A stretch of DNA of 59,232 nucleotides from Thermodesulfobacteriota bacterium (GTDB taxonomy: Bacteria; Desulfobacterota; Thermodesulfobacteria; Thermodesulfobacteriales; Thermodesulfobacteriaceae), in the NCBI GenBank assembly GCA_030550555.1, contig JAUQPD010000009.1:1-59232 (forward strand). The letters run 5' to 3'. The first letter of the stretch is position 1, and each line of letters opens with the position of its first letter. The translations under genes were made by a program, and so were the position numbers. Of this stretch, positions 1 to 59,232 are shown piece after piece. The notes beneath the pieces were generated by a model. The model was not told the DNA's origin, did not search any database, and worked only from the letters and a program-made list of their open reading frames with translations.

Positions 1-2
1 TT

Positions 3-143
3 CAGGCTGAAGCTCCCATGGGGAGAGACGATGAAGCACCTCCCCTTACTAATTGGTGGTGGTATTTAGACCTTATAGCCCAAGGGAAATACCCCCTTGA
101 GCTTTTACCTGAGGAGTTGAGAAGTTCTATTCCTCTAATTTAA
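3..143 (+). CDS. C-terminal end of an unidentified protein (5' truncated by window edge)
   Basis: An open frame runs in from the left edge and ends at a TAA, giving 46 residues. The visible tail has a tryptophan-rich stretch (NWWWYLDLIAQGKYPLELLP) followed by a short acidic and hydrophobic end. I do not recognise the family from this fragment. It converges on the nrdD operon with about 90 bases between them. That gap (144-235) shows nothing I can name. Confidence 0.5.
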   Translation, partial: QAEAPMGRDDEAPPLTNWWWYLDLIAQGKYPLELLPEELRSSIPLI

Positions 144-235
144 ATCTACGCCAAATAGCGAGGACTCAATATTACTCAGGAAAAATCGTTTTGCAGAATA
201 AGTTTAACAGCAGTTTGAGAGATTAAAAGACAGAT

Positions 236-472
236 TTAGAGACTTTCCCAATTGCTACAATTGGGGCAGATCCAGGCGGTAGCACTGGCACAGATAAGTT
301 TCTTTTGATGCTCTTGTAAGCAGACTTGGCAGATGGTAAGACCACATTTTCTACAGCGATAGCAGAGGGGGTGAGTTACTCCACAGAACTCACAAACCCC
401 TCTGCAGGTCTTTTTATGTTCTATCTTTTTCCTAAGTTCCACAACCGCAGGAGATTTTCCTATAAGAATCAA
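236..472 (-). CDS. Small zinc-ribbon protein at the end of the nrdD operon
   Basis: This 78-residue protein is dominated by cysteines: C-x3-C-x2-C, then C-x2-C-x2-C, C-x2-C, a lone Cys, and a final C-x2-C. That pattern fits two or more zinc ribbons or treble clefs. It overlaps the 3' end of the glycyl-radical ORF by 41 bases, so the two are probably translationally coupled. The start is uncertain: TTG at 472 has only a weak purine stretch upstream, and an in-frame GTG at 442 would nearly remove the overlap. No catalytic motif is seen. Its place directly after the detached NrdD radical domain suggests, without proving, a role with the reductase. It could equally be an unrelated nucleic-acid-binding ribbon. 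Confidence 0.6.
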   Translation of the reverse strand: MILIGKSPAVVELRKKIEHKKTCRGVCEFCGVTHPLCYRCRKCGLTICQVCLQEHQKKLICASATAWICPNCSNWESL

Positions 473-608
473 TTCTCACAGTTTTTCTCTCTGCAAATTC
501 AACCTGTTTTCCAGGATTCCAGTTGGCAACAGGTCTAAAGTACCCGACAACTCTTGAATAGACCTCGCAGGGAATTGCTTTAATTCTCACTTTTGCCTTT
601 TCTTTCAT
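432..608 (-). CDS. Detached glycyl-radical domain of class III ribonucleotide reductase
   Basis: This 58-residue protein carries the C-terminal signature of anaerobic ribonucleoside-triphosphate reductase: CEVYSRVVGYFRPVANWN followed by a GK..EF..R pattern. The Gly in RVVGY is the expected radical site. The large NrdD upstream stops just before this segment, so the radical loop is supplied as a separate chain. I chose ATG at 608 because GGAGGTG lies 6 bases upstream and little family sequence precedes the Cys. A second in-frame ATG at 680 has an equally good GGAGGTG 6 bases upstream and would add 24 residues. The tail ends in CGCG. Expected partners are NrdD and an activase (NrdG), which is not in this window. 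Short NrdD-like ORFs of this kind occur in other genomes, so this need not be a frameshift. Confidence 0.85.
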   Translation of the reverse strand: MKEKAKVRIKAIPCEVYSRVVGYFRPVANWNPGKQVEFAERKTVRIDSYRKISCGCGT

Positions 609-702
609 GTTTCTCACCTCCTCTTTGTGGTCTTTTGAGATCCCGGGTTTTCCCCAAAGTTTTACACCCATTCCTCCCATGCTTATCACCTCCCTTTTGA
701 AG

Positions 703-3700
703 TTAACTTATTTTCACGTAGGCCTCCTTAGGAAGTCTGTTAAGAAGGTTCACAGAAATTTCCAGCTCAGTTCCAAAACGAGCAAGCTCTTCTTCGCTGT
801 GAGGAAGTGGACAGATTTCGTGCTTTCCAGGTAAATAGCCATGAATAGGACATACAGAAAAGGTTGGAGTAATTGAAAAATAGGGAAGCCTAAAGCGGTG
901 AACAATTGCTCTAACTAACTCTTTAACAACTTTTCTATCAGTAATCTCTTCTCCAACAAAGAGATGTACTACTGTACCACCAGTAAACATAACTTGGAGA
1001 TCATCTTGATGTTGAAGAATTTCAAATATGTCATCAGTATAGTATACGGGAAGATGGACTGAATTAGTGTAATAAGGCACTTCAGGTGTTCCCTGGGTCT
1101 TTATTCGGGGGAATTTCTTTTTGTCAATCTTAGCAAGTCTGTAGCTCGTTCCCTCTGCTGGAGTTGCTTCAAGATTATATAGATTACCTGTTGTTTCCTG
1201 GAATTCTGAAATCTTCTCCCTCATAAATTGAAGCACCTTAAGGGCAAATTCTTTACCTGATTTGGTGTAAATGGGTTCTCCAAGGAAGTTGATACAGGCT
1301 TCATTCATACCAACGATTCCAATTGTTGAGAAGTGATTGGCCCAGTATTGTCCTCTTGCCTCTTTTATGGAGCTCAGATAGACCTTTGAATAGGGATAGA
1401 GCCCCTTTTCAGTAAAGTCCTCAATTACTTTTCGCTTGATTTCAAGAGAGATCTTAGCAAGTTCCATTAAGCGTTCAAGACGCTCAAAAAATTCCTCTTC
1501 ACAGGTTGAGAGAAAGGCTATTCTGGGGAGATTTATAGTGACCACTCCAATAGAGCCAGTTAATGGATTTGCTCCAAAGAGGCCACCTCCTCTTTTTCTA
1601 AGTTCCCTCTGATCAAGCCTAAGCCTACAGCAATTAAAGGAAATTTGCCCTAAAGAGTGAACAAAGAGGTGATTCCTTTCAAGCTCAAGATCATAAAATT
1701 CTATATCCTGAGAAAATTCTTGATAATTGACCTCAGAGACCTTAACTAAGTAAATGTCTCCTTCAAGAAGTTTTTTGCTCTCTTCAGTATGGGCATCATA
1801 TTTACTCAGAGTTGAAAGGCCAACCAACCTCCCTTTATGTAATCCAGGCACCCTGGCAGTTGATAAGGATAGCCAGCCTGGAACCCTCTCAGACAAAATA
1901 GGAGTTGTCAGCCAGTTATTAATAGCTTTGGTCTCCTTTTTAGCATGTTGGAGATATATTCTTTGACTATTTTTCCGTTCTTGGTAAATTACTGGTTTGC
2001 CGATAAGTGAGAAAAGGAGTACGAGATCTCTTGCCAATTGCGGATCGTTAAGGTGAATTTCTTTTCTTCTTTGATACCCATCTCCTAACATAAAATAATC
2101 AAGAAAAGACTCTATAACTGACTTTGGACTATTGAAAAGCACCTGGGGGATTTTTCCATATTTTCTAAAGCCAATAGAGTAGAGCTTTCTTGCAAGGTCT
2201 GCCTTATGGACATATAAGTAGTATGTGTTATAGCGCGGATCTGCCTTTTCTTGGGGAATTATACCAAGTTTAGTTTTTATAAGCTCTTTTATATGATTGA
2301 TAAGGTCTGTATCATTTTTATTAAAGTTAAATTGGAGGCCCTTTGGTTCGCCATAGTGCTTCATGTTTTTTCTGGTTTCATAGATGTAATTTCCATCTGC
2401 AGTGAAAAAGCCAAGGATCTTTGCTAAGTCTTCATCCAAGATGAGATAACCAATTCGTTGATATTCCTTTTGGAAAACCTCTTCCTGAGCCCTTTTTACT
2501 GAAAGCAAAAGATCTCCAGGTTGAATATCTTTTGCCCACTTCATAACAATTCCATCTTCTGTGTAGACAGGGACTGGATGTTTCAAAGTGTAAAGAGCTC
2601 GTTTTCCATCTTGAGTTTTAATTTCCACAGCTTTTCTATCTACCACTCTAAGAAATCTCTTAACCCCCACCCACTCAAGTTTGTAAGTCTTAGGATTAAG
2701 GGATAACACCTTTAGTCCTCTATCTTTTCTACATTCAGCCCAACCTTCGGCGTCAAAGTCTCCTTCTTTGTAAGTTTCTACCAGCTCTTTTATAGAGACC
2801 TTTCTTATGTTATCGGAGTTTTTGATAAGGAGCTCTTCATCTGCATGGAGACACATACTTCTTGCATCATCGGGATCCATGTCAGAATTTACAAAATTGG
2901 CAAAGTAGGGGATACCATACTTTCTTGTCATTTCCCAGAGGGGCTCATAATCAGGATTATCCCAGTCAAAGTCCTTTGTGATGTTATAGGTCGGTATCGG
3001 GAAGGTAAAAATCCTTCCTTTGGCATCGCCTGCCATCATGAGCTCACAAAAGGCCCTGTTAATCATTGACATCTCTTCGTGAAACTCTCCATATACCTCA
3101 TCCCTTGGTTTTCCACCTATCAAGACATTGGTGTTGGCATATAATTTTGAGGGCTTAAGATCAAAGGTGAGATTGGTAAAGGGAGTGTTACCTGTTATAA
3201 AGATCTGGCCTGCCCTTCTTGCTATTACTGTCTCATTTTCAGTATGAACTGACCAAATGACACCACTATAGGAAACTTCTTTAATCTCCTGGATGTAATC
3301 TGTCTTTGTCTCAGTTAGAGTCAGTTCGTAGCGAAGTTTTTTATTACCTCCTGAGGGCTCTCTTGTCTTAATTCCTACGTTGTATCCTGCAAGGACAGCA
3401 ACTCCAGCTAAACCATCTGCAATGGCCCTGTCTGTAGTAACAATCCTTACTCTTCCTCCCTCAATCCAACCATCTCCCTTGGCATAGGTCTCAAGAAAGA
3501 GTCTTGCCTGTCTTTTACTTAGCTTGTAGAGAAAGGTGGGAAATTTTTTGCTGGGATTTCCTAAGACTGCATGGACATACTTACTTGATGAGGGATTGAG
3601 CCTTATGTGGATGCATATACCCCAACTTTCTTGTTCTCTTTCTGTGTAGCTTAAGCCAAGGCAATTGAGAAGCCCAATTATCTCCTCGTAATTATCTTTA

Positions 3701-6210
3701 TTTTTTTCTTTAGATTGATATATACTTATCCTATTTGAGCCATCCTTCTCTATGGACCCCTCAGCAAGGACCCAGGCAATAAGTTTTAACTCTTCGTCAC
3801 TTATAGGATAGTCTGGATTAACGTTCTCTCCACAGACAGGAATGGGAATAGGTGATTTGAAAGACAAAAGCTCCTCAATCGGTTGAAGAGTGTAGGTCTC
3901 GGTGTTAAAGACCTGTCTCACTACACGATGGCGAGGAGAGATGAGTTGATCTTGATTTCTATTCTTTAGGTTATACATTGGCCCTTCATAGTGTCTCTTA
4001 AAGACCTGGGTTACTCTTTTTACCTCTATAGCCCCTGTATTGAGATTAAAGGTGTATATTTCCACCCCCTCATCTATGTCTTTGTAGGTCTTCCAGCCCT
4101 CAGGAGTAAGGATTTCTGTATCTTCAGAGAGGCACTGAAAACCAACTCTTGTAGGCACATTTAGGTTGAAGAGGAATTCCTGCATGCACTGTTTGACCTC
4201 TTGATAGGAGAGCTTGTCGTATCTTACAAAGGGGGCAAGTAAGGTATCAAAATTAGAAAAGGCCTGAGCTCCTGCACTTTCTCCCTGGAGGGTATAGAAA
4301 AAGTTTACAATCTGCCCAAGGGCACTTCTAAAATGCTTGGGAGGAGCACTTTCTACCTTTCCAGAAACCCCACCAAAACCCCTCAATAGGAGATCATAAA
4401 GATCCCACCCCACACAGTTGTGATTCCACATGCCATTTACAAGTAAGGTTCCACTCTCGGTGGTGATATCGTAGATCCACTCATCAGGAATCTCAACTTC
4501 CAGGTTATTTGTCACTTTATGCCAGGCATCGCGGTCTTCATCGTGCCAGGCCTTTTTAGAATTCTCTGCTTGGGCATACTTCTCAGAGGGTAGCTCAATC
4601 TCTGCAATTTTTCTGAAACTTAAACCATAAAGGGGATAATTTTGTCTGATCTCACGTCCCTGATAGATTCTGATAAACCCTTGACCCTCAACTGCTCTAT
4701 CTTGAGGGGTAAAGCCAAGCAGGGTCAGTATAACCGCAAGACCTTCAAGGAGCTCCCTGGAAGAGAGTCTCAAATTAAGCACGGCCCTACAGTTTTCAAT
4801 ATTCCCATCTCCATCAAGGAGTCCTCCCACTAAGCCTTTAAGAAAGGAAAGATCGTATTGGAGACTTTTCAATGGAAGACTTTTATTTCTTGCGCCAGGT
4901 TCAATTCCAAAAACCCTCTGAAAGAGGAACCTTAGAAAGGGATTCACAATGCTTAGTTCATAAAAATCTCCCTTTCTCTGAATAAATCCCAAATAGCCAG
5001 TTTTACGTAGCCCTTCATTTAGCTCAAGGAGCTTCCCAAGCTCTTTTTGCACAATGGAAATAGTCTTTGGAGAGTCTTCATCATAGGAGAGATATCCCTC
5101 TGCAAGGACAAAACCAACAAAATATCCAAAATCTTCTGTAAGATGAATATATCTTGGAGAAGAAAAGGTCCTTGTGTGTAAAATCCCCTCTTCCTCTCCA
5201 AAAGAAAACTCTTCAATAGGGAGACCATTAAAATATACTTCAGTCCTTCCAAAGAAATATGACTTATCCTTGAGGACTTCCTCAAGGAGGTCTATCTTTT
5301 TTATCTGAAAGAGACTCTCTCCTGAGAGAAGTCTTTTTAAATCGGCAGTAAAGAGTTCATCCTTATCTTCTAAGACATCTGATGCCTGTTTTTCGCCAGC
5401 TCTGGTAATCATGGGATGATCCTCTGTAACAATCACGGATCTTCCGCCTCTGTTTTCAATAAACCGCATCTTTTTGTCTTTTCTTTTTTTAGTGACCCTT
5501 GTCACTTTAACCCAACCATCCTTGTCAAGAACATAGAGGTCTTCGGGCCTTTTGGCAAAGGCTTTTCTCCTTTTTTCAAGGATGTATTCCTCTTCCTCTA
5601 AGAGTTCGTAAAGTTTTTCGAATGAGAGAAGAAGAAGCTCTCCCTTGTATTTGGCGATCACAATTTCCTTGCCATAGTAAGTATAAGGTCCAAGGACGCC
5701 AAGATCGTGGATATGAAAATCTCCCTCCTTATGGGCCCTTGCCACCTCTTCAGGATAGAGTTTTTCCAACCAATAGCGAGCAACAATGGAAGAGCTCACA
5801 TGGAAGTTTAGACCCTGAAGGCTATAGTTCATATTGGAATTCTCTCTTACTCGCCAGTCCTCCTGCCCCAAATACTCCTCAATGAGGTTTATTCCATCAA
5901 CAAGAGCCTGAGAAATCTCCCTTGCCTGTCGTCTCTTTTCACGATAAAGAATATAGGCCTTAGCTACCTCAGGATACCCCCTCTCCATTAGGGTTCTCTC
6001 AATGAGGTCCTGTATAGTCTCCACATGCGGGATGTCTCCCTTCTTAAAGTAGTTCCGATATAATTGCACAGAGACCGCATCTGCAATCTTCTCAGCATCC
6101 TCCTTACTTCCTTGCCCAACAGCTCTCATCGCCTTAAAAACCGCATTCACAATTCTCACCCTGCTAAAAGGTACAACCTTACCACTACGCTTCCTAACGA
6201 GAGGCTCCAT
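703..6210 (-). CDS. nrdD: Anaerobic (class III) ribonucleoside-triphosphate reductase, large chain, with three inteins
   Basis: NrdD reduces NTPs to dNTPs by glycyl-radical chemistry. The 1835-residue precursor comprises an ATP-cone (about residues 1-95), the catalytic barrel, and a zinc site CPIHGYLPGKHEICP near 1787-1801. Removing inteins at residues 177-598, 693-1008 and 1120-1526 leaves about 690 residues and restores the family motifs GPY-CVGWDL, TRVGFQ-TPFTNL and DDARSM-CCRLRLD. The usual C-terminal glycyl-radical segment is missing; the product ends about 35 residues after the zinc site and the segment is encoded by the next ORF. GAGGAGG lies just upstream of the ATG. Two NrdR-like boxes and a promoter precede the gene. 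No nrdG activase is nearby. Confidence 0.95.
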   Translation of the reverse strand: MEPLVRKRSGKVVPFSRVRIVNAVFKAMRAVGQGSKEDAEKIADAVSVQLYRNYFKKGDIPHVETIQDLIERTLMERGYPEVAKAYILYREKRRQAREISQALVDGINLIEEYLGQEDWRVRENSNMNYSLQGLNFHVSSSIVARYWLEKLYPEEVARAHKEGDFHIHDLGVLGPYTYYGKEIVIAKYKGELLLLSFEKLYELLEEEEYILEKRRKAFAKRPEDLYVLDKDGWVKVTRVTKKRKDKKMRFIENRGGRSVIVTEDHPMITRAGEKQASDVLEDKDELFTADLKRLLSGESLFQIKKIDLLEEVLKDKSYFFGRTEVYFNGLPIEEFSFGEEEGILHTRTFSSPRYIHLTEDFGYFVGFVLAEGYLSYDEDSPKTISIVQKELGKLLELNEGLRKTGYLGFIQRKGDFYELSIVNPFLRFLFQRVFGIEPGARNKSLPLKSLQYDLSFLKGLVGGLLDGDGNIENCRAVLNLRLSSRELLEGLAVILTLLGFTPQDRAVEGQGFIRIYQGREIRQNYPLYGLSFRKIAEIELPSEKYAQAENSKKAWHDEDRDAWHKVTNNLEVEIPDEWIYDITTESGTLLVNGMWNHNCVGWDLYDLLLRGFGGVSGKVESAPPKHFRSALGQIVNFFYTLQGESAGAQAFSNFDTLLAPFVRYDKLSYQEVKQCMQEFLFNLNVPTRVGFQCLSEDTEILTPEGWKTYKDIDEGVEIYTFNLNTGAIEVKRVTQVFKRHYEGPMYNLKNRNQDQLISPRHRVVRQVFNTETYTLQPIEELLSFKSPIPIPVCGENVNPDYPISDEELKLIAWVLAEGSIEKDGSNRISIYQSKEKNKDNYEEIIGLLNCLGLSYTEREQESWGICIHIRLNPSSSKYVHAVLGNPSKKFPTFLYKLSKRQARLFLETYAKGDGWIEGGRVRIVTTDRAIADGLAGVAVLAGYNVGIKTREPSGGNKKLRYELTLTETKTDYIQEIKEVSYSGVIWSVHTENETVIARRAGQIFITGNTPFTNLTFDLKPSKLYANTNVLIGGKPRDEVYGEFHEEMSMINRAFCELMMAGDAKGRIFTFPIPTYNITKDFDWDNPDYEPLWEMTRKYGIPYFANFVNSDMDPDDARSMCLHADEELLIKNSDNIRKVSIKELVETYKEGDFDAEGWAECRKDRGLKVLSLNPKTYKLEWVGVKRFLRVVDRKAVEIKTQDGKRALYTLKHPVPVYTEDGIVMKWAKDIQPGDLLLSVKRAQEEVFQKEYQRIGYLILDEDLAKILGFFTADGNYIYETRKNMKHYGEPKGLQFNFNKNDTDLINHIKELIKTKLGIIPQEKADPRYNTYYLYVHKADLARKLYSIGFRKYGKIPQVLFNSPKSVIESFLDYFMLGDGYQRRKEIHLNDPQLARDLVLLFSLIGKPVIYQERKNSQRIYLQHAKKETKAINNWLTTPILSERVPGWLSLSTARVPGLHKGRLVGLSTLSKYDAHTEESKKLLEGDIYLVKVSEVNYQEFSQDIEFYDLELERNHLFVHSLGQISFNCCRLRLDQRELRKRGGGLFGANPLTGSIGVVTINLPRIAFLSTCEEEFFERLERLMELAKISLEIKRKVIEDFTEKGLYPYSKVYLSSIKEARGQYWANHFSTIGIVGMNEACINFLGEPIYTKSGKEFALKVLQFMREKISEFQETTGNLYNLEATPAEGTSYRLAKIDKKKFPRIKTQGTPEVPYYTNSVHLPVYYTDDIFEILQHQDDLQVMFTGGTVVHLFVGEEITDRKVVKELVRAIVHRFRLPYFSITPTFSVCPIHGYLPGKHEICPLPHSEEELARFGTELEISVNLLNRLPKEAYVKIS
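1633..2853 (-). other. Intein 3 of NrdD (residues 1120-1526), LAGLIDADG type
   Basis: This 407-residue insertion lies between DDARSM and CCRLRLD, next to the paired cysteines of the conserved loop. It begins CLHADEELL (Cys1), has TLKH as block B (T1208/H1211), two LAGLIDADG motifs (FFTADGN near 1268 and FMLGDGY near 1373), and ends SFN before Cys at +1. Phe replaces the usual penultimate His. Both endonuclease motifs keep an Asp. Confidence 0.9.
3187..4134 (-). other. Intein 2 of NrdD (residues 693-1008), LAGLIDADG type
   Basis: This 316-residue insertion splits TRVGFQ from TPFTNL. It begins CLSEDTEIL (Cys1), has SPRH at block B in place of TxxH, two LAGLIDADG-like motifs (VLAEGS near 814 and AKGDGW near 910), and ends in ITGN before a Thr at +1. 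The penultimate residue is Gly, not His, a variation known in some inteins. The joined extein matches the continuous family sequence. Confidence 0.9.
4417..5682 (-). other. Intein 1 of NrdD (residues 177-598), LAGLIDADG type, Thr at position 1
   Basis: This 422-residue insertion separates extein GPY from CVGWDL. It has a TxxH block B (VTEDHP, T262/H265) and two LAGLIDADG motifs (FVLAEGY near 367 and LLDGDGN near 464), both with an acidic residue. It ends in NHN, with penultimate His and terminal Asn, before a Cys at +1. The first residue is Thr rather than the usual Cys or Ser. The open frame through the insertion and intact motifs suggest a functional splicing and homing element. Confidence 0.9.
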
Positions 6211-6223
6211 CTTCCTCCTCCAA

Positions 6224-6272
6224 ATACAAGATATTGTGTTTTGTCATTAAACTATGACACTATATATAGACC
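6224..6272 (-). promoter_or_regulatory. Pair of NrdR-like boxes upstream of nrdD
   Basis: Read on the gene strand, 6239-6224 is ACACAATATCTTGTAT (14/16 to the NrdR box ACACWATATWTWGTGT). Positions 6272-6257 are GGTCTATATATAGTGT, which matches all of the last 13 positions. The starts are 33 bp apart, about three helical turns, as in known tandem NrdR operators. The distal box overlaps the predicted -10. This predicts repression of nrdD by NrdR when deoxynucleotides are plentiful; the nrdR gene is not in the window. Confidence 0.8.
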
Positions 6273-6290
6273 AAAATTTGAGCTTGTCAA
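6263..6290 (-). promoter_or_regulatory. Predicted sigma-70 promoter of nrdD
   Basis: A perfect -35 TTGACA (6290-6285) is followed by 16 bases and TATATA (6268-6263). An alternative -10 lies two bases further on. The distal NrdR-like box covers the -10. The start would give a leader of roughly 45 bases. Confidence 0.65.
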
Positions 6291-6396
6291 TATCCTTTAA
6301 AGTGCTATGTCCTTTTGCACAAACTCGTCTCGTTAAAGCTTGCCATTAGGCCTTAGAGGTTGGATAGCATTTTTTGGTGCTAACTCTGCTAAGTTT

Positions 6397-7339
6397 TAAA
6401 TAGGGATGGATTTTTTCAGAGAGACAAAGAGGAAGTCTTTTAGGAGCTCTAGCTTGGTTTCCTTTAGCTTTTTTGTTACTTCAAAAAAGGAAGCTGTAGA
6501 CGACACTTGCAAAATAGCCCTCGTATTGAGAGAGTTTATTTTTTCTATACCAGTCATGGGAGATGCTTGAGAAAAGGCTTTTTAGGATCTTTTCCATTTT
6601 TATGAAGTTAGCCTCTTTGAAGGCTGACTCTATGCTTTCTCTTTGGTCTTCGATGTCTTCGCTTTTGGTGTGAGTGAAGTAGGAGTAGAGGTATTCGTTT
6701 AGAGCGAGTTTAACTTCTTTATTTGGGTAGGAAAGGAGGTAGATGATACCTCTTGAAGTTTGTTCGCAGTGTTTGATGGTGAGGTAGCCTGATTGGAAGA
6801 GGAGGGCTTCAGGTTCGATGAGGTCTATGTCAAAGGACCGATGAGTCTTTCAGAGGCTTTGAGGAGTTCCATTTTGGGGAGGTAGAATTTTTGGAGAGGA
6901 GGAGTTTGATGAGGAATACGGGGGTTGCGTCATCAATTTTATATGTTCCTCAAAACACCCTGCATAGTCATGAGTTCTTTTGCATTTGATACTCAACTTT
7001 TCTTGATTTTCTTCGAGTTTTTGAAGGAGCCAATTTTCAAGATAGGAAGGATCAGTGCTTATGAAGCGTCCACCGAGGTCGATATGGATTACTGGATAGG
7101 ATTTAGACTAATCCCAGTTATTGTAGAGGTAGAGGCCCTCAAAGAGGTCTTTTCTTGCAAGGAAGGCCCGTTTTAAAGTGTCAATAAAGAGAGATTTTCC
7201 AAATCTTCTGGGCCTACTTAGGAAGAAATAGGTTCCAGATTCAACAAGTTTTCCACATAGTGGGTCTTATCAACATAATAATAGCCCTCTTTGCGAATTT
7301 ATCAGAGCTTGAAATACCAATCGGGAGTTTTAACTTCAT
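6397..7339 (-). pseudogene. Degraded AAA-ATPase-like (DUF1703 / PD-(D/E)XK-associated) gene
   Basis: Translated across frames from the ATG at 7339, the remnant reads KLPIGIS, then [10 protein letters not shown] after a base loss, then [11 protein letters not shown] (Walker A) after another shift. An in-frame TAG follows NNWD and a TGA follows TPQSL. Downstream comes a long helical stretch ending QYEGYFASVVYSF, typical of the C-terminal nuclease-like part. These are hallmarks of the AAA-ATPase-like family seen in many copies in anaerobes. At least two frameshifts, two stops and a truncated C-terminus mean it is dead. A short ORF on the opposite strand here is only its shadow. The sequence between 6301 and 6396 shows nothing further. 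Confidence 0.85.
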
Positions 7340-7387
7340 GGTGTTAATAAATTTGGAAACTTCAATGTTACGAGCCAGAAGAAAAAA

Positions 7388-8257
7388 TTAACCTTTTCTC
7401 AGGGCAAGAAGGGCCCATTCTTTAAGGAACTGCGTTTTAATATTTCTGAAGTTGTATCGTTGGTAGATCTGCCATAGGTTCTCAAGATCCTCCCGCAGGA
7501 TACCAGATAGGAGTAGCAGTGCGGTTTTTTCTCTACTTCGTTCTGCAAAAAGAGATGCTAAGGAGACGAGTTCTCTATATCCGATATTAGCAAGAATTAG
7601 GTCGAATTTGAGAGCCTTATCGTCAGGAACTGAGGGGAGAATTACGATTTGGGAGCTAACTTGATTGAGTTTTGCATTTTTTTCCGTAGCTTCAAGGGCA
7701 AGAGGATCAATATCAACAGCGTAAATTTTTGCTTTTGGACAGAGCTTTGCAGTAGCTATGGCAAGAATTCCAGTACCACACCCCATATCAAGAACTACGG
7801 GAGATTCTATATCCTTAGCAATTAGGTCAATGAAAACCTCTAAATTTTCAAGCATTAGTTGGGTTGTTGCATGATGTCCTGTACCGAAAGCTTGACCAGG
7901 GTCAATGTATATAGGAATCCTATCCTCTATAACATTGGGATCTTCCCATGAGGGAAGTATTAGTAACTTGCTACCAATAGCAAGGGGCTCAAAGTGGTAT
8001 TTCCATATAGTTTCCCAATTCTCCTTCTCTATTAAAGAATATTCCACAATCGCAGAGGGAAAATGGGCACTAATTTTTTCAAGCCTGTTAAGAATATCTT
8101 CATCTTTGGCTTCAAGGCCTATAGGAAAATAGAATTTAAATAGGACACTTGCTCCTCTATCTTCTCTCTCCCAAGAAAGACCCTCAATAAAGTAAAATTG
8201 TTCCTCAATAAGTTCAGCTACATCAGAAGGAGTTTTTATCGTCAATAACAAATACAT
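7388..8257 (-). CDS. prmA: Ribosomal protein L11 methyltransferase
   Basis: PrmA methylates ribosomal protein L11 with S-adenosylmethionine. The 289-residue protein has the family signature GQAFGTGHHATTQ (about 121-133), the SAM-binding loop LDMGCGTG (156-163), and DLILANIGY near 212 in place of the common ANIL motif. The N-terminal substrate-recognition domain is present, and the length is usual for the family. GGAGGAGG lies about 7 bases before the ATG. It is transcribed alone, divergent from cooS. Confidence 0.93.
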   Translation of the reverse strand: MYLLLTIKTPSDVAELIEEQFYFIEGLSWEREDRGASVLFKFYFPIGLEAKDEDILNRLEKISAHFPSAIVEYSLIEKENWETIWKYHFEPLAIGSKLLILPSWEDPNVIEDRIPIYIDPGQAFGTGHHATTQLMLENLEVFIDLIAKDIESPVVLDMGCGTGILAIATAKLCPKAKIYAVDIDPLALEATEKNAKLNQVSSQIVILPSVPDDKALKFDLILANIGYRELVSLASLFAERSREKTALLLLSGILREDLENLWQIYQRYNFRNIKTQFLKEWALLALRKG

Positions 8258-8374
8258 GAAAATTCCTCCTCCTTTCCTCCTACCCTTGTGTCTCTGAATT
8301 ATTACACTTTAAAACGAATTGTCAAAACTTAATAAGTGAGAAATGATAAATAAGTTTTATTAAATTTAAATTTC

Positions 8375-8403
8375 TTGACCTAATTTCATTTTTTTAGTAC
8401 AAA
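8375..8403 (+). promoter_or_regulatory. Predicted promoter of cooS
   Basis: TTGACC (8375-8380) and TACAAA (8398-8403) are separated by exactly 17 bases, leaving a leader of about 27 bases. The surrounding intergenic stretch (8258-8436) is very AT-rich. I see no clear dyad for a CO-sensing regulator such as CooA. Confidence 0.55.
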
Positions 8404-8436
8404 TTGAAAATAAAGTTACAATTAGGGGAGGTTTTT

Positions 8437-10356
8437 ATGAAGGCAAAAGAAGAGATGACAGTCAGAAGCCTTGATAGGGCTATTCAGGTAATGTTTGATA
8501 GAGTGGGTCAATATGGGATTGATACTGTATGGGAGAGATATGTCAAGATGCATCCCCAGTGTAAATTTGGTGATTTAGGATTGTGTTGTAGGATCTGTCT
8601 TCAAGGGCCTTGTAGGATAAATCCTTCAGGAAAGGAACCAAGATATGGAATTTGTGGTGCAGATGCGGATATTATAATTGCTAGAAATCTTGCGAGAGCT
8701 GTATCCGCTGGCACTGCAGGACACTCAGGGCATGCAAAACATCTTGCACATACTCTTCTGAAGGTCTCAGAGGGTAAGACAAAAGATTACACTATAAAGG
8801 ACCCTACCAAATTGAGAACAGTGGCCCAGAGGATTGGAGTTATTATTAATCATAATAGTGAGCAGGAGTTAGCAAAAGAAGTTGCTTTGCAAGCCTTAGG
8901 AGATTTCCCAGAAAGAGATGAGGGTGTTCTTTGGGTTACTTCAATTGTGAATGAAGAGAGGTTGAGACTCTTTCAGAAATTTGAGCTTTTACCAAAGGGG
9001 ATAGATCATGAAGTCTCTGAGATTATGCACAGGACACTTTATGGAACCGATGGAGATGCTTTAAATCTCCTCATGGGAGCTATGAGATGTGCTCTTGCTG
9101 ATCTCGCAGGATGTTACATGGCAACAGACTTAGCGGATATACTTTTTGGAACACCAGTTCCTATAGAAACCTCCTCAAATCTTGGCGTTTTAAAGAGAGA
9201 CTGGGTAAATATAGCAGTCCATGGTCACAACCCCATCCTATCGGAAATTATTGTGCAAAAGGCAAAGGAAATGGAAAATGAGGCGAAAGCGGTTGGAGCT
9301 CAAGGTATTAATATTGTAGGGATCTGTTGTACTGGAAATGAGCTATTATCACGTCATGGTATACCTGCTTGCACTCACTCAGTAAGCCAGGAGATGGCAT
9401 TACTGACAGGTGCGGTAGATGCAATAGTTGTAGACTATCAGTGTGTTATGCCTGCCCTTGCTGGAATTGCTCAGTGTACTGGAAGTAAATTGATCACAAC
9501 TATGTCAATCTGTAAGATTCAGGGAGCTTATCATGTTAGCTTTTCCGAAGAGCTTGCAGGAAATAAGGCGGAGGAAATTATAGGACTTGCCTTAGACACC
9601 TTTAAAAAAAGAAACACAAATGGAAAGGGCGTCTTTATTCCAGAAATTACCACCCGAGTTGTTGCTGGATTTTCAGTTGAGGCCATTGTGGACATTTTCA
9701 AAAGGGTAAACAGTGAAGCCCCGTTAAAGCCTCTTGTTGAAGCAATTGTGAATGGGCAGATTAGAGGGGTTTGTCTTTTTGCTGGATGTAATAATGTCAA
9801 GGTGCCTCAGGATCGGAATTTTGTCTCAATTGCCAGGGACCTATTAAAAAATAATATTCTCATTTTGGCAACAGGATGTGGAGCTGGTGCCTTAATGAGG
9901 CATGGGTTCATGGATCCCATGAATGTAGATGAGTTATGCGGAGAATCACTAAAGAAGGTTCTAAAAATTCTTGGGGAAGCCTACGGTTTCAAACACCCTC
10001 TTCCTGCAGTCTTACATTTGGGATCTTGTGTAGATAACTCGAGAGCAATAGCCCTACTTGTGAGCCTTGCGAAATATCTTAATCTTGACACAGATAAAAT
10101 GCCAGTTGTCGCCTCAGCACCAGAAGCAGTCTCCGAAAAGGCAATTTCTATAGGTCTCTATGCGGTAGCAATGGGTGTTCCTACTCATGTTGGGGTTAAA
10201 CTACCTATAGAGGGAAGTCCAGCTATAGGACGTATCCTCACCGAGGGATTGAAAGAAATTACGGGTGGATATTTTATCTATGAACTTGACCCAGAGCTTT
10301 CGAGTCAAAAATTACTGAAAGCTATAGATGAAAGAAGAAGACAATTGGGAATGTAA
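8437..10356 (+). CDS. cooS: Anaerobic Ni-Fe carbon monoxide dehydrogenase, catalytic subunit
   Basis: CooS interconverts CO and CO2. The 639-residue product has the N-terminal cluster cysteines C42, C50, C51, C54 and C59 (LCCRICLQGPCR) for the D and B clusters. All expected C-cluster ligands are visible in order: His in VHGHNP, and Cys in GICCTGNE, DYQCVMP, FAGCNN, ATGCGAG and GSCVDN. I start at ATG 8437 because GGGGAGG is 5 bases upstream; an in-frame TTG at 8404 lacks such a site. It stands alone: no CooF ferredoxin, CooC nickel chaperone, hydrogenase or acetyl-CoA synthase subunits are adjacent. Electron acceptor and physiological direction therefore cannot be told from context. Confidence 0.95.
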   Translation: MKAKEEMTVRSLDRAIQVMFDRVGQYGIDTVWERYVKMHPQCKFGDLGLCCRICLQGPCRINPSGKEPRYGICGADADIIIARNLARAVSAGTAGHSGHAKHLAHTLLKVSEGKTKDYTIKDPTKLRTVAQRIGVIINHNSEQELAKEVALQALGDFPERDEGVLWVTSIVNEERLRLFQKFELLPKGIDHEVSEIMHRTLYGTDGDALNLLMGAMRCALADLAGCYMATDLADILFGTPVPIETSSNLGVLKRDWVNIAVHGHNPILSEIIVQKAKEMENEAKAVGAQGINIVGICCTGNELLSRHGIPACTHSVSQEMALLTGAVDAIVVDYQCVMPALAGIAQCTGSKLITTMSICKIQGAYHVSFSEELAGNKAEEIIGLALDTFKKRNTNGKGVFIPEITTRVVAGFSVEAIVDIFKRVNSEAPLKPLVEAIVNGQIRGVCLFAGCNNVKVPQDRNFVSIARDLLKNNILILATGCGAGALMRHGFMDPMNVDELCGESLKKVLKILGEAYGFKHPLPAVLHLGSCVDNSRAIALLVSLAKYLNLDTDKMPVVASAPEAVSEKAISIGLYAVAMGVPTHVGVKLPIEGSPAIGRILTEGLKEITGGYFIYELDPELSSQKLLKAIDERRRQLGM

Positions 10357-10378
10357 AATTCAAGACAGTGGAAGGGAA

Positions 10379-10400
10379 GGGAAGGGCTAAAGCCCTTCCC
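10379..10400. terminator. Hairpin between convergent cooS and cytochrome genes
   Basis: GGGAAGGGC-TAAA-GCCCTTCCC forms a perfect 9-bp stem with a 4-base loop, 22 bases after the cooS stop and 16 bases before the end of the opposing cytochrome gene. Neither side has a clear T-run, so intrinsic termination is plausible but not certain. Being symmetrical it could act for both genes. Confidence 0.5.
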
Positions 10401-10415
10401 TGAGTGAAGATCTCT

Positions 10416-11654
10416 TTAGCTATAATCTATTTTATAGTTCAATTTATGTACAGTGAATTCTACACCCTTTCTGTGAATATACTTAACTACTATCTCCAAA
10501 TTTACGGTCTTAGTTTGAGGATCAAACACTAAGTAAAATTTTTCAGTTGTAGTTGCTCTGGGAGGCAGAGTATAATCAATTATGTCCTTAATTTGCCATG
10601 CGCCATATCTTCTGTCGCCATCAAAATCAAGTCCAATTTGAAAATATTCTTTTACCTCTTTTGCAAGAATCTTGCCAGTTTGAGCTGATTTGGCGGTCAC
10701 CTCAAGGACCACCTTTGATGTCCAAAGTCAGCCATCTGGTATACGATGCCCTGCTCTGTTTATCAAGTCAATAGTCAGGGCAAGAGCAGGCCGCCACTGC
10801 TGATCCTTAGGTAATTCAGGATTTAGATCGGTGAGTTTTCTTATATGGACGTCAATTTCTATGCCCTCTTTAAGCATTTCAACATTGTAGGCACCAGGAA
10901 AGGTGTGTCCTCTATTTTTAGCCTTCATATGGCATTCTTGACAAGTCTTTTGCCCGCCCATTGCTACATAATGGTCTCTATAGCTCTGGGAGAGAGTGTT
11001 ACACATTATGGGTTCTCCATCAGGAGCAATAAATACTCCATGACATTGCATGCAAAAATTAGAGTTTTGCAAGAAGGGGTTTCTTTTTGTGTCGTGGAAG
11101 GGAAGCTTTGCGGTTATGTTGGGTCCATAGATTACCTTGGGAGAGGGTCTCTCTGGTGGATGGAGGGCTTTAAGGTTGTGACAGACATAACAGCTAACAT
11201 TTAGACGCTCAAGTAGGGCCTTTGCCTTGGGATCATTTCTATCAGCATATGCCACAATTGCGTCAGCTATCTCCCTGATAAATTTGTCGGATGCAAATTC
11301 AAGTTGGGGTGCATGACAGGAAAAACACTTCATCATTTCAGCCTTAAGACCTCCGGGTTTCTCCGCTCTTGCCTTTCTCTCCTCTTCACCATAGATCCCA
11401 AATTTTATGAAATTAGCTAGCCCTCCAATAGAATGGAGAATAGATTCGTGATGGAGAGATTTTTTCCATTCTTCATAGACATTGGCATGACAACTCGCAC
11501 AGTTAGAAGAGGGCGGAAATAATTTCTCAAGATCTTCAATAGAATCTACCAGAATATCCTTCTGTGGGGTAGCACTAAATAAACCTGTAGTAATAATTAA
11601 AGATAGTCCAACAGAAAAGCCGAAAAATAAAGACCTAACCCTGTTCCTCTTCAT
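10416..11654 (-). CDS. Pentaheme c-type cytochrome, probable selenoprotein (ExtKL-like), in-frame TGA at codon 309
   Basis: The N-terminus has a Sec-type signal (MKRNRVRSLFFGF then a hydrophobic run). Five CXXCH heme sites follow: CASCH, CFSCH, CYVCH, CMQCH and CQECH. After GHRIPDG the frame meets TGA, then continues open as LWTSKVVLEVTAK for 103 codons to a true stop, giving 412 residues if TGA is read as Sec. The C-terminal part is soluble and beta-rich. I recall a family named multiheme cytochrome (seleno)protein ExtKL, whose two halves were once annotated separately; this layout fits it, but that is memory, not a search. GGAGGGG precedes the ATG. The product is likely periplasmic and part of electron transfer toward the cell surface. 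The alternative is a recent nonsense mutation. Confidence 0.8.
10692..10713 (-). promoter_or_regulatory. SECIS-candidate hairpin just after the in-frame TGA
   Basis: Starting 14 bases after TGA (10730-10728), GGTGGTC pairs with GACCGCC over 7 bp (one G-U) around an 8-base loop CTTGAGGT. The distance from TGA to the apical loop, 21 bases, lies in the range usual for bacterial SECIS elements. The loop does not start with G, a common feature of such elements, so the match is imperfect. A second, closer 5-bp hairpin (CTTTG/CAAAG) begins directly after TGA. Confidence 0.45.
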
Positions 11655-11851
11655 AGGCCCCTCCTTTGAAAATTTATATAAAAATTAAAATATCTAATTA
11701 AGTATAGAAGTCAAGAATTCTTCTTCTAAATTTACAAATTTTTAAATAAATCTTAAAAATTTCTAATAATTTTAAATTAATTTGTAAATACTCAATTTTA
11801 AAAATTTTAAAGAAAATCCTTGAGGCAAAGGGCTGTATTCAGTCGATTTTC
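11655..11851. other. AT-rich intergenic region, no gene
   Basis: About 200 bases between the divergent cytochrome gene and tRNA-Ser, composed almost only of A and T runs in its middle. I see no ORF or RNA gene. It should hold the cytochrome promoter, but no single -35/-10 pair stands out. Confidence 0.5.
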
Positions 11852-11879
11852 TTGACAGTGACTTTGGGGGTTATATAAT
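11852..11879 (+). promoter_or_regulatory. Strong promoter of tRNA-Ser
   Basis: Consensus TTGACA (11852-11857), a 16-base spacer, and consensus TATAAT (11874-11879), ending 16 bases before the mature 5' end of the tRNA. Confidence 0.85.
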
Positions 11880-11895
11880 TTTAACTAGAAATAGA

Positions 11896-11987
11896 GGAGG
11901 AGTGCCCGAGTGGCCGAAGGGGGCCGACTCGAAATCGGCTGAGGAGGTCTCAAGCCTCCTCCGGGGGTTCGAATCCCTCCTCCTCCG
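11896..11987 (+). tRNA. tRNA-Ser (anticodon CGA)
   Basis: The acceptor stem GGAGGAG/CTCCTCC, anticodon stem GCCGA/TCGGC with loop CTCGAAA (anticodon CGA), a long variable arm (GAGGAGG/GCCTCCTC) and a T-arm with GTTCGAAT give a class II tRNA of 92 bases with discriminator G. The long arm and CGA anticodon identify serine, for UCG codons. It is not selC: the anticodon is not TCA. CCA is not encoded. Confidence 0.95.
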
Positions 11988-12121
11988 CTGTTAATTTTAT
12001 AATCAGGAATTCTCCCCTGGAGCAATTAATTAAAATTCTTCTATGGCTCATCCAACTCTTTAATCAAAATGGTGTAAAATACTGTATCATTGATGGGCTT
12101 GCTTTTAATTTCTATGGTATA

Positions 12122-12496
12122 ATGAGACGAACAGAAGACATTGATATATTTTTGAGCCCTGAAAAGGTAAATCTGCAAAAAGCCCTGGCCTCTCTTATGG
12201 ATATTTTCCAAGATGAGGAACTCACTAAGTTGAATTATAGTGACTTTGAAGAGTATCCAATTATAAGATATGGGATCCCTCAGGGGTTTTACATTGATTT
12301 AATTACTAAGTTTGAGGATGCCCTGTCTCGGGAAGATGTAGAGCCCTACGTTAAATGGAGAGAAATAGAGGGTGTAAAGATTCCGGTTCCAAATATTGAT
12401 ATCCTCATTAAAATGAAGGAGAAGGCTTCCAGATTTAGAGAACGTGATAAGATTGATCTCATTTATCTGCAGAGATTAAGGAATTTGAGCTCTTAA
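12122..12496 (+). CDS. Nucleotidyltransferase-fold protein, 5' end damaged (probable pseudogene)
   Basis: The frame from ATG 12122 gives 124 residues beginning RRTEDIDIF, the catalytic D-x-D segment of a nucleotidyltransferase fold. The conserved N-terminal part is still recognisable upstream in the same frame (LFNQNGVKYCIIDGLAFNF) back to about 12026. No ATG, GTG or TTG exists in frame between the tRNA-Ser and 12122, and the expected GG is DG. The gene therefore seems to have lost its start, leaving a product without the first strand and nucleotide loop. Such proteins often act as antitoxin-like partners of a second small protein, and a decayed one follows at 12514. It is probably not functional. 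Confidence 0.6.
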   Translation: MRRTEDIDIFLSPEKVNLQKALASLMDIFQDEELTKLNYSDFEEYPIIRYGIPQGFYIDLITKFEDALSREDVEPYVKWREIEGVKIPVPNIDILIKMKEKASRFRERDKIDLIYLQRLRNLSS

Positions 12497-12513
12497 GGTG
12501 AGCAAAAGGTTGG

Positions 12514-12588
12514 ATGATAAAAAAGTATAAGACTTTTGAAGAGGCGGATGAGGATATTGTTTTCAACCGCCAACCCTTGAGAATTTAA
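12514..12588 (+). pseudogene. Remnant of the small partner gene of the nucleotidyltransferase
   Basis: An ATG opens a 24-codon frame (MIKKYKTFEEADEDIVFNRQ) that resembles the start of small proteins often encoded next to this nucleotidyltransferase type. It ends early at TAA, and the frame appears to continue in another phase (ENLMRLYQ). The rest of 12589-12739 has no intact gene. Confidence 0.4.
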
Positions 12589-12739
12589 TGAGACTATATC
12601 AAGGATAAGAGGCCTTTTATGGACTCTGTCAGAGAAAAAGGGAGATTAAGAGAGATATTTTTTATTAAACTTTAGAGGAGGCCCCAATTGAAGAGGATCT
12701 TTTTAGGTAAAGCTATTTACTGTAAAGGGAGGTGACCAG

Positions 12740-13213
12740 ATGGAGGAAAAGATACAGGTTGAGCCTAAGAAAATTTCCGCAAAGGAGATACTTGAGTTAC
12801 TTCCCCATCGGTATCCCTTTCTTCTTGTGGATCAGGTGCTAGAGTTAGATCCAGAGAGGGAGTATATCAAAGCAGTAAAACAGGTATCCCTTAATGAACC
12901 CTATTTTCAGGGACATTTTCCAGGTAATCCCATCATGCCAGGAGTATTGATCTTGGAGGCAATGGCTCAGACAGGAGCGATCTATCTAAAGAAAGTTTTT
13001 CCCGAGTGTAGAGATAAGCTTTTTGTTTTTGCTGGAATAGAGAATGCTCGTTTTAAGAGTCCTGTCTATCCTGGTGATACCTTAATTATTGAAGGAGAAA
13101 AATTTAGAAAGAAAGGGCATGTAATTAAGACAACTATGATAGCCAAGGTAGAGGACAGAGTGGTAGCCCAGGCAGAGATTATTGCTGCTATGATAGAGGT
13201 ATCAAATGCCTAA
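12740..13213 (+). CDS. fabZ: (3R)-hydroxyacyl-ACP dehydratase
   Basis: FabZ dehydrates beta-hydroxyacyl-ACP in fatty acid elongation, and its substrate pool also feeds LpxA. The 157-residue hot-dog-fold protein has LPHRYPFLLVD (21-31), catalytic His59 in GHFPGNPIMPG, and Glu73 in LEAMAQTG. GGGAGGTG lies a few bases before the ATG. It is the first gene of a lipid A operon and overlaps lpxA by 8 bases. Confidence 0.95.
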   Translation: MEEKIQVEPKKISAKEILELLPHRYPFLLVDQVLELDPEREYIKAVKQVSLNEPYFQGHFPGNPIMPGVLILEAMAQTGAIYLKKVFPECRDKLFVFAGIENARFKSPVYPGDTLIIEGEKFRKKGHVIKTTMIAKVEDRVVAQAEIIAAMIEVSNA

Positions 13214-14015
13214 GATTCATCCAACTGCAATTGTAGATCCCAAGGCAGAAATTGCTGAGGATGTTGAAATTGGTCCCAATGTCTATATCGGGCCAAAGGT
13301 TTATATAGGTAGAGGGTGTCTCATTAAGGCTCATACCTACATTGAGAGTCATACTCGTATAGGTGAATATAATCAAATTGGGCCCTATAGTGTGATTGGA
13401 ACTCCTCCTCAGCACCTTGCCTACAAGGGTGAAGAAACCTGGGTGGAAATTGGTAATTACAATATAATTAGAGAGTTTGCAACTATTCATAGGGGGACTT
13501 CTCAGGATAAGGGCATCACAAAGATCGGCAATCACTGTCTACTTATGAGTTACACGCATGTAGCTCATGACTGTGAGGTCGGGGACTATGTCATTATGTC
13601 GAATAATGCCACCCTTGGAGGGCATGTAAAGGTTGGAAATAGGGTAGTTATGGGAGGATTTTCTGCGGTGCATCAATTTTGTAGAATAGGCACTCTTGCC
13701 TTTATCGCAGGAATGAGCGGTGTTGATAAAGACGTGCCCCCTTATGTGAAGGTCTTTGGTATACCTGCAAAGATACAAGGGCTGAATCTCATCGGGCTAA
13801 GGAGAGCAGGCCTTAGCAGAGAGGAGATAAGAAGAATCTCTCAGGCCTTGGGAATATTTCTTGATGGGCCTGCAACTCTAAAGGAGGTGATTCATGAACT
13901 GCGGGATATCTTTGGCGAGGATCCTCTTATTGCTGAATTGATATCCTTTCTGGAAAATCCATCAAGGCAAGGTATAATGAGAAGGAAACCCTTTGAGGGG
14001 GAAGAGTCGCTATAA
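13206..14015 (+). CDS. lpxA: UDP-N-acetylglucosamine O-acyltransferase
   Basis: LpxA carries out the first step of lipid A synthesis, transferring a hydroxyacyl chain from ACP to the 3 position of UDP-GlcNAc or its 3-amino analogue. The 269-residue protein shows left-handed beta-helix hexapeptide repeats over roughly residues 7-190, with the expected catalytic His121 in VAHDC, His118, and the AVHQFCRIG segment. The C-terminal helical region is normal. The ATG overlaps the fabZ stop. Whether it prefers the ester- or amide-type sugar cannot be read off with certainty; see the oxidoreductase in this operon. Confidence 0.96.
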   Translation: MPKIHPTAIVDPKAEIAEDVEIGPNVYIGPKVYIGRGCLIKAHTYIESHTRIGEYNQIGPYSVIGTPPQHLAYKGEETWVEIGNYNIIREFATIHRGTSQDKGITKIGNHCLLMSYTHVAHDCEVGDYVIMSNNATLGGHVKVGNRVVMGGFSAVHQFCRIGTLAFIAGMSGVDKDVPPYVKVFGIPAKIQGLNLIGLRRAGLSREEIRRISQALGIFLDGPATLKEVIHELRDIFGEDPLIAELISFLENPSRQGIMRRKPFEGEESL

Positions 14016-14047
14016 CTGAGTAGCCACTATTTAAACATTATTTTAAA

Positions 14048-14860
14048 ATGGATGACGTTAATTCAAGCATAGGTCTTATTGCTGGTGAAGGAGATTTTCC
14101 TCTAATTTTAGCAAAGGAACTTAAAAAAAATAATTATCGTGTTGTTGCTGTAACTTTTTCCCGCTCTCAGGAAAAGAATCTAAAGCCCTTTGTTGACAAA
14201 GTCTATCAGATCTATCTTGGTCAACTTGAGAGGCTTATTGAAATCTTTAAGTCTGAGGAGATCCGAGATCTTGTCTTTTTAGGTAAGATAGATAAGAGTC
14301 TTGCTCTTCGCTTTAGTATACCTGATAGAAGGGCCTTTGAGCTTTGGAGGAAAGTTGCAACAAGAGAGGATAACACTCTTCTCAAGGCAGTTGTTGACGA
14401 GCTTGAAGGAGAAGGATTTAAGATTAGGGGACCTTCTGAGTTCTTAATTAGCTATTTAGCTAAAGAGGGACTATACACAAAGCGGGCTCCTAATGAACGA
14501 GAGTGGGAGGATATTAATTATGGCCTACGCATAGCAAGGGCAATTGGGGTTCTTGATATTGGACAGTGTGTGGTCGTGAAGGATAAAATGACAGTTGCGG
14601 TTGAGGCAATGGAGGGAACAGATGCTACAATACTTAGAGGAGGAAAACTTAGATCACAAGCAGTAGTTGTTAAAATTGCAAAACCTCAACAGGATCTTAG
14701 ACTTGATCTCCCAGTAGTTGGTGCCCAAACAGTTGAAACTCTTATTAAGGCAAAGGCAACAGTTTTAGCTCTTGAGGCTGAGAGGACCTTCTTTTTTCAG
14801 CAAGAAAGAGCTATCGAACTAGCAGATAAATACCAAATTGCTATCGTAGGGGTCAAATGA
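14048..14860 (+). CDS. lpxI: UDP-2,3-diacylglucosamine hydrolase, LpxI type
   Basis: LpxI cleaves UDP-2,3-diacylglucosamine to lipid X and UMP, replacing LpxH in many non-enteric Gram-negatives. The 270-residue protein begins IGLIAGEGDFPLILAKELK and carries the DUF1009 features LVFLGKIDKS (about 77-86), KRAPNERE, VVKDKMTVAVEAMEGTDATI and the C-terminal KPQQDLRLDLPVVG. No good ribosome-binding site precedes the ATG at 14048, so the start is slightly uncertain. It lies 32 bases after lpxA and directly before the Gfo/Idh oxidoreductase. Confidence 0.93.
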   Translation: MDDVNSSIGLIAGEGDFPLILAKELKKNNYRVVAVTFSRSQEKNLKPFVDKVYQIYLGQLERLIEIFKSEEIRDLVFLGKIDKSLALRFSIPDRRAFELWRKVATREDNTLLKAVVDELEGEGFKIRGPSEFLISYLAKEGLYTKRAPNEREWEDINYGLRIARAIGVLDIGQCVVVKDKMTVAVEAMEGTDATILRGGKLRSQAVVVKIAKPQQDLRLDLPVVGAQTVETLIKAKATVLALEAERTFFFQQERAIELADKYQIAIVGVK

Positions 14861-14861
14861 T

Positions 14862-15821
14862 TTGAAAAAGATTAAGGTTGGTCTTATAGGAGTTGGTCAT
14901 CTCGGAAGTATTCAGGCAGAAAAGCTACACACTTTTCCTGAAGTTGAGGCTCTCTATCTAGTAGACATATCTGAAGAACGGTTAAGGAAAGCCTTGGAGA
15001 GAATTGAAAGTAGAGAGGAAAAGCCAATTATTGTTGAGAAAAACTTTAGAAACATTCTTTCAGAGGTTGATGCGGTAGTTGTAGCAACTCCCACGTCTAC
15101 TCACTATGAGATTGCAAGGGAGGTCCTAAGATCTGGAAAACCCCTATTTCTGGAAAAACCTATGACTGCTAACTATGATGAGGCCTTAGAGCTTGTTGAA
15201 ATTGCAGAATCGAAGGGTATTCCTTTTCAAGTTGGATACATTGAGCGATTTCAGAGGGCTGTAAAGGAGCTCCTAAAGAGAGTCCAAAATCCACTTTTTA
15301 TTGAAGCCCATAGATTAAGCAGTTTTGTTGAGAGAAATTTAGACATAGATGTTGTCCTTGATCTAATGATTCATGACTTAGATTTGGTCTTTTTACTCAA
15401 AAAAGATGGAGAAATAGATTTTATTCATGCAGTTGGTGCTCCTGTCTTTACTGATAAAATTGATATAGTGAATGTTAGAATAGTATTTCGTGATGGAACA
15501 ACTTGTAATCTTACAGCAAGCAGAATTTCACAACAGAGACAAAGAAAGTTTAGAGTATTTGAAAGAGGAGTTTATTATAGTGTAGACACAATAGAGAAAA
15601 GTTTTCTTGAGATAAGGCCAAAGCCAGAAAAAAGGGATTTTGTAGTAGAGAAAAAAATTTTTCCTGAGGATGATCCAATGAGGGAGGAATTGTCAAGTTT
15701 TCTTAAGAGCGTGATTGAGGGAAAGGAAGTGTCGCCAAGCGGACGCGAGGCCCTTGTGTCTCTAAAATATGCTTTAAGAATAAGAGATGAGGTTATGCGA
15801 AGCATATTACAAAAAGTGTAG
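14862..15821 (+). CDS. Gfo/Idh/MocA-family oxidoreductase in the lipid A operon
   Basis: The 319-residue protein has an N-terminal Rossmann nucleotide-binding site (GLIGVGHLGSIQAEK, about residues 7-21) and the family EKP motif (FLEKPMT near 100), followed by an alpha/beta C-terminal domain with MIHDLDLV. It begins at TTG one base after the lpxI stop and ends just before lpxB, so it is co-translated with them. Members in this position may be GnnA-like enzymes that oxidise the 3-hydroxyl of UDP-GlcNAc so that a GnnB aminotransferase can make UDP-GlcNAc3N. No aminotransferase lies in this operon, so that role is only a possibility; a DegT aminotransferase exists at 42.6-43.7 kb. Confidence 0.85.
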   Translation: MKKIKVGLIGVGHLGSIQAEKLHTFPEVEALYLVDISEERLRKALERIESREEKPIIVEKNFRNILSEVDAVVVATPTSTHYEIAREVLRSGKPLFLEKPMTANYDEALELVEIAESKGIPFQVGYIERFQRAVKELLKRVQNPLFIEAHRLSSFVERNLDIDVVLDLMIHDLDLVFLLKKDGEIDFIHAVGAPVFTDKIDIVNVRIVFRDGTTCNLTASRISQQRQRKFRVFERGVYYSVDTIEKSFLEIRPKPEKRDFVVEKKIFPEDDPMREELSSFLKSVIEGKEVSPSGREALVSLKYALRIRDEVMRSILQKV

Positions 15822-15824
15822 AGT

Positions 15825-16949
15825 ATGAGGATTCTTATAGTTACAGGTGAGATTTCTGGAGATCTCTATGGAGCTCTTCTGGTAAGAAAGATTAGAGAGT
15901 TAAATCCATCTTTTCACTTTGTGGGAATTGGAGGCCCCCGATTGAGGAATACAGATGCAGAGATTTTGTTTTCTGCTGAGTCTTTGGCTCTTGTGGGTCT
16001 TCCTAAACCGTCTCAAATCAAAAAATATCTTTTTATATACCGCAAAATAGAAGAGATACTTAAAAGACGTAGAGTTGATATGGTTCTTCTCATTGATTTT
16101 CCTGGTTTTAATCTAAAGATTTCCAAACTTGCTAAGTCTCTTGGGTATCCAGTAATCTATTATGTTGCCCCTCAAGTATGGGCATGGCATAGAAAGAGAA
16201 TTAAGATAATCAAAAAATGCGTTGATAAACTATTCGTGATCCTTCCATTTGAGGAGGATTTTTTTAGAAACCAAGGAATTGATGTTGGCTTTTATGGACA
16301 TCCACTTCTTGATGTAATTAGAGTGAATCTCACTAAGGAAATGTTTTGTGAAGTCTTTCAATTAGATCCAGAAAGACCAATTGTCAGTTTTTTCCCGGGA
16401 AGTAGAGAGGGGGAGGTGGAGAGACACCTTCCCCTTTTCTTAAGGGTTTTTAAGGAGTTAAAGAGGAGACGAAAGGACATTCAGGGAATAATGGTTAAGG
16501 CACCAGGCATAAAGGAGAGCATTTATTGGGAAGAGGCAAGGCGGATGCTCTTTGTGATGGAGAATAATCAATATGATGTGCTTAAGTATTCTGAAGTTGC
16601 TCTACTTGCCTCGGGGACGATAACTCTTGAGTCAGCCCTTTTGAGGACTCCTGCGGTAGTTACCTATAGTCTTCCTCCCTGGCTATATTTCCTTGCAAAA
16701 AAACTTGTGAAAGTCCCCTATATCAGTCTTCCAAATCTCATACTTAATAAAGAGCTCTATCCTGAGATACTTCAAGATAAGAGTCATCCCTATGAACTTT
16801 CTTTAGCTTTAGAGAGGATGATGGGAGCTCGTGAGAAGATGGAGGAGGATTTCTTTGAGATAAGAAGGAGGCTTGGCTCACCAGGAGTGACCACAAGAAT
16901 AGCAACAGAAATAATAAAATTTGCCTTGGCTCAAAGGAGCAAAGCTTGA
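15825..16949 (+). CDS. lpxB: Lipid-A-disaccharide synthase
   Basis: LpxB joins lipid X and UDP-2,3-diacylglucosamine to form the lipid A disaccharide. The 374-residue GT19 protein begins ILIVTGEISGDLYGA and has FVGIGGPRL, IDFPGFNLK, YYVAPQVWAWH (near 115) and FPGSREGEV (near 190), all typical. It closes the fabZ-lpxA-lpxI-oxidoreductase-lpxB operon and starts 3 bases after the preceding stop. The protein acts at the inner face of the cytoplasmic membrane. Confidence 0.95.
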   Translation: MRILIVTGEISGDLYGALLVRKIRELNPSFHFVGIGGPRLRNTDAEILFSAESLALVGLPKPSQIKKYLFIYRKIEEILKRRRVDMVLLIDFPGFNLKISKLAKSLGYPVIYYVAPQVWAWHRKRIKIIKKCVDKLFVILPFEEDFFRNQGIDVGFYGHPLLDVIRVNLTKEMFCEVFQLDPERPIVSFFPGSREGEVERHLPLFLRVFKELKRRRKDIQGIMVKAPGIKESIYWEEARRMLFVMENNQYDVLKYSEVALLASGTITLESALLRTPAVVTYSLPPWLYFLAKKLVKVPYISLPNLILNKELYPEILQDKSHPYELSLALERMMGAREKMEEDFFEIRRRLGSPGVTTRIATEIIKFALAQRSKA

Positions 16950-16975
16950 CAAGGGATAAAAATAAACCATACTTA
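16946..16975 (+). promoter_or_regulatory. Predicted promoter of the AICAR transformylase gene
   Basis: TTGACA (16946-16951), overlapping the lpxB stop codon, is followed after 18 bases by TACTTA (16970-16975). It would give a leader of about 20 bases. It suggests independent transcription from the lipid A operon. Confidence 0.45.
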
Positions 16976-17003
16976 TGAGAAAAAACCGGTCGGGAGGTGG
17001 CCT

Positions 17004-18296
17004 ATGGCTGAAGATCTAAAGAAGATGTATCGCACAATAGTAAGCGACCATTTTCCCTCAGAGCTGAGAATAACCTTTGGGGATCAGACACTTATATATA
17101 AAAAGAGGAACTGGGATCTTGAGGTTGAACCTGGGGTTATTGAGAGACGGGGACTCCGTTATGGTGAGAATCCCGATCAGGAGGCAGCTCTCTATGAGTT
17201 GGTTGCTGGGAATCTTATACTTGGTGAGATAGAATTTATAAATCCTGGAAATGGTCTTGTTTCAAGTTTAAAGGAAAGCGACTTTATTCAATTTGGTAAA
17301 CATCCAAGTAAAACAAACCTAACTGATGTGGATAACTCTCTGAATATTTTGAAGTATTTAATGGAAAAGCCATGTTGTGTTATTGTAAAACACAATAACC
17401 CTTGTGGTGTAGCCTACGGAAAAACTATTGAAGAAGCCTTTTTGCGGGCATGGAGTGCAGATAGGGTTGCTGCCTTTGGTGGTGCTATTGCCCTTAACAG
17501 ACCTGTTGACAAGGCCTGTGCTGAAGCCATCGCATCCCATTATTTTGAGGTTGTATCCGCTCCAGACTATGAAGAAGGAGCGATTGAGATTTTAAAAAAG
17601 AGGAAAGATCTGAGGATCATCAGGATTAAGCGGATGGACAAGTTAGCGGAGTATGCAAACTTTCATTTTGTTGAGTTTAAGAGCCTAATGGACGGAGGCC
17701 TTATTGTTCAAGTATCTCAGAAAAACAGGATTCGCTCAAAGGAAGATCTAAAGCCTGCGGTTGCCATAAAGGATGGGGTAGAGTATAGGTGTTTAAGGGA
17801 ACCAGATGAGAGGGAGATACGGGATATGATATTTGGATGGGCGGTGGAGCTTGGAGTTACCTCCAATTCGGTGCTTTTTGTGAAAGATGAGAGAACTGTT
17901 GCCATCGGCACTGGGGAGCAGGACAGGGTGGGTTGCACCGAGATTGCAATTTTTAAGGCCTACAGAAATTACTCCGATTGGCTCTGCTACACTAAATGTG
18001 GGATTTCCTACAAACAGCTTGAACTGGAAATTGAAAAGGGGCTAAGACAGAGGGAACAGAAGGAGGAAATTGACGAGGAGACAAGAAAGGCAAAGGCTGG
18101 TCTCATTAATTCTGTAATGGTCTCTGATGGATTCCTGCCTTTCAGAGATGCAGCTGATGTGGCGATACGTCAGGGAATCAGTGCTATATTACAGCCAGGA
18201 GGATCTGTAAGAGACTGGGAAGTAATACAGGCCTGCAATGAAGCCTATCCTCCAGTTGCCATGATGTTTACAGGGCAGAGGGCCTTTAAACATTAA
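17004..18296 (+). CDS. Stand-alone AICAR transformylase (PurH C-terminal-type)
   Basis: This enzyme formylates AICAR to FAICAR in purine synthesis. The 430-residue protein has LRYGENPDQEAALY near 50, GKHPSKTNLTDVDN, the catalytic KHNNPCGVA motif (near 125) and the C-terminal DGFLPFRDAADVA and QPGGSVRD segments of the transformylase domain. The IMP cyclohydrolase domain that normally forms the N-terminal third of PurH is absent, so that step must be supplied by a separate protein. GGGAGGTGG precedes the ATG. The gene is followed 2 bases later by the MNT/HEPN pair. Confidence 0.88.
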   Translation: MAEDLKKMYRTIVSDHFPSELRITFGDQTLIYKKRNWDLEVEPGVIERRGLRYGENPDQEAALYELVAGNLILGEIEFINPGNGLVSSLKESDFIQFGKHPSKTNLTDVDNSLNILKYLMEKPCCVIVKHNNPCGVAYGKTIEEAFLRAWSADRVAAFGGAIALNRPVDKACAEAIASHYFEVVSAPDYEEGAIEILKKRKDLRIIRIKRMDKLAEYANFHFVEFKSLMDGGLIVQVSQKNRIRSKEDLKPAVAIKDGVEYRCLREPDEREIRDMIFGWAVELGVTSNSVLFVKDERTVAIGTGEQDRVGCTEIAIFKAYRNYSDWLCYTKCGISYKQLELEIEKGLRQREQKEEIDEETRKAKAGLINSVMVSDGFLPFRDAADVAIRQGISAILQPGGSVRDWEVIQACNEAYPPVAMMFTGQRAFKH

Positions 18297-18298
18297 GA

Positions 18299-18667
18299 AT
18301 GATTCTTGCCAAGAGAGGTCTTGGAGAGGAGAGGAAAAGGGAACTAACTGAGAAACTTCCAAAAATTATTGAGGAATTAAAAAAATTAAATCCCTTCAAG
18401 ATTATCCTTTTTGGTTCTCTGGCAAGGGGTGATATAGGAAGATGGAGTGATGTAGATCTCCTTGTGATTGCCGAGGATTTGCCAGAGAGATTTCTTGATA
18501 GATTCACTTTGGTTTGTGAGAGTTTGGACTTGCCAGGAGAGGTTGATGTCCTGCTCTATACTCCAGAAGAAATTGAGAGAATGAGGGAAGGCAATACCTT
18601 CATTAAGAGGACCTTAAGAGAGGAAGTCTTGCTTTATGAAAGAGAGCCTTCAAGAGATAGCTCTTAA
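18299..18667 (+). CDS. MNT-type nucleotidyltransferase (antitoxin-like)
   Basis: The 122-residue minimal nucleotidyltransferase has the signature GSLARGDIGRWSDVDLLV (about 40-57), with GS and paired aspartates, and a later Asp in GEVDVLLY. Proteins of this size paired with a HEPN protein form MNT-HEPN modules, in some of which the MNT AMPylates and silences the HEPN partner. The gene starts 2 bases after the AICAR transformylase stop and overlaps the HEPN gene by 32 bases, indicating coupled translation. Confidence 0.85.
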   Translation: MILAKRGLGEERKRELTEKLPKIIEELKKLNPFKIILFGSLARGDIGRWSDVDLLVIAEDLPERFLDRFTLVCESLDLPGEVDVLLYTPEEIERMREGNTFIKRTLREEVLLYEREPSRDSS

Positions 18668-19052
18668 GTGGTTCAGACAAGCTGAGTATGATTTAAGGGA
18701 TGCAGATTTGGCCTTAAAGTGGGGAAGTTTTAATTTAAGTTGTTTTCTATCGAAACAGTCAGCAGAAAAGGCTATGAAAGCTTTGCTCTTTTATCATGGC
18801 TACGAAGTGGTTAGGGGGCATTCAGTAGGAGCATTGTGCGAGCTTATTGTGAGTAGGGAGCCAGATTTTTCTAATCTTGTCTCCGCATCAAAGTGGCTTG
18901 ATAAATTTTATATACCAACGAGATATCCTGATGCTTTACCAGATAGGGCTATTCCTTCTGAAGTGTATGACAGGGAGGATGTAGAAAGGGCCCTTGCTAA
19001 GGCAAGAAAAATTTTAGATGCTGTGAAGAAGAAAATTTTTGGGGCAAATTGA
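18636..19052 (+). CDS. HEPN-domain protein paired with MNT
   Basis: The 138-residue all-alpha protein fits the HEPN family: AEYDLRDADLAL, SCFLSKQSAEKAMKALL, RGHSVGALCELI and YIPTRYPDALP are typical in order. The usual toxin motif R-x4-6-H is not visible; the only close Arg/His pair is RGH. It may therefore be a nucleotide-binding HEPN rather than an active RNase. GAGGAAG lies about 10 bases before the ATG, inside the MNT gene. Confidence 0.82.
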   Translation: MKESLQEIALKWFRQAEYDLRDADLALKWGSFNLSCFLSKQSAEKAMKALLFYHGYEVVRGHSVGALCELIVSREPDFSNLVSASKWLDKFYIPTRYPDALPDRAIPSEVYDREDVERALAKARKILDAVKKKIFGAN

Positions 19053-19122
19053 AGTTTTCGCAATATTGTATTATACTTCAGCAAAAGGTTAACTATTATT
19101 GATTCCAGGAGGTGAATGAGCT

Positions 19123-19593
19123 TTGACCAAGATTCCCTTTACACCAGAGGGGATTGAGAAGCTCAAAAAGGAGCTTGAGCACTTAATTAAGGTTGAGCGC
19201 AGAAAGACTATTCAAGCAATTGAAGAGGCAAGAGCCCATGGAGATCTTTCAGAAAATGCGGAGTATGAGGCAGCAAAGGAGAGACAGGCCTATATTGAGG
19301 GGAGGATTCAGGAACTTCAGGGAATACTTGCTCAGGCAGAGGTCATTCCTCCCCTTAAAGAACCCCCTACAAGAGTTCAATTTGGAGTGCAGGTGAAGTT
19401 ATTGAATTTAGATACAGACGAGGTTGTTACTTATAAGATTGTTGGTCCCTATGAGGCAGATCCAGGGAATGGCAGTATCTCTATTAATTCACCCCTTGCA
19501 AGGGCTCTGATAGGAAAAGAGGTTGGTGAGGAAGTCAAGGTTCAGACGCCTGCAGGACTTAGGAGATTTGAAATCCTTGACATAGACATATAG
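19123..19593 (+). CDS. greA: Transcription elongation factor GreA
   Basis: GreA rescues backtracked RNA polymerase by stimulating transcript cleavage. The 156-residue protein has the N-terminal coiled coil with the acidic tip ENAEYEAAKERQ (about 46-57) and the C-terminal FKBP-like domain ending SPLARALIGKEVGEEV. The start is TTG at 19123, preceded by GGAGGTG at 8 bases; no in-frame ATG fits the conserved N-terminus. It is followed by icd. Confidence 0.95.
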   Translation: MTKIPFTPEGIEKLKKELEHLIKVERRKTIQAIEEARAHGDLSENAEYEAAKERQAYIEGRIQELQGILAQAEVIPPLKEPPTRVQFGVQVKLLNLDTDEVVTYKIVGPYEADPGNGSISINSPLARALIGKEVGEEVKVQTPAGLRRFEILDIDI

Positions 19594-19647
19594 GCTTCCT
19601 AAGATAAGGGATCCTATCTGGATTAAGAAATTTGAGGAGGTTTTTAG

Positions 19648-20868
19648 ATGGGACGAATAACTCTTAGATCGGACTTCACTCTGCAGGTTCCTGATGATCC
19701 AGAAATAGCCTACATCGAAGGTGATGGGATCGGTCCTGACATAACGAGAGCTATGCTTTTGGTGGTAAATTCTGCGGTTGAGAAAGCCTATGGTGGTAGA
19801 AGAAGAATCATTTGGCGGGAGGTGCTTGCAGGAGAGAAGGCCTTCAAGGAGACTGGTAACTATTTACCAGAGGAGACCTTAAAATCAATTAGAGAGTGTG
19901 TTGTAGCTATAAAAGGTCCTTTAACGACGCCTGTAGGGGGTGGTTTTAGAAGTATAAATGTGACCCTGAGACAGGTTTTGGATCTCTATGCTTGTGTAAG
20001 ACCTGTCAGATGGATCCCAGGAACTCCCACACCTGTGAGGGAGCCACAGAAGGTGAACATGGTAATTTTTAGAGAAAATACGGAAGACGTCTATGCAGGT
20101 ATAGAGTGGCCTGCAGGGTCTCCAGAGGCAAAGCGGTTGATTGAATTTTTAAGGGATACTTTTGGAAAGGAGATTAGAGAAGATTCAGGGATTGGCATTA
20201 AACCAATATCGGCTTTTGGCACAAAGAGGCTTGTTCGCAAGGCTATCCAATATGCCATTGAAAATGGCCTTCCCAGTGTGACCCTTGTTCACAAGGGAAA
20301 TATTATGAAGTTTACAGAGGGTGCTTTCAGGGCTTGGGGTTACGAGGTGGCAAGAGAGGAGTTTCCTGACAAGACAGTTGCAGAGGAGGAGATTCCCCAG
20401 AGGTATCCAAATGGAGTGCCTGCTGGGGTTGTGGTTATAAAGGATAGGATTGCGGATGCCATGTTTCAGTGGGCTCTTTTGAGGCCAGAGGAATATAGTA
20501 TTCTTGCAACCCCCAATCTGAATGGAGACTATTTATCTGATGCTCTAGCAGCTCAAGTGGGTGGGCTTGGGATGGCACCAGGTGCTAACATAGGAGATGG
20601 TTATGCGGTCTTTGAGGCAACTCATGGGTCAGCTCCTAAATATGCAGGGCTTGATAAGGCTAATCCCTGTTCTTTAATCCTTTCAGCCAAAATGATGCTT
20701 GAATACATTGGGTGGAAAGAGGCAGGAGAGTTAATTTGGAAGGCAATAGCAAAGACGATCCAGAGTAAGGTTGTGACCTATGATTTAGCTCGTCAGCTTG
20801 AGGGCGCAAAAGAAGTTCGGTGTTCTGAATTTGCAGAGGAAATCGTGAAAAACATGGATCAAGAATAG
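19648..20868 (+). CDS. icd: Isocitrate dehydrogenase (NADP-type)
   Basis: This enzyme oxidatively decarboxylates isocitrate to 2-oxoglutarate, or acts in reverse in a reductive cycle. The 406-residue protein has [13 protein letters not shown], the substrate loop [22 protein letters not shown] and the cofactor segment [11 protein letters not shown]. The Lys-Tyr pair in PKYAG is the pattern of NADP-dependent enzymes. GAGGAGG precedes the ATG. It sits between greA and leuS on the same strand. Confidence 0.94.
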
Positions 20869-20896
20869 AAAGAATAACTCTCGAGGGTGTGAGGAC

Positions 20897-23485
20897 ATGG
20901 GATCCTATTCACCACGAGATATCGAGCTAAAGTGGCAAACTATTTGGGAGGAAAGAAAGGTCTTCAAGGTAAAGACTGATCCTTCTAAACCAAAGTTTTA
21001 TGTCCTTGAGATGTTTCCATATCCATCTGGAAGAATCCACATGGGACATGTAAGGAATTATACGCTTGGAGATATTGTAGCCCGTGTAAAACGCATGAAG
21101 GGTTATAATGTGCTTCATCCGATGGGATGGGATGCCTTTGGGCTTCCTGCTGAAAATGCTGCCCTTAAACATGGCATTCATCCTGCAAAATGGACCTATG
21201 AAAACATAGCCTATATGAAAGCTCAACTTAAAAAACTTGGATTTAGTTATGACTGGGATAGAGAAATTGCAACCTGCGATCCCAGTTACTATAAATTTGA
21301 ACAGCGCTTTTTTATAGAGATGTATGAACGAGGCCTTGCCTATAGAAAGAAGACCCTTGTGAATTGGTGTGAGGCTTGTCAAACTGTGCTTGCTAACGAA
21401 CAAGTTGAAGATGGTAAGTGCTGGCGCTGTGGAGAAGAGGTTACGACAAGGGAGATGTTTGGTTGGTTCCTGAAAATCACTGCCTATGCAGAGGAACTCC
21501 TTGAGGACCTAAAGACCCTTGAAGGCCACTGGCCAGAAAAAGTCATCACAATGCAGAGAAATTGGATAGGGAAAAGTGAAGGAGCAGAAATAGACTTTGA
21601 AATCCCTGAGTTAGGTAAAACTCTAACGGTCTTTACGACAAGGCCAGATACTCTCTTTGGGGCAACTTATATAGCCCTCTCTCCTGAACATCCTTTTGCA
21701 GAGGAATTAGCTCAGAAAAAGGGATTCTTGGATAAGCTTTTGGCCTTTCGGGAGAAGGTAAGGAAAGAGAGGAGAAACATAGAAGAGGGCAGGGCTGAAA
21801 AGGAGGGTTTCTTTCTTGAGGCCTTTGCAAGTCATCCCTTTACTAAGGAGCTACTTCCTCTCTTTACTGCCAACTTTGTGCTTATGGAGTATGGAACTGG
21901 TGCAATAATGTGTGTGCCTGCACATGATCAGAGGGATTTTGAATTTGCCAAAAAATATGGACTTCCCATAAAGGTGGTCATTCAGCCAGAAGATAAGACC
22001 CTCAATTCACAGGATATGGAAGAAGCCTATGAAGGGCAAGGAATAATGGTAAATTCAGAAGACTTTACAGGTCTTGATAATGAGACAGGAAAAAGACGAG
22101 TAGTGGAAAGACTTGAAGAATTAGGGCTTGGTAGGAGAAGAATTACCTATAGATTGAGGGACTGGGGAGTAAGCAGGCAGAGATATTGGGGTTGCCCCAT
22201 ACCAATGATCTATTGTGATAGCTGTGGAATAGTTCCTGAGAAAGTTGAAAATCTTCCAGTGGTGCTTCCACTTGATGCCCAGATTGATCTTAAGGGAAGG
22301 AGTCCACTACCTGAACTTAGAGAGTTTGTTGAGACAACTTGTCCAAAATGTGGAGGCCCTGCAAGGAGAGAGACAGATACCTTTGATACTTTTGTAGAAT
22401 CTTCATGGTATTTTGCCAGGTTTACCTGTCCAGATCATCCACAACCATTTAATCCAGAGGATGTGAACTACTGGCTTCCTGTTGATCAGTATATTGGTGG
22501 AATAGAACATGCTATTTTACATCTCCTCTATGCACGATTTTTCACAAAGGTTTTACGCGATCTTGGCTACTTAAAGGTTGATGAGCCCTTTACTAATCTT
22601 CTTACTCAGGGGATGGTGATTAAAGAGACCTATCGGTGTCCTCGACATGGTTGGATATATCCTGAGGAGGTTTCTGAAAGCGGAGAATGTCTTCGCGAGA
22701 ATTGTGGAGAGAAGGTGATTATTGGTAAACCTGAGAAGATGTCTAAGAGCAAGTGCAATGTAGTTGATCCGGATGCAATGATAGAGAAATATGGTGCTGA
22801 CACAGTTAGACTCTTTATAGCCTTTGCTTCTCCACCTGAGAAGGACCTTGAGTGGAGTGATCATGGAATTGAAGGAGCTTACCGTTTCCTAAGACGTCTC
22901 TACAATCTCTATGAGGAATATGTTGAGAAAGTAAAGGACATAACTTATACTGAGGAAGACTTTCAGAGCTTAACAGGTCCAGCCCTTAAACTTAGAAGGA
23001 AATTACATCAAATGGTAAGAAAGGTCCATCAGGACTTTGAGGAGAGATTTCATTTTAACACGGGAATAGCCAGCATAATGGAATTTTTGAACTACTTTCA
23101 AGATAGCCTTAAGGAGTTGGATATTTCTCAGAAAGAAAATCTTAAGCTTATAAGAGAGGTGCTTGAGAAGGTGCTTCTCTGCCTCTCTCCAGTTTGCCCT
23201 CACATAGCTGAAGAACTTTGGGAAAGGCTTGGGGGTAGGGGGCTCATTTCTGAGGCAAGATTCCCGGATTGGAAATCAGAGCTCCTTGAAGAAGAGACCT
23301 TTATTTTAGTTGTTCAGATTAATGGCAAAGTTCGAGACCAAATTGAAGTTAGAAGAGGGATTGAGAGGGAGGAAGCCCTAAAAGTCGTGATGGAGCTTCC
23401 AAAAATTCAGAGATATCTTGAAGGAAAATCTATTAGAAATGTTATCTTTGTCCCGGATAAACTTATCAATATTGTTGTTTCTTAA
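20897..23485 (+). CDS. leuS: Leucyl-tRNA synthetase
   Basis: LeuS charges tRNA-Leu. The 862-residue class Ia synthetase has the HIGH-type motif [12 protein letters not shown] (about 42-53), a zinc-knuckle CEAC...CWRCG near 155-178, an editing CP1 domain with [12 protein letters not shown], and [13 protein letters not shown] near 615. A second cysteine pair set (CDSCG, CPKCG) sits in the insertion around 440-490. The C-terminal anticodon and extension domains are complete. It overlaps the 5' end of lptE by 47 bases. Confidence 0.97.
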
Positions 23486-23966
23486 CCTTTTTCTCTTTTC
23501 TTGCGGTTATAACTTTCTTGATAGACCAACTTATTTCTCACCCCATTGGAAGACTATCTATATTCCTCCTTTTAAAAACTATACTCAAGAACCAGAGATT
23601 GGAGAGTTTCTTGCTTATGAATTACGCCATATTTTTGCACAAGGGCGGTTGTTAATTCCTGTTTCAAGTGAAGCAGAGGCAGACCTAGTGTTAAAAGGAG
23701 AAGTCTTAAGGGTGCTTCTTGAGCCTGTATCTTATGAAGTTTTTTTGGTGACAAGGGAGAGGAAAATCCTTTTTGAGGGCAGATTTGAACTAATTGAACG
23801 AAAAACAGGTAAAAAATTTTATGAAAATCCAAGACTTACTCTTTTTGAGACTTATAGGATTAGGGAGGACCTTACAGGATCATTAGAGATAGGAAAAGTT
23901 GAGGCCTTAAGAAGCCTTGCAAAAGATCTTGCTGAACTAATATTTCAGGAGATTTTCATAAGGTGA
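23439..23966 (+). CDS. lptE: LptE-like LPS-assembly lipoprotein
   Basis: LptE plugs the outer-membrane LptD barrel that inserts LPS. From ATG 23439 the protein has 175 residues, a signal sequence with lipobox LFSC, then CGYNF, and the family motif [17 protein letters not shown] central ADLVLKGEV strand and a C-terminal helix [13 protein letters not shown] follow. I prefer ATG 23439 over an upstream TTG at 23418; either overlaps leuS. The leuS-lptE order is common in related genomes and supports the call. Confidence 0.85.
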
Positions 23967-23980
23967 TGATTAAATTAGTT

Positions 23981-24562
23981 CTACCAGACCTTAAACCCCT
24001 CTAAGGTTTCTTTAATTTCTTTAGGTTCCCAGAATCTTAGGCCTAAGGTATCAGCCATTTGGAGGACACCTCTGTCTGCAGAGAGGACGACACCATCAAG
24101 CTCAAGGGCAAGAAGGATTATCTCGAGGTCTTCTTTACTGTCAACAATCCCCTCTCTCAAGACCTCTCGATATTTTCTTCGCAAGGACTTTAACACTTCC
24201 TCAGGTTTTTTATAGCTCAAGGCTTTTACAGCCTCTTCAGCTACTCGGAGACCTTTGTTGATACGATTTCTGATCTCTTCAATAAACTCATACATCAAAA
24301 AGGCTGGAATATAGAGTTCATATTTTTTGGGGGATTTGACTTTTAAAACTGAGCGAGCACGAGGAGGTAACTTAAGTTGAGGAAGCATCCTTTTGAGTTC
24401 TTCAAAGACAGAAGTAGGGAGATAGACTCCAACTTCACCTTCTAACTCAGCAACGAGAAGGAGAAAAGTTTGAAAGGCAAGATGAGGCTCTTCTCCAAAT
24501 TGGCGATAGACATCGGGATTAGTGAAGATACTGGTGTCTGGTATTAACTTTTCCTTTTCCAC
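23981..24562 (-). CDS. PIN-fold RNA ligase partner protein
   Basis: The 193-residue protein begins IPDTSIFTNPDVYRQFG and ends EIILLALELDGVVLSADRGV, with the acidic residues of a PIN-type nuclease fold. It resembles the family called RNA ligase partner (UPF0278), usually encoded next to an archaeal-type RNA ligase. No ligase is in this window. The start is GTG at 24562, with no clear ribosome-binding site. It converges with lptE, with a 14-base gap. The biochemical role of the family is not established to my knowledge. Confidence 0.8.
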   Translation of the reverse strand: MEKEKLIPDTSIFTNPDVYRQFGEEPHLAFQTFLLLVAELEGEVGVYLPTSVFEELKRMLPQLKLPPRARSVLKVKSPKKYELYIPAFLMYEFIEEIRNRINKGLRVAEEAVKALSYKKPEEVLKSLRRKYREVLREGIVDSKEDLEIILLALELDGVVLSADRGVLQMADTLGLRFWEPKEIKETLEGFKVW

Positions 24563-24587
24563 AAATTTGAGTTTACTTTAGGTCTCC

Positions 24588-25283
24588 CTACTGGTCAAGT
24601 TCTGATTCTCTGGTTTTCTGTGATTTATTTTTCCTGCTCATAATTCTTTGATACCAGATACTATGCCTGTGCTTTACATATTCTTCATCCACATAACCTG
24701 TAATGAGCGATTTTAAAAGGGGCCAATTAGCCCTTATAGCAACTGCAAAAAAGATATGCACGAAGAATACAAGGATAAAGAATCCTCCGAAAAGGGTATG
24801 AAGAAGATTAAGGAGAGCCTCTGTCTTTGGATTAAATATGACCCATTCTAGATTTTTAAGGACCTTTAGAATACCAGTTATCAATACCGCACTTATTGCA
24901 AAGGTCCATCCCAGATAGGCGTACTTCTGCTCAGGAAGCCATTTATCTGAAGGTGGCTCCTTCATCAGACCAAAGGAGGCAAGGATCATCTTGATTGAAG
25001 CTATAAAATCACCTCTTCTTGGGAGAAGACCAAAGTCCTTTCTTAAGGCATGATAGAAGATGTGAAATAGGACCATGAATGTAAAAAAAATAGCAAAGAT
25101 ATAGTGAAGCTTAGTTAGAAGATAAAAGTCTGCACTCCATCTGAAGCCAGGAATTTCAGTGATATAATATCTCTTGAATAGAGGTAAACATCCAAGGCCT
25201 GTGAAAATCAGCATTATTCCTGAGAAAGCTATAACCCAGTGTTCGAGTATTACGATTAAATCATGACGCTTAATTTTACTCAT
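24588..25283 (-). CDS. Membrane cytochrome b subunit (FdhC/FdnI-like)
   Basis: The 231-residue integral membrane protein has four main hydrophobic segments and histidines positioned for two b hemes (HDLIVILEHW, KLHYIFAIFF, LLHTLFGGFF, FFVHIFFAVA). It ends in a basic cytoplasmic tail. Such subunits take electrons from an attached Fe-S protein to menaquinone. It lies 2 bases after the Fe-S subunit gene. No molybdopterin or other catalytic subunit follows, so the substrate is unknown. Confidence 0.85.
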   Translation of the reverse strand: MSKIKRHDLIVILEHWVIAFSGIMLIFTGLGCLPLFKRYYITEIPGFRWSADFYLLTKLHYIFAIFFTFMVLFHIFYHALRKDFGLLPRRGDFIASIKMILASFGLMKEPPSDKWLPEQKYAYLGWTFAISAVLITGILKVLKNLEWVIFNPKTEALLNLLHTLFGGFFILVFFVHIFFAVAIRANWPLLKSLITGYVDEEYVKHRHSIWYQRIMSRKNKSQKTRESELDQ

Positions 25284-25285
25284 AC

Positions 25286-26251
25286 TTAAACCTCCTCGTC
25301 CTTCTTGTTCCTTGTAATTAGACCCGATACAATGCCTGTTGCCACTCCAAGAATACCCGCACCAAGAATCACCTTGCCCCAGGGATTTATCTCCTCAAGA
25401 TACCTGTTCTTGACAACAACAGGCATTTGAAAAACTGCCTTCATTTCTCTCAATTTGACATCAATTTTCTCAAAGGGTATTTTAGAAAGATAAAGGGTAG
25501 CAGTCCCTCCATTCTGAACATCACCATAGATGAAAAGTCCCTCATTTTTGACTCTTTCGCTTGCCTCTTTGTAGATCTCTTCACGAGGGCCAAATTTATA
25601 GACCGCATTCTCACCAAGGCGCTCTCTACAGGCAACAACACAGGCTGGTTCTTCACCTCTTTTTATTCGTCTATCGCAGAGATCACACTTATACATCACC
25701 CCACCACCAGCTAACTTAGGTAGAAGTTTTAGATAAAGCCCAACTCCAGCTTGTCTTTGGGGAATTTGCCAGGGACAGACGTCTCTACACTTAGCCCCTC
25801 CGAAACAGATATTATGGTCTATCACGGTATTGCCTTCTGGTTGTTTGGTAAGTGCACCAAAGGGACAACCTTTAACGCATGGCGGGGAATCGCAGTGCAT
25901 ACATCTTCTCGGAATATATAGGGTTTGACCATCAATCTCAACTTTTTGAATAAATAACCAATTATAGGGGGTCAGCCTTGTGATGAGCTCTCGTTTATCA
26001 GACCAGTCTTCGTAGGTCTTTCTCGGCCAATAGGGAGGAATTGGTTTGATAGGCTCAGGGAAACGATCCTTGTTTTCCTCTCTACAGGCTCTTACACATC
26101 TTGGAATAGGCTCGTCCTCACAGCCATCACATTTGGTAATATCAATTAGGGTGGCAAATTTGCCAGGATAAGCCTGGCCCTCTTTGGGAGTAAGAGCTAA
26201 AGCACCTAAAAGTCCAGCTAATTTAAAAAATTGTCTTCGACTTATGTCCAT
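25286..26251 (-). CDS. Tat-exported four-cluster Fe-S subunit (FdhB/HybA-like)
   Basis: The 321-residue protein starts MDISRRQFFKLAG, a twin-arginine signal. It has four cysteine groups: CDGCEDEPIPRC, CMHCDSPPCVKGCP, CFGGAKCRDVCPW and CDLCDRR...CVVAC, fitting four [4Fe-4S] clusters. A C-terminal membrane anchor follows (VILGAGILGVATGIVSGLI). I chose ATG 26251, since the purine-rich GGAGGAGAGGGAG directly precedes it, rather than ATG 26266, which has no such site. With the next gene it forms a membrane-anchored periplasmic electron-transfer module. The catalytic partner is missing here. Confidence 0.88.
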   Translation of the reverse strand: MDISRRQFFKLAGLLGALALTPKEGQAYPGKFATLIDITKCDGCEDEPIPRCVRACREENKDRFPEPIKPIPPYWPRKTYEDWSDKRELITRLTPYNWLFIQKVEIDGQTLYIPRRCMHCDSPPCVKGCPFGALTKQPEGNTVIDHNICFGGAKCRDVCPWQIPQRQAGVGLYLKLLPKLAGGGVMYKCDLCDRRIKRGEEPACVVACRERLGENAVYKFGPREEIYKEASERVKNEGLFIYGDVQNGGTATLYLSKIPFEKIDVKLREMKAVFQMPVVVKNRYLEEINPWGKVILGAGILGVATGIVSGLITRNKKDEEV

Positions 26252-26311
26252 CTCCCTCTCCTCCATGCAAAATACAATATAATATTAAATCATTTACTAA
26301 AGAATTCAAGA

Positions 26312-27562
26312 TTACTCTGTTTTTCGATAGACCTTCTCAACGAGCTCTGCTGTATTTACGACGTTGAGGGCTCTAAATATCTTTTCAAAAATATCTTCCA
26401 TATCGGATAGGATGGTTTGTTTTATCTGAGGATCTAAGTCCCACCAATCCTTCTTAAAGATGCCGAAGCCTTTTTTTCTTGTCTTGTAGATAAACTGGCT
26501 CTCAGTCATATCTTCTTTCCATTCATTTTTGAGATTTACCTTTAGATAGGCATAGATTTTTTCTCTGAAATCCTTTGGCAGAGCTGGGTGGTCATAGAGA
26601 AAGTTTTGTATTCCAGTTGCCAGATGGACCTCTATGCATTCTGCTTCAGGAAATTTGTAAAAAGCCTCTTCTGGTAGGGTTGAAGCCCCGTGTTGAACTG
26701 CCCCTGCAAGACCATATTCCTCCCTTGCAATGCGTGAAAGAGTTTTTAAAACATTAAAATCAACTGCAACCTCTGCTACTCGTCCATCCGGCAAGACAAC
26801 TCCTCCATGGGTGGTTCCTGTTTGAACACTAATCTTAGAGATCCCAATCCCTCTACGGAAGCTTCTCTTAAATCCATTCATAAAGGCTCTTAACTCCTCG
26901 GGAGTACTGTTTTTTCCGCCAATTTCGCCAATTTCGCCTCCGAGATTGATAGTAATTCCCTCTGGCTCAATGCTTCTTACAAATTCAGCAAGTTCCGCAG
27001 TAACCTCATAGTTAAGTCTTTGTTGCTCATCTACGCTTTGTTTTTCAAGTTCTACGAGAGTTGAAGCATCGAGATCTATATTATAGAATTGGGCAGTTAC
27101 TGCTTCTTTAATGAGCTCCTTAAGGGTATTTTTTTCTGCTTGGGGATTTGAGAAAAAGGCACGACGGTTTAGCTGAAAATGGTCTCCCTGTATGAAGATT
27201 GGACACCGGTAATCTTCTACATAACCTGCGGTTAATATTACTGTAGCATATTCAAGAGGTCTCTGTCTCGTGTAACCAATTTCAGATTTGGCAATTTCAA
27301 AAATTACAGTTCCAACATTGAGTCGTTTAGCTACGCGGAAAATTGTGCGGGCAATGTCAAAGGTCATCCCTCTTATATTAAAGGCAGGAACAGTAAAGCC
27401 TGGAAAGGACTTGCTAAAGTGTTCATAAAGTGGGTAAATTGTCTCACCTCTAAAGCCTTGCTCATTTAGCTCCTTCTGTAGTTGTAATAGCTTCTGTTTT
27501 TTTACTTCTAAGTTCTCTTCAAATACTGCATCATAGAGTCTTTTATAAAGGCTTTCCCTCAT
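26312..27562 (-). CDS. Class II fructose-bisphosphate aldolase family protein
   Basis: The 416-residue TIM-barrel protein has FTVPAFNIRG, FIQGDHFQLN (zinc His), NIDLDASTLVE, INLGGEIGEIGGKN and SKISVQTGTTHGG in the order expected of metal-dependent class II aldolases. It is longer than typical bacterial FbaA/FbaB proteins, with an extra 100 or so C-terminal residues including WKEDMTESQFIYKTRKKGFG. The likely reaction is reversible cleavage of fructose-1,6-bisphosphate, but tagatose-bisphosphate or another ketose phosphate is possible. GGAGGTGAG precedes the ATG. Confidence 0.75.
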   Translation of the reverse strand: MRESLYKRLYDAVFEENLEVKKQKLLQLQKELNEQGFRGETIYPLYEHFSKSFPGFTVPAFNIRGMTFDIARTIFRVAKRLNVGTVIFEIAKSEIGYTRQRPLEYATVILTAGYVEDYRCPIFIQGDHFQLNRRAFFSNPQAEKNTLKELIKEAVTAQFYNIDLDASTLVELEKQSVDEQQRLNYEVTAELAEFVRSIEPEGITINLGGEIGEIGGKNSTPEELRAFMNGFKRSFRRGIGISKISVQTGTTHGGVVLPDGRVAEVAVDFNVLKTLSRIAREEYGLAGAVQHGASTLPEEAFYKFPEAECIEVHLATGIQNFLYDHPALPKDFREKIYAYLKVNLKNEWKEDMTESQFIYKTRKKGFGIFKKDWWDLDPQIKQTILSDMEDIFEKIFRALNVVNTAELVEKVYRKTE

Positions 27563-27577
27563 AGCTCACCTCCAAAG

Positions 27578-28525
27578 TTATATTTTAAGTTTTTCTTTAA
27601 TAAATTCTAACAATCCAGGCACATCGAGAGTATAATCAAGATAGAACAGATTCTCCCGAGGTCCCAGTTTTACAACATCCTTTAAAGTTGTTAAGTAAGG
27701 CCTCTCCTGATCAAGAGGAAAATCTTCGTAATCAAAATGATCTGGAAGGGAGATATACTTTTCGAGTCGTATGCCAAGTTTTTGGAGTATAGCTCTGAAC
27801 TGCAGGTTATCTCCAAGGCCTGAGAAGGCAATAAATGTAAAGCTCGATAAGTCCTTAAGGGGTTCCAGAGTAAGTGAATTCTTTACTGTCCAATTTTTTC
27901 TTGACATTTTAAAGATGGGTTTACTTTTAAAACTGAAATCAAAAGGGCAAATTTCTTGATAGGAGAGAACTATGGCATCAGCTCTCCATAAGGAAGAGAG
28001 AGGTTCCCTAAGTCTTCCAAAGGGTAAGGGCCTGTCACTTAAGTCCGAATACTTTATAAGAACAAGATCCAAATCTCTTTGGATCTTTCTATGCTGGAAG
28101 GCATCATCTAGGAACAAAAGGTCTAGCTTTATCTGGTTAATCAAATTTTTAGCCCCAAGGACTCTATCTTCACACACAGCAACTGAAACCTTAGGGTTAT
28201 TCTGGAAATAGATGCTTAGCATGTAGGCCTCATCTCCTGCAGTTTTCCAGTTCTCAAGAACCTGACAGTCCTTTAGAACTAATCTAAAGCCTTTACTATG
28301 TCTTTTGTAGCCTCTTAGTAATATGCCAACAGAGAAGTTATGAGATAAATTTTCAGTAAGATATCTCGTAAGAGAAGTTTTACCAGTCCCCCCACAGGAG
28401 ATATTACCTATGGAGATAACAGGAATGGGTAATTTTTTTGTCTTAATAATTCCCTTGTCGTAGAGGAAGTTCCTTAAATGTATTCCCCAAAGATAGGGGT
28501 TTATTAGGGAGAATAGATCCATCAA
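27578..28525 (-). CDS. lpxK: Tetraacyldisaccharide 4'-kinase
   Basis: LpxK phosphorylates the lipid A disaccharide at the 4' position in the inner membrane. The 315-residue protein has the P-loop SIGNISCGGTGKTSLTR (about 38-54), GILLRGYKR, GDEAYMLS, FLDDAFQHRKIQRDLDL near 140 and FAFSGLGD-like FIAFSGLGDN later. It overlaps the end of the upstream flippase-like gene by 4 bases, so the two are co-translated. Confidence 0.93.
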   Translation of the reverse strand: MMDLFSLINPYLWGIHLRNFLYDKGIIKTKKLPIPVISIGNISCGGTGKTSLTRYLTENLSHNFSVGILLRGYKRHSKGFRLVLKDCQVLENWKTAGDEAYMLSIYFQNNPKVSVAVCEDRVLGAKNLINQIKLDLLFLDDAFQHRKIQRDLDLVLIKYSDLSDRPLPFGRLREPLSSLWRADAIVLSYQEICPFDFSFKSKPIFKMSRKNWTVKNSLTLEPLKDLSSFTFIAFSGLGDNLQFRAILQKLGIRLEKYISLPDHFDYEDFPLDQERPYLTTLKDVVKLGPRENLFYLDYTLDVPGLLEFIKEKLKI

Positions 28526-29481
28526 GTTCTCATTTTATACAGGTCTTTCCAAAGGAAGATTAAAAAAATAAAGCCACCAATGAGGGCACTAAAATATTGG
28601 CTAATTACTCTCCAAAGTATTACAAATAGTCCTAGGTGTTCCTCGGGAAGATGGGGACTAAAGATGGGAAGGGCTCCCAGTTCTCCAACTCCACTCCCGC
28701 CAGGGGTAGGGCTAATAAAAATGGCATAGAGCAAGGGAAGTTGATCCAAGAAGACCTCAACAAAGTTTGCCTCAGGATTGAAGGCTTTTGTAAGAAAGAC
28801 GCCGATAAAAAGGAAACTAGTATAAAGAAGAAGACTCAACAGTAGGGCTTGTATGAAGGCCACTTTTTCCCTTTTAAAAAAGCTCCTACAGGTCACTAAA
28901 TAGCGAAAAAGGGTCCTCTTAAGTCTATAAAGAAAGGAGTAATTTTGAGTGTTTTTTTTAAGTAGAAATCTGTATAAAAGGTAGATAATGAGGGAGAGCA
29001 AAATTAGCGAGCCAACGATAGCAAGGAATTCCTTAGTTTGTTTTGGATCTTTAATTAGGGTCTTAATAGTTAGGGGTAGGAAAAGGATATAGAAAAAAGA
29101 GCCTGATATGGCTTTCATTGTTACAATGGTCATTATCTGATAAAATTGACCACCTTTTCGGGCAAGGGTGTAGAGAGGTAAAATTTCTCCTCCAAGGTGT
29201 GCGGGGGTAACAGTGGCACCGAAGGTGTTGGTGAAAGAGACCATATATCCATAGAAGAGCGAATACCGAATCCCTAAAGCCCGGGCAAGCACCAATAGCC
29301 TCAATGTATCAAAAGTATGATATAGTATGATGCCTAGAAAGGATAAAAAAAGGTAGCTTATATGGAGATTTTTTAAGAGGCTAATTGTGTTTTTCGGAAA
29401 GTATTTATAGCCGAGATAGGCAAAAGAAAGGAGAATAATAATACAGGTGACAAAAAGGCCATAAAGAATATTTCTTATCAT
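28522..29481 (-). CDS. Flippase-like integral membrane protein (UPF0104 / LPG synthase TM family)
   Basis: The 319-residue protein has about eight hydrophobic segments and the family signatures SFTNTFGATVTPAHLGGEILPLY (given here in part: TVTPAHLGGE) and SPTPGGSGVGELG. These typify the membrane domain shared with lysylphosphatidylglycerol synthases, members of which move lipids or lipid-linked sugars. No synthase domain is attached. Being directly upstream of lpxK, it may serve envelope lipid handling, but its substrate is unknown. Confidence 0.82.
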   Translation of the reverse strand: MIRNILYGLFVTCIIILLSFAYLGYKYFPKNTISLLKNLHISYLFLSFLGIILYHTFDTLRLLVLARALGIRYSLFYGYMVSFTNTFGATVTPAHLGGEILPLYTLARKGGQFYQIMTIVTMKAISGSFFYILFLPLTIKTLIKDPKQTKEFLAIVGSLILLSLIIYLLYRFLLKKNTQNYSFLYRLKRTLFRYLVTCRSFFKREKVAFIQALLLSLLLYTSFLFIGVFLTKAFNPEANFVEVFLDQLPLLYAIFISPTPGGSGVGELGALPIFSPHLPEEHLGLFVILWRVISQYFSALIGGFIFLIFLWKDLYKMRT

Positions 29482-29581
29482 TGCTTATCAATTATAGCAT
29501 AGCCCTAAGCTTTTAAAACCTAAAAATTCTGGTATGCTATTAAAAAGTCTCTAATTTTTTTTTTCTTTGGAGAAAGATCTA

Positions 29582-30091
29582 ATGGATAGGAAAGTACTCT
29601 GGGCACCGTGGAGAGGAGTTTATGTGAGTGAGGGAAAGCGAGATGGCTGTATCTTTTGTCCACCCTATGAGGGCATATCCCTTGAAGATAGACCTATTCT
29701 CTATTATGACGACCTTGTCGTAGTAATGTTAAATAAATTTCCCTATAATACGGGACATCTTCTTATTTCTCCGGTAAGGCATGTTGCCAATCTTGAAGAG
29801 CTTACCGACAGAGAGAGCCTTCATCTTCTAAAAATCACTCAGGAAAGTATTAAGATTCTCAGAGAAGTGTTAATGCCAGATGGGTTCAATGTGGGCTTTA
29901 ATCTTGGGAAAGTTGCTGGTGCAGGTTATCCTGATCATCTACATCTTCAGGTGGTGCCACGTTGGGAGGGAGATGTAAATTTTTTAACTATACTTTCAGA
30001 TTTACGGCTTGCTTCTCATCACTATCTACAGGTCTATGAAAAACTAAAACCCTATTTTAAGAAGCTACAAATCTCTACTGAGAAAAATTGA
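29582..30091 (+). CDS. HIT-family nucleotide hydrolase/phosphorylase
   Basis: The 169-residue protein has a zinc-binding CIFC near 23-26, NKFPYNTGHLLISPVRH, and the HIT active site DHLHLQVVPRW (H119, H121, Q123). This combination is typical of Ap4A phosphorylase-like HIT proteins. I start at ATG 29582 with GGAG nine bases upstream; an upstream TTG (29567) is less likely. The stop overlaps the leader of ppcA. Confidence 0.88.
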   Translation: MDRKVLWAPWRGVYVSEGKRDGCIFCPPYEGISLEDRPILYYDDLVVVMLNKFPYNTGHLLISPVRHVANLEELTDRESLHLLKITQESIKILREVLMPDGFNVGFNLGKVAGAGYPDHLHLQVVPRWEGDVNFLTILSDLRLASHHYLQVYEKLKPYFKKLQISTEKN

Positions 30092-30105
30092 CTTGGGGTG
30101 AATTT

Positions 30106-31590
30106 ATGAGAAAGATTCCAAGGGTTATGTCTACTCAACATCCAGACAATGTAGCTCTTCCTTTCTTTGCAGAGACTCCTGACATGTCTGGTGAGGATGA
30201 GATTCAAGAGGCCTATTATGCCTTTTCTCATCTCGGATGTGATGAACAGATGTGGGATAGTGAAGGGAAAGAGGTTGACGATTTTGTGGTAAAGAAGCTC
30301 CTCACCAAATATCCCCATTACTTTAAACAAAAACGACTTGGGGAAGAAATTTTTCTTACACTTCGTGTTCCTAATCCCGCTATAGAGAGAGAGGAAGCAA
30401 AGATTCTTGTTGAAGCCCTTGAGAGTATTCCCAGATCCATGGATGCTGCCAAGCTTTTCTATGGTGACGATCCTTCACCACCTATATTTGAAGTTATTCT
30501 TCCAATGACAACCTCTGCAGAGGACCTAAATAGAATCTACTACTTCTATAAAAATTTTATCTCTGGTAAGCAAAATCAACCCATTTACGAAGGGTCTATC
30601 ACTGTTGCAGAATGGGTTGGTGAGTTTCTGCCTGAAAAGATTCAGGTAATTCCTCTCTTTGAGGATGTAACTTATATGCTACAGGCTCATGTGATAGTTC
30701 AAGAATACTTAAAGGATAAAGAAGAACCTTATCAGAGAGTTTTCTTTGCAAGGTCGGATCCTGCCCTGAACTATGGTATGGTTTCTGCAGTCCTTGCAAA
30801 TAAAATTGCTCTAAGGAGATTAGGACAAGTTTCTGAACGCCTTGAGAAGGAGCTATTTCCCATATTGGGTGCTGGCTCTCCTCCTTTTAGAGGTAATCTG
30901 ACACCTTACACAGTGGAATATGTCCTTTCGGAGTATCCTTGTGTAGAGACTTTCACTGTTCAGTCTGCCTTTAAGTACGACAATCCTATAGAAGACGTTA
31001 TTAACGCAATTAAGAGAATCAAAAACTTTGTTCGTTATCCAATTGAAGATTTTGATGAAGATTTTGCACTGCAAATTATTGAAAAAACTACACGGGAATA
31101 TCAAAGCGTTATAGAGGAAATAGCAGGGGTCATAAATTTCCTCTCCCGATATGTCCCAAGAAGACGGATGAGAAAGCTCCATGTTGGGCTTTTTGGATAT
31201 TCAAGACAATTCGGAAAGGTATCTCTTCCAAGAGCTATCGGTTTTTGTGCGACCTGTTACTCTATTGGTCTACCTCCAGAGATAATCGGTTTTTCAGCAC
31301 TAACTAAAGAGGAATTATACACTCTAAAAGATATATACAAAAATTTAGAGATAGATCTATCCACTGCTATTCAATATTTTAATCCAAGAGTATTTGAAAT
31401 TCTTCCAGGAATTAAAAATAAAATCCTAAAAGGTCTTAATGTAATAAATGCTTTGAATCTCAAAGTAGAGACAAATCTTGAACACCGAGAAATTACGGGC
31501 AGAATCATTAAAGATCTACAGAGAGAAAATTTTACAAACCTTACTACCTTAATTACTGAAGCAGGCCATTTGAGAAGGTTTTTAGGTTAA
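30106..31590 (+). CDS. ppcA: Phosphoenolpyruvate carboxylase, archaeal type
   Basis: This enzyme makes oxaloacetate from PEP and bicarbonate. The 494-residue protein begins RKIPRVMSTQHPDN, and has DEIQEAYYAFSHLGCDEQMWD, FEDVTYMLQAH, FARSDPALNYG, GAGSPPFRG and VGLFGYSRQFG, all typical of the short archaeal-type PEPC and not of the 900-residue bacterial enzyme. I start at ATG 30106, preceded by GGGGTGA, rather than the TTG at 30088. It follows the HIT gene closely and ends 3 bases before convergent aroC. Confidence 0.93.
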   Translation: MRKIPRVMSTQHPDNVALPFFAETPDMSGEDEIQEAYYAFSHLGCDEQMWDSEGKEVDDFVVKKLLTKYPHYFKQKRLGEEIFLTLRVPNPAIEREEAKILVEALESIPRSMDAAKLFYGDDPSPPIFEVILPMTTSAEDLNRIYYFYKNFISGKQNQPIYEGSITVAEWVGEFLPEKIQVIPLFEDVTYMLQAHVIVQEYLKDKEEPYQRVFFARSDPALNYGMVSAVLANKIALRRLGQVSERLEKELFPILGAGSPPFRGNLTPYTVEYVLSEYPCVETFTVQSAFKYDNPIEDVINAIKRIKNFVRYPIEDFDEDFALQIIEKTTREYQSVIEEIAGVINFLSRYVPRRRMRKLHVGLFGYSRQFGKVSLPRAIGFCATCYSIGLPPEIIGFSALTKEELYTLKDIYKNLEIDLSTAIQYFNPRVFEILPGIKNKILKGLNVINALNLKVETNLEHREITGRIIKDLQRENFTNLTTLITEAGHLRRFLG

Positions 31591-31593
31591 TTT

Positions 31594-32694
31594 TCACCTG
31601 TCAGGATGGAAAAAATTTGGAAAGGCTAATCTCTTTCTGAATGCAAGAATAGCAAGCTGTCTAAGAAGATGATCAGCTAGGACAATTCTTGTCATGGCAG
31701 AGAGAACAGGCACGATCCTTGGGATGGCAGAGATATCGTGTCTTCCTCCTACTTGTATTTCAATAGGTTCTTTGTGGAGATTCACTGTCTTTTGGGGTTT
31801 TCTATGGCTTGGGATAGGTTTTATCGCTACACGGATGACTATATCCTGACCTGAAGAGATTCCTCCAAGCATTCCTCCTGCGTCATTTTTTAGGAAACCA
31901 AAAGGACTAATGGGGTCATTATTTTCTGAGCCTTTGAGTTGGGAGACACTAAAGCCAGCTCCTATTTCAAAGCCTTTCACTGCTCCTACAGAACAAATCG
32001 CCTTGGCAAGGTCTGCAGAAAGCTTATCAAACACTGGCTCCCCAAGCCCAATAGGCACATTTGTAGCTATGATTTCCACCACGCCACCAAGGGTATCCCC
32101 TTCCTTTAGAGTTTCTTCTATTTTTGCCTCCATTGCTTCGTAGGCTGAAGGATCTGGACAAAAGAGCCTATTTTGATACACAAAGGAAAGATTTCTCTCC
32201 TTAGCAACAATACCTCCAAGGTTTACAGTGTAGGCATGGACTTCAATTCCATATTCTTCAAGAATTCTTTTAGCAACAGCTCCTCCTGCGACCCGAGCAA
32301 CGGTCTCACGACCACTTGCCCTCCCACCACCTCGGTGATCTCTGATTCCATATTTCATGTAATAGGTAAAATCTGCATGACCTGGTCTAAAGACATCTCT
32401 TAGATGTTCATAGGCACTGCTCTGCGCATCCTGATTATAAATGATGAGTGCAATGGGTGTTCCAGTGGTTACTCCTTCAAATACACCTGAGAGAATCTCT
32501 ACTCTATCTTGCTCTTTCCTTGGGGTTTCACCCTTTGCCTTTCCTGGACGTCTTTTGTCAAGTTCTTCCTGGATATAGGCCTCATCTAAAGTAAGTCCTG
32601 GAGGACAGCCGTCTACAACCGCACCAAGGGCCTTTCCGTGAGACTCTCCAAAAGTCGTGACCCTAAAAAGGGTTCCAATCGTATTTCCTGCCAT
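31594..32694 (-). CDS. aroC: Chorismate synthase
   Basis: AroC converts EPSP to chorismate using reduced flavin. The 366-residue protein begins MAGNTIGTLFRVTTFGESHG, has GCPPGL, DKRRPGKAKGETPRKEQD, the flavin-binding HRGGGRASGRETVARVAGGA near 130 and GGISSGQDI and KPIPSHRKPQKTV later. I start at ATG 32694; a TTG three codons upstream is possible. It converges with ppcA, separated by only 3 bases. Confidence 0.95.
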   Translation of the reverse strand: MAGNTIGTLFRVTTFGESHGKALGAVVDGCPPGLTLDEAYIQEELDKRRPGKAKGETPRKEQDRVEILSGVFEGVTTGTPIALIIYNQDAQSSAYEHLRDVFRPGHADFTYYMKYGIRDHRGGGRASGRETVARVAGGAVAKRILEEYGIEVHAYTVNLGGIVAKERNLSFVYQNRLFCPDPSAYEAMEAKIEETLKEGDTLGGVVEIIATNVPIGLGEPVFDKLSADLAKAICSVGAVKGFEIGAGFSVSQLKGSENNDPISPFGFLKNDAGGMLGGISSGQDIVIRVAIKPIPSHRKPQKTVNLHKEPIEIQVGGRHDISAIPRIVPVLSAMTRIVLADHLLRQLAILAFRKRLAFPNFFHPDR

Positions 32695-32830
32695 ATCTCT
32701 CAAATCTTAGAAGCTTCTAAATTTAAAAAATTATAACCCCTAAAATGAATTAAACAACTTAGAAGTTTCTTTCGTGTTTTGGCACTATGTTTTCTTGTAA
32801 AAATCAAAACAAATACTATATTTAGTCACT

Positions 32831-33799
32831 GTGAAAGTAGACTGTAAACTTCTTCTAAAGGAAGAACTTCAACTGATAGAGTCAGCTTTGAAGTGCCATC
32901 AAATTTCTCAGCATCCCTTTATAAATGAGGTCAGCGAGTACGTTCTTTTTGCAGGTGGAAAGAGAGTGAGACCACTTCTTTGCGTCCTCTCCGCAAAGGC
33001 TCTAAATAGCTTTTTACCAGAGAGCCTTTATGAAGTTGCTATACTTTTTGAATATCTCCATGTAGCAACTCTTTTGCATGACGATGTAGTGGATGAAGCA
33101 GAATTTCGAAGAGGTAGAAGATCTGCTCGTAGGCTCTGGGGCAATCAGGCAACAATTCTTGTAGGAGATTATCTCTATGCAAAGGCCCTCAGAATTGCAA
33201 GCGCTCTCAAAAATCCAGAAATAATGGAGGTGATAACGAGAACCACGCTCCTTATGAGTGAGGGAGAAGTGCTTCAGTTACTTCATCTTGATGACACAGA
33301 AGTTAGTGAAGAGGCCTATCGGGAGATAATTTATCGCAAAACCGCAGCCCTCATTTCCTGCGCCTGTGAAGTGGGAGCATTACTTGCTGGAAACTCCGAT
33401 CGAGAGGTCTCTAGCCTTGCAAAGTTTGGTTATCATCTAGGTCTTGCCTTTCAGATGATAGATGACCTACTTGACTATACTAGTCTTGAAACCGGCAAAG
33501 ATCTTGGTAAGGATTTTGCAGAGGGTAAGATTACCCTTCCTGTTATTCTTGCCTTAAATAGAGCTACTCCCAAAGAGAGAGAAGAACTAATCTATCTCTT
33601 AAAGAAAAAGAATACAACTGGAGAGGACTTTCAACGGGCCTACTTTCTCATTGACAAAAATGAAGGCTTCATCCTGACTCATAAGATGGCAGAAGAGGAA
33701 ATAAGACATGCTAAAACCGCTCTAAAAGAATTGAAAGATTCTCCCTACCGAGAGGCCCTTTATTACCTCGCAGAATATCTACTTAACAGAAGAAAATAA
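32831..33799 (+). CDS. ispB: Long-chain polyprenyl diphosphate synthase
   Basis: The enzyme builds the isoprenoid chain of quinones or the C55 carrier. The 322-residue protein has FAGGKRVRPLL, the first Asp-rich motif LLHDDVVDEAEFRRGR (D84, D85, D88), the second motif FQMIDDLLDYT and KDFAEGKITLPVI. Trans-type octaprenyl/heptaprenyl synthases have this arrangement. The start is GTG 32831 with no clear ribosome-binding site. It is followed 3 bases later by the HAD phosphatase gene. Chain length cannot be told by eye, so the symbol is by similarity. Confidence 0.88.
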   Translation: MKVDCKLLLKEELQLIESALKCHQISQHPFINEVSEYVLFAGGKRVRPLLCVLSAKALNSFLPESLYEVAILFEYLHVATLLHDDVVDEAEFRRGRRSARRLWGNQATILVGDYLYAKALRIASALKNPEIMEVITRTTLLMSEGEVLQLLHLDDTEVSEEAYREIIYRKTAALISCACEVGALLAGNSDREVSSLAKFGYHLGLAFQMIDDLLDYTSLETGKDLGKDFAEGKITLPVILALNRATPKEREELIYLLKKKNTTGEDFQRAYFLIDKNEGFILTHKMAEEEIRHAKTALKELKDSPYREALYYLAEYLLNRRK

Positions 33800-33802
33800 A
33801 AA

Positions 33803-34438
33803 ATGAGTATAAATGAGACAAAATTATTAGTTTTTGATTGTGATGGTGTACTTTTTGATTCAAAAGAAGCCAATAGAGAGTATTATAACTATATATTAAA
33901 TAAACTTGGTAGAGAGCCTTTAACAGAAGAAGAGTTAGAATTTGTTCACATACATTCTATGCCAGAATGTCTGGAGTATCTTTTAAAGGACTATCCTCAT
34001 CTTTTGGAAAAAGCCTTTGAAATTGCAAAGGAAATTTCTTATGATAAGTTCTTTAAGTATCTCCGTCCAGAAGAGGGAGTATATGATTTCTTATCCTGGG
34101 CAAAGGAACACTATTTTATTGCCCTCTGCACTAATAGAACAACCTCAACAAGACCACTCCTGAGATTTTTTGATCTTGAAAAATATTTTCACTTTATTCG
34201 CACTGCTCTTGAGTATCCAAAGACAGATCCTCTTGCTCTTCTCACGATACTTGAGTATTTCAAAGTAGATCCAAAATCTACATTATATATAGGAGATTCA
34301 ATAATAGATGAAAATCTCTGTAGAGCCTGTAGTGTTCCTTTAATATCTTACAAAAATCCAAATTTGAATGCAATTAAAACCATATTTAGTTACAAGGAAT
34401 TAAAATCTCTTCTACAGAAAAATCAAAGCCTTTATTAA
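33803..34438 (+). CDS. HAD-superfamily phosphatase (phosphoglycolate phosphatase-like)
   Basis: The 211-residue protein has the HAD motifs in order: LLVFDCDGVLFDS (nucleophile Asp), ALCTNRTTS, a Lys in YPKTDPLAL, and LYIGDSIIDENLC. A helical cap follows motif I. Substrates of such phosphatases are varied, and phosphoglycolate is only one possibility. Its last 53 bases overlap, in the opposite direction, the end of the helicase gene. Confidence 0.85.
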   Translation: MSINETKLLVFDCDGVLFDSKEANREYYNYILNKLGREPLTEEELEFVHIHSMPECLEYLLKDYPHLLEKAFEIAKEISYDKFFKYLRPEEGVYDFLSWAKEHYFIALCTNRTTSTRPLLRFFDLEKYFHFIRTALEYPKTDPLALLTILEYFKVDPKSTLYIGDSIIDENLCRACSVPLISYKNPNLNAIKTIFSYKELKSLLQKNQSLY

Positions 34439-36794
34439 TACACAGAAGATCTTTCATTGTATAGAAAGTCTTAATAAAAATTTCTGCAGAGAGTGGAAGA
34501 TTCGCCAAATCTTTTGGGTCACTTATTTCTATTGAAATACTTTGTAAATCTGAAAAAGAGGATTTTTGGGTAATTATCGGCACAATAAGATAAAGATTTG
34601 TTATAGCTCTTGTAAATCCAACATATAAAAGACTTAAAAATTCAAGCTTAAATAAAATTTTCATAGCAAGATAATGTTCTTTGATATCTTCTGGAAATTC
34701 TTCTATATTACCTTTAAAAATGCCTTCTTCAGTTATTAAAAAACCAGATTTCATGTTATATCTGTCAAAAGAAAAATTAAGAGGTAGTATAACTTTATCA
34801 AATTCAAGACCTTTTGAGGCGTGAATAGTCATAACTTTGATGGTATCTTTGTTGTAAACTATGTCTACATCTTCATCAAGGAGAGAATTAATATTGTTAA
34901 AAAAATCTTCCAAATCTCTTCCTCTTTTTAGGAATTCCAGAAGTAAACTTAAAAATTTATAAAGATAAGCCCTCTCAGAGGGAAACTTTTTTTCTAGTTG
35001 ATATCTATCGACTAAATAGGTTATAAATTGATAGAGATTTAGCTTGGCTCCTATTTCTAAGACCTCTCTAAAATGTTTGTTCCAAAAATCAGAATGATAA
35101 AGCTTGATGTAATCAAGTAATTTGAAGTTTCTTTCTCCAGTTTTCTTAAATTTACCGTATTTCTTTAGAATTTCTTCTCCTTCTTTGCCAAAAAACTCTA
35201 ATAACACAGTCGCTAAGGAGAGTTCAACCTCTTGACCATAGAAAAGCTTTATGAAAGCAATCAGTCCATTGACTAAATGAGACTCCTTTAACTTAAGAAA
35301 TGAGCTTCCTACAACTTCAAAGCCGTGTCTAGTCAGATGATTAGAAATTTTTGCCACTTCTTCATTTTCTCTACATAGAATGGAAAATTCTCCCCCATCT
35401 GAAAACTTTAATAGATGAATAATAACTTCAACAATCCGCTCAAATAAAGTTTTATCATCCAATTTATAGTTTGATACAAGCCAATAAATGTATACCTTAC
35501 CATCAAAGTTTTTATGACATTCCTGTTCAATATTATCAAAGAGTTTTTGAAGTCGCTCTTCAGCTTTTTTAATAAGTTCTTCATTTTTTTTATTAGAATT
35601 ATTTCTTCCGTAGATAACTCTTTCTAGAATATATGACTTAAGTGAACTATTTGTTAAGACTTTGAAGAAGTTATTGTTGAACTTGACTATACTTGAACCA
35701 CTTCTAAAGTTTTTATCAAGTTTTTTAATAGATATATTATAATCTTTAAAGGTTTCATTTATTTGCTCCAAGAGAGTAGGATCTGCACCTTTCCAGCGAT
35801 ATATTGACTGTTTAAGATCACCTGCAACAATAAAAGTTCTACCATCACTAATTAGTTCTTCAATAAGTGGATAAAGGGAGATCCACTGAAGTCTGTCTGT
35901 ATCTTGAAATTCATCAATAATAAAAGCCTTAATTTTACCCAGTTTTACATAAATCCATGGTAAATAGTCACTTCGAATACTCTGAGCAAGTTTTTCTTTC
36001 CAGTACCCCATGTAGACTATGCCTACTTCAAGGAGTATCTTCTCAAGTTCATCTTTAAGTAAGTTAAAAAGCTGAAAATAAAGTTTACCTTTTTTAGAAA
36101 CTTTAGTATCTTCATATTTTTGATCCTTTATGTCAAGTGCTGAACTAAGTTTGTCATCGTAAGTTAAGGCTTCAATAAAATTTTCTAATTGGTTAACCAA
36201 TGTTCTTTTAAAGTTAATTTTTAGTTTTGTCTCTTCATTTATATGAAAATTTATAAATTCCTCAAGAAAATTCTTGATGTTTTCATCCTGCTGTGAGCGC
36301 AGATAGAGGTTAAAAAGGGCTTTCTCAAGAAGCGTTGGATCCAAATAAGTTCTAATCTCAAAATTGGGATGGAGATCAAATTCATAGGCAAGACTTCGGA
36401 AAAACTTTAACAAAAAACCGTCTATGGTTTTAACCTCAAAATAATCGTAGTTGAGGAAAATCTCATCCAGTAACCAGTCAGCTTCATCCTTTTCAATACC
36501 AGTCTGAAGAGAAATATGTCTTCCTTTTTCTGAGTCGAGGGCAATCTCTCTCAAAAAACTTATTATTCTCTCTTTCATTTCAAAGACAGCCTTATTTGTG
36601 AAAGTTATGGCAACAAGGTCCTTAAACCCGGGAAGAGGTGAGGCTTTAGTACTTAACTCTTCTGTAGGCTTTGGATGAAACCTCTTTAGAAGCTTTAGAT
36701 AATTTAGAGCTATTTGATAGGTCTTACCACTTCCAGCACTCGCTTGATATATAACTATGTTTTCTCCCTCAAATTCCTCTCGCTCCCTCGTCAA
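34386..36794 (-). CDS. UvrD/AddA-like superfamily 1A helicase without nuclease domain
   Basis: The 802-residue protein has Walker A QASAGSGKTYQ near the N-terminus, LVAITFTNKAV (motif Ia), FIIDEFQDTD (motif II), VAGDLKQSIYRW (III), LDKNFRSG (IV), VMTIHASKGLEFDKV (V) and LLYVGFTRA (VI). It ends about 70 residues after motif VI, so the C-terminal RecB-type nuclease domain of AddA is lacking. I start at TTG 36794, preceded by GGAGGGG at 5 bases. The gene is clearly more AT-rich than its neighbours. No AddB-like partner is nearby. It probably works in DNA end processing or repair. Confidence 0.82.
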   Translation of the reverse strand: MTREREEFEGENIVIYQASAGSGKTYQIALNYLKLLKRFHPKPTEELSTKASPLPGFKDLVAITFTNKAVFEMKERIISFLREIALDSEKGRHISLQTGIEKDEADWLLDEIFLNYDYFEVKTIDGFLLKFFRSLAYEFDLHPNFEIRTYLDPTLLEKALFNLYLRSQQDENIKNFLEEFINFHINEETKLKINFKRTLVNQLENFIEALTYDDKLSSALDIKDQKYEDTKVSKKGKLYFQLFNLLKDELEKILLEVGIVYMGYWKEKLAQSIRSDYLPWIYVKLGKIKAFIIDEFQDTDRLQWISLYPLIEELISDGRTFIVAGDLKQSIYRWKGADPTLLEQINETFKDYNISIKKLDKNFRSGSSIVKFNNNFFKVLTNSSLKSYILERVIYGRNNSNKKNEELIKKAEERLQKLFDNIEQECHKNFDGKVYIYWLVSNYKLDDKTLFERIVEVIIHLLKFSDGGEFSILCRENEEVAKISNHLTRHGFEVVGSSFLKLKESHLVNGLIAFIKLFYGQEVELSLATVLLEFFGKEGEEILKKYGKFKKTGERNFKLLDYIKLYHSDFWNKHFREVLEIGAKLNLYQFITYLVDRYQLEKKFPSERAYLYKFLSLLLEFLKRGRDLEDFFNNINSLLDEDVDIVYNKDTIKVMTIHASKGLEFDKVILPLNFSFDRYNMKSGFLITEEGIFKGNIEEFPEDIKEHYLAMKILFKLEFLSLLYVGFTRAITNLYLIVPIITQKSSFSDLQSISIEISDPKDLANLPLSAEIFIKTFYTMKDLLCINKGFDFSVEEILIPCN

Positions 36795-36991
36795 GACAAC
36801 CCCTCCAAAAAGACATTCCAACCCTATGCAAACTCCTGAAGCTATAATATATGACAAAACTCTAAAAAAAGTAGCCCTAGGGTTGGCTTTAGAGCTCCAT
36901 AAGTCGCCGGTATTAAGGAGCCTTAATGTTCACAAGGAAATATAGGTTTTAGCCTTTTAATATACCAAAAGTATGGTAAATTAATGCCTAT

Positions 36992-37984
36992 ATGACCAAA
37001 AAAGAATACCTTGAGCTTTATCAAAAGGGAGATCTCTACGAGCTTGGACAAGAAGCCCACAAAATAAAAGAGAAATTACATGGAAAAAAGTATTATTACA
37101 CGATCAATAAACATATAAATTATACAAATATCTGTAGTATCAATTGTAAGTTTTGTGCTTATAAGAAGAGACCTGATGAAGCAGGGGCCTACGTATTGGA
37201 TGTTGAGGAAGTGGTTAAGAAGATTGAGAGGGAGGTGGGGCTTAGGGAGGTTCATATCGTAGGAGGAGTTAATCCTGTACTTCCCTATGAGTATTATATT
37301 AAGCTTATCAAGAGAGTTAAAGAAGCAAATCCTTCTCTAAGAATCAAGGCTTTTACTTGTGTAGAGATAGATCACCTGAGTAGGATTTCTGGAAAGCAAG
37401 TTGAGGAGGTCCTTCTTGAGCTCAAGGAGGCAGGGCTGAGTTCTCTTCCAGGAGGGGGAGCAGAAGTTTTTTCAGAGAGGGTGAGAAAGGAACTCTATCC
37501 TGCAAAGATTAGCCATAGGCGCTGGCTTGAGATTGCAAAAACCGCTCATAAACTTGAGATCAAAACCAATGCCACTCTACTTTTTGGACACATTGAGACC
37601 GATGAAGAGATAATTGACCATCTTTTAGAATTGAGGCAAGCTCAGGAGGAAACTGGAGGCTTTGAGGCCTTTGTGCCTCTTCCCTTTATCCCTAATAATA
37701 CTCCTTTAGCTCACCTCAGACCGCCATCTGCTCAAAAAATACTTCGCACAATTGCCATTTCAAGGATAATTCTCGACAATATTCCCCACATAAAGGCTTA
37801 TTGGGTCTTTCTTGGCATGGGGCTTGCACAGACAGCTCTTCTTTGGGGTGCAGACCATATCCATGGAACAGTTATTGAGGAACGAATAAGCGAGGCTATG
37901 AAGGGAGAGACAACGACAGGTCTCTCGGTTGAGGAAATTCAACATCAAGTAAAGGAGGTTGGAGGGGAGCCAGTCCTCCTATAA
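36992..37984 (+). CDS. mqnE: Aminofutalosine synthase (radical SAM)
   Basis: MqnE acts early in the futalosine route to menaquinone. The 330-residue radical SAM protein has C48-x3-C52-x2-C55 (CSINCKFCAYKK), VHIVGGVNP, LSSLPGGGAEVF, NATLLFGHIET, FVPLPFIPNNTPL and a C-terminal WGADHIHGTVIEE. The combination separates it from MqnC and CofH. A menaquinone-based respiratory chain is thus expected. The ATG lacks an obvious ribosome-binding site. Confidence 0.9.
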   Translation: MTKKEYLELYQKGDLYELGQEAHKIKEKLHGKKYYYTINKHINYTNICSINCKFCAYKKRPDEAGAYVLDVEEVVKKIEREVGLREVHIVGGVNPVLPYEYYIKLIKRVKEANPSLRIKAFTCVEIDHLSRISGKQVEEVLLELKEAGLSSLPGGGAEVFSERVRKELYPAKISHRRWLEIAKTAHKLEIKTNATLLFGHIETDEEIIDHLLELRQAQEETGGFEAFVPLPFIPNNTPLAHLRPPSAQKILRTIAISRIILDNIPHIKAYWVFLGMGLAQTALLWGADHIHGTVIEERISEAMKGETTTGLSVEEIQHQVKEVGGEPVLL

Positions 37985-38030
37985 ATCATCTATTTTGGAG
38001 CCTTTTAATACTAATTGCAGAAATACTCTT

Positions 38031-39251
38031 ATGTTAAGAAACTTTACCTTCGAGCAAAAACTGCTTCTTATTCTTACAATATTTGCTATACTCTCCATTA
38101 CACTAATAGAAATTGCAATATTCGTTTTTTGTATGTATACTTTTTATAGAATTCTTAAAAACAAAAAAATTGACTTTAGTTCTCTTGGAGTTCATATTAT
38201 TATACAATCAATTCCTCTTCTCGTTGTGCATTTTCTTTTTTTAAAGAAATATATCATAAAAGCTATTGATAGAACTTTGGGTTCTTTTGTATATTTCTAT
38301 AGATTCTCATTTGATTCTAAAGACTCAAAAAATGTTTATGATTATTTCTATTTTTACTACAATGTATTGATAATAATAGGACTTTTGTTAATTCCAATTG
38401 TTATCTATAATAATTATCGAACGGGTTTTCCTAAAGCCTTATGGGGTGGTTTCTTTGAGGTAAGTTTTTTTTATTCCCTATTTTTATTGGCAGGCTTAGC
38501 TCTTTTTATCTATACAAAGAGTAGAATTTATATCTTACTTGTATTCCTTTTTTTAGGGATGATAATCTTTTCAACACGAAGATCTACTATATTAGGGCTT
38601 CTTTTAACAAGTTTACTTATTCTTTATCAATCTCGTGACGTTTTTAAGATAACTTATAAGAGAATGATACTGATAATTCTCGTTTTAGTTAGTCTCTCTT
38701 TTCTCACTATTAGTGGTGTTCTTTTCTATCTAACAGGTAAATATTTTCCTCGCGATAAAACTGCCTTTGAGGTTTTGATTGGAAAGAGAGAACTTGATTT
38801 GACATCATTGGATGATATAGCAAGTTCTCGCCTGAGAAATGCTATTGCAGGAATAGAAGTGATTAAGAGGGATATCAGAGAAGGAAATTTAAGAGCTATC
38901 CTCTTTGGTCATGGTCTATATGCAGGGGAGAGGCTTGAGCCTAGATCCCCTGATAGGCCTCATTATGAATCAGTAATCCTCATAACTATGTTTATTGAAA
39001 GAGGCCTCATTGGCTTAATTGCAACAATATTAATTTACTACAAATTCTATAGATTTTCGCTCTCCCTTAGATATCGTCAAAGAGAACACTTTTTATTTAT
39101 GCCTCTTATTTCCATGTTGTCTATACATTTAGTTGCTTCTACAATTACTCTATATTGGGATGCCCTTCTTCCTTTATATCTTCTTTATTTTCGTTATGTT
39201 GAAAATGCCTATCAAGCTGGTTTTTTTCATAAAGAAACGCATATTTCATAA
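38031..39251 (+). CDS. O-antigen ligase family membrane protein
   Basis: From ATG 38031 the protein has 406 residues and about ten hydrophobic segments. A soluble loop near 250-330 is followed by PHYESVILITMFIERGLIG, the ligase/polymerase signature (H-x-x-x-x-x-x-x-x-E-x-G-x-x-G). WaaL-like proteins join glycan from an undecaprenyl carrier to lipid A core; polymerases of similar shape exist. An in-frame TTG at 37996 is an alternative start. Its 3' end overlaps the opposing glycosyltransferase gene by 107 bases. Confidence 0.78.
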   Translation: MLRNFTFEQKLLLILTIFAILSITLIEIAIFVFCMYTFYRILKNKKIDFSSLGVHIIIQSIPLLVVHFLFLKKYIIKAIDRTLGSFVYFYRFSFDSKDSKNVYDYFYFYYNVLIIIGLLLIPIVIYNNYRTGFPKALWGGFFEVSFFYSLFLLAGLALFIYTKSRIYILLVFLFLGMIIFSTRRSTILGLLLTSLLILYQSRDVFKITYKRMILIILVLVSLSFLTISGVLFYLTGKYFPRDKTAFEVLIGKRELDLTSLDDIASSRLRNAIAGIEVIKRDIREGNLRAILFGHGLYAGERLEPRSPDRPHYESVILITMFIERGLIGLIATILIYYKFYRFSLSLRYRQREHFLFMPLISMLSIHLVASTITLYWDALLPLYLLYFRYVENAYQAGFFHKETHIS

Positions 39252-39957
39252 AAGCATAGAAAGATGAGATTACTGAAGCAATTAGCCCTCGTTTTCCATC
39301 AAGAAATCCTTTTTTCAAGAAATAGAACTTTATAAAGTATACAAGAGGACTTCCAACGAGTTTTAAAAGTTTAACATTTTTTAACTTTTTTGCCTCTATT
39401 TCTGCAAAGAGTTTAGCATAATGTATTGACTTTTCAATATGGTGAGAAATACTTTTAAAACTATAGTGATATAGATCACCTTTTATGAAACCAATTTTGC
39501 CAGAGTAATTTACACCTTCATGTATGGAACCATAAAATTTGACTAAACCCTTCTTAAATAGTCTGATCCTCCATTCCGGATACCAAGTATGATTGAGAAA
39601 TTTTCCTAAATAAAAGACCTTTCTACAGATTTTATAGACGTCATATTTGGGATTTTTTAGCTCATTAAGTATATTCCTTGCAAGTTCTTTACTTAATTCT
39701 TCATCTGCATCAATAATCAAGATCCAAGGTCCTTTGCAGAGAGTTATCCCATAGTTACGTTGATCTGCATAATTTGTCCAGGGGCGGAAATAGGTGCGAG
39801 CCCCGAGGGCCTCTGCAATATCAACAGTTCTATCGGTTGATCCTGAATCCAAAACAATAATTTCCCCACCCACTTCATTAACTAAATCTCTAACACTTAA
39901 AATTGCTCTTTTAATATTTTTTTCCTCGTTTTTTGTACAGATAAGCACTGATATCAT
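39145..39957 (-). CDS. Family 2 glycosyltransferase (WaaE/KdtX-like)
   Basis: The 270-residue GT-A protein has ISVLICTKNEEKNI, VLDSGSTDRTVDIA, the nucleotide/metal motif IIDADEELS (D83-x-D85), TWYPEWRIRLFKKG and GSIHEGVNY. This pattern fits LPS core glucosyltransferases such as WaaE. The C-terminus is basic with one weak hydrophobic stretch. It overlaps the MsbA-like gene by 4 bases and is co-transcribed with it. Confidence 0.85.
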   Translation of the reverse strand: MISVLICTKNEEKNIKRAILSVRDLVNEVGGEIIVLDSGSTDRTVDIAEALGARTYFRPWTNYADQRNYGITLCKGPWILIIDADEELSKELARNILNELKNPKYDVYKICRKVFYLGKFLNHTWYPEWRIRLFKKGLVKFYGSIHEGVNYSGKIGFIKGDLYHYSFKSISHHIEKSIHYAKLFAEIEAKKLKNVKLLKLVGSPLVYFIKFYFLKKGFLDGKRGLIASVISSFYAFMKYAFLYEKNQLDRHFQHNENKEDIKEEGHPNIE

Positions 39958-41684
39958 ATTGCTTTAATAAATGTTTTGTAGAGCTCTCTATAGAGGGTAG
40001 ATCTCTCCATAAGACTCTCGTGAGTCCCAATATCTTCAACTATCCCGTTATTCATAAGTATCATCATGTCAGCTTTAATAACAGTTGAGAGTCTATGAGC
40101 TATTACGATAATAGTGTGGGATCCTTTCATTGTTAGGATTGCATCTTCTATTGCCTTTTCAGTTAGTGAATCAAGTTGACTTGTTGCCTCATCAAGGATA
40201 ATGACTGGTGGATTTTTAAGAAAAACTCGTGCTAAAGCGAGTCTTTGTCGCTGTCCACCAGAGAGTCTTAAAGCCTGCTCTCCTATGACCGTGTCCAGTC
40301 CCTTTGGAAATTCCTTTATGAAATCCCAGGCTCTTGCAAGTTTGCATGCCTCTATCAGTTCCTCTTCAGTTGCCTCTTCTTTCACAAGAAGTAAGTTTTC
40401 CCTGATACTGAGATTAAAAAAGAAAGGTTCTTGCCAAACGATACCAAAGAGTTCTCTATAACTCGTGATATCAAATTCGCGGATATCCACATTGTCAAGC
40501 AGGATCCGTCCCTCGTTGGGATCATATAGTCGAGCAAGAAGACTAAGAAGAGTACTCTTGCCTGCACCACTTGGGCCCACTACTGCAATTAATTTTCCAG
40601 CTGGAAGGTTCAGATTGATTTCCTTTAAGACCAATCTCTCAGATCCTGGATAGCTAAAGGAAACCCCTTCAAAAACGAAGCCCTTTCTCGGAGGCTGAGC
40701 CTTTAATACCCCTCCTCTTTCTTCCTCAAGAGAGAGCAGTTCTTCAATTCGGAGCCAGGCACCATGAGCTTCCTTCAATTGCGTATAGGCCCTTGCAAGT
40801 TTTCTTAAAGGATTGAATATCAATAGGATAGACGTTAATACTGACAGAAAAGTCCCAGGTGTCATCTTCCCCTGAATAATTAGATAGCTTCCGTATCCAA
40901 GGATTATAGCACTTACGATACCTGTCATGAGATCAACTATACTTCTTGAGGCTTCACGATATTTTGTGACTTTTAGGCTAAGTATGAAATATCTTGAAAG
41001 TTCTCTTTTAAAATAATTTGTTAATTTTTCAAAATTTCCGAGAAATTTTATTTCCTTTATTCCAAGTAATATTTCTTTTACACGTTCTGTTAATTCACCT
41101 GTAGATTCTTGACTAAGCTTTTTATTTCTTTTGACCTTTTTTCCCAAAACATAGGTTTCATAAGCAATAATTGGTAAACTTATCATTACTAATAAGGTTA
41201 AATCCCAACGTAGATAGAAGGCAACACTTATTAGGGCAATTACTGTGAGAGATTCTTTTATAAATATTTGAATTGTTTCACCAAGAATAGGTTCTATTTG
41301 AGCAGTATCATTTATTATTTTTGAAAGTTTTTGACTACTTGAAGATAAGATAAATGTTGAATAATTTAAACGCAAAGTCTTAGAAAATAGAGTTTCTCTT
41401 ATTGAGTTTACTATACTGCTTGATAAAGCTTTTGAAAAATAAGCCTGTAATAGTGAAAAAAGTCCGATAAAAAAATATAAAAAAAAGATATAAAAGGGAA
41501 TAAATTTCGCATAGCTATAGTTTTTCTCTATTAACACATAATCAAAGATAGGCTTAATAGACCAAGTGCCCAAACCTGTTAAAAGTGAAACAATAATAGC
41601 AAAAAAAAGACTCAAAAAAGTATATTTGAAAAACTTTTTTAAGTAAGATAAAAGATACTTGATAAAATCAAAAGTAGTGCTCAT
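39954..41684 (-). CDS. MsbA-like ABC exporter
   Basis: The 576-residue half-transporter has six membrane segments followed by an ATPase domain with Walker A VGPSGAGKSTLL (near 370), Q-loop WQEP, signature LSGGQRQRLALARV, Walker B PVIILDEATSQLD and switch His in VIAHRLSTV. It most likely flips lipid A core or a lipid-linked glycan across the inner membrane, given its place among glycan genes. The strong family similarity to MsbA does not fix its substrate. Confidence 0.88.
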   Translation of the reverse strand: MSTTFDFIKYLLSYLKKFFKYTFLSLFFAIIVSLLTGLGTWSIKPIFDYVLIEKNYSYAKFIPFYIFFLYFFIGLFSLLQAYFSKALSSSIVNSIRETLFSKTLRLNYSTFILSSSSQKLSKIINDTAQIEPILGETIQIFIKESLTVIALISVAFYLRWDLTLLVMISLPIIAYETYVLGKKVKRNKKLSQESTGELTERVKEILLGIKEIKFLGNFEKLTNYFKRELSRYFILSLKVTKYREASRSIVDLMTGIVSAIILGYGSYLIIQGKMTPGTFLSVLTSILLIFNPLRKLARAYTQLKEAHGAWLRIEELLSLEEERGGVLKAQPPRKGFVFEGVSFSYPGSERLVLKEINLNLPAGKLIAVVGPSGAGKSTLLSLLARLYDPNEGRILLDNVDIREFDITSYRELFGIVWQEPFFFNLSIRENLLLVKEEATEEELIEACKLARAWDFIKEFPKGLDTVIGEQALRLSGGQRQRLALARVFLKNPPVIILDEATSQLDSLTEKAIEDAILTMKGSHTIIVIAHRLSTVIKADMMILMNNGIVEDIGTHESLMERSTLYRELYKTFIKAI

Positions 41685-41699
41685 ACTAATAGAGAAATA

Positions 41700-42656
41700 T
41701 TAAAGTTCTTTAACTTTAAAAACTCCCTCTATTTGAGATTTAAGATATCTATTAAGATTCCAGTAAATTAAATAACTCACAACTGCTCCAATTATCAAAG
41801 CAATATCTAATATGACAAGAAGTGGATCATAATATATAAACAAAAGAATTGTAATTATTGTTGCAGGGATAGTATGCAAAAGCCACCATACCTTGAAGAA
41901 TTTTCTGAAAAATTGTGCTCTTTTTAGGAAAGGAAAGGTGATTAGGTCTCTTAGGACTTCAAGGGTTCTTCTCAAGCCATAATGGGATTTTCCCCAGTGT
42001 CTTTTGCGATCAATAACAGGAACTTCAAGGACTTCCTCATTTTTGACCCCAAAGAGGGCAGGAAGAAAGCGATGAAACCCTTTAGGGATCTGACATCTCT
42101 TAGCTACATCTGCCCTATATCCTTTCAAAGAACAGCCATTATCAGAGACCTTTAATTTGGTGACCATTGCAATAATTTTGTTTGCTATTAGAGAGGGTAT
42201 TCTTCTCCTAAGTAGAGGTTCTTTTCTTTTGAGTCTTTTTCCGGTAACTACCAAATAACCTTCTTCAAGTTTCTGCAAAAAGTCATAAAAATAATTGGGA
42301 TCATTTTGTCCATCACCATCCATTGTGAAGATGAATTTACCTCTTGCATAGGCAAAGCCTGCTGACAGGGCAGAGGCCTCTCCTCGGTTTTGATCCATAT
42401 TAAGAATTCGAACATGTGGATCTTCTTTTTTTATTTCTAACAGGAGTGTAAGAGTTCTGTCAGTGCTTCCATCGTTAACAAAGATTATTTCATAGTCATA
42501 ACCTTTTTCCTTACGGATTCTTTCACAGACCTCCTTTACTTCCTTATAGACAAATTTGACATTACCCTCTTCATTGTGCATGGGGATTACAATAGAGATT
42601 AATTCGCTTTTAGCCTCAGTTCTTGTTGAAAAATTCTCTGATTGTAGAGATGACAT
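41700..42656 (-). CDS. DPM1/ArnC-like family 2 glycosyltransferase with membrane anchor
   Basis: The 318-residue protein has a GT2 domain (SIVIPMHNEEGNV, FVNDGSTDRTL, FTMDGDGQNDPN with DGD at 113-115, DNGCSLKGYR) and two C-terminal membrane helices. Such enzymes load a sugar onto undecaprenyl or polyprenyl phosphate. It overlaps the upstream DegT aminotransferase gene by 41 bases, which suggests the amino sugar may be its donor, an inference from context. Confidence 0.85.
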   Translation of the reverse strand: MSSLQSENFSTRTEAKSELISIVIPMHNEEGNVKFVYKEVKEVCERIRKEKGYDYEIIFVNDGSTDRTLTLLLEIKKEDPHVRILNMDQNRGEASALSAGFAYARGKFIFTMDGDGQNDPNYFYDFLQKLEEGYLVVTGKRLKRKEPLLRRRIPSLIANKIIAMVTKLKVSDNGCSLKGYRADVAKRCQIPKGFHRFLPALFGVKNEEVLEVPVIDRKRHWGKSHYGLRRTLEVLRDLITFPFLKRAQFFRKFFKVWWLLHTIPATIITILLFIYYDPLLVILDIALIIGAVVSYLIYWNLNRYLKSQIEGVFKVKEL

Positions 42657-43731
42657 AATTAAGTTCGTCTTGGGTTAATTCAGGATAGATTGGAATGGCA
42701 AGTAGCTCCTTTGCAAGACGTTCTGCAACTGGTAAATTCCAGCTTCTCTGATAGAAATCAGTATAGGCCTTTTGAAGGTGAAGCGGATATGGATAATAGT
42801 ATCCAGTCTCTATACCCTTACTATTTAGATAATTTGCTAATTCCTCTCTTCTTGATGTCCCTATCATATAACGATGGTAGACGCTTTTTATATGCGGAGG
42901 ATCTGGCTTTGGAAGATAGAGTTCAGGGATCTCTTTTAAATGTTCTCTATAATAATTTGCTATCTGTCTTCGGATTTCATTTTTTTTATCAAGGAATTTA
43001 AGTTTAGCTCTAAGGATAACCGCTTGGATTTCATCTAGACGAGAGTTAAAGCCAGGAAAAAGAGAGAAATTCTTTTGGGCTTGGCCATGGACTCTTAGAT
43101 ATTTAAGTTTATAGGCAAGGTTATCGTCATTCGTAACGATAACTCCAGCATCGCCAACAGCATTCAGATTCTTAACAGGACCACAGCTAAAACAACCAAT
43201 ATGCCCAAAGGTCCCCACTTTTTGTCCTCTATATTCTGCACCGTGGGAGTGGGAAGCATCTTCAATCAGGTAGATATTATAATCTCTACATAGTTCCAAA
43301 ATAGGGTCCATTTCACAGGGATGGCCATACATGTGAATGAGAATTAGAGCTTTGGTCCTGGGGGAGATCTTCTTTTTCAGATCTTCAAGATCAGGACCAA
43401 AGGTTTCTGGATCAACTTCAACAAATACTGGCTCAGCTCCGGCAAAGTGAATGGCCTCAAGATCTGCAATAAAACCATTGGCCTGTAAAAGAACTTCATC
43501 TCCTGGGCCTACACCAAGAGCAATCAAAGCCATAAGAAGGGCTGAGGTGCCACAGCTACACCCAAAGGCATATTTTACACCCAAATACTCTGCAAATTCT
43601 TTCTCAAAGGCCTGCAAGTTAGGTCCATTGAGGACTTTCATTGTGGCAAAAACCTCTCTTATGCCTGCAAGGACAGCTTCTTCGATTTCTTCAAAACCTC
43701 TCCTCAGATCAAGAAGGGGTATCTTTTTCAT
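42616..43731 (-). CDS. DegT/DnrJ/EryC1/StrS-family sugar aminotransferase
   Basis: The 371-residue PLP enzyme has GCSCGTSALLMAL near 58-70, the phosphate/ring motif LIEDASHSHGAEY, and the Schiff-base Lys187 in GCFSCGPVKNLN. The C-terminal region ends RLAKELLAIPIYPEL, as in the family. It transaminates a keto group on a nucleotide sugar. The Gfo/Idh oxidoreductase directly upstream could produce the keto sugar. GGGAGC lies just before the ATG. Confidence 0.88.
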   Translation of the reverse strand: MKKIPLLDLRRGFEEIEEAVLAGIREVFATMKVLNGPNLQAFEKEFAEYLGVKYAFGCSCGTSALLMALIALGVGPGDEVLLQANGFIADLEAIHFAGAEPVFVEVDPETFGPDLEDLKKKISPRTKALILIHMYGHPCEMDPILELCRDYNIYLIEDASHSHGAEYRGQKVGTFGHIGCFSCGPVKNLNAVGDAGVIVTNDDNLAYKLKYLRVHGQAQKNFSLFPGFNSRLDEIQAVILRAKLKFLDKKNEIRRQIANYYREHLKEIPELYLPKPDPPHIKSVYHRYMIGTSRREELANYLNSKGIETGYYYPYPLHLQKAYTDFYQRSWNLPVAERLAKELLAIPIYPELTQDELNYVISTIREFFNKN

Positions 43732-43758
43732 GTGTTATGCTCCCTTGAGTCTGTCGAA

Positions 43759-44826
43759 TTAAGCAAGGGGTTTCCTGCCAAGTTTACAATATCTTGGTCT
43801 AAAAGGAAAGGAGATAGGTCTATTTCTTTCTGCAGACTCATAGAGTGCAAGTATTACTTTAAGGGATTTTAGGGCATCCTCACCAACACTTAGATAGGGT
43901 GCTAGGGCTCCCTCCTTAAAGAATAGGATAGCACTTTTCAGGTATTGATAGATGGCAAATCCATAGGGATTTTCAGGATTTTTTTCAGAAAGATCTAAAC
44001 TAAGGTTCACCCCATCGTCAAGTGCTAAATACTCTAATCTATCAAGTGAAAAGCCACTAAGGATGCTAGAGCCCTTTTCGCCTAGAACAACAAATTCTGC
44101 CTTTATATCCTTTGGTCTTGCACAGGTTGTAGCTTCTATGGTTCCTAAGGCTCCATTTTTAAACCTGAGAGTGCCTACAAGTAGGTCTTCAGCCTCAATT
44201 TTGGAGAGATAGGTGCCCATTTTGGCATAAACCTCTTCCACATCTCCACCGAGATAGACCATCATATCCACAAAATGGCATCCTTGCTGGGCAAGGGCAC
44301 CACCATCAAGAGCCCAAGTGCCTCTCCAATCTGCACTATCGTAATAGGACTGATCCCTTTTCCAGTAAAACCTAGTAGATATTAGAAGAGGTTTTCCTAA
44401 AAGGCCTTTCTCAAGAAATTCCTTTAATTTTTGGACAGGAAGATTTGCCCTATTTTGAAAAATCGTAACCAGCTTGAGTTTGTATCTTTCAGAAAGATTG
44501 ATAAGTTCCTCTGCATCACGTAGAGTAAGGGCCAAGGGTTTTTCAACGAGGAGGTGCTTTTTAAACCCCCGAAGAACTATTTTCCCAATCTCTCCATGCA
44601 AGCCCGAAGGTAGAGCAAGATCAACTACATCGACAGGTTCTTTCTTTAGCATTTCTTTAAAGTCTGTATAGGCTTTGGCACCTAGTTCTTTAGCAAAAAC
44701 CTCAGCTCTACCGAGATTTAGGTCACAGACCGCTACAACTTCGATTAACTCTGTGAGAGCTTTATAGACCCTGAGATGTTTCTCTGATGCTTTTCCACAT
44801 CCAATAATGGCTATTCTTAACTTCAT
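43759..44826 (-). CDS. Gfo/Idh/MocA-family sugar oxidoreductase
   Basis: The 355-residue protein has a Rossmann site RIAIIGCGKASEKHLR, LALPSGLHGEI, the catalytic EKPLALT near 95 and GGGALAQQGCHFVDM-type C-terminal residues (seen as DGGALAQQGCHFVD). It is first in the operon with DegT and the DPM1-like transferase. The pair resembles systems that make 3-amino sugars for surface glycans. An 18-bp perfect palindrome overlaps its ribosome-binding site. Confidence 0.87.
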   Translation of the reverse strand: MKLRIAIIGCGKASEKHLRVYKALTELIEVVAVCDLNLGRAEVFAKELGAKAYTDFKEMLKKEPVDVVDLALPSGLHGEIGKIVLRGFKKHLLVEKPLALTLRDAEELINLSERYKLKLVTIFQNRANLPVQKLKEFLEKGLLGKPLLISTRFYWKRDQSYYDSADWRGTWALDGGALAQQGCHFVDMMVYLGGDVEEVYAKMGTYLSKIEAEDLLVGTLRFKNGALGTIEATTCARPKDIKAEFVVLGEKGSSILSGFSLDRLEYLALDDGVNLSLDLSEKNPENPYGFAIYQYLKSAILFFKEGALAPYLSVGEDALKSLKVILALYESAERNRPISFPFRPRYCKLGRKPLA

Positions 44827-44832
44827 GACAGT

Positions 44833-44850
44833 CCTTAGATTAATCTAAGG
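44833..44850. repeat. Perfect 18-bp palindrome over the oxidoreductase ribosome-binding site
   Basis: CCTTAGATTAATCTAAGG is its own reverse complement and ends six bases before the ATG of the leftward Gfo/Idh gene. The AAGG arm is also the only Shine-Dalgarno-like sequence. As RNA it can form a 7-bp stem with a TTAA loop that would hide the ribosome site. As DNA it could be an operator for a dimeric regulator. Confidence 0.6.
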
Positions 44851-44902
44851 GTATTACTTTGTAAAGAGGAAAAATTAGGCTCCTAAGTATTGTTAAAATT
44901 CG

Positions 44903-45127
44903 TTATTTTCGAAGGAGAAGGTTAAGAATTATAGTAAGGATGAGGCTTAGTATGATGGATGTTGCAAGGGGGAAATAGAAGGTAAAGTTATCTCTTTTAA
45001 TTAAGATATCTCCAGGCAACTTACCAAGAAAGGGGATTTTGGGAAAAAGAATTAGGATGAGACCGACAATGATAATAATTATGCCAAAGAGTACAAGAAA
45101 TTTTCCAAGACCTGAGAGGTCTATCAT
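44903..45127 (-). CDS. DUF2905 small membrane protein
   Basis: The 74-residue protein has two hydrophobic helices separated by FLGKLPGDILIKRDNFTFYFP, the DUF2905 signature. Function of the family is unknown. It lies 3 bases after the P-type ATPase gene and is probably co-transcribed with it. Confidence 0.85.
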   Translation of the reverse strand: MIDLSGLGKFLVLFGIIIIIVGLILILFPKIPFLGKLPGDILIKRDNFTFYFPLATSIILSLILTIILNLLLRK

Positions 45128-45130
45128 GAG

Positions 45131-47650
45131 TTAAATTCTAACACTTTTTGTCTCATAAGACAACCATATCCACTTTCTGATTTCAATTCCAAAAAAGGTA
45201 AGAATAGGGATGAGAAGTAAGTAAGGCAGGTGTTCAACACCTAATCTTACAGCATGGAAATAGTCAGAAAGAAAGGTAATCGCAGAGAGCTGAAGTAGGG
45301 CTCCAAATACAATTCCAATATAAACATAGGGGTTGGTTTTGAAATATTCAAGAGGATTGACAAAGAAGGGACGTTGGCTAACTTCTTGGATCCCCACAGC
45401 CCACTGACTTACCACTGAAGAGGTAAAACTAATCGTGAGAGCTACTTCATAAGGATAGATCTTTAGTAGATAGTAGAACAGAAAGAGATGGGGAATTGCC
45501 ATTAGGAGACCATTATAAAAGAGGGCAAAGAGTTGAGCCTTACCCAGAAAAATCTTTGCTGGTTTCTGAGGAGACTCTTTCATAGGATCTCCCTCAAACT
45601 TAGTGAAGGGGTAAGCCTTGTCTTGTACTCCATCGGTCACAAGATTTATCCAAAGAATTTGAGTTGGATAGAGAGGAAGAGGTAGGCCGAGCAAAATAGC
45701 AAAGGAGTTATAGAAGATCTGAAAGGAATTTGCAGAAAGGAGATATCTAATAACCTTGGCAATGTTCATAGAGATTAGTCTTCCGGTCTTTATGGCAGTG
45801 ACGATAATTGAGAGGTTGTTGTCAACAATAATCATCTTCGCTGCATCTTTAGCTGCCTGCGATCCCGAGCCCATAGCTATTCCAAGATCCGCAACTTTAA
45901 GAGCAGGAGCATCATTAGCTCCATCTCCCGTTACCGCTACAATCTCACCGTGATCCTGAAGTACTTTGACAATACGGTATTTGTCCTCCGGAGTTGCTCT
46001 GGCAACAACCGATACAGACTGTAGGACCTCATATAAACTCTTATCGTCGTATCTTTCAAGGTCCTTCCCCTCAAGGATGAGATTCTTTCCCTCCTCATGA
46101 ATGCTAACCATTTCTGCAATCGCCTTTGCGGTGAGAAGGTTGTCACCAGTAATCATAATAACTCTTATTCCTGCCTTTTTTGCAAGCTCTACAGCGTCTT
46201 TCACTCCCTCCTTTGGTGGATCAAGAAAACCTACAAGCCCAACCAAATCAATCTTGACATCATCTACAGAGTTTGGGACACTTATTAGCTTGGTGTAGCC
46301 AAAGGCAAGAACTCTTAAACCTTTTGAGGCCAGTTTATCATGAGCCCTAAATACCTCCTCAGGTACTGGCTCTTTACACATTTTTGCTAAGCTCTCAAGG
46401 GCTCCTTTGATATAAAAATCTAAGCCTCCATCCTTTGACTCAACAATTACAGCCATAAGCCGTCTCTTCGTGTCAAAAGGATGCTCCCAAACCCTCTCAG
46501 ATTCCGCTCTCAAAAAGTCCCATCTTACCTCCTCTCTCTCAAGCCACTCAATGAGGGCTATTTCAAGAGGATCTCCCTTAAGGCCATCAGAATCATTACA
46601 AAAGACCGCACAAAGATGAAGCTTTCCTCTATCATAGGCTATATACTCCTCTACCCTAAGCTTTCCAAGCGTAATAGTTCCCGTTTTATCAGAACAGATA
46701 AAGGTGGCACTGCCAAGGGTCTCAACAGCAGGCAGATATTTCACAAGGGTCTTTTCTCGAGAAAGCCTAAGTGCCCCAACAACAAGGGCAATGGTTACTA
46801 CAATAGGAAGCCCCTCAGGTACTGCAGATACAAGCTGAGCAACCGCAAAGAAGGCAAGGGTTTTTAGCTCCCTACCCTGGAAATAGCCAATAATTAAAAG
46901 TAAAGCTAAAGCAGTGGTAACAATTAGGATCCATTTTTTTCCAAAGCTTGCTAAAGCCCTATTTAAGGGACTCTCAGGTGATTTCTCAAGAACGCGCTGG
47001 GCAATCTTACCAAGTTCTGTATTCTTGCCTGTTGCAAATACAATTCCAAAGGCCTTTCCGCGGACTATGACAGTTCCCTTATAGAGACAATTATTTCTTG
47101 CATGAAGGGGTGTGTCTTCAGGTAGGATTTTTTCCACTTCTTTGGCAACTGGAATAGACTCTCCAGTAAGCATGGACTCATCTACCATAAGCCCTACTGC
47201 ATCAACAAGTCTAATGTCCGCTGGGACAACATCTCCCTCTGCAAGTTGAACAACATCTCCTGGAACAAGCTCACTCACATCAAGCTCTCTCTCTTCTCCG
47301 TCCCTATAGACTCTCGCTTTAAAGGCTGTCAAGGCCTTAAGCGCCTTGATTGATGCCTGTGCTTTAAGCTCTTGATAGAATCCAATTATTCCATTTATGA
47401 TAATTAGTCCAAAAACAACAATTGAATCTTTCACATCTCCCAGAAACAGGGCAAGAAATCCTGCAACTATAAGGATAAGTATAAAGGAGCTCGTAAATTG
47501 TCTTATAAAAAGTTTGAGCTTACTTTCTTCTTCCTCCTCTAAGGTATTTGGACCATAGATTTTCAGCCTTCTTTGAGCCTCATCCTGAGAAAGTCCATTT
47601 ATCGTAGTATTTAACTCCCTTAAAACCTCAGGAATTGTTTTGTTGTGCAT
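45131..47650 (-). CDS. P-type cation-transporting ATPase (P2 type)
   Basis: The 839-residue pump has an N-terminal cation-ATPase domain, actuator loop LTGESIPV, membrane motif VSAVPEGLPIVV, phosphorylation site CSDKTGTIT (near 320), KGALESL, TGDGANDAPALKVADLG (near 575) and a C-terminal membrane bundle. PEGLP in helix M4 is typical of Ca2+ or related P2 pumps, but ion specificity is not certain. A close start with no strong ribosome-binding site is used. It lies after a noncoding strip beside the ssrA region. Confidence 0.88.
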   Translation of the reverse strand: MHNKTIPEVLRELNTTINGLSQDEAQRRLKIYGPNTLEEEEESKLKLFIRQFTSSFILILIVAGFLALFLGDVKDSIVVFGLIIINGIIGFYQELKAQASIKALKALTAFKARVYRDGEERELDVSELVPGDVVQLAEGDVVPADIRLVDAVGLMVDESMLTGESIPVAKEVEKILPEDTPLHARNNCLYKGTVIVRGKAFGIVFATGKNTELGKIAQRVLEKSPESPLNRALASFGKKWILIVTTALALLLIIGYFQGRELKTLAFFAVAQLVSAVPEGLPIVVTIALVVGALRLSREKTLVKYLPAVETLGSATFICSDKTGTITLGKLRVEEYIAYDRGKLHLCAVFCNDSDGLKGDPLEIALIEWLEREEVRWDFLRAESERVWEHPFDTKRRLMAVIVESKDGGLDFYIKGALESLAKMCKEPVPEEVFRAHDKLASKGLRVLAFGYTKLISVPNSVDDVKIDLVGLVGFLDPPKEGVKDAVELAKKAGIRVIMITGDNLLTAKAIAEMVSIHEEGKNLILEGKDLERYDDKSLYEVLQSVSVVARATPEDKYRIVKVLQDHGEIVAVTGDGANDAPALKVADLGIAMGSGSQAAKDAAKMIIVDNNLSIIVTAIKTGRLISMNIAKVIRYLLSANSFQIFYNSFAILLGLPLPLYPTQILWINLVTDGVQDKAYPFTKFEGDPMKESPQKPAKIFLGKAQLFALFYNGLLMAIPHLFLFYYLLKIYPYEVALTISFTSSVVSQWAVGIQEVSQRPFFVNPLEYFKTNPYVYIGIVFGALLQLSAITFLSDYFHAVRLGVEHLPYLLLIPILTFFGIEIRKWIWLSYETKSVRI

Positions 47651-47692
47651 ATGGGACTCCTAGACAATTAAAGGACTTAGTTTACTATAGTA

Positions 47693-47920
47693 ATGTACTT
47701 TAAATTTAAAGATTTTACAAGTACATTTGTCAATCTCTCCAAAAGGCAATTCATACGCCTAAAAAAGAAATTGCAACAAAATCCCCACTCACCACTCATT
47801 CATGGTAACCCCCTTAGATCCCCTCATAATGCCTTCCCAAAGGAGATTAAATCCCTAATCATAAAACTCTACAAATCTAAATATCTCACACAAAATTTTT
47901 TCAACTCCCGTCTACTATAG
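47693..47920 (+). pseudogene. Remnant of a transposase N-terminus (ISNCY-like helix-turn-helix)
   Basis: The 75-codon frame contains LSKRQFIRLKKKL, then LIHGNPLRSPHNAFPKEIK and LIIKLYKSKY. This order (LSxRQxxRLxKxx, LxHGNxxxxP, PxExxxxIxxLYxxxY) is that of the N-terminal DNA-binding region of ISNCY-type transposases. It then stops; the rest of the transposase, its DDE residues and terminal repeats are not seen. I read it as a decayed insertion-sequence fragment. Confidence 0.6.
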
Positions 47921-48233
47921 CTTATGACAAGCCGATAGATGAAAGGTAAAGACAAGGGAGTTGAGTGAGACTTTAAAGAGTCTTTACAGCGGGTTAGAGC
48001 TTCTTGACAGTTATCTCAGGTTTGGGTTTATTACAGGGGTTATAGTTTAAATCATCTGAATAATATAACAATTGATACGAAGTATGCTACGATTTGTGGG
48101 TATACGCAGGAAGAGTTTGAGGAGGTGTTTGGGGAGTAACTAAGGTTTGGAGCTATTAGGTGTTTGTATGATGGATATTTTTGTGGAAAGAGAGAGTATA
48201 ATTCCACTCTTTTGAGGAATTACTTAATTCAGA
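47920..48233 (+). pseudogene. Remnant of a second AAA-ATPase-like (DUF1703-type) gene next to ssrA
   Basis: Read across three frames, the segment gives YDKPIDER, ETLKSLYSGLELLDSYLRFG, FITGV, SLNHLNNITIDTKYATICGY, TQEEFEEVFGE and YDGYFCGKREYN. These are successive conserved pieces of the AAA-ATPase-like family (Walker B region through the YDGY motif). Several frameshifts and stops break it, and both ends are missing. It ends at the 3' end of ssrA. It represents the middle of the gene, unlike the copy at 6.4-7.3 kb, which keeps the two ends. Confidence 0.8.
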
Positions 48234-48588
48234 TGGAGGCGGCGGGAATCGAACCCGCGTCCGAAGGTAGTTCAGATTAAACCCCTACAGGCTTAGCCTG
48301 TGGAGCCTTCTCGCCTGAGATCCGTCACAGGCACCGGATCTTCAGGCCAGGTGGGAATTATCTCGACTCTCCCAAACCCACCACTTGAGAGAGCCTCAGC
48401 CCTTCTTGGTCACGCCCCTTGAGGCCGAAGGGCGGAGCACTCAAGGAACGCAGGCTGCGCGCTCTTAGGCAGCCTGAGCGTAGGCGTATTCGTTGGCAGT
48501 TGTGTTTTTGCACCCTATTTAACGTGGTGGGTGCGACCACGGCCTGCGGTTTAACCCTACCTACCCCCGTCGAACCCTCATCGCCCCC
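48234..48588 (-). ncRNA. ssrA: Transfer-messenger RNA (tmRNA)
   Basis: The 5' end GGGGGCGATGAGGGTTCGAC and the 3' end GGTTCGATTCCCGCCGCCTCCA (shown here as its TGGAGGCGGCGGGAATCG complement) form a 7-bp acceptor stem with discriminator A. The tag ORF ends with codons for ANEYAYAQAA and stop TAA at 48467-48465, probably preceded by NTT. tmRNA with SmpB rescues stalled ribosomes and tags the product for proteolysis. The exact resume codon is uncertain. The 3' CCA is not encoded (genome continues TCT). Confidence 0.92.
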
Positions 48589-49065
48589 AATCTTTCAAAG
48601 ATCATAAACCTATAACTAAATTTAAAAACTTTTCTCCAATTTTCAAGAAGCTCTCCCCATAAAATCTCTCCCTCAAGTGTTAAATCCTCCTAAGTTGACA
48701 ATAGGAAAATCAACCCAATAAGAACCGCACATCAACCAATTTTCCTCAATCTCCACGTCGAACCTCTAAACCACTATTTCCTCTAAGAGGTATAAAGTTA
48801 ATTTTAACCCGTTGAATTATTATTCTCTCTGGCATAGTTGAAAATTTGTGCCTGAGCTCAACGCAATTTTTGCCTACCATATTGGGAAAAATTTTCCTGT
48901 CTATCACTAAGACTACCATCAATTGGTCTATCCCTACCCTACTAAAGGCAAATATTGCATATACCATTAAATTGATATTCTCCAACAAATAGGCATGTTT
49001 CTTGAATAGACTAATTAGCAGGCTTTGATTTAGTTCCAGTAAAAAACAAAGATTGAGAAGAGAAG
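48589..49065. other. Intergenic region between ssrA and the flagellar operon
   Basis: About 480 bases with no gene I can support. One 80-codon leftward frame (48746-48988) is open but resembles nothing I know and has no convincing start. The ssrA promoter should lie just right of 48588 and the fliK promoter just left of 49066; a weak AGGCATG-N4-TTGAA near 49000 only partly resembles a sigma-54 site. Confidence 0.4.
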
Positions 49066-50724
49066 ATGAAGGTCTGGGGACAAATAGCTACAATAAAGCC
49101 TTCAGGAACTGTAGAGAGAGACTTGCCTAGTGCCAATATAGATTTCCTTTATGGTTCTACTTTTTCAGATCTGCTACTCTTAATTTTGACAACTCTTACA
49201 AATTCCAATGATTTCTCTTCAAAATCGCTCTTTTTTGAGAATAATAAGCAAAATAGTTTGTTTGAGGAATTTAAACACGACAAGATACAGATATCAACAG
49301 GCTTGATACAATCAAAGGAAACAAGGGATTTTATTGATAACGATTATATGCCTTATATAGATAAGATCATAGCTTTTTTATTTGTTGAATTTTTGAAAAA
49401 TATTTTTGCAATGAATGATACAGAAGTCAAAGTTGAGAAAACAATAGAAACTTCCGAGCTTTTTAATATTTTTATAAATCAAAAAATATCAGAAAATGAT
49501 ATCGATCAAGCTCTACGATTAGTAAGAAAAAATATTTATCAATTTTTAAGAGAAAGTTTTGAATTTCAACAAAGGTTTAATGAAAAACATTATATTGATC
49601 AATCTTCAATCATTGACAAAAATAATAGACATATAGAGAATTTAAATAATGACGGTAACTTTGAATTCAGAGAAAAATTTATAGTTGATAATTATAGCTT
49701 ACTTTCTGAAGAATCTAAACAAGGAATAAAAATCACAGGAAATCACATAGAAAGCACTTTATATGAGACAGTTGAGCTTAAAACAAAGGAAAATTACCAA
49801 TACAAAGATGAGCTAAATAGAAATAACATTAGTATGTTGGAAAGAGATAATTCAAAGAAAGGTCATAAATTCACTCAAAGTGATGAAAGGGTTCAATTAG
49901 AAGATATTTTGAGGCAATCTGAAGAAACATTCAAACAATTTATAAGTAAATTATCAAAAGAAAATACAAAAGTTGAAAAGGATAGTATTGTAAGGTATTT
50001 TATTAGTAATAGCAAGGTAAATAAAAGTGAGGACTTAACAAATTTTAACTCTGGCAGAACTGTACTTATTGAAGAATTTGAGAGGCTACCTTTTAACATA
50101 AAAGAGCGATTCGAGATAGCTATTCGTAGTTACTCAGTGCATATAAAGAGGGAGCTATCAAAATTGTGGGGACTCTCAAGGACTTTAAAGGGAGAAAGTC
50201 CTCATACTGAAGTGCTCCCAACTCATACTGGGCCACTCACACAGCCTTTGGAGGAGGTTGTAACACATATCATGGCACACGAGCGGGTTTTCCATCGGGT
50301 CCCTGTAGGAGAGTTTTTAAACTTTGTAAAGGAATTTTCTGCAGAATTGCTTCCAAGCGGTGAGAGGAGAGCAAACATTCAACTTGAGCCCCCAGAGCTT
50401 GGAAGACTTGAGTTGGAGATAAAAGTTGTTGACCATGAAGTTGAATTGAAGGTCCGTGTAGAGAAACCTGAGACCTATGCTCAATTTCAGCAAGACCTTG
50501 CCCAACTGAAAAATAATTTCGAAGAGCTCGGTCTGAGACTCAAGGATATTCAGCTTTCCCTTGGTTTCTCAGATGACAGGTCCTTAGCTAAGGGGAGAAA
50601 AGAGGAAGAATTGAAGGATAGTGATTCAGGAAGATCGAGAATTCTTTATGGTGTAGAGGGAAACACAGAGGAGATCCCGTTTAATCGTCTCAGAGGTTTC
50701 TACGGATTTTATAGGATTGTATAA
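49066..50724 (+). CDS. fliK: Flagellar hook-length control protein
   Basis: FliK measures the hook and switches export specificity. The 552-residue protein has a low-complexity, Asn/Lys/Ser-rich N-terminal ruler region (about 1-370), with clearly AT-rich DNA, and the conserved Flg_hook C-terminal domain: NIQLEPPELGRLELEIKV then VELKVRVEKPETYAQF and LGLRLKDIQLSLG. Only a weak purine run precedes the ATG. It heads an operon with flgD and two hook proteins. Confidence 0.85.
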   Translation: MKVWGQIATIKPSGTVERDLPSANIDFLYGSTFSDLLLLILTTLTNSNDFSSKSLFFENNKQNSLFEEFKHDKIQISTGLIQSKETRDFIDNDYMPYIDKIIAFLFVEFLKNIFAMNDTEVKVEKTIETSELFNIFINQKISENDIDQALRLVRKNIYQFLRESFEFQQRFNEKHYIDQSSIIDKNNRHIENLNNDGNFEFREKFIVDNYSLLSEESKQGIKITGNHIESTLYETVELKTKENYQYKDELNRNNISMLERDNSKKGHKFTQSDERVQLEDILRQSEETFKQFISKLSKENTKVEKDSIVRYFISNSKVNKSEDLTNFNSGRTVLIEEFERLPFNIKERFEIAIRSYSVHIKRELSKLWGLSRTLKGESPHTEVLPTHTGPLTQPLEEVVTHIMAHERVFHRVPVGEFLNFVKEFSAELLPSGERRANIQLEPPELGRLELEIKVVDHEVELKVRVEKPETYAQFQQDLAQLKNNFEELGLRLKDIQLSLGFSDDRSLAKGRKEEELKDSDSGRSRILYGVEGNTEEIPFNRLRGFYGFYRIV

Positions 50725-50738
50725 AGGAGGGTATAGGT

Positions 50739-51401
50739 ATGGCTGTAATAAGTAAGGTCAATGAGAAGACTGGTCAGCCTGCTGATCTAAAGAGGATTCC
50801 CAAGAAGGTCCTCGACAAAGAAGACTTTATCCAACTCTTTGTCAAACAGCTTCAATATCAGAATCCAATGAAGCCAATTGAGAATCATGAAATGGCATTA
50901 CAACTTGCCTCCTTTAACCAGGTTGATCAATTGATGAATATAAATGATAAGTTGAGTAAACTTGTTGATCTATATAAGGCTAATGAGTATACACTTTATG
51001 CTAATTTAGTGGGAAAACTTGTAAAGGTTGAGGGAAATGTTGGTCGCATAGAGGGAGGAAGCTTTCTTGGTGGTGAGTTTAATCTTAGCGAGCCTGCAAA
51101 TGAGGTAATTGTAACAATAAGAAATGAAAAGGGACAGTTAGTACGAACCATAGAAATGAAAAATTTGCCAAAGGGTAAACATCAGATAAATTGGGATGGG
51201 CTTGATAATACAGGTCAGTTAGTTCCTGATGGAAATTATAGAATTTCAGTCGCAGTTATCCGAGGTGAAAACAGAGAGAGCCTGCCAGTTACAGTTGTAT
51301 CTAAAGTAACAGGAGCAATTATTGGGGATCAGCCAAAGCTTGTGATTAATGGTTCTGAGAAGGTCACTTTAAGAGATATAAAAGAAATTCTCGGAGGTTA
51401 G
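50739..51401 (+). CDS. flgD: Flagellar hook capping protein
   Basis: FlgD caps the growing hook. The 220-residue protein has the conserved N-terminal segment DFIQLFVKQLQYQNPMKPIEN and FASFNQVDQL-type sequence (seen as LASFNQVDQLMNIN). A Tudor/FnIII-like domain with LPKGKHQINWDGLDNTGQ follows. AGGAGG precedes the ATG. It lies 14 bases after fliK and 5 bases before the hook-like gene. Confidence 0.93.
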   Translation: MAVISKVNEKTGQPADLKRIPKKVLDKEDFIQLFVKQLQYQNPMKPIENHEMALQLASFNQVDQLMNINDKLSKLVDLYKANEYTLYANLVGKLVKVEGNVGRIEGGSFLGGEFNLSEPANEVIVTIRNEKGQLVRTIEMKNLPKGKHQINWDGLDNTGQLVPDGNYRISVAVIRGENRESLPVTVVSKVTGAIIGDQPKLVINGSEKVTLRDIKEILGG

Positions 51402-51406
51402 GGCTT

Positions 51407-52792
51407 ATGGGGCTCTTTGGAACTATGTTTATAGGATATAGTGGACTCTATAGCGATACCCTGGCAACCAAGGTCACCGCAGACAACATTACAAATCTAA
51501 ATACTGTTGGATTCAAAGGAAGTCGCACTGAATTCGCCAATATGGTAGTTCGCTACAGCGAGGTCTTTGGAAGAGAGCGAGGTTTCGGAGCGAATATAAA
51601 ACACATCAGGCCCCTCTTTACTCAAGGTGGAATCTTTACAACGGACCTGTCAACCGATCTTGCCATAGTTGGAAAGGGCTACTTTATCCTTTCAGATTCA
51701 AAAGGCAATATTTATTACACTCGAGATGGTCAATTTTTCATCAACGAAGTTGATGAGCATTATTTTGCCCTTCAAAACTCCCTTAAAATGTATCTCTTAG
51801 GTGCTGATCTCAAGGCAACGAGTCCTGATCTTAATTCGCTTAAGCCAAATCTTATCCCCAAAGTTATGCAGGCAAAGGCAACCGCAGTTCTATCATCTCA
51901 ATTAATTCTTGACTCAAGAAGGCCAACTAATACAGAGTCACTCCTGGCAAAATATGATGCCACAAAGACTCAACCTCTTGAAGATGGTCGATATGACTGG
52001 GTCTTTGATTTGTATGTTTATGATAGCCTTGGGGAGCTCGTGCCTATTAAGCTCTATTTTGACAGGGGAGATAGCCCAAATACCTATGAAATGCTCCTGA
52101 CACTTGCGGACCCAGCAAAAGATGGAAGAGGTGAGGGGAATTATCGTGGAGCATTTCTCTATGGAACCCTCACCTTTGGAGGTGCAGGGGAAGTTGTATC
52201 TGCTACTTTTTCTGAGGTCAACGTTGATGGAACCCTTAATCCTCTTGACCTCACTCAACTTGGAAGACCAAGGTTCAATCTCAATATCAATGGAAATGTC
52301 CAACAGGTCACACTGGATTTGGGTTTTTCCGTAGATCCTGATGGTTCTGTCTCAAGAGATATTGGTGCTGTGAAGATGTTAGCAAGTCCCTTTGCTCAGG
52401 TTGGATTTACTCAGGATGGCTATCCAACAGGGGTTTTTGAGAGGATTGAGGTTATTGATGAAGAGGGTCTTATTAGGGCTTGGTATACGAATCAGAAAGA
52501 TATTGAGGTTTCAAGGCTTTTTCTTGCAGATTTTTCGGGTTATGAGGAGTCTCTTGAAAGGCTTGGAAATGGACTTTTTAGGGCACGGGCAGGAGTTGAG
52601 GTGTATCTCTTTATACCAGGCTCTGCAGAGAGGGGACGAATCCTCTCAGGTGCCCTTGAGGGATCAAACGTAGACTTGGCTATGGAGATGATAAATTTGA
52701 TAATGTTACAGAGGAGCTTTCAGAGCAATTCTCGGGTAATTACTACTGCAGATGCAATGCTTGAGGATTTCTTGAGACAACTAAGATTTTAA
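51407..52792 (+). CDS. FlgE-family hook/basal-body protein (first of two)
   Basis: The 461-residue protein has the N-terminal rod/hook motif VTADNITNLNTVGFKGSR and the C-terminal EGSNVDLAMEMINLIMLQRSFQSNSR of the FlgE/FlgF/FlgG family. The central FlgE-type domain is shorter than in the next gene. It may be an alternative hook protein, a minor hook subunit or a FlgF-like rod protein. GGAGG in the preceding gene's end serves as ribosome-binding site. Confidence 0.85.
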   Translation: MGLFGTMFIGYSGLYSDTLATKVTADNITNLNTVGFKGSRTEFANMVVRYSEVFGRERGFGANIKHIRPLFTQGGIFTTDLSTDLAIVGKGYFILSDSKGNIYYTRDGQFFINEVDEHYFALQNSLKMYLLGADLKATSPDLNSLKPNLIPKVMQAKATAVLSSQLILDSRRPTNTESLLAKYDATKTQPLEDGRYDWVFDLYVYDSLGELVPIKLYFDRGDSPNTYEMLLTLADPAKDGRGEGNYRGAFLYGTLTFGGAGEVVSATFSEVNVDGTLNPLDLTQLGRPRFNLNINGNVQQVTLDLGFSVDPDGSVSRDIGAVKMLASPFAQVGFTQDGYPTGVFERIEVIDEEGLIRAWYTNQKDIEVSRLFLADFSGYEESLERLGNGLFRARAGVEVYLFIPGSAERGRILSGALEGSNVDLAMEMINLIMLQRSFQSNSRVITTADAMLEDFLRQLRF

Positions 52793-52853
52793 ATAGGTAG
52801 GTAGTTTAATTAAGTAGTAGTTTATTCCGAAAAACACTTTAGGGGGTGAGAGT

Positions 52854-55091
52854 ATGGGTTTAACTAATGCCCTTTTTACTGGAACAAGTGGTCTTAGAGC
52901 TCTGGGCCATGGCATGAATGTAATAGGTGACAATGTTGCCAATTTAAATACTACAGCCTTCAAGGGAGCTCGTATCACCTTTTCGGACATTATGGCACAG
53001 AGTATCAACACATCTGCGGGATCTGGCCAACTTGGCCGTGGAGCAAGCATACAGGCTCTCTATCAGCTCTTTACCCAAGGTGCCTTTGAGTCGACCGCAA
53101 GCCCAACCGACATGGCAATAGCAGGTGCAGGTTTTTTTATTGTCCGAAATCCCAAGGCAACAGGTGCGGTATTCTACACTCGAGATGGCCAATTCGTCAT
53201 TGATAAAGACGGTTACCTCATTAATCCCCAGGGTTTGAGAGTCCAAGGCTGGAAAATTGATGAAATTACTAATGATATAACTGGTGCATTGACAGATATA
53301 AGAATTGATAGAAGTTCTCCGCCTGTTAAGACAACCAAGATTGATATGATCACTAATCTTGATGCAAGAACAGAAACCAGGGTTAAGGTAATTAGTATTA
53401 GTGGAAATATATATGATGATCCAGATCAACAGGGTTCTACTACTGTAGAGACAGATTTTGTGATAAGAGATATAGATCAAAAGGACAATAAAATTAAATT
53501 AAAGCTTGAATGGGATGCTTCTATACAGAAATGGAGCTATACAATTATTGATGTTAAAAATAATACCACTCTTGCTTCTGGAACAAATGTTACTACCTCC
53601 AGAACAACAATTGAGATCCCTACTACCAAAGAGCAAGTTATTATAGATTGGAGTGCGGTAACTCACGATCCCCCTCCAGTGGAGAATTATCTTAATATAC
53701 CAGGTAGACATGGGAGAATAGAAATTAAAGGTTCACAACAAGGGCAATGGGAATCTAAAGATGTTACTTTAGTAGATGCTAATGGAACAAATAGGAATAT
53801 AAGGATTTGGTTACGCTATAATCAAAATGGAAGGTGGGATTATTATGTTTTTGAAAATCCCATAGCCGGAGCAAATGATCCAGATCAAGAAATTGGTGCA
53901 ATAATTTTAGCTAAAGGTGAGAACGCTAATGAGACCAATATATTTTTTTATTTAGATGGGACTTCACAAAGGATAAATCTTGATTGGGATCCTAATAATA
54001 TTGTAGATCCACAAAAAGGTTACAATCTCTACACTTTGCAAGAAACTTTTACCTTATTTGATGCCTGGAATGCCAAAAATGAAGTGCCTATTCAATCAAC
54101 AGCATACAGCTATCGCTCAACATTGTTTATCTATGATTCTTTAGGTACACCTCACGAGATCACTATTTATTATTCACCAACAACGAAAGATAATGTCTGG
54201 GAGTTTTTGGTCACCTCAAATCCCTCAGAAGATCAGAGAGATTTTGTAAGAGATGCTCTTCCTATGCAATGGTGGTATGAGAAAGGAGGAGTAATTCAAA
54301 AGGTTGAGATAAATTCAGGTAAAGTGTTTACTGAAGAGAAAAGGGGTATTCTTATGTATGGAAGGCTTGAATTTGATAACCAGGGAAATGTGAAGAAATT
54401 TTATCACGTCTATAGACTTGATGCAAATACTGGAGCCTTAGTGCAGGTGATTGATGAAAAAGGGCAACCAGTGCCCTTGCCAGAAGACAAGTTTCTTGCC
54501 CTTGGACCAAATGGATATCCACTATTAATTGCAGATTTTTTGGGTATAGATTTCGAGTTTGATTACTATGCGCCAAATGATGTAAATCAGGGCGCGGTAA
54601 GGAATGATTTACAAGGTATCGAGCTAAACTTTGGATATTTTTTTAAGGATGCCTGGCGTTCAGAATCTGTCCGAACAACCCAATATGCCACATCAAATGC
54701 AACCCTGTTTTACGATCAAAATGGCTTCGGTCCAGGTGCTCTTGAGAGTATAAATGTTGACAATGAGGGTAGAGTTATAGGAACCTACTCAAATGGTAGA
54801 GTGATTCCTCTTTGGATGGTAGGGCTTGCCAATTTCAATGCTCCGGAGAGACTTCAAAGGCTTGGAGCTAATCTGTTTAGAGAAACCACCCACTCTGGTC
54901 CTCCAGTTACTGGTAAACCAGGAACAAATGGGCTTGGCACCATAGCTCCTAACTCCCTTGAACAGTCAAATGTAGACCTGGGAGAACAGTTTGTCAAGAT
55001 GATTGTCTTCCAGAGAGGATTTCAGGCAGATGCCCGCATAATCACTGTTTCTGACACTATGCTTGAAGAACTGATCAATCTCAAGAGATAA
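52854..55091 (+). CDS. flgE: Flagellar hook protein
   Basis: The 745-residue protein begins GLTNALFTGTSGLRALGHGM, has VIGDNVANLNTTAFKGARI, IAGAGFFIVRNP and ends LEQSNVDLGEQFVKMIVFQRGFQADARI. It is much longer than enteric FlgE (about 400 residues), with an inserted variable region around residues 170-410 that should be exposed on the hook surface. GGGGGTGAG lies before the ATG. It is the last gene of the flagellar operon. Confidence 0.92.
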   Translation: MGLTNALFTGTSGLRALGHGMNVIGDNVANLNTTAFKGARITFSDIMAQSINTSAGSGQLGRGASIQALYQLFTQGAFESTASPTDMAIAGAGFFIVRNPKATGAVFYTRDGQFVIDKDGYLINPQGLRVQGWKIDEITNDITGALTDIRIDRSSPPVKTTKIDMITNLDARTETRVKVISISGNIYDDPDQQGSTTVETDFVIRDIDQKDNKIKLKLEWDASIQKWSYTIIDVKNNTTLASGTNVTTSRTTIEIPTTKEQVIIDWSAVTHDPPPVENYLNIPGRHGRIEIKGSQQGQWESKDVTLVDANGTNRNIRIWLRYNQNGRWDYYVFENPIAGANDPDQEIGAIILAKGENANETNIFFYLDGTSQRINLDWDPNNIVDPQKGYNLYTLQETFTLFDAWNAKNEVPIQSTAYSYRSTLFIYDSLGTPHEITIYYSPTTKDNVWEFLVTSNPSEDQRDFVRDALPMQWWYEKGGVIQKVEINSGKVFTEEKRGILMYGRLEFDNQGNVKKFYHVYRLDANTGALVQVIDEKGQPVPLPEDKFLALGPNGYPLLIADFLGIDFEFDYYAPNDVNQGAVRNDLQGIELNFGYFFKDAWRSESVRTTQYATSNATLFYDQNGFGPGALESINVDNEGRVIGTYSNGRVIPLWMVGLANFNAPERLQRLGANLFRETTHSGPPVTGKPGTNGLGTIAPNSLEQSNVDLGEQFVKMIVFQRGFQADARIITVSDTMLEELINLKR

Positions 55092-55122
55092 GGGCTTTCT
55101 CTGCTTAAGCTCTTTTATTTCT

Positions 55123-55145
55123 GGGGGGGTCTGCTTCCTCCCCCC
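55123..55145 (+). terminator. G-run/C-run hairpin after the flagellar operon
   Basis: Seven Gs (55123-55129) can pair with six Cs (55140-55145) around a 10-base loop, 32 bases after flgE. No T-run follows, so it may be a poor intrinsic terminator, a transcript-end stabiliser, or chance. Confidence 0.35.
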
Positions 55146-55205
55146 TCCCCTTGTGAGATGTTGGGAGTCCTTGCGGTAAATCTGATAGGATGATAAAATA
55201 ACACC

Positions 55206-55640
55206 ATGCAAGCTCAACCAGTTGCTAAGAATCCTGTCCTATTCCAACTCTCAACAGGGCTATATCTTGGTCTTGTTTGTTACAACCCTCTCTATGAAAG
55301 TCTACAGTTTGTTCTTGAAAAGAGAGACTTTTTTGAGGTTGAGTGGCCTGCCCTTATGATAACTCAGGAAAAAGGGCTATTTCCTGTGCTCCTTGGGCTT
55401 CCATATATCACTGTTCAGCGCTCCCAACTTCTTTGGTACACGACCCATATACCTGCAGAGTTACTTAAGACCTATCAGGCCTATTTGCCCCTAACTGGTG
55501 AAGCAGTTCCCCCAGCATCTACTCAAACCAAAAACCTTAAGAAAAAAACTTCTATCTCCAAAAGTTCTGATACAGAAGAGTCAAAGGTGATTCCACTACA
55601 TCCCAGGAAGGGGAAAGAAGATGCCCCTGAATCTTCCTGA
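55206..55640 (+). CDS. Hypothetical protein
   Basis: The 144-residue protein has a globular first half rich in aromatic residues ([43 protein letters not shown]) and a polar, Lys/Ser-rich, probably disordered tail. I do not recognise the family. It overlaps the start of rpe by 20 bases, which points to translational coupling and supports its being a real gene. It may be linked to the flagellar genes upstream or to rpe; neither is shown. Confidence 0.6.
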
Positions 55641-56301
55641 AAGACGTCCCCTCATTGCCCCCTCCCTTCTATCTGCGGACTTTTCACAACTTCAAAGAGA
55701 GGTCCAGGCAGTTGAGTCCGCAGGAGCTGATCTTCTCCATTTAGATGTAATGGATGGCCTCTTTGTGCCCAATCTTACCTTTGGCCCCCCTGTTATATCT
55801 GCAATAAGAAAGCATACCTCTCTTCCCTTTGACGTTCACTTGATGATAGTTCAGCCTGAACGGTATTTGCAAGAATTCGCTAAGGCAGGTGCTGATCTTA
55901 TCTGTGTTCATGCAGAAGCAACACCCCATCTTCATAGTGCAGTCACTACCATTAAAAAATTGGGAAAGCTTGCAGGAGTTTCCCTCAATCCCCATACACC
56001 TCTTGAAGTTTTGGATTATCTCCTTGAGGAGCTTGACTTTGTGCTTATTATGAGTGTTAATCCTGGATTTGGGGGTCAAAAATTTATCCCTCAGGTCTTA
56101 AGGAAGATTGAGGGTCTTAAAGAGAGAATTGTGAAAAGAGGACTTTCATTGCTCATTGAGGTCGACGGTGGAATTAATGAAGAGACCGCCCCTCTTGTCA
56201 TCTCCGCAGGTGCAGATATCCTCGTTGCAGGAACTGCAGTCTTTGGAAGGTCTGATTATGCTTCTGCTATTTCAGCCTTAAGATCTCCCAGACAAGTTTA
56301 A
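55621..56301 (+). CDS. rpe: Ribulose-phosphate 3-epimerase
   Basis: Rpe interconverts ribulose-5-P and xylulose-5-P. The 226-residue TIM barrel has [59 protein letters not shown] and [12 protein letters not shown], including the metal-binding His/Asp residues. GGAAGGGG lies upstream of the ATG. Its 3' end overlaps convergent pgsA by 35 bases. Confidence 0.95.
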
Positions 56302-57172
56302 GACTCCTCAAGCCATCTCTGTAGAGACTAAAGAGTAGAACCAAAAAGAGGCTGTAAAAGACTCTTTCCCAGAAATTTATTTCAATAGCAATGAGTATTA
56401 GGAGCCCGAGGATGAGTAGGGACTCCTGTTGGGCAAGAAGAGGTGAGGTCCTTGCAAGGCCTTTTCTGAAGAAGTAAAAGGAAAGAGCTATCTGAATGAT
56501 TGGAAAAAGAGGCCCTGAAAGGGGAAAAATGATGAGAAGAGTTAGCCCCAGGGCAAGAGATAGGAGTGATTTTGCAAAGAGTAGGGGATCAAGCTTGTTT
56601 CTCGAAAAAGCCCTCCTTACTCGGTAAAAATAAGGAATAGCCGAGACCCAACTGAAGACGACTAATAACCATAGGGCATAGTGGATATACACAATCAATT
56701 CAGGTTTTATAAGACTTAGGCCTATTGCCAATCCTGCAAGAATCATCTGAAAAGCGGTTTTATATCGGGCAATGTTAATTACTCTTAGATCTTCTGTAAA
56801 CCAGCTCCTAAGGAAAGATACAAGCAGTTCTCTGCTAATTAGCAGAGCAACCTGTGCAAAGGGAAAATATCCAAGATAGACTAAACTCAGATATACAACG
56901 GTGACGAAAATCTTATCTGCAACAGGATCGAGCATGGCTCCAATCCGTGTCACCTTCTTCTGTCTTCTTGCAAGGACTCCATCAACATAGTCGGTGAACC
57001 CAAGAATTGACCCAAGGCCAAGAGAAAAGACCTTTGCTAAATAGCTCTCTATGAAGAGAAGTGCACAGGGAAGAGGGAGAAGAAAGATTCTAAGAAGGGT
57101 TATGAAATTGGGACTAACTCTAATTTGAGCCTTTTTTTCCCCTATTTCAGCCCTTTCAATGCCTTCAGGCAT
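56267..57172 (-). CDS. pgsA: CDP-alcohol phosphatidyltransferase (PgsA-like)
   Basis: The enzyme makes phosphatidylglycerol phosphate. The 301-residue membrane protein has the family signature D64-G-x2-A-R-x8-G-x3-D82-x3-D86 ([19 protein letters not shown]). A C-terminal extension of about 120 residues adds further hydrophobic segments beyond the roughly 190 residues typical of PgsA. It overlaps the 3' end of the transglutaminase-like gene by 31 bases and converges with rpe. The precise alcohol substrate is by family default. Confidence 0.85.
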
Positions 57173-59181
57173 CTTTCAAGTTCCCTAAGTCCCTTTTCAT
57201 CAAAGGGGATGTCTTTATATGTATATCTGCCATAGGTATCCACAAATTCTTTGGCTATCTTGCGAACTTTTTCATCTTCAATTCTCTCAACGAATTCATA
57301 TATTCCCTCCCATGGCCTTTTCTCAAGCCCCCTCCTTTCCATTTCTCTTTCAAACTCAAAGAGTAGCCTTATCTCCTTCCTTGTCAGGTAATTTTTGACA
57401 AAAATGAGCCTCTTCCATTTCATTTTTAGGAGTAGAAAAGTAAACAAAAGGGCAACTGGAATGAGAATTATTAAAGCATAGGCCAAGTCTTTGGTGCCAA
57501 CAGAGAGGTTTCTCTCCTTTGCTGGATTAGAGAGGCTTCGGATAAATTTTTCTACAGCGAATATTAATCTTTTCTGCTTTTGAAGATCAAAATCTATGAC
57601 AAATTTTGTATAGTAAAAATTCACAAGGTCAAGATAAAATTTTAGGCGTTGGATTGGGCCTTGTTCTCGTTGATAGGCTTGAAAAGTCGCAAGAGGTGTT
57701 GGATCAAATCTTATCCACCTATTATCAATATAGGCTTCAACCCAGGCATGAGCGAATTTTTCAAGGACAAGATAGTAGTTCCCCTGAGGATGAAAGATTG
57801 CTCCCCTAAAGCCTCCTACTACTCTTGCGGGTATCCCATTTAACCTAAGAAGGGTAACCATAGCACCAGCAAAAAATTCACAATTTCCTCTTTTTTTCCC
57901 AAATAAAAACTCTTCTAAGGCCCTTTCACCTTTAGGAAGTTCTGTAAGAGAATGTTTAAAATCTCCACCAGTAAAGTATTTAAAAATCCTTTTAGCAGTT
58001 GCAAGCTCATTCTCAGCTCGAAGCTCTTTTGCAAGTGTTTTAATGGACTCTCCTACCTCTGGCACCTGCAGATATGGTGTGAGATCATCTTCAACATGAT
58101 CTTTATTAGCTTCAAACTTATCGGAGAAGTAAATTTCATACTTTGCAGGAAAGCTGATATTCTCTTCAACTCTAAAAGTCTGATCTGCGAGTTTTATTGT
58201 TCTAAAGTTAGCCTTGATAACCTCTGTATATTCTATTGTTGGAAGATATCCTTCCATGTCGCTTTGTAGATAGAGAGTTGCGCGCATAGATGAGGATGAA
58301 GTCTGTCCTACAGTTCTTGCTCTCTCGTGATTTCTACTTCTAAAGGTTTTACCATCAAAGTAGTCATAGGTAATGACTCTAATAAAGAGGTTTTCTGGAT
58401 CTTTTATCTTGCCCTCTTCAATAGTAAATCTTAGAACAACTTTTGTGCTTTCCTGAATGGTAGAAACACCGCCAAGACTTATCTCACTTGTAAAACCAGT
58501 TTTTCCCTTTTCCTTGCCACCTAAGCCAAAGTCAAAAAGCGGAGTTTCAAGCCTTGGTAAGCCCAAAAAGAAGAGAGTGCCTATGAGAAGTGTTGCAAGA
58601 AAAAGTATTCCTATTGTAAATGAGACCGCACTGAGCTCCCTCTTTGATAGTTCCTCTACTTCTCCCTCTTCGAAGTAAATATGTGTAAAAAGAAAGAGAG
58701 CTATAAGAAAGAGCTGAATCAATAGGAGAAGAAAGAACCAAAGACTTATATAGTAGAAACTTAAACTTGCAAGTGTAAGAAGCTCAAGGAGGTAGATCTG
58801 AAAATAGTCTCTGACCTTCTTTTTTTCAAAAAGCTTAACGGAAAGCAAGAGAAGAAGGGTTCTTAGGATATCCTCAAGGAGATTAGCAAGACTTACAGTA
58901 AGTAAAAAATAGGCAATGATGGATAGGCCAAGTAGATTCACAACTAATCTTGGGAAAAACCTTTGTCTGAGTTCAAGAAGAATTGCAAGGAATATCAAGG
59001 TCCCAACAAGGAGACTTTCAGTGTAAAAGAGGACCTGTGATGCAAGCCCAAGAGGAATTATTAAACTCAGAAAGACAAGGATACTTTCAAGGTGTTCTCT
59101 TCTCAGAGTCTCTGCGACTAATCTCTGATAATCTGAGGGTGTTCTATAATTGTTTTTAGTATTCCATTTTTTTTGGGTCAA
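57142..59181 (-). CDS. TgpA-like membrane transglutaminase-fold protein
   Basis: The 679-residue protein has about six N-terminal membrane helices (DUF3488 region, residues 30-210), a periplasmic transglutaminase-core domain with the Cys434-His478-Asp493 triad (KRGNCEFFAGAM, EKFAHAWVEAY, IRFDPTP), another helix near 575-595 and a C-terminal DUF4129-like tail. Family members occur beside DUF58 and MoxR genes; a stop codon at 59214-59212 may end such a gene upstream. The start is TTG 59181, the only option before a stop. The physiological substrate is unknown. Confidence 0.88.
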   Translation of the reverse strand: MTQKKWNTKNNYRTPSDYQRLVAETLRREHLESILVFLSLIIPLGLASQVLFYTESLLVGTLIFLAILLELRQRFFPRLVVNLLGLSIIAYFLLTVSLANLLEDILRTLLLLLSVKLFEKKKVRDYFQIYLLELLTLASLSFYYISLWFFLLLLIQLFLIALFLFTHIYFEEGEVEELSKRELSAVSFTIGILFLATLLIGTLFFLGLPRLETPLFDFGLGGKEKGKTGFTSEISLGGVSTIQESTKVVLRFTIEEGKIKDPENLFIRVITYDYFDGKTFRSRNHERARTVGQTSSSSMRATLYLQSDMEGYLPTIEYTEVIKANFRTIKLADQTFRVEENISFPAKYEIYFSDKFEANKDHVEDDLTPYLQVPEVGESIKTLAKELRAENELATAKRIFKYFTGGDFKHSLTELPKGERALEEFLFGKKRGNCEFFAGAMVTLLRLNGIPARVVGGFRGAIFHPQGNYYLVLEKFAHAWVEAYIDNRWIRFDPTPLATFQAYQREQGPIQRLKFYLDLVNFYYTKFVIDFDLQKQKRLIFAVEKFIRSLSNPAKERNLSVGTKDLAYALIILIPVALLFTFLLLKMKWKRLIFVKNYLTRKEIRLLFEFEREMERRGLEKRPWEGIYEFVERIEDEKVRKIAKEFVDTYGRYTYKDIPFDEKGLRELERCLKALKGLK

Positions 59182-59232
59182 AATTATGGAAGAAAGACCA
59201 AAAATGGCTTCCTATCGCTTGCTTAACCGTCC

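Follow-up and report, generated by a model that had tools for sequence, protein, structure and literature searches.

A predicted selenocysteine-containing pentaheme cytochrome of the ExtKL (MccSep) family and its cysteine-containing paralogue in a genome of the Thermodesulfobacteriota

The multiheme c-type cytochrome (seleno)protein ExtKL (NCBIfam NF040886) is counted among the prokaryotic selenoprotein families in a 2026 review (PMC13188914). Selenocysteine (Sec) was predicted in the ExtKL protein of Geobacter sulfurreducens, encoded by GSU2937-2936, and the authors of that study mention preliminary evidence of a role in selenite reduction (PMC5877670). Structures of a relative, MccSep, have been deposited in the PDB both for the wild type (9wt8, 9wta, and 9wtb, with Sec325) and for the U325A variant (9wt9 and 9wtc), so that, to judge by the names of these entries, Sec in this relative is experimentally supported.

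The gene considered here, referred to as extKL-like, lies within a window of 59,232 nucleotides, namely, the whole stretch of DNA analysed (contig JAUQPD010000009.1 of assembly GCA_030550555.1). On the minus strand (11654→10416), an ATG at 11654 opens a frame of 308 codons that contains all five CXXCH motifs and ends at an in-frame TGA (10728..10730); past this codon, the same frame continues for 103 further sense codons (10419..10727) up to a TAA at 10418-10416. Read through, the frame (10416..11654, TAA included) encodes a 412-residue pentaheme c-type cytochrome with a predicted Sec at position 309, right after GHRIPDG, while standard annotation, in which TGA is a stop, would split the gene in two. 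The heme-binding motifs are CASCH (residues 52-56, 11487..11501), which is invariant in 38 homologues, and CFSCH (residues 110-114, 11313..11327), CYVCH (residues 155-159, 11178..11192), CMQCH (residues 201-205, 11040..11054), and CQECH (residues 238-242, 10929..10943), each placed from the translation and the homologue alignment. The ATG is preceded by what reads as a good ribosome-binding site (AAAGGAGGGGCCT, 11655..11667), and a signal-peptide-like N-terminal stretch (MKRNRVRSLFFGFSVGLSLIITTGLFSA, 11571..11654), seen by eye in the translation, suggests that the cytochrome is exported. All of these features are on the minus strand. The original prediction had described the five motifs, the TGA after GHRIPDG, and the 103-codon extension with correct coordinates and counts throughout, leaving only the strand unstated.

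The part of the frame downstream of the TGA has the properties of coding sequence. In dinucleotide shuffles, this stretch remained open in 2 of 20000 replicates, and at least 102 open codons follow 21 of the 2264 TGA triplets on both strands of the window. The tail shares 68% amino acid identity with its nearest orthologue, with a dN of 0.24 and a dS of about 2.4 (2.36), values that point to purifying selection on a stretch evolving as protein.

The read-through product matched the NF040886 model with 354.1 bits over residues 30-409, a span that includes the TGA, and with 346 bits in the genome search, both above the curated cut-off of 250 bits; membership in ExtKL, which the original prediction had proposed, is thereby borne out. 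A Pfam search of the same product returned weak cytochrome matches only. MccSep is homologous over residues 39-380 (E 1.3e-39, 139.6 bits over 342 residues), and residue 309 aligns with X325/A325, directly after GHSIPDG in that protein; X, as in 9wt8, stands for Sec325. The main difference between the two is sequence divergence. The G. sulfurreducens ExtKL and the protein described here have in common five CXXCH motifs, GHxxPDG-U at the same place, a C-terminal domain after Sec, and a TGA with a hairpin downstream. In contrast, Sec is followed by LW in this gene (PDG-U-LW) and by PTPNR in the Geobacter protein (PDG-U-PTPNR), and the classic PTPNR/PSPNR-type ExtKL branches show about 31-36% identity to the Sec309 cytochrome. 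Taken together, the extKL-like gene is predicted, with a probability of roughly 0.95, to encode a selenoprotein of the ExtKL (MccSep) family and a divergent thermophile member of it.

No neighbours of the kind found in the ext cluster (extHIJKLMNOPQS) were detected around the gene. This cluster is typical of Geobacter, although the family model does not define membership by it, whereas the present gene stands outside any such cluster, between a convergent gene of the prismane/CO dehydrogenase family (8404-10356) and a tRNA-Ser gene, with prmA and lipid A genes also nearby, and thus seems to stand alone. Elsewhere in the window, a 1835-residue frame for an anaerobic ribonucleoside-triphosphate reductase (NrdD; 703-6210, minus strand) carries several intein-like insertions, with four separate NRDD stretches, an intein splicing domain, and a LAGLIDADG domain. 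Since the NF040886 model, the literature, and the MccSep structures already cover this kind of protein, and since Sec325 of MccSep aligns with residue 309, the novelty of the protein itself is small. What is new here is a divergent thermophile branch, lacking ext-cluster neighbours, with a Sec/Cys pair of paralogues in one genome; a cysteine paralogue in the same genome also sets this case apart from the G. sulfurreducens ExtKL. The family of Sec-bearing multiheme cytochromes thus extends to likely thermophiles that are far from Geobacter in both sequence and gene setting.

Homologues were collected by a scan of genome contigs and by two genome searches. Relatives of the Sec309 cytochrome occur in Thermodesulfobacteriota, Nitrospirota, and Myxococcota, and the nearest named ones are the Caldimicrobium MAGs SKYB93 (75% identical) and SKYB6 (72% identical), which suggests that the host, a likely thermophile, belongs to Caldimicrobium or a closely related genus. 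A TGA is present at the site in 65 distinct homologous stretches of 66 nt, including those of two genus-mates (G396 and G289); members of this set were selected for a TGA following [DH]G, and therefore its breadth and the residue found at TGA-free sites are what count. In three close relatives that lack TGA, the codon at precisely this position is TGT (Cys; GHRIPDGC); these are a 56% identical paralogue in the same genome (L002, G000:C21:66645-67820) and copies in two genus-mates (L116 and L117). One stop-free family member (L100, in G203) reads AGHAIPDSVSSNHR and has neither Sec nor Cys at the site. Two further members of the genus (G128 and G395) each have two TGA copies, from different branches of the family. 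Among the Cys paralogues, L117 (G289:C11:70619-71827) has an in-frame TAA early in the gene, consistent with a pseudogene or a sequencing error, while the gene is intact in L116, its near twin.

A bacterial SECIS (bSECIS) candidate begins exactly 14 nt past the TGA (10692..10713, minus strand) and is formed by a 7-bp stem, GGUGGUC/GACCGCC (10713-10707 with 10698-10692), closing an 8-nt loop, CUUGAGGU. In the single sequence, hairpin stability is unremarkable (z of -1.06 for 41 nt and -2.04 for 81 nt), and comparative evidence carries the weight. When sequences with the same amino acid were compared at 4- and 6-fold degenerate codons, codon identity was 1.00, 0.86, 0.88, 0.88, and 0.80 at codons +6, +7, +8, +10, and +11 after Sec, exactly over the hairpin, against a mean of 0.283 (sd 0.074) over the gene. 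Across the alignment, 83.3% of cells at the seven pairs hold a standard pair, compared with 20-61% for slid versions of the stem. The covariation score is 0.162 against 0.120 after shuffling, with none of 500 shuffles reaching the observed value under a control that keeps relatedness in, and one pair (G22-C35) is replaced by A-U in a compensatory manner in two homologues (L056 and L098). Roughly half of the sequences lack the outermost pair (18-39), and the next one inward is also frequently absent, which leaves a conserved core of about five pairs. RNAalifold returned an empty consensus fold for the alignment of 65 sequences, and an Rfam search of the window at gathering thresholds found tRNA and tmRNA and no SECIS family. 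In the Cys paralogue of the same genome the hairpin is lost, the stretch folding at -0.7 kcal/mol, and the Cys copies of the genus-mates fold at -9.0 (L116) and -8.2 kcal/mol (L117), compared with about -13 to -16 kcal/mol in the nearest Sec copies. Thus, a conserved SECIS-like hairpin is a candidate element for directing decoding of the UGA.

The genome that contains the window (1.71 Mb in 58 contigs, rated 100% complete) encodes selA (613 bits), selB (371 bits), selD (330 bits), and a tRNA-Sec (selC) with the anticodon TCA (UCA; 84.7 bits). A second Rfam match to tRNA-Sec above the cut-off (L013) is actually a tRNA-Ser with the anticodon TGA, and therefore the genome has a single selC. Two other genes have an in-frame TGA: the alpha subunit of formate dehydrogenase (fdhA), in DCPARV-U-HAPSV, where VU-HAPSV is the classic Sec site of that enzyme, and selD itself (L020, 1438-2535), a selenoprotein gene with the TGA in ASG-U-ASKLP. 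Because all four genes are present and selD and fdhA also carry such codons, the Sec system of this organism is complete-looking, with at least three predicted users. Adjacent cytochrome b561-type and 4Fe-4S subunits resembling formate dehydrogenase gamma and beta subunits are encoded in the window (24588-26266, minus strand), and fdhA of the Sec type lies on a different contig.

The original prediction, which placed Sec in frame at position 309, had called for a comparison of homologues at that position and for a search for selA, selB, selC, and selD; all four genes are in the genome, homologues have either a Sec-type TGA (65 stretches) or, in three close paralogues, Cys, and the predicted 7-bp hairpin 14 bases after the TGA is exact in position and pairs and shows SECIS-like conservation. 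The observations named beforehand as speaking against Sec (a genome lacking sel genes, close homologues with neither Cys nor Sec at the site, and strain-level variants with a sense codon) were not encountered. At the level of sequence, the gene, the decoding machinery, the Sec/Cys site, and the conservation of the hairpin thus all appear supported.

The structure predicted with AlphaFold2 from 38 homologues (pLDDT 88.6, pTM 0.83) comprises a helical, heme-bearing part (residues 39-264) followed by beta strands (residues 265-410); the portion made only on decoding of the TGA is mostly beta strands, with block pLDDT values of 87-98. In the alignment of these homologues, the invariant positions outside the heme motifs include His68, His187, His250, His303, Cys218, and residue 309, and it is plausible that the histidines are distal heme ligands. 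In a fold comparison, the predicted model came closest to the penta-heme cytochrome c552 of Thermochromatium tepidum (5ze8; E 1.6e-16, TM 0.55), which shows weak sequence similarity and, in the alignment, has Ala at the Sec309 site, that is, neither Sec nor Cys. A Cys of 5ze8 aligns with Cys218, so that a selenenylsulfide partnership between Cys218 and Sec309 is a weak idea, given a Cys at the same place in a Sec-free protein.

In the proposed mechanism, a complex of SelB, GTP, and Sec-tRNA, guided by the downstream hairpin, would insert Sec at UGA 309 instead of terminating, and the protein would then be exported to the periplasm or the outer-membrane side and loaded with five hemes. The N-terminal helical part would hold the hemes and a loop of the C-terminal beta-sandwich the GHxxPDG-U site, in which Sec309 would lie close to His303 and both are probably near a heme. 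Sec309 may then provide the redox or nucleophilic centre for an oxidoreductase that receives electrons through the heme chain, and a catalytic role of Sec309 beside a heme is rated as somewhat better than an even bet. The favoured function is accordingly that of an oxidoreductase in the periplasm that employs Sec next to a heme, possibly acting on selenite or sulfur-type substrates. By analogy to the published remarks on the Geobacter ExtKL, the best substrate guess would be selenite or related chalcogen/sulfur oxyanions, although selenite as the main substrate is rather unlikely.

Readings of the TGA other than Sec were weighed against these data. A pseudogene or a sequencing error, in which a codon for Cys or another amino acid had become TGA and only the 308-residue cytochrome is made, would have a precedent in the TAA of the paralogue in genus-mate G289, which indicates that decay or error happens in this group of genes; the same codon is nevertheless TGA in 65 distinct homologous stretches, including those of G396 and G289, the region downstream appears to be under purifying selection, and the sel genes are present. 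The conserved TGA rules out decay as a general account, and for this copy in particular it is highly improbable. The frame would also stay open under any code that gives TGA a sense meaning, such as Trp or another residue inserted through a changed genetic code or simple read-through. Against this, the three nearest TGA-free paralogues have Cys rather than Trp, a tRNA-Sec with a UCA anticodon occurs together with selA, selB, and selD, the TGAs of selD and fdhA are at classic Sec positions, and the PDB relative has Sec325; a changed code was rejected on these grounds and is the least probable of the readings considered.

A regulated dual product is compatible with Sec insertion and differs from it in that UGA would be decoded in part, a 308-residue form would be functional, and selenium supply would switch between the two forms. 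The in-frame TGA could indeed yield mostly truncated product, and since all five heme motifs precede it, heme binding by the short form would still be conceivable. However, a protein ending at the TGA would lack the greater part of a beta-sandwich that is predicted well, and conservation of the His303-Sec309 site suggests that function resides in the full-length form; no regulatory feature was seen in the sequence, and such a switch is considered improbable, if less so than decay or a changed code.

In the tree, the three Cys copies group together as one clade (100/100). It is nested in a larger supported clade (100/99), together with the Sec copies from this genome, from two genus-mates, and from a Thermodesulfovibrionales MAG (L056). 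All branches outside the Cys clade are Sec, and because of this, a single Sec-to-Cys change after duplication would be the simplest account. As a tentative proposal, given slightly less than even odds, one copy kept Sec after a duplication in a Caldimicrobium-like lineage, while the other acquired Cys and lost or weakened its hairpin, and the two divided their tasks, for example, by selenium supply. If this is true, one genome has kept both a Sec and a Cys version of a single pentaheme oxidoreductase, at 56% identity to each other. The two form a natural pair with which to ask what selenium gives a heme enzyme. Other arrangements were observed elsewhere in the family. Tandem second pentaheme copies without TGA lie beside a family member in a Nitrospiraceae MAG (L043, frame 2, residues 3167-3368) and in G203 (L100), and TGA occurs twice in frame in one ExtKL homologue (L113, G395:C6:42765-43934), at the Sec site and again towards the N-terminal part (GTPRTL-U-SMAGT).
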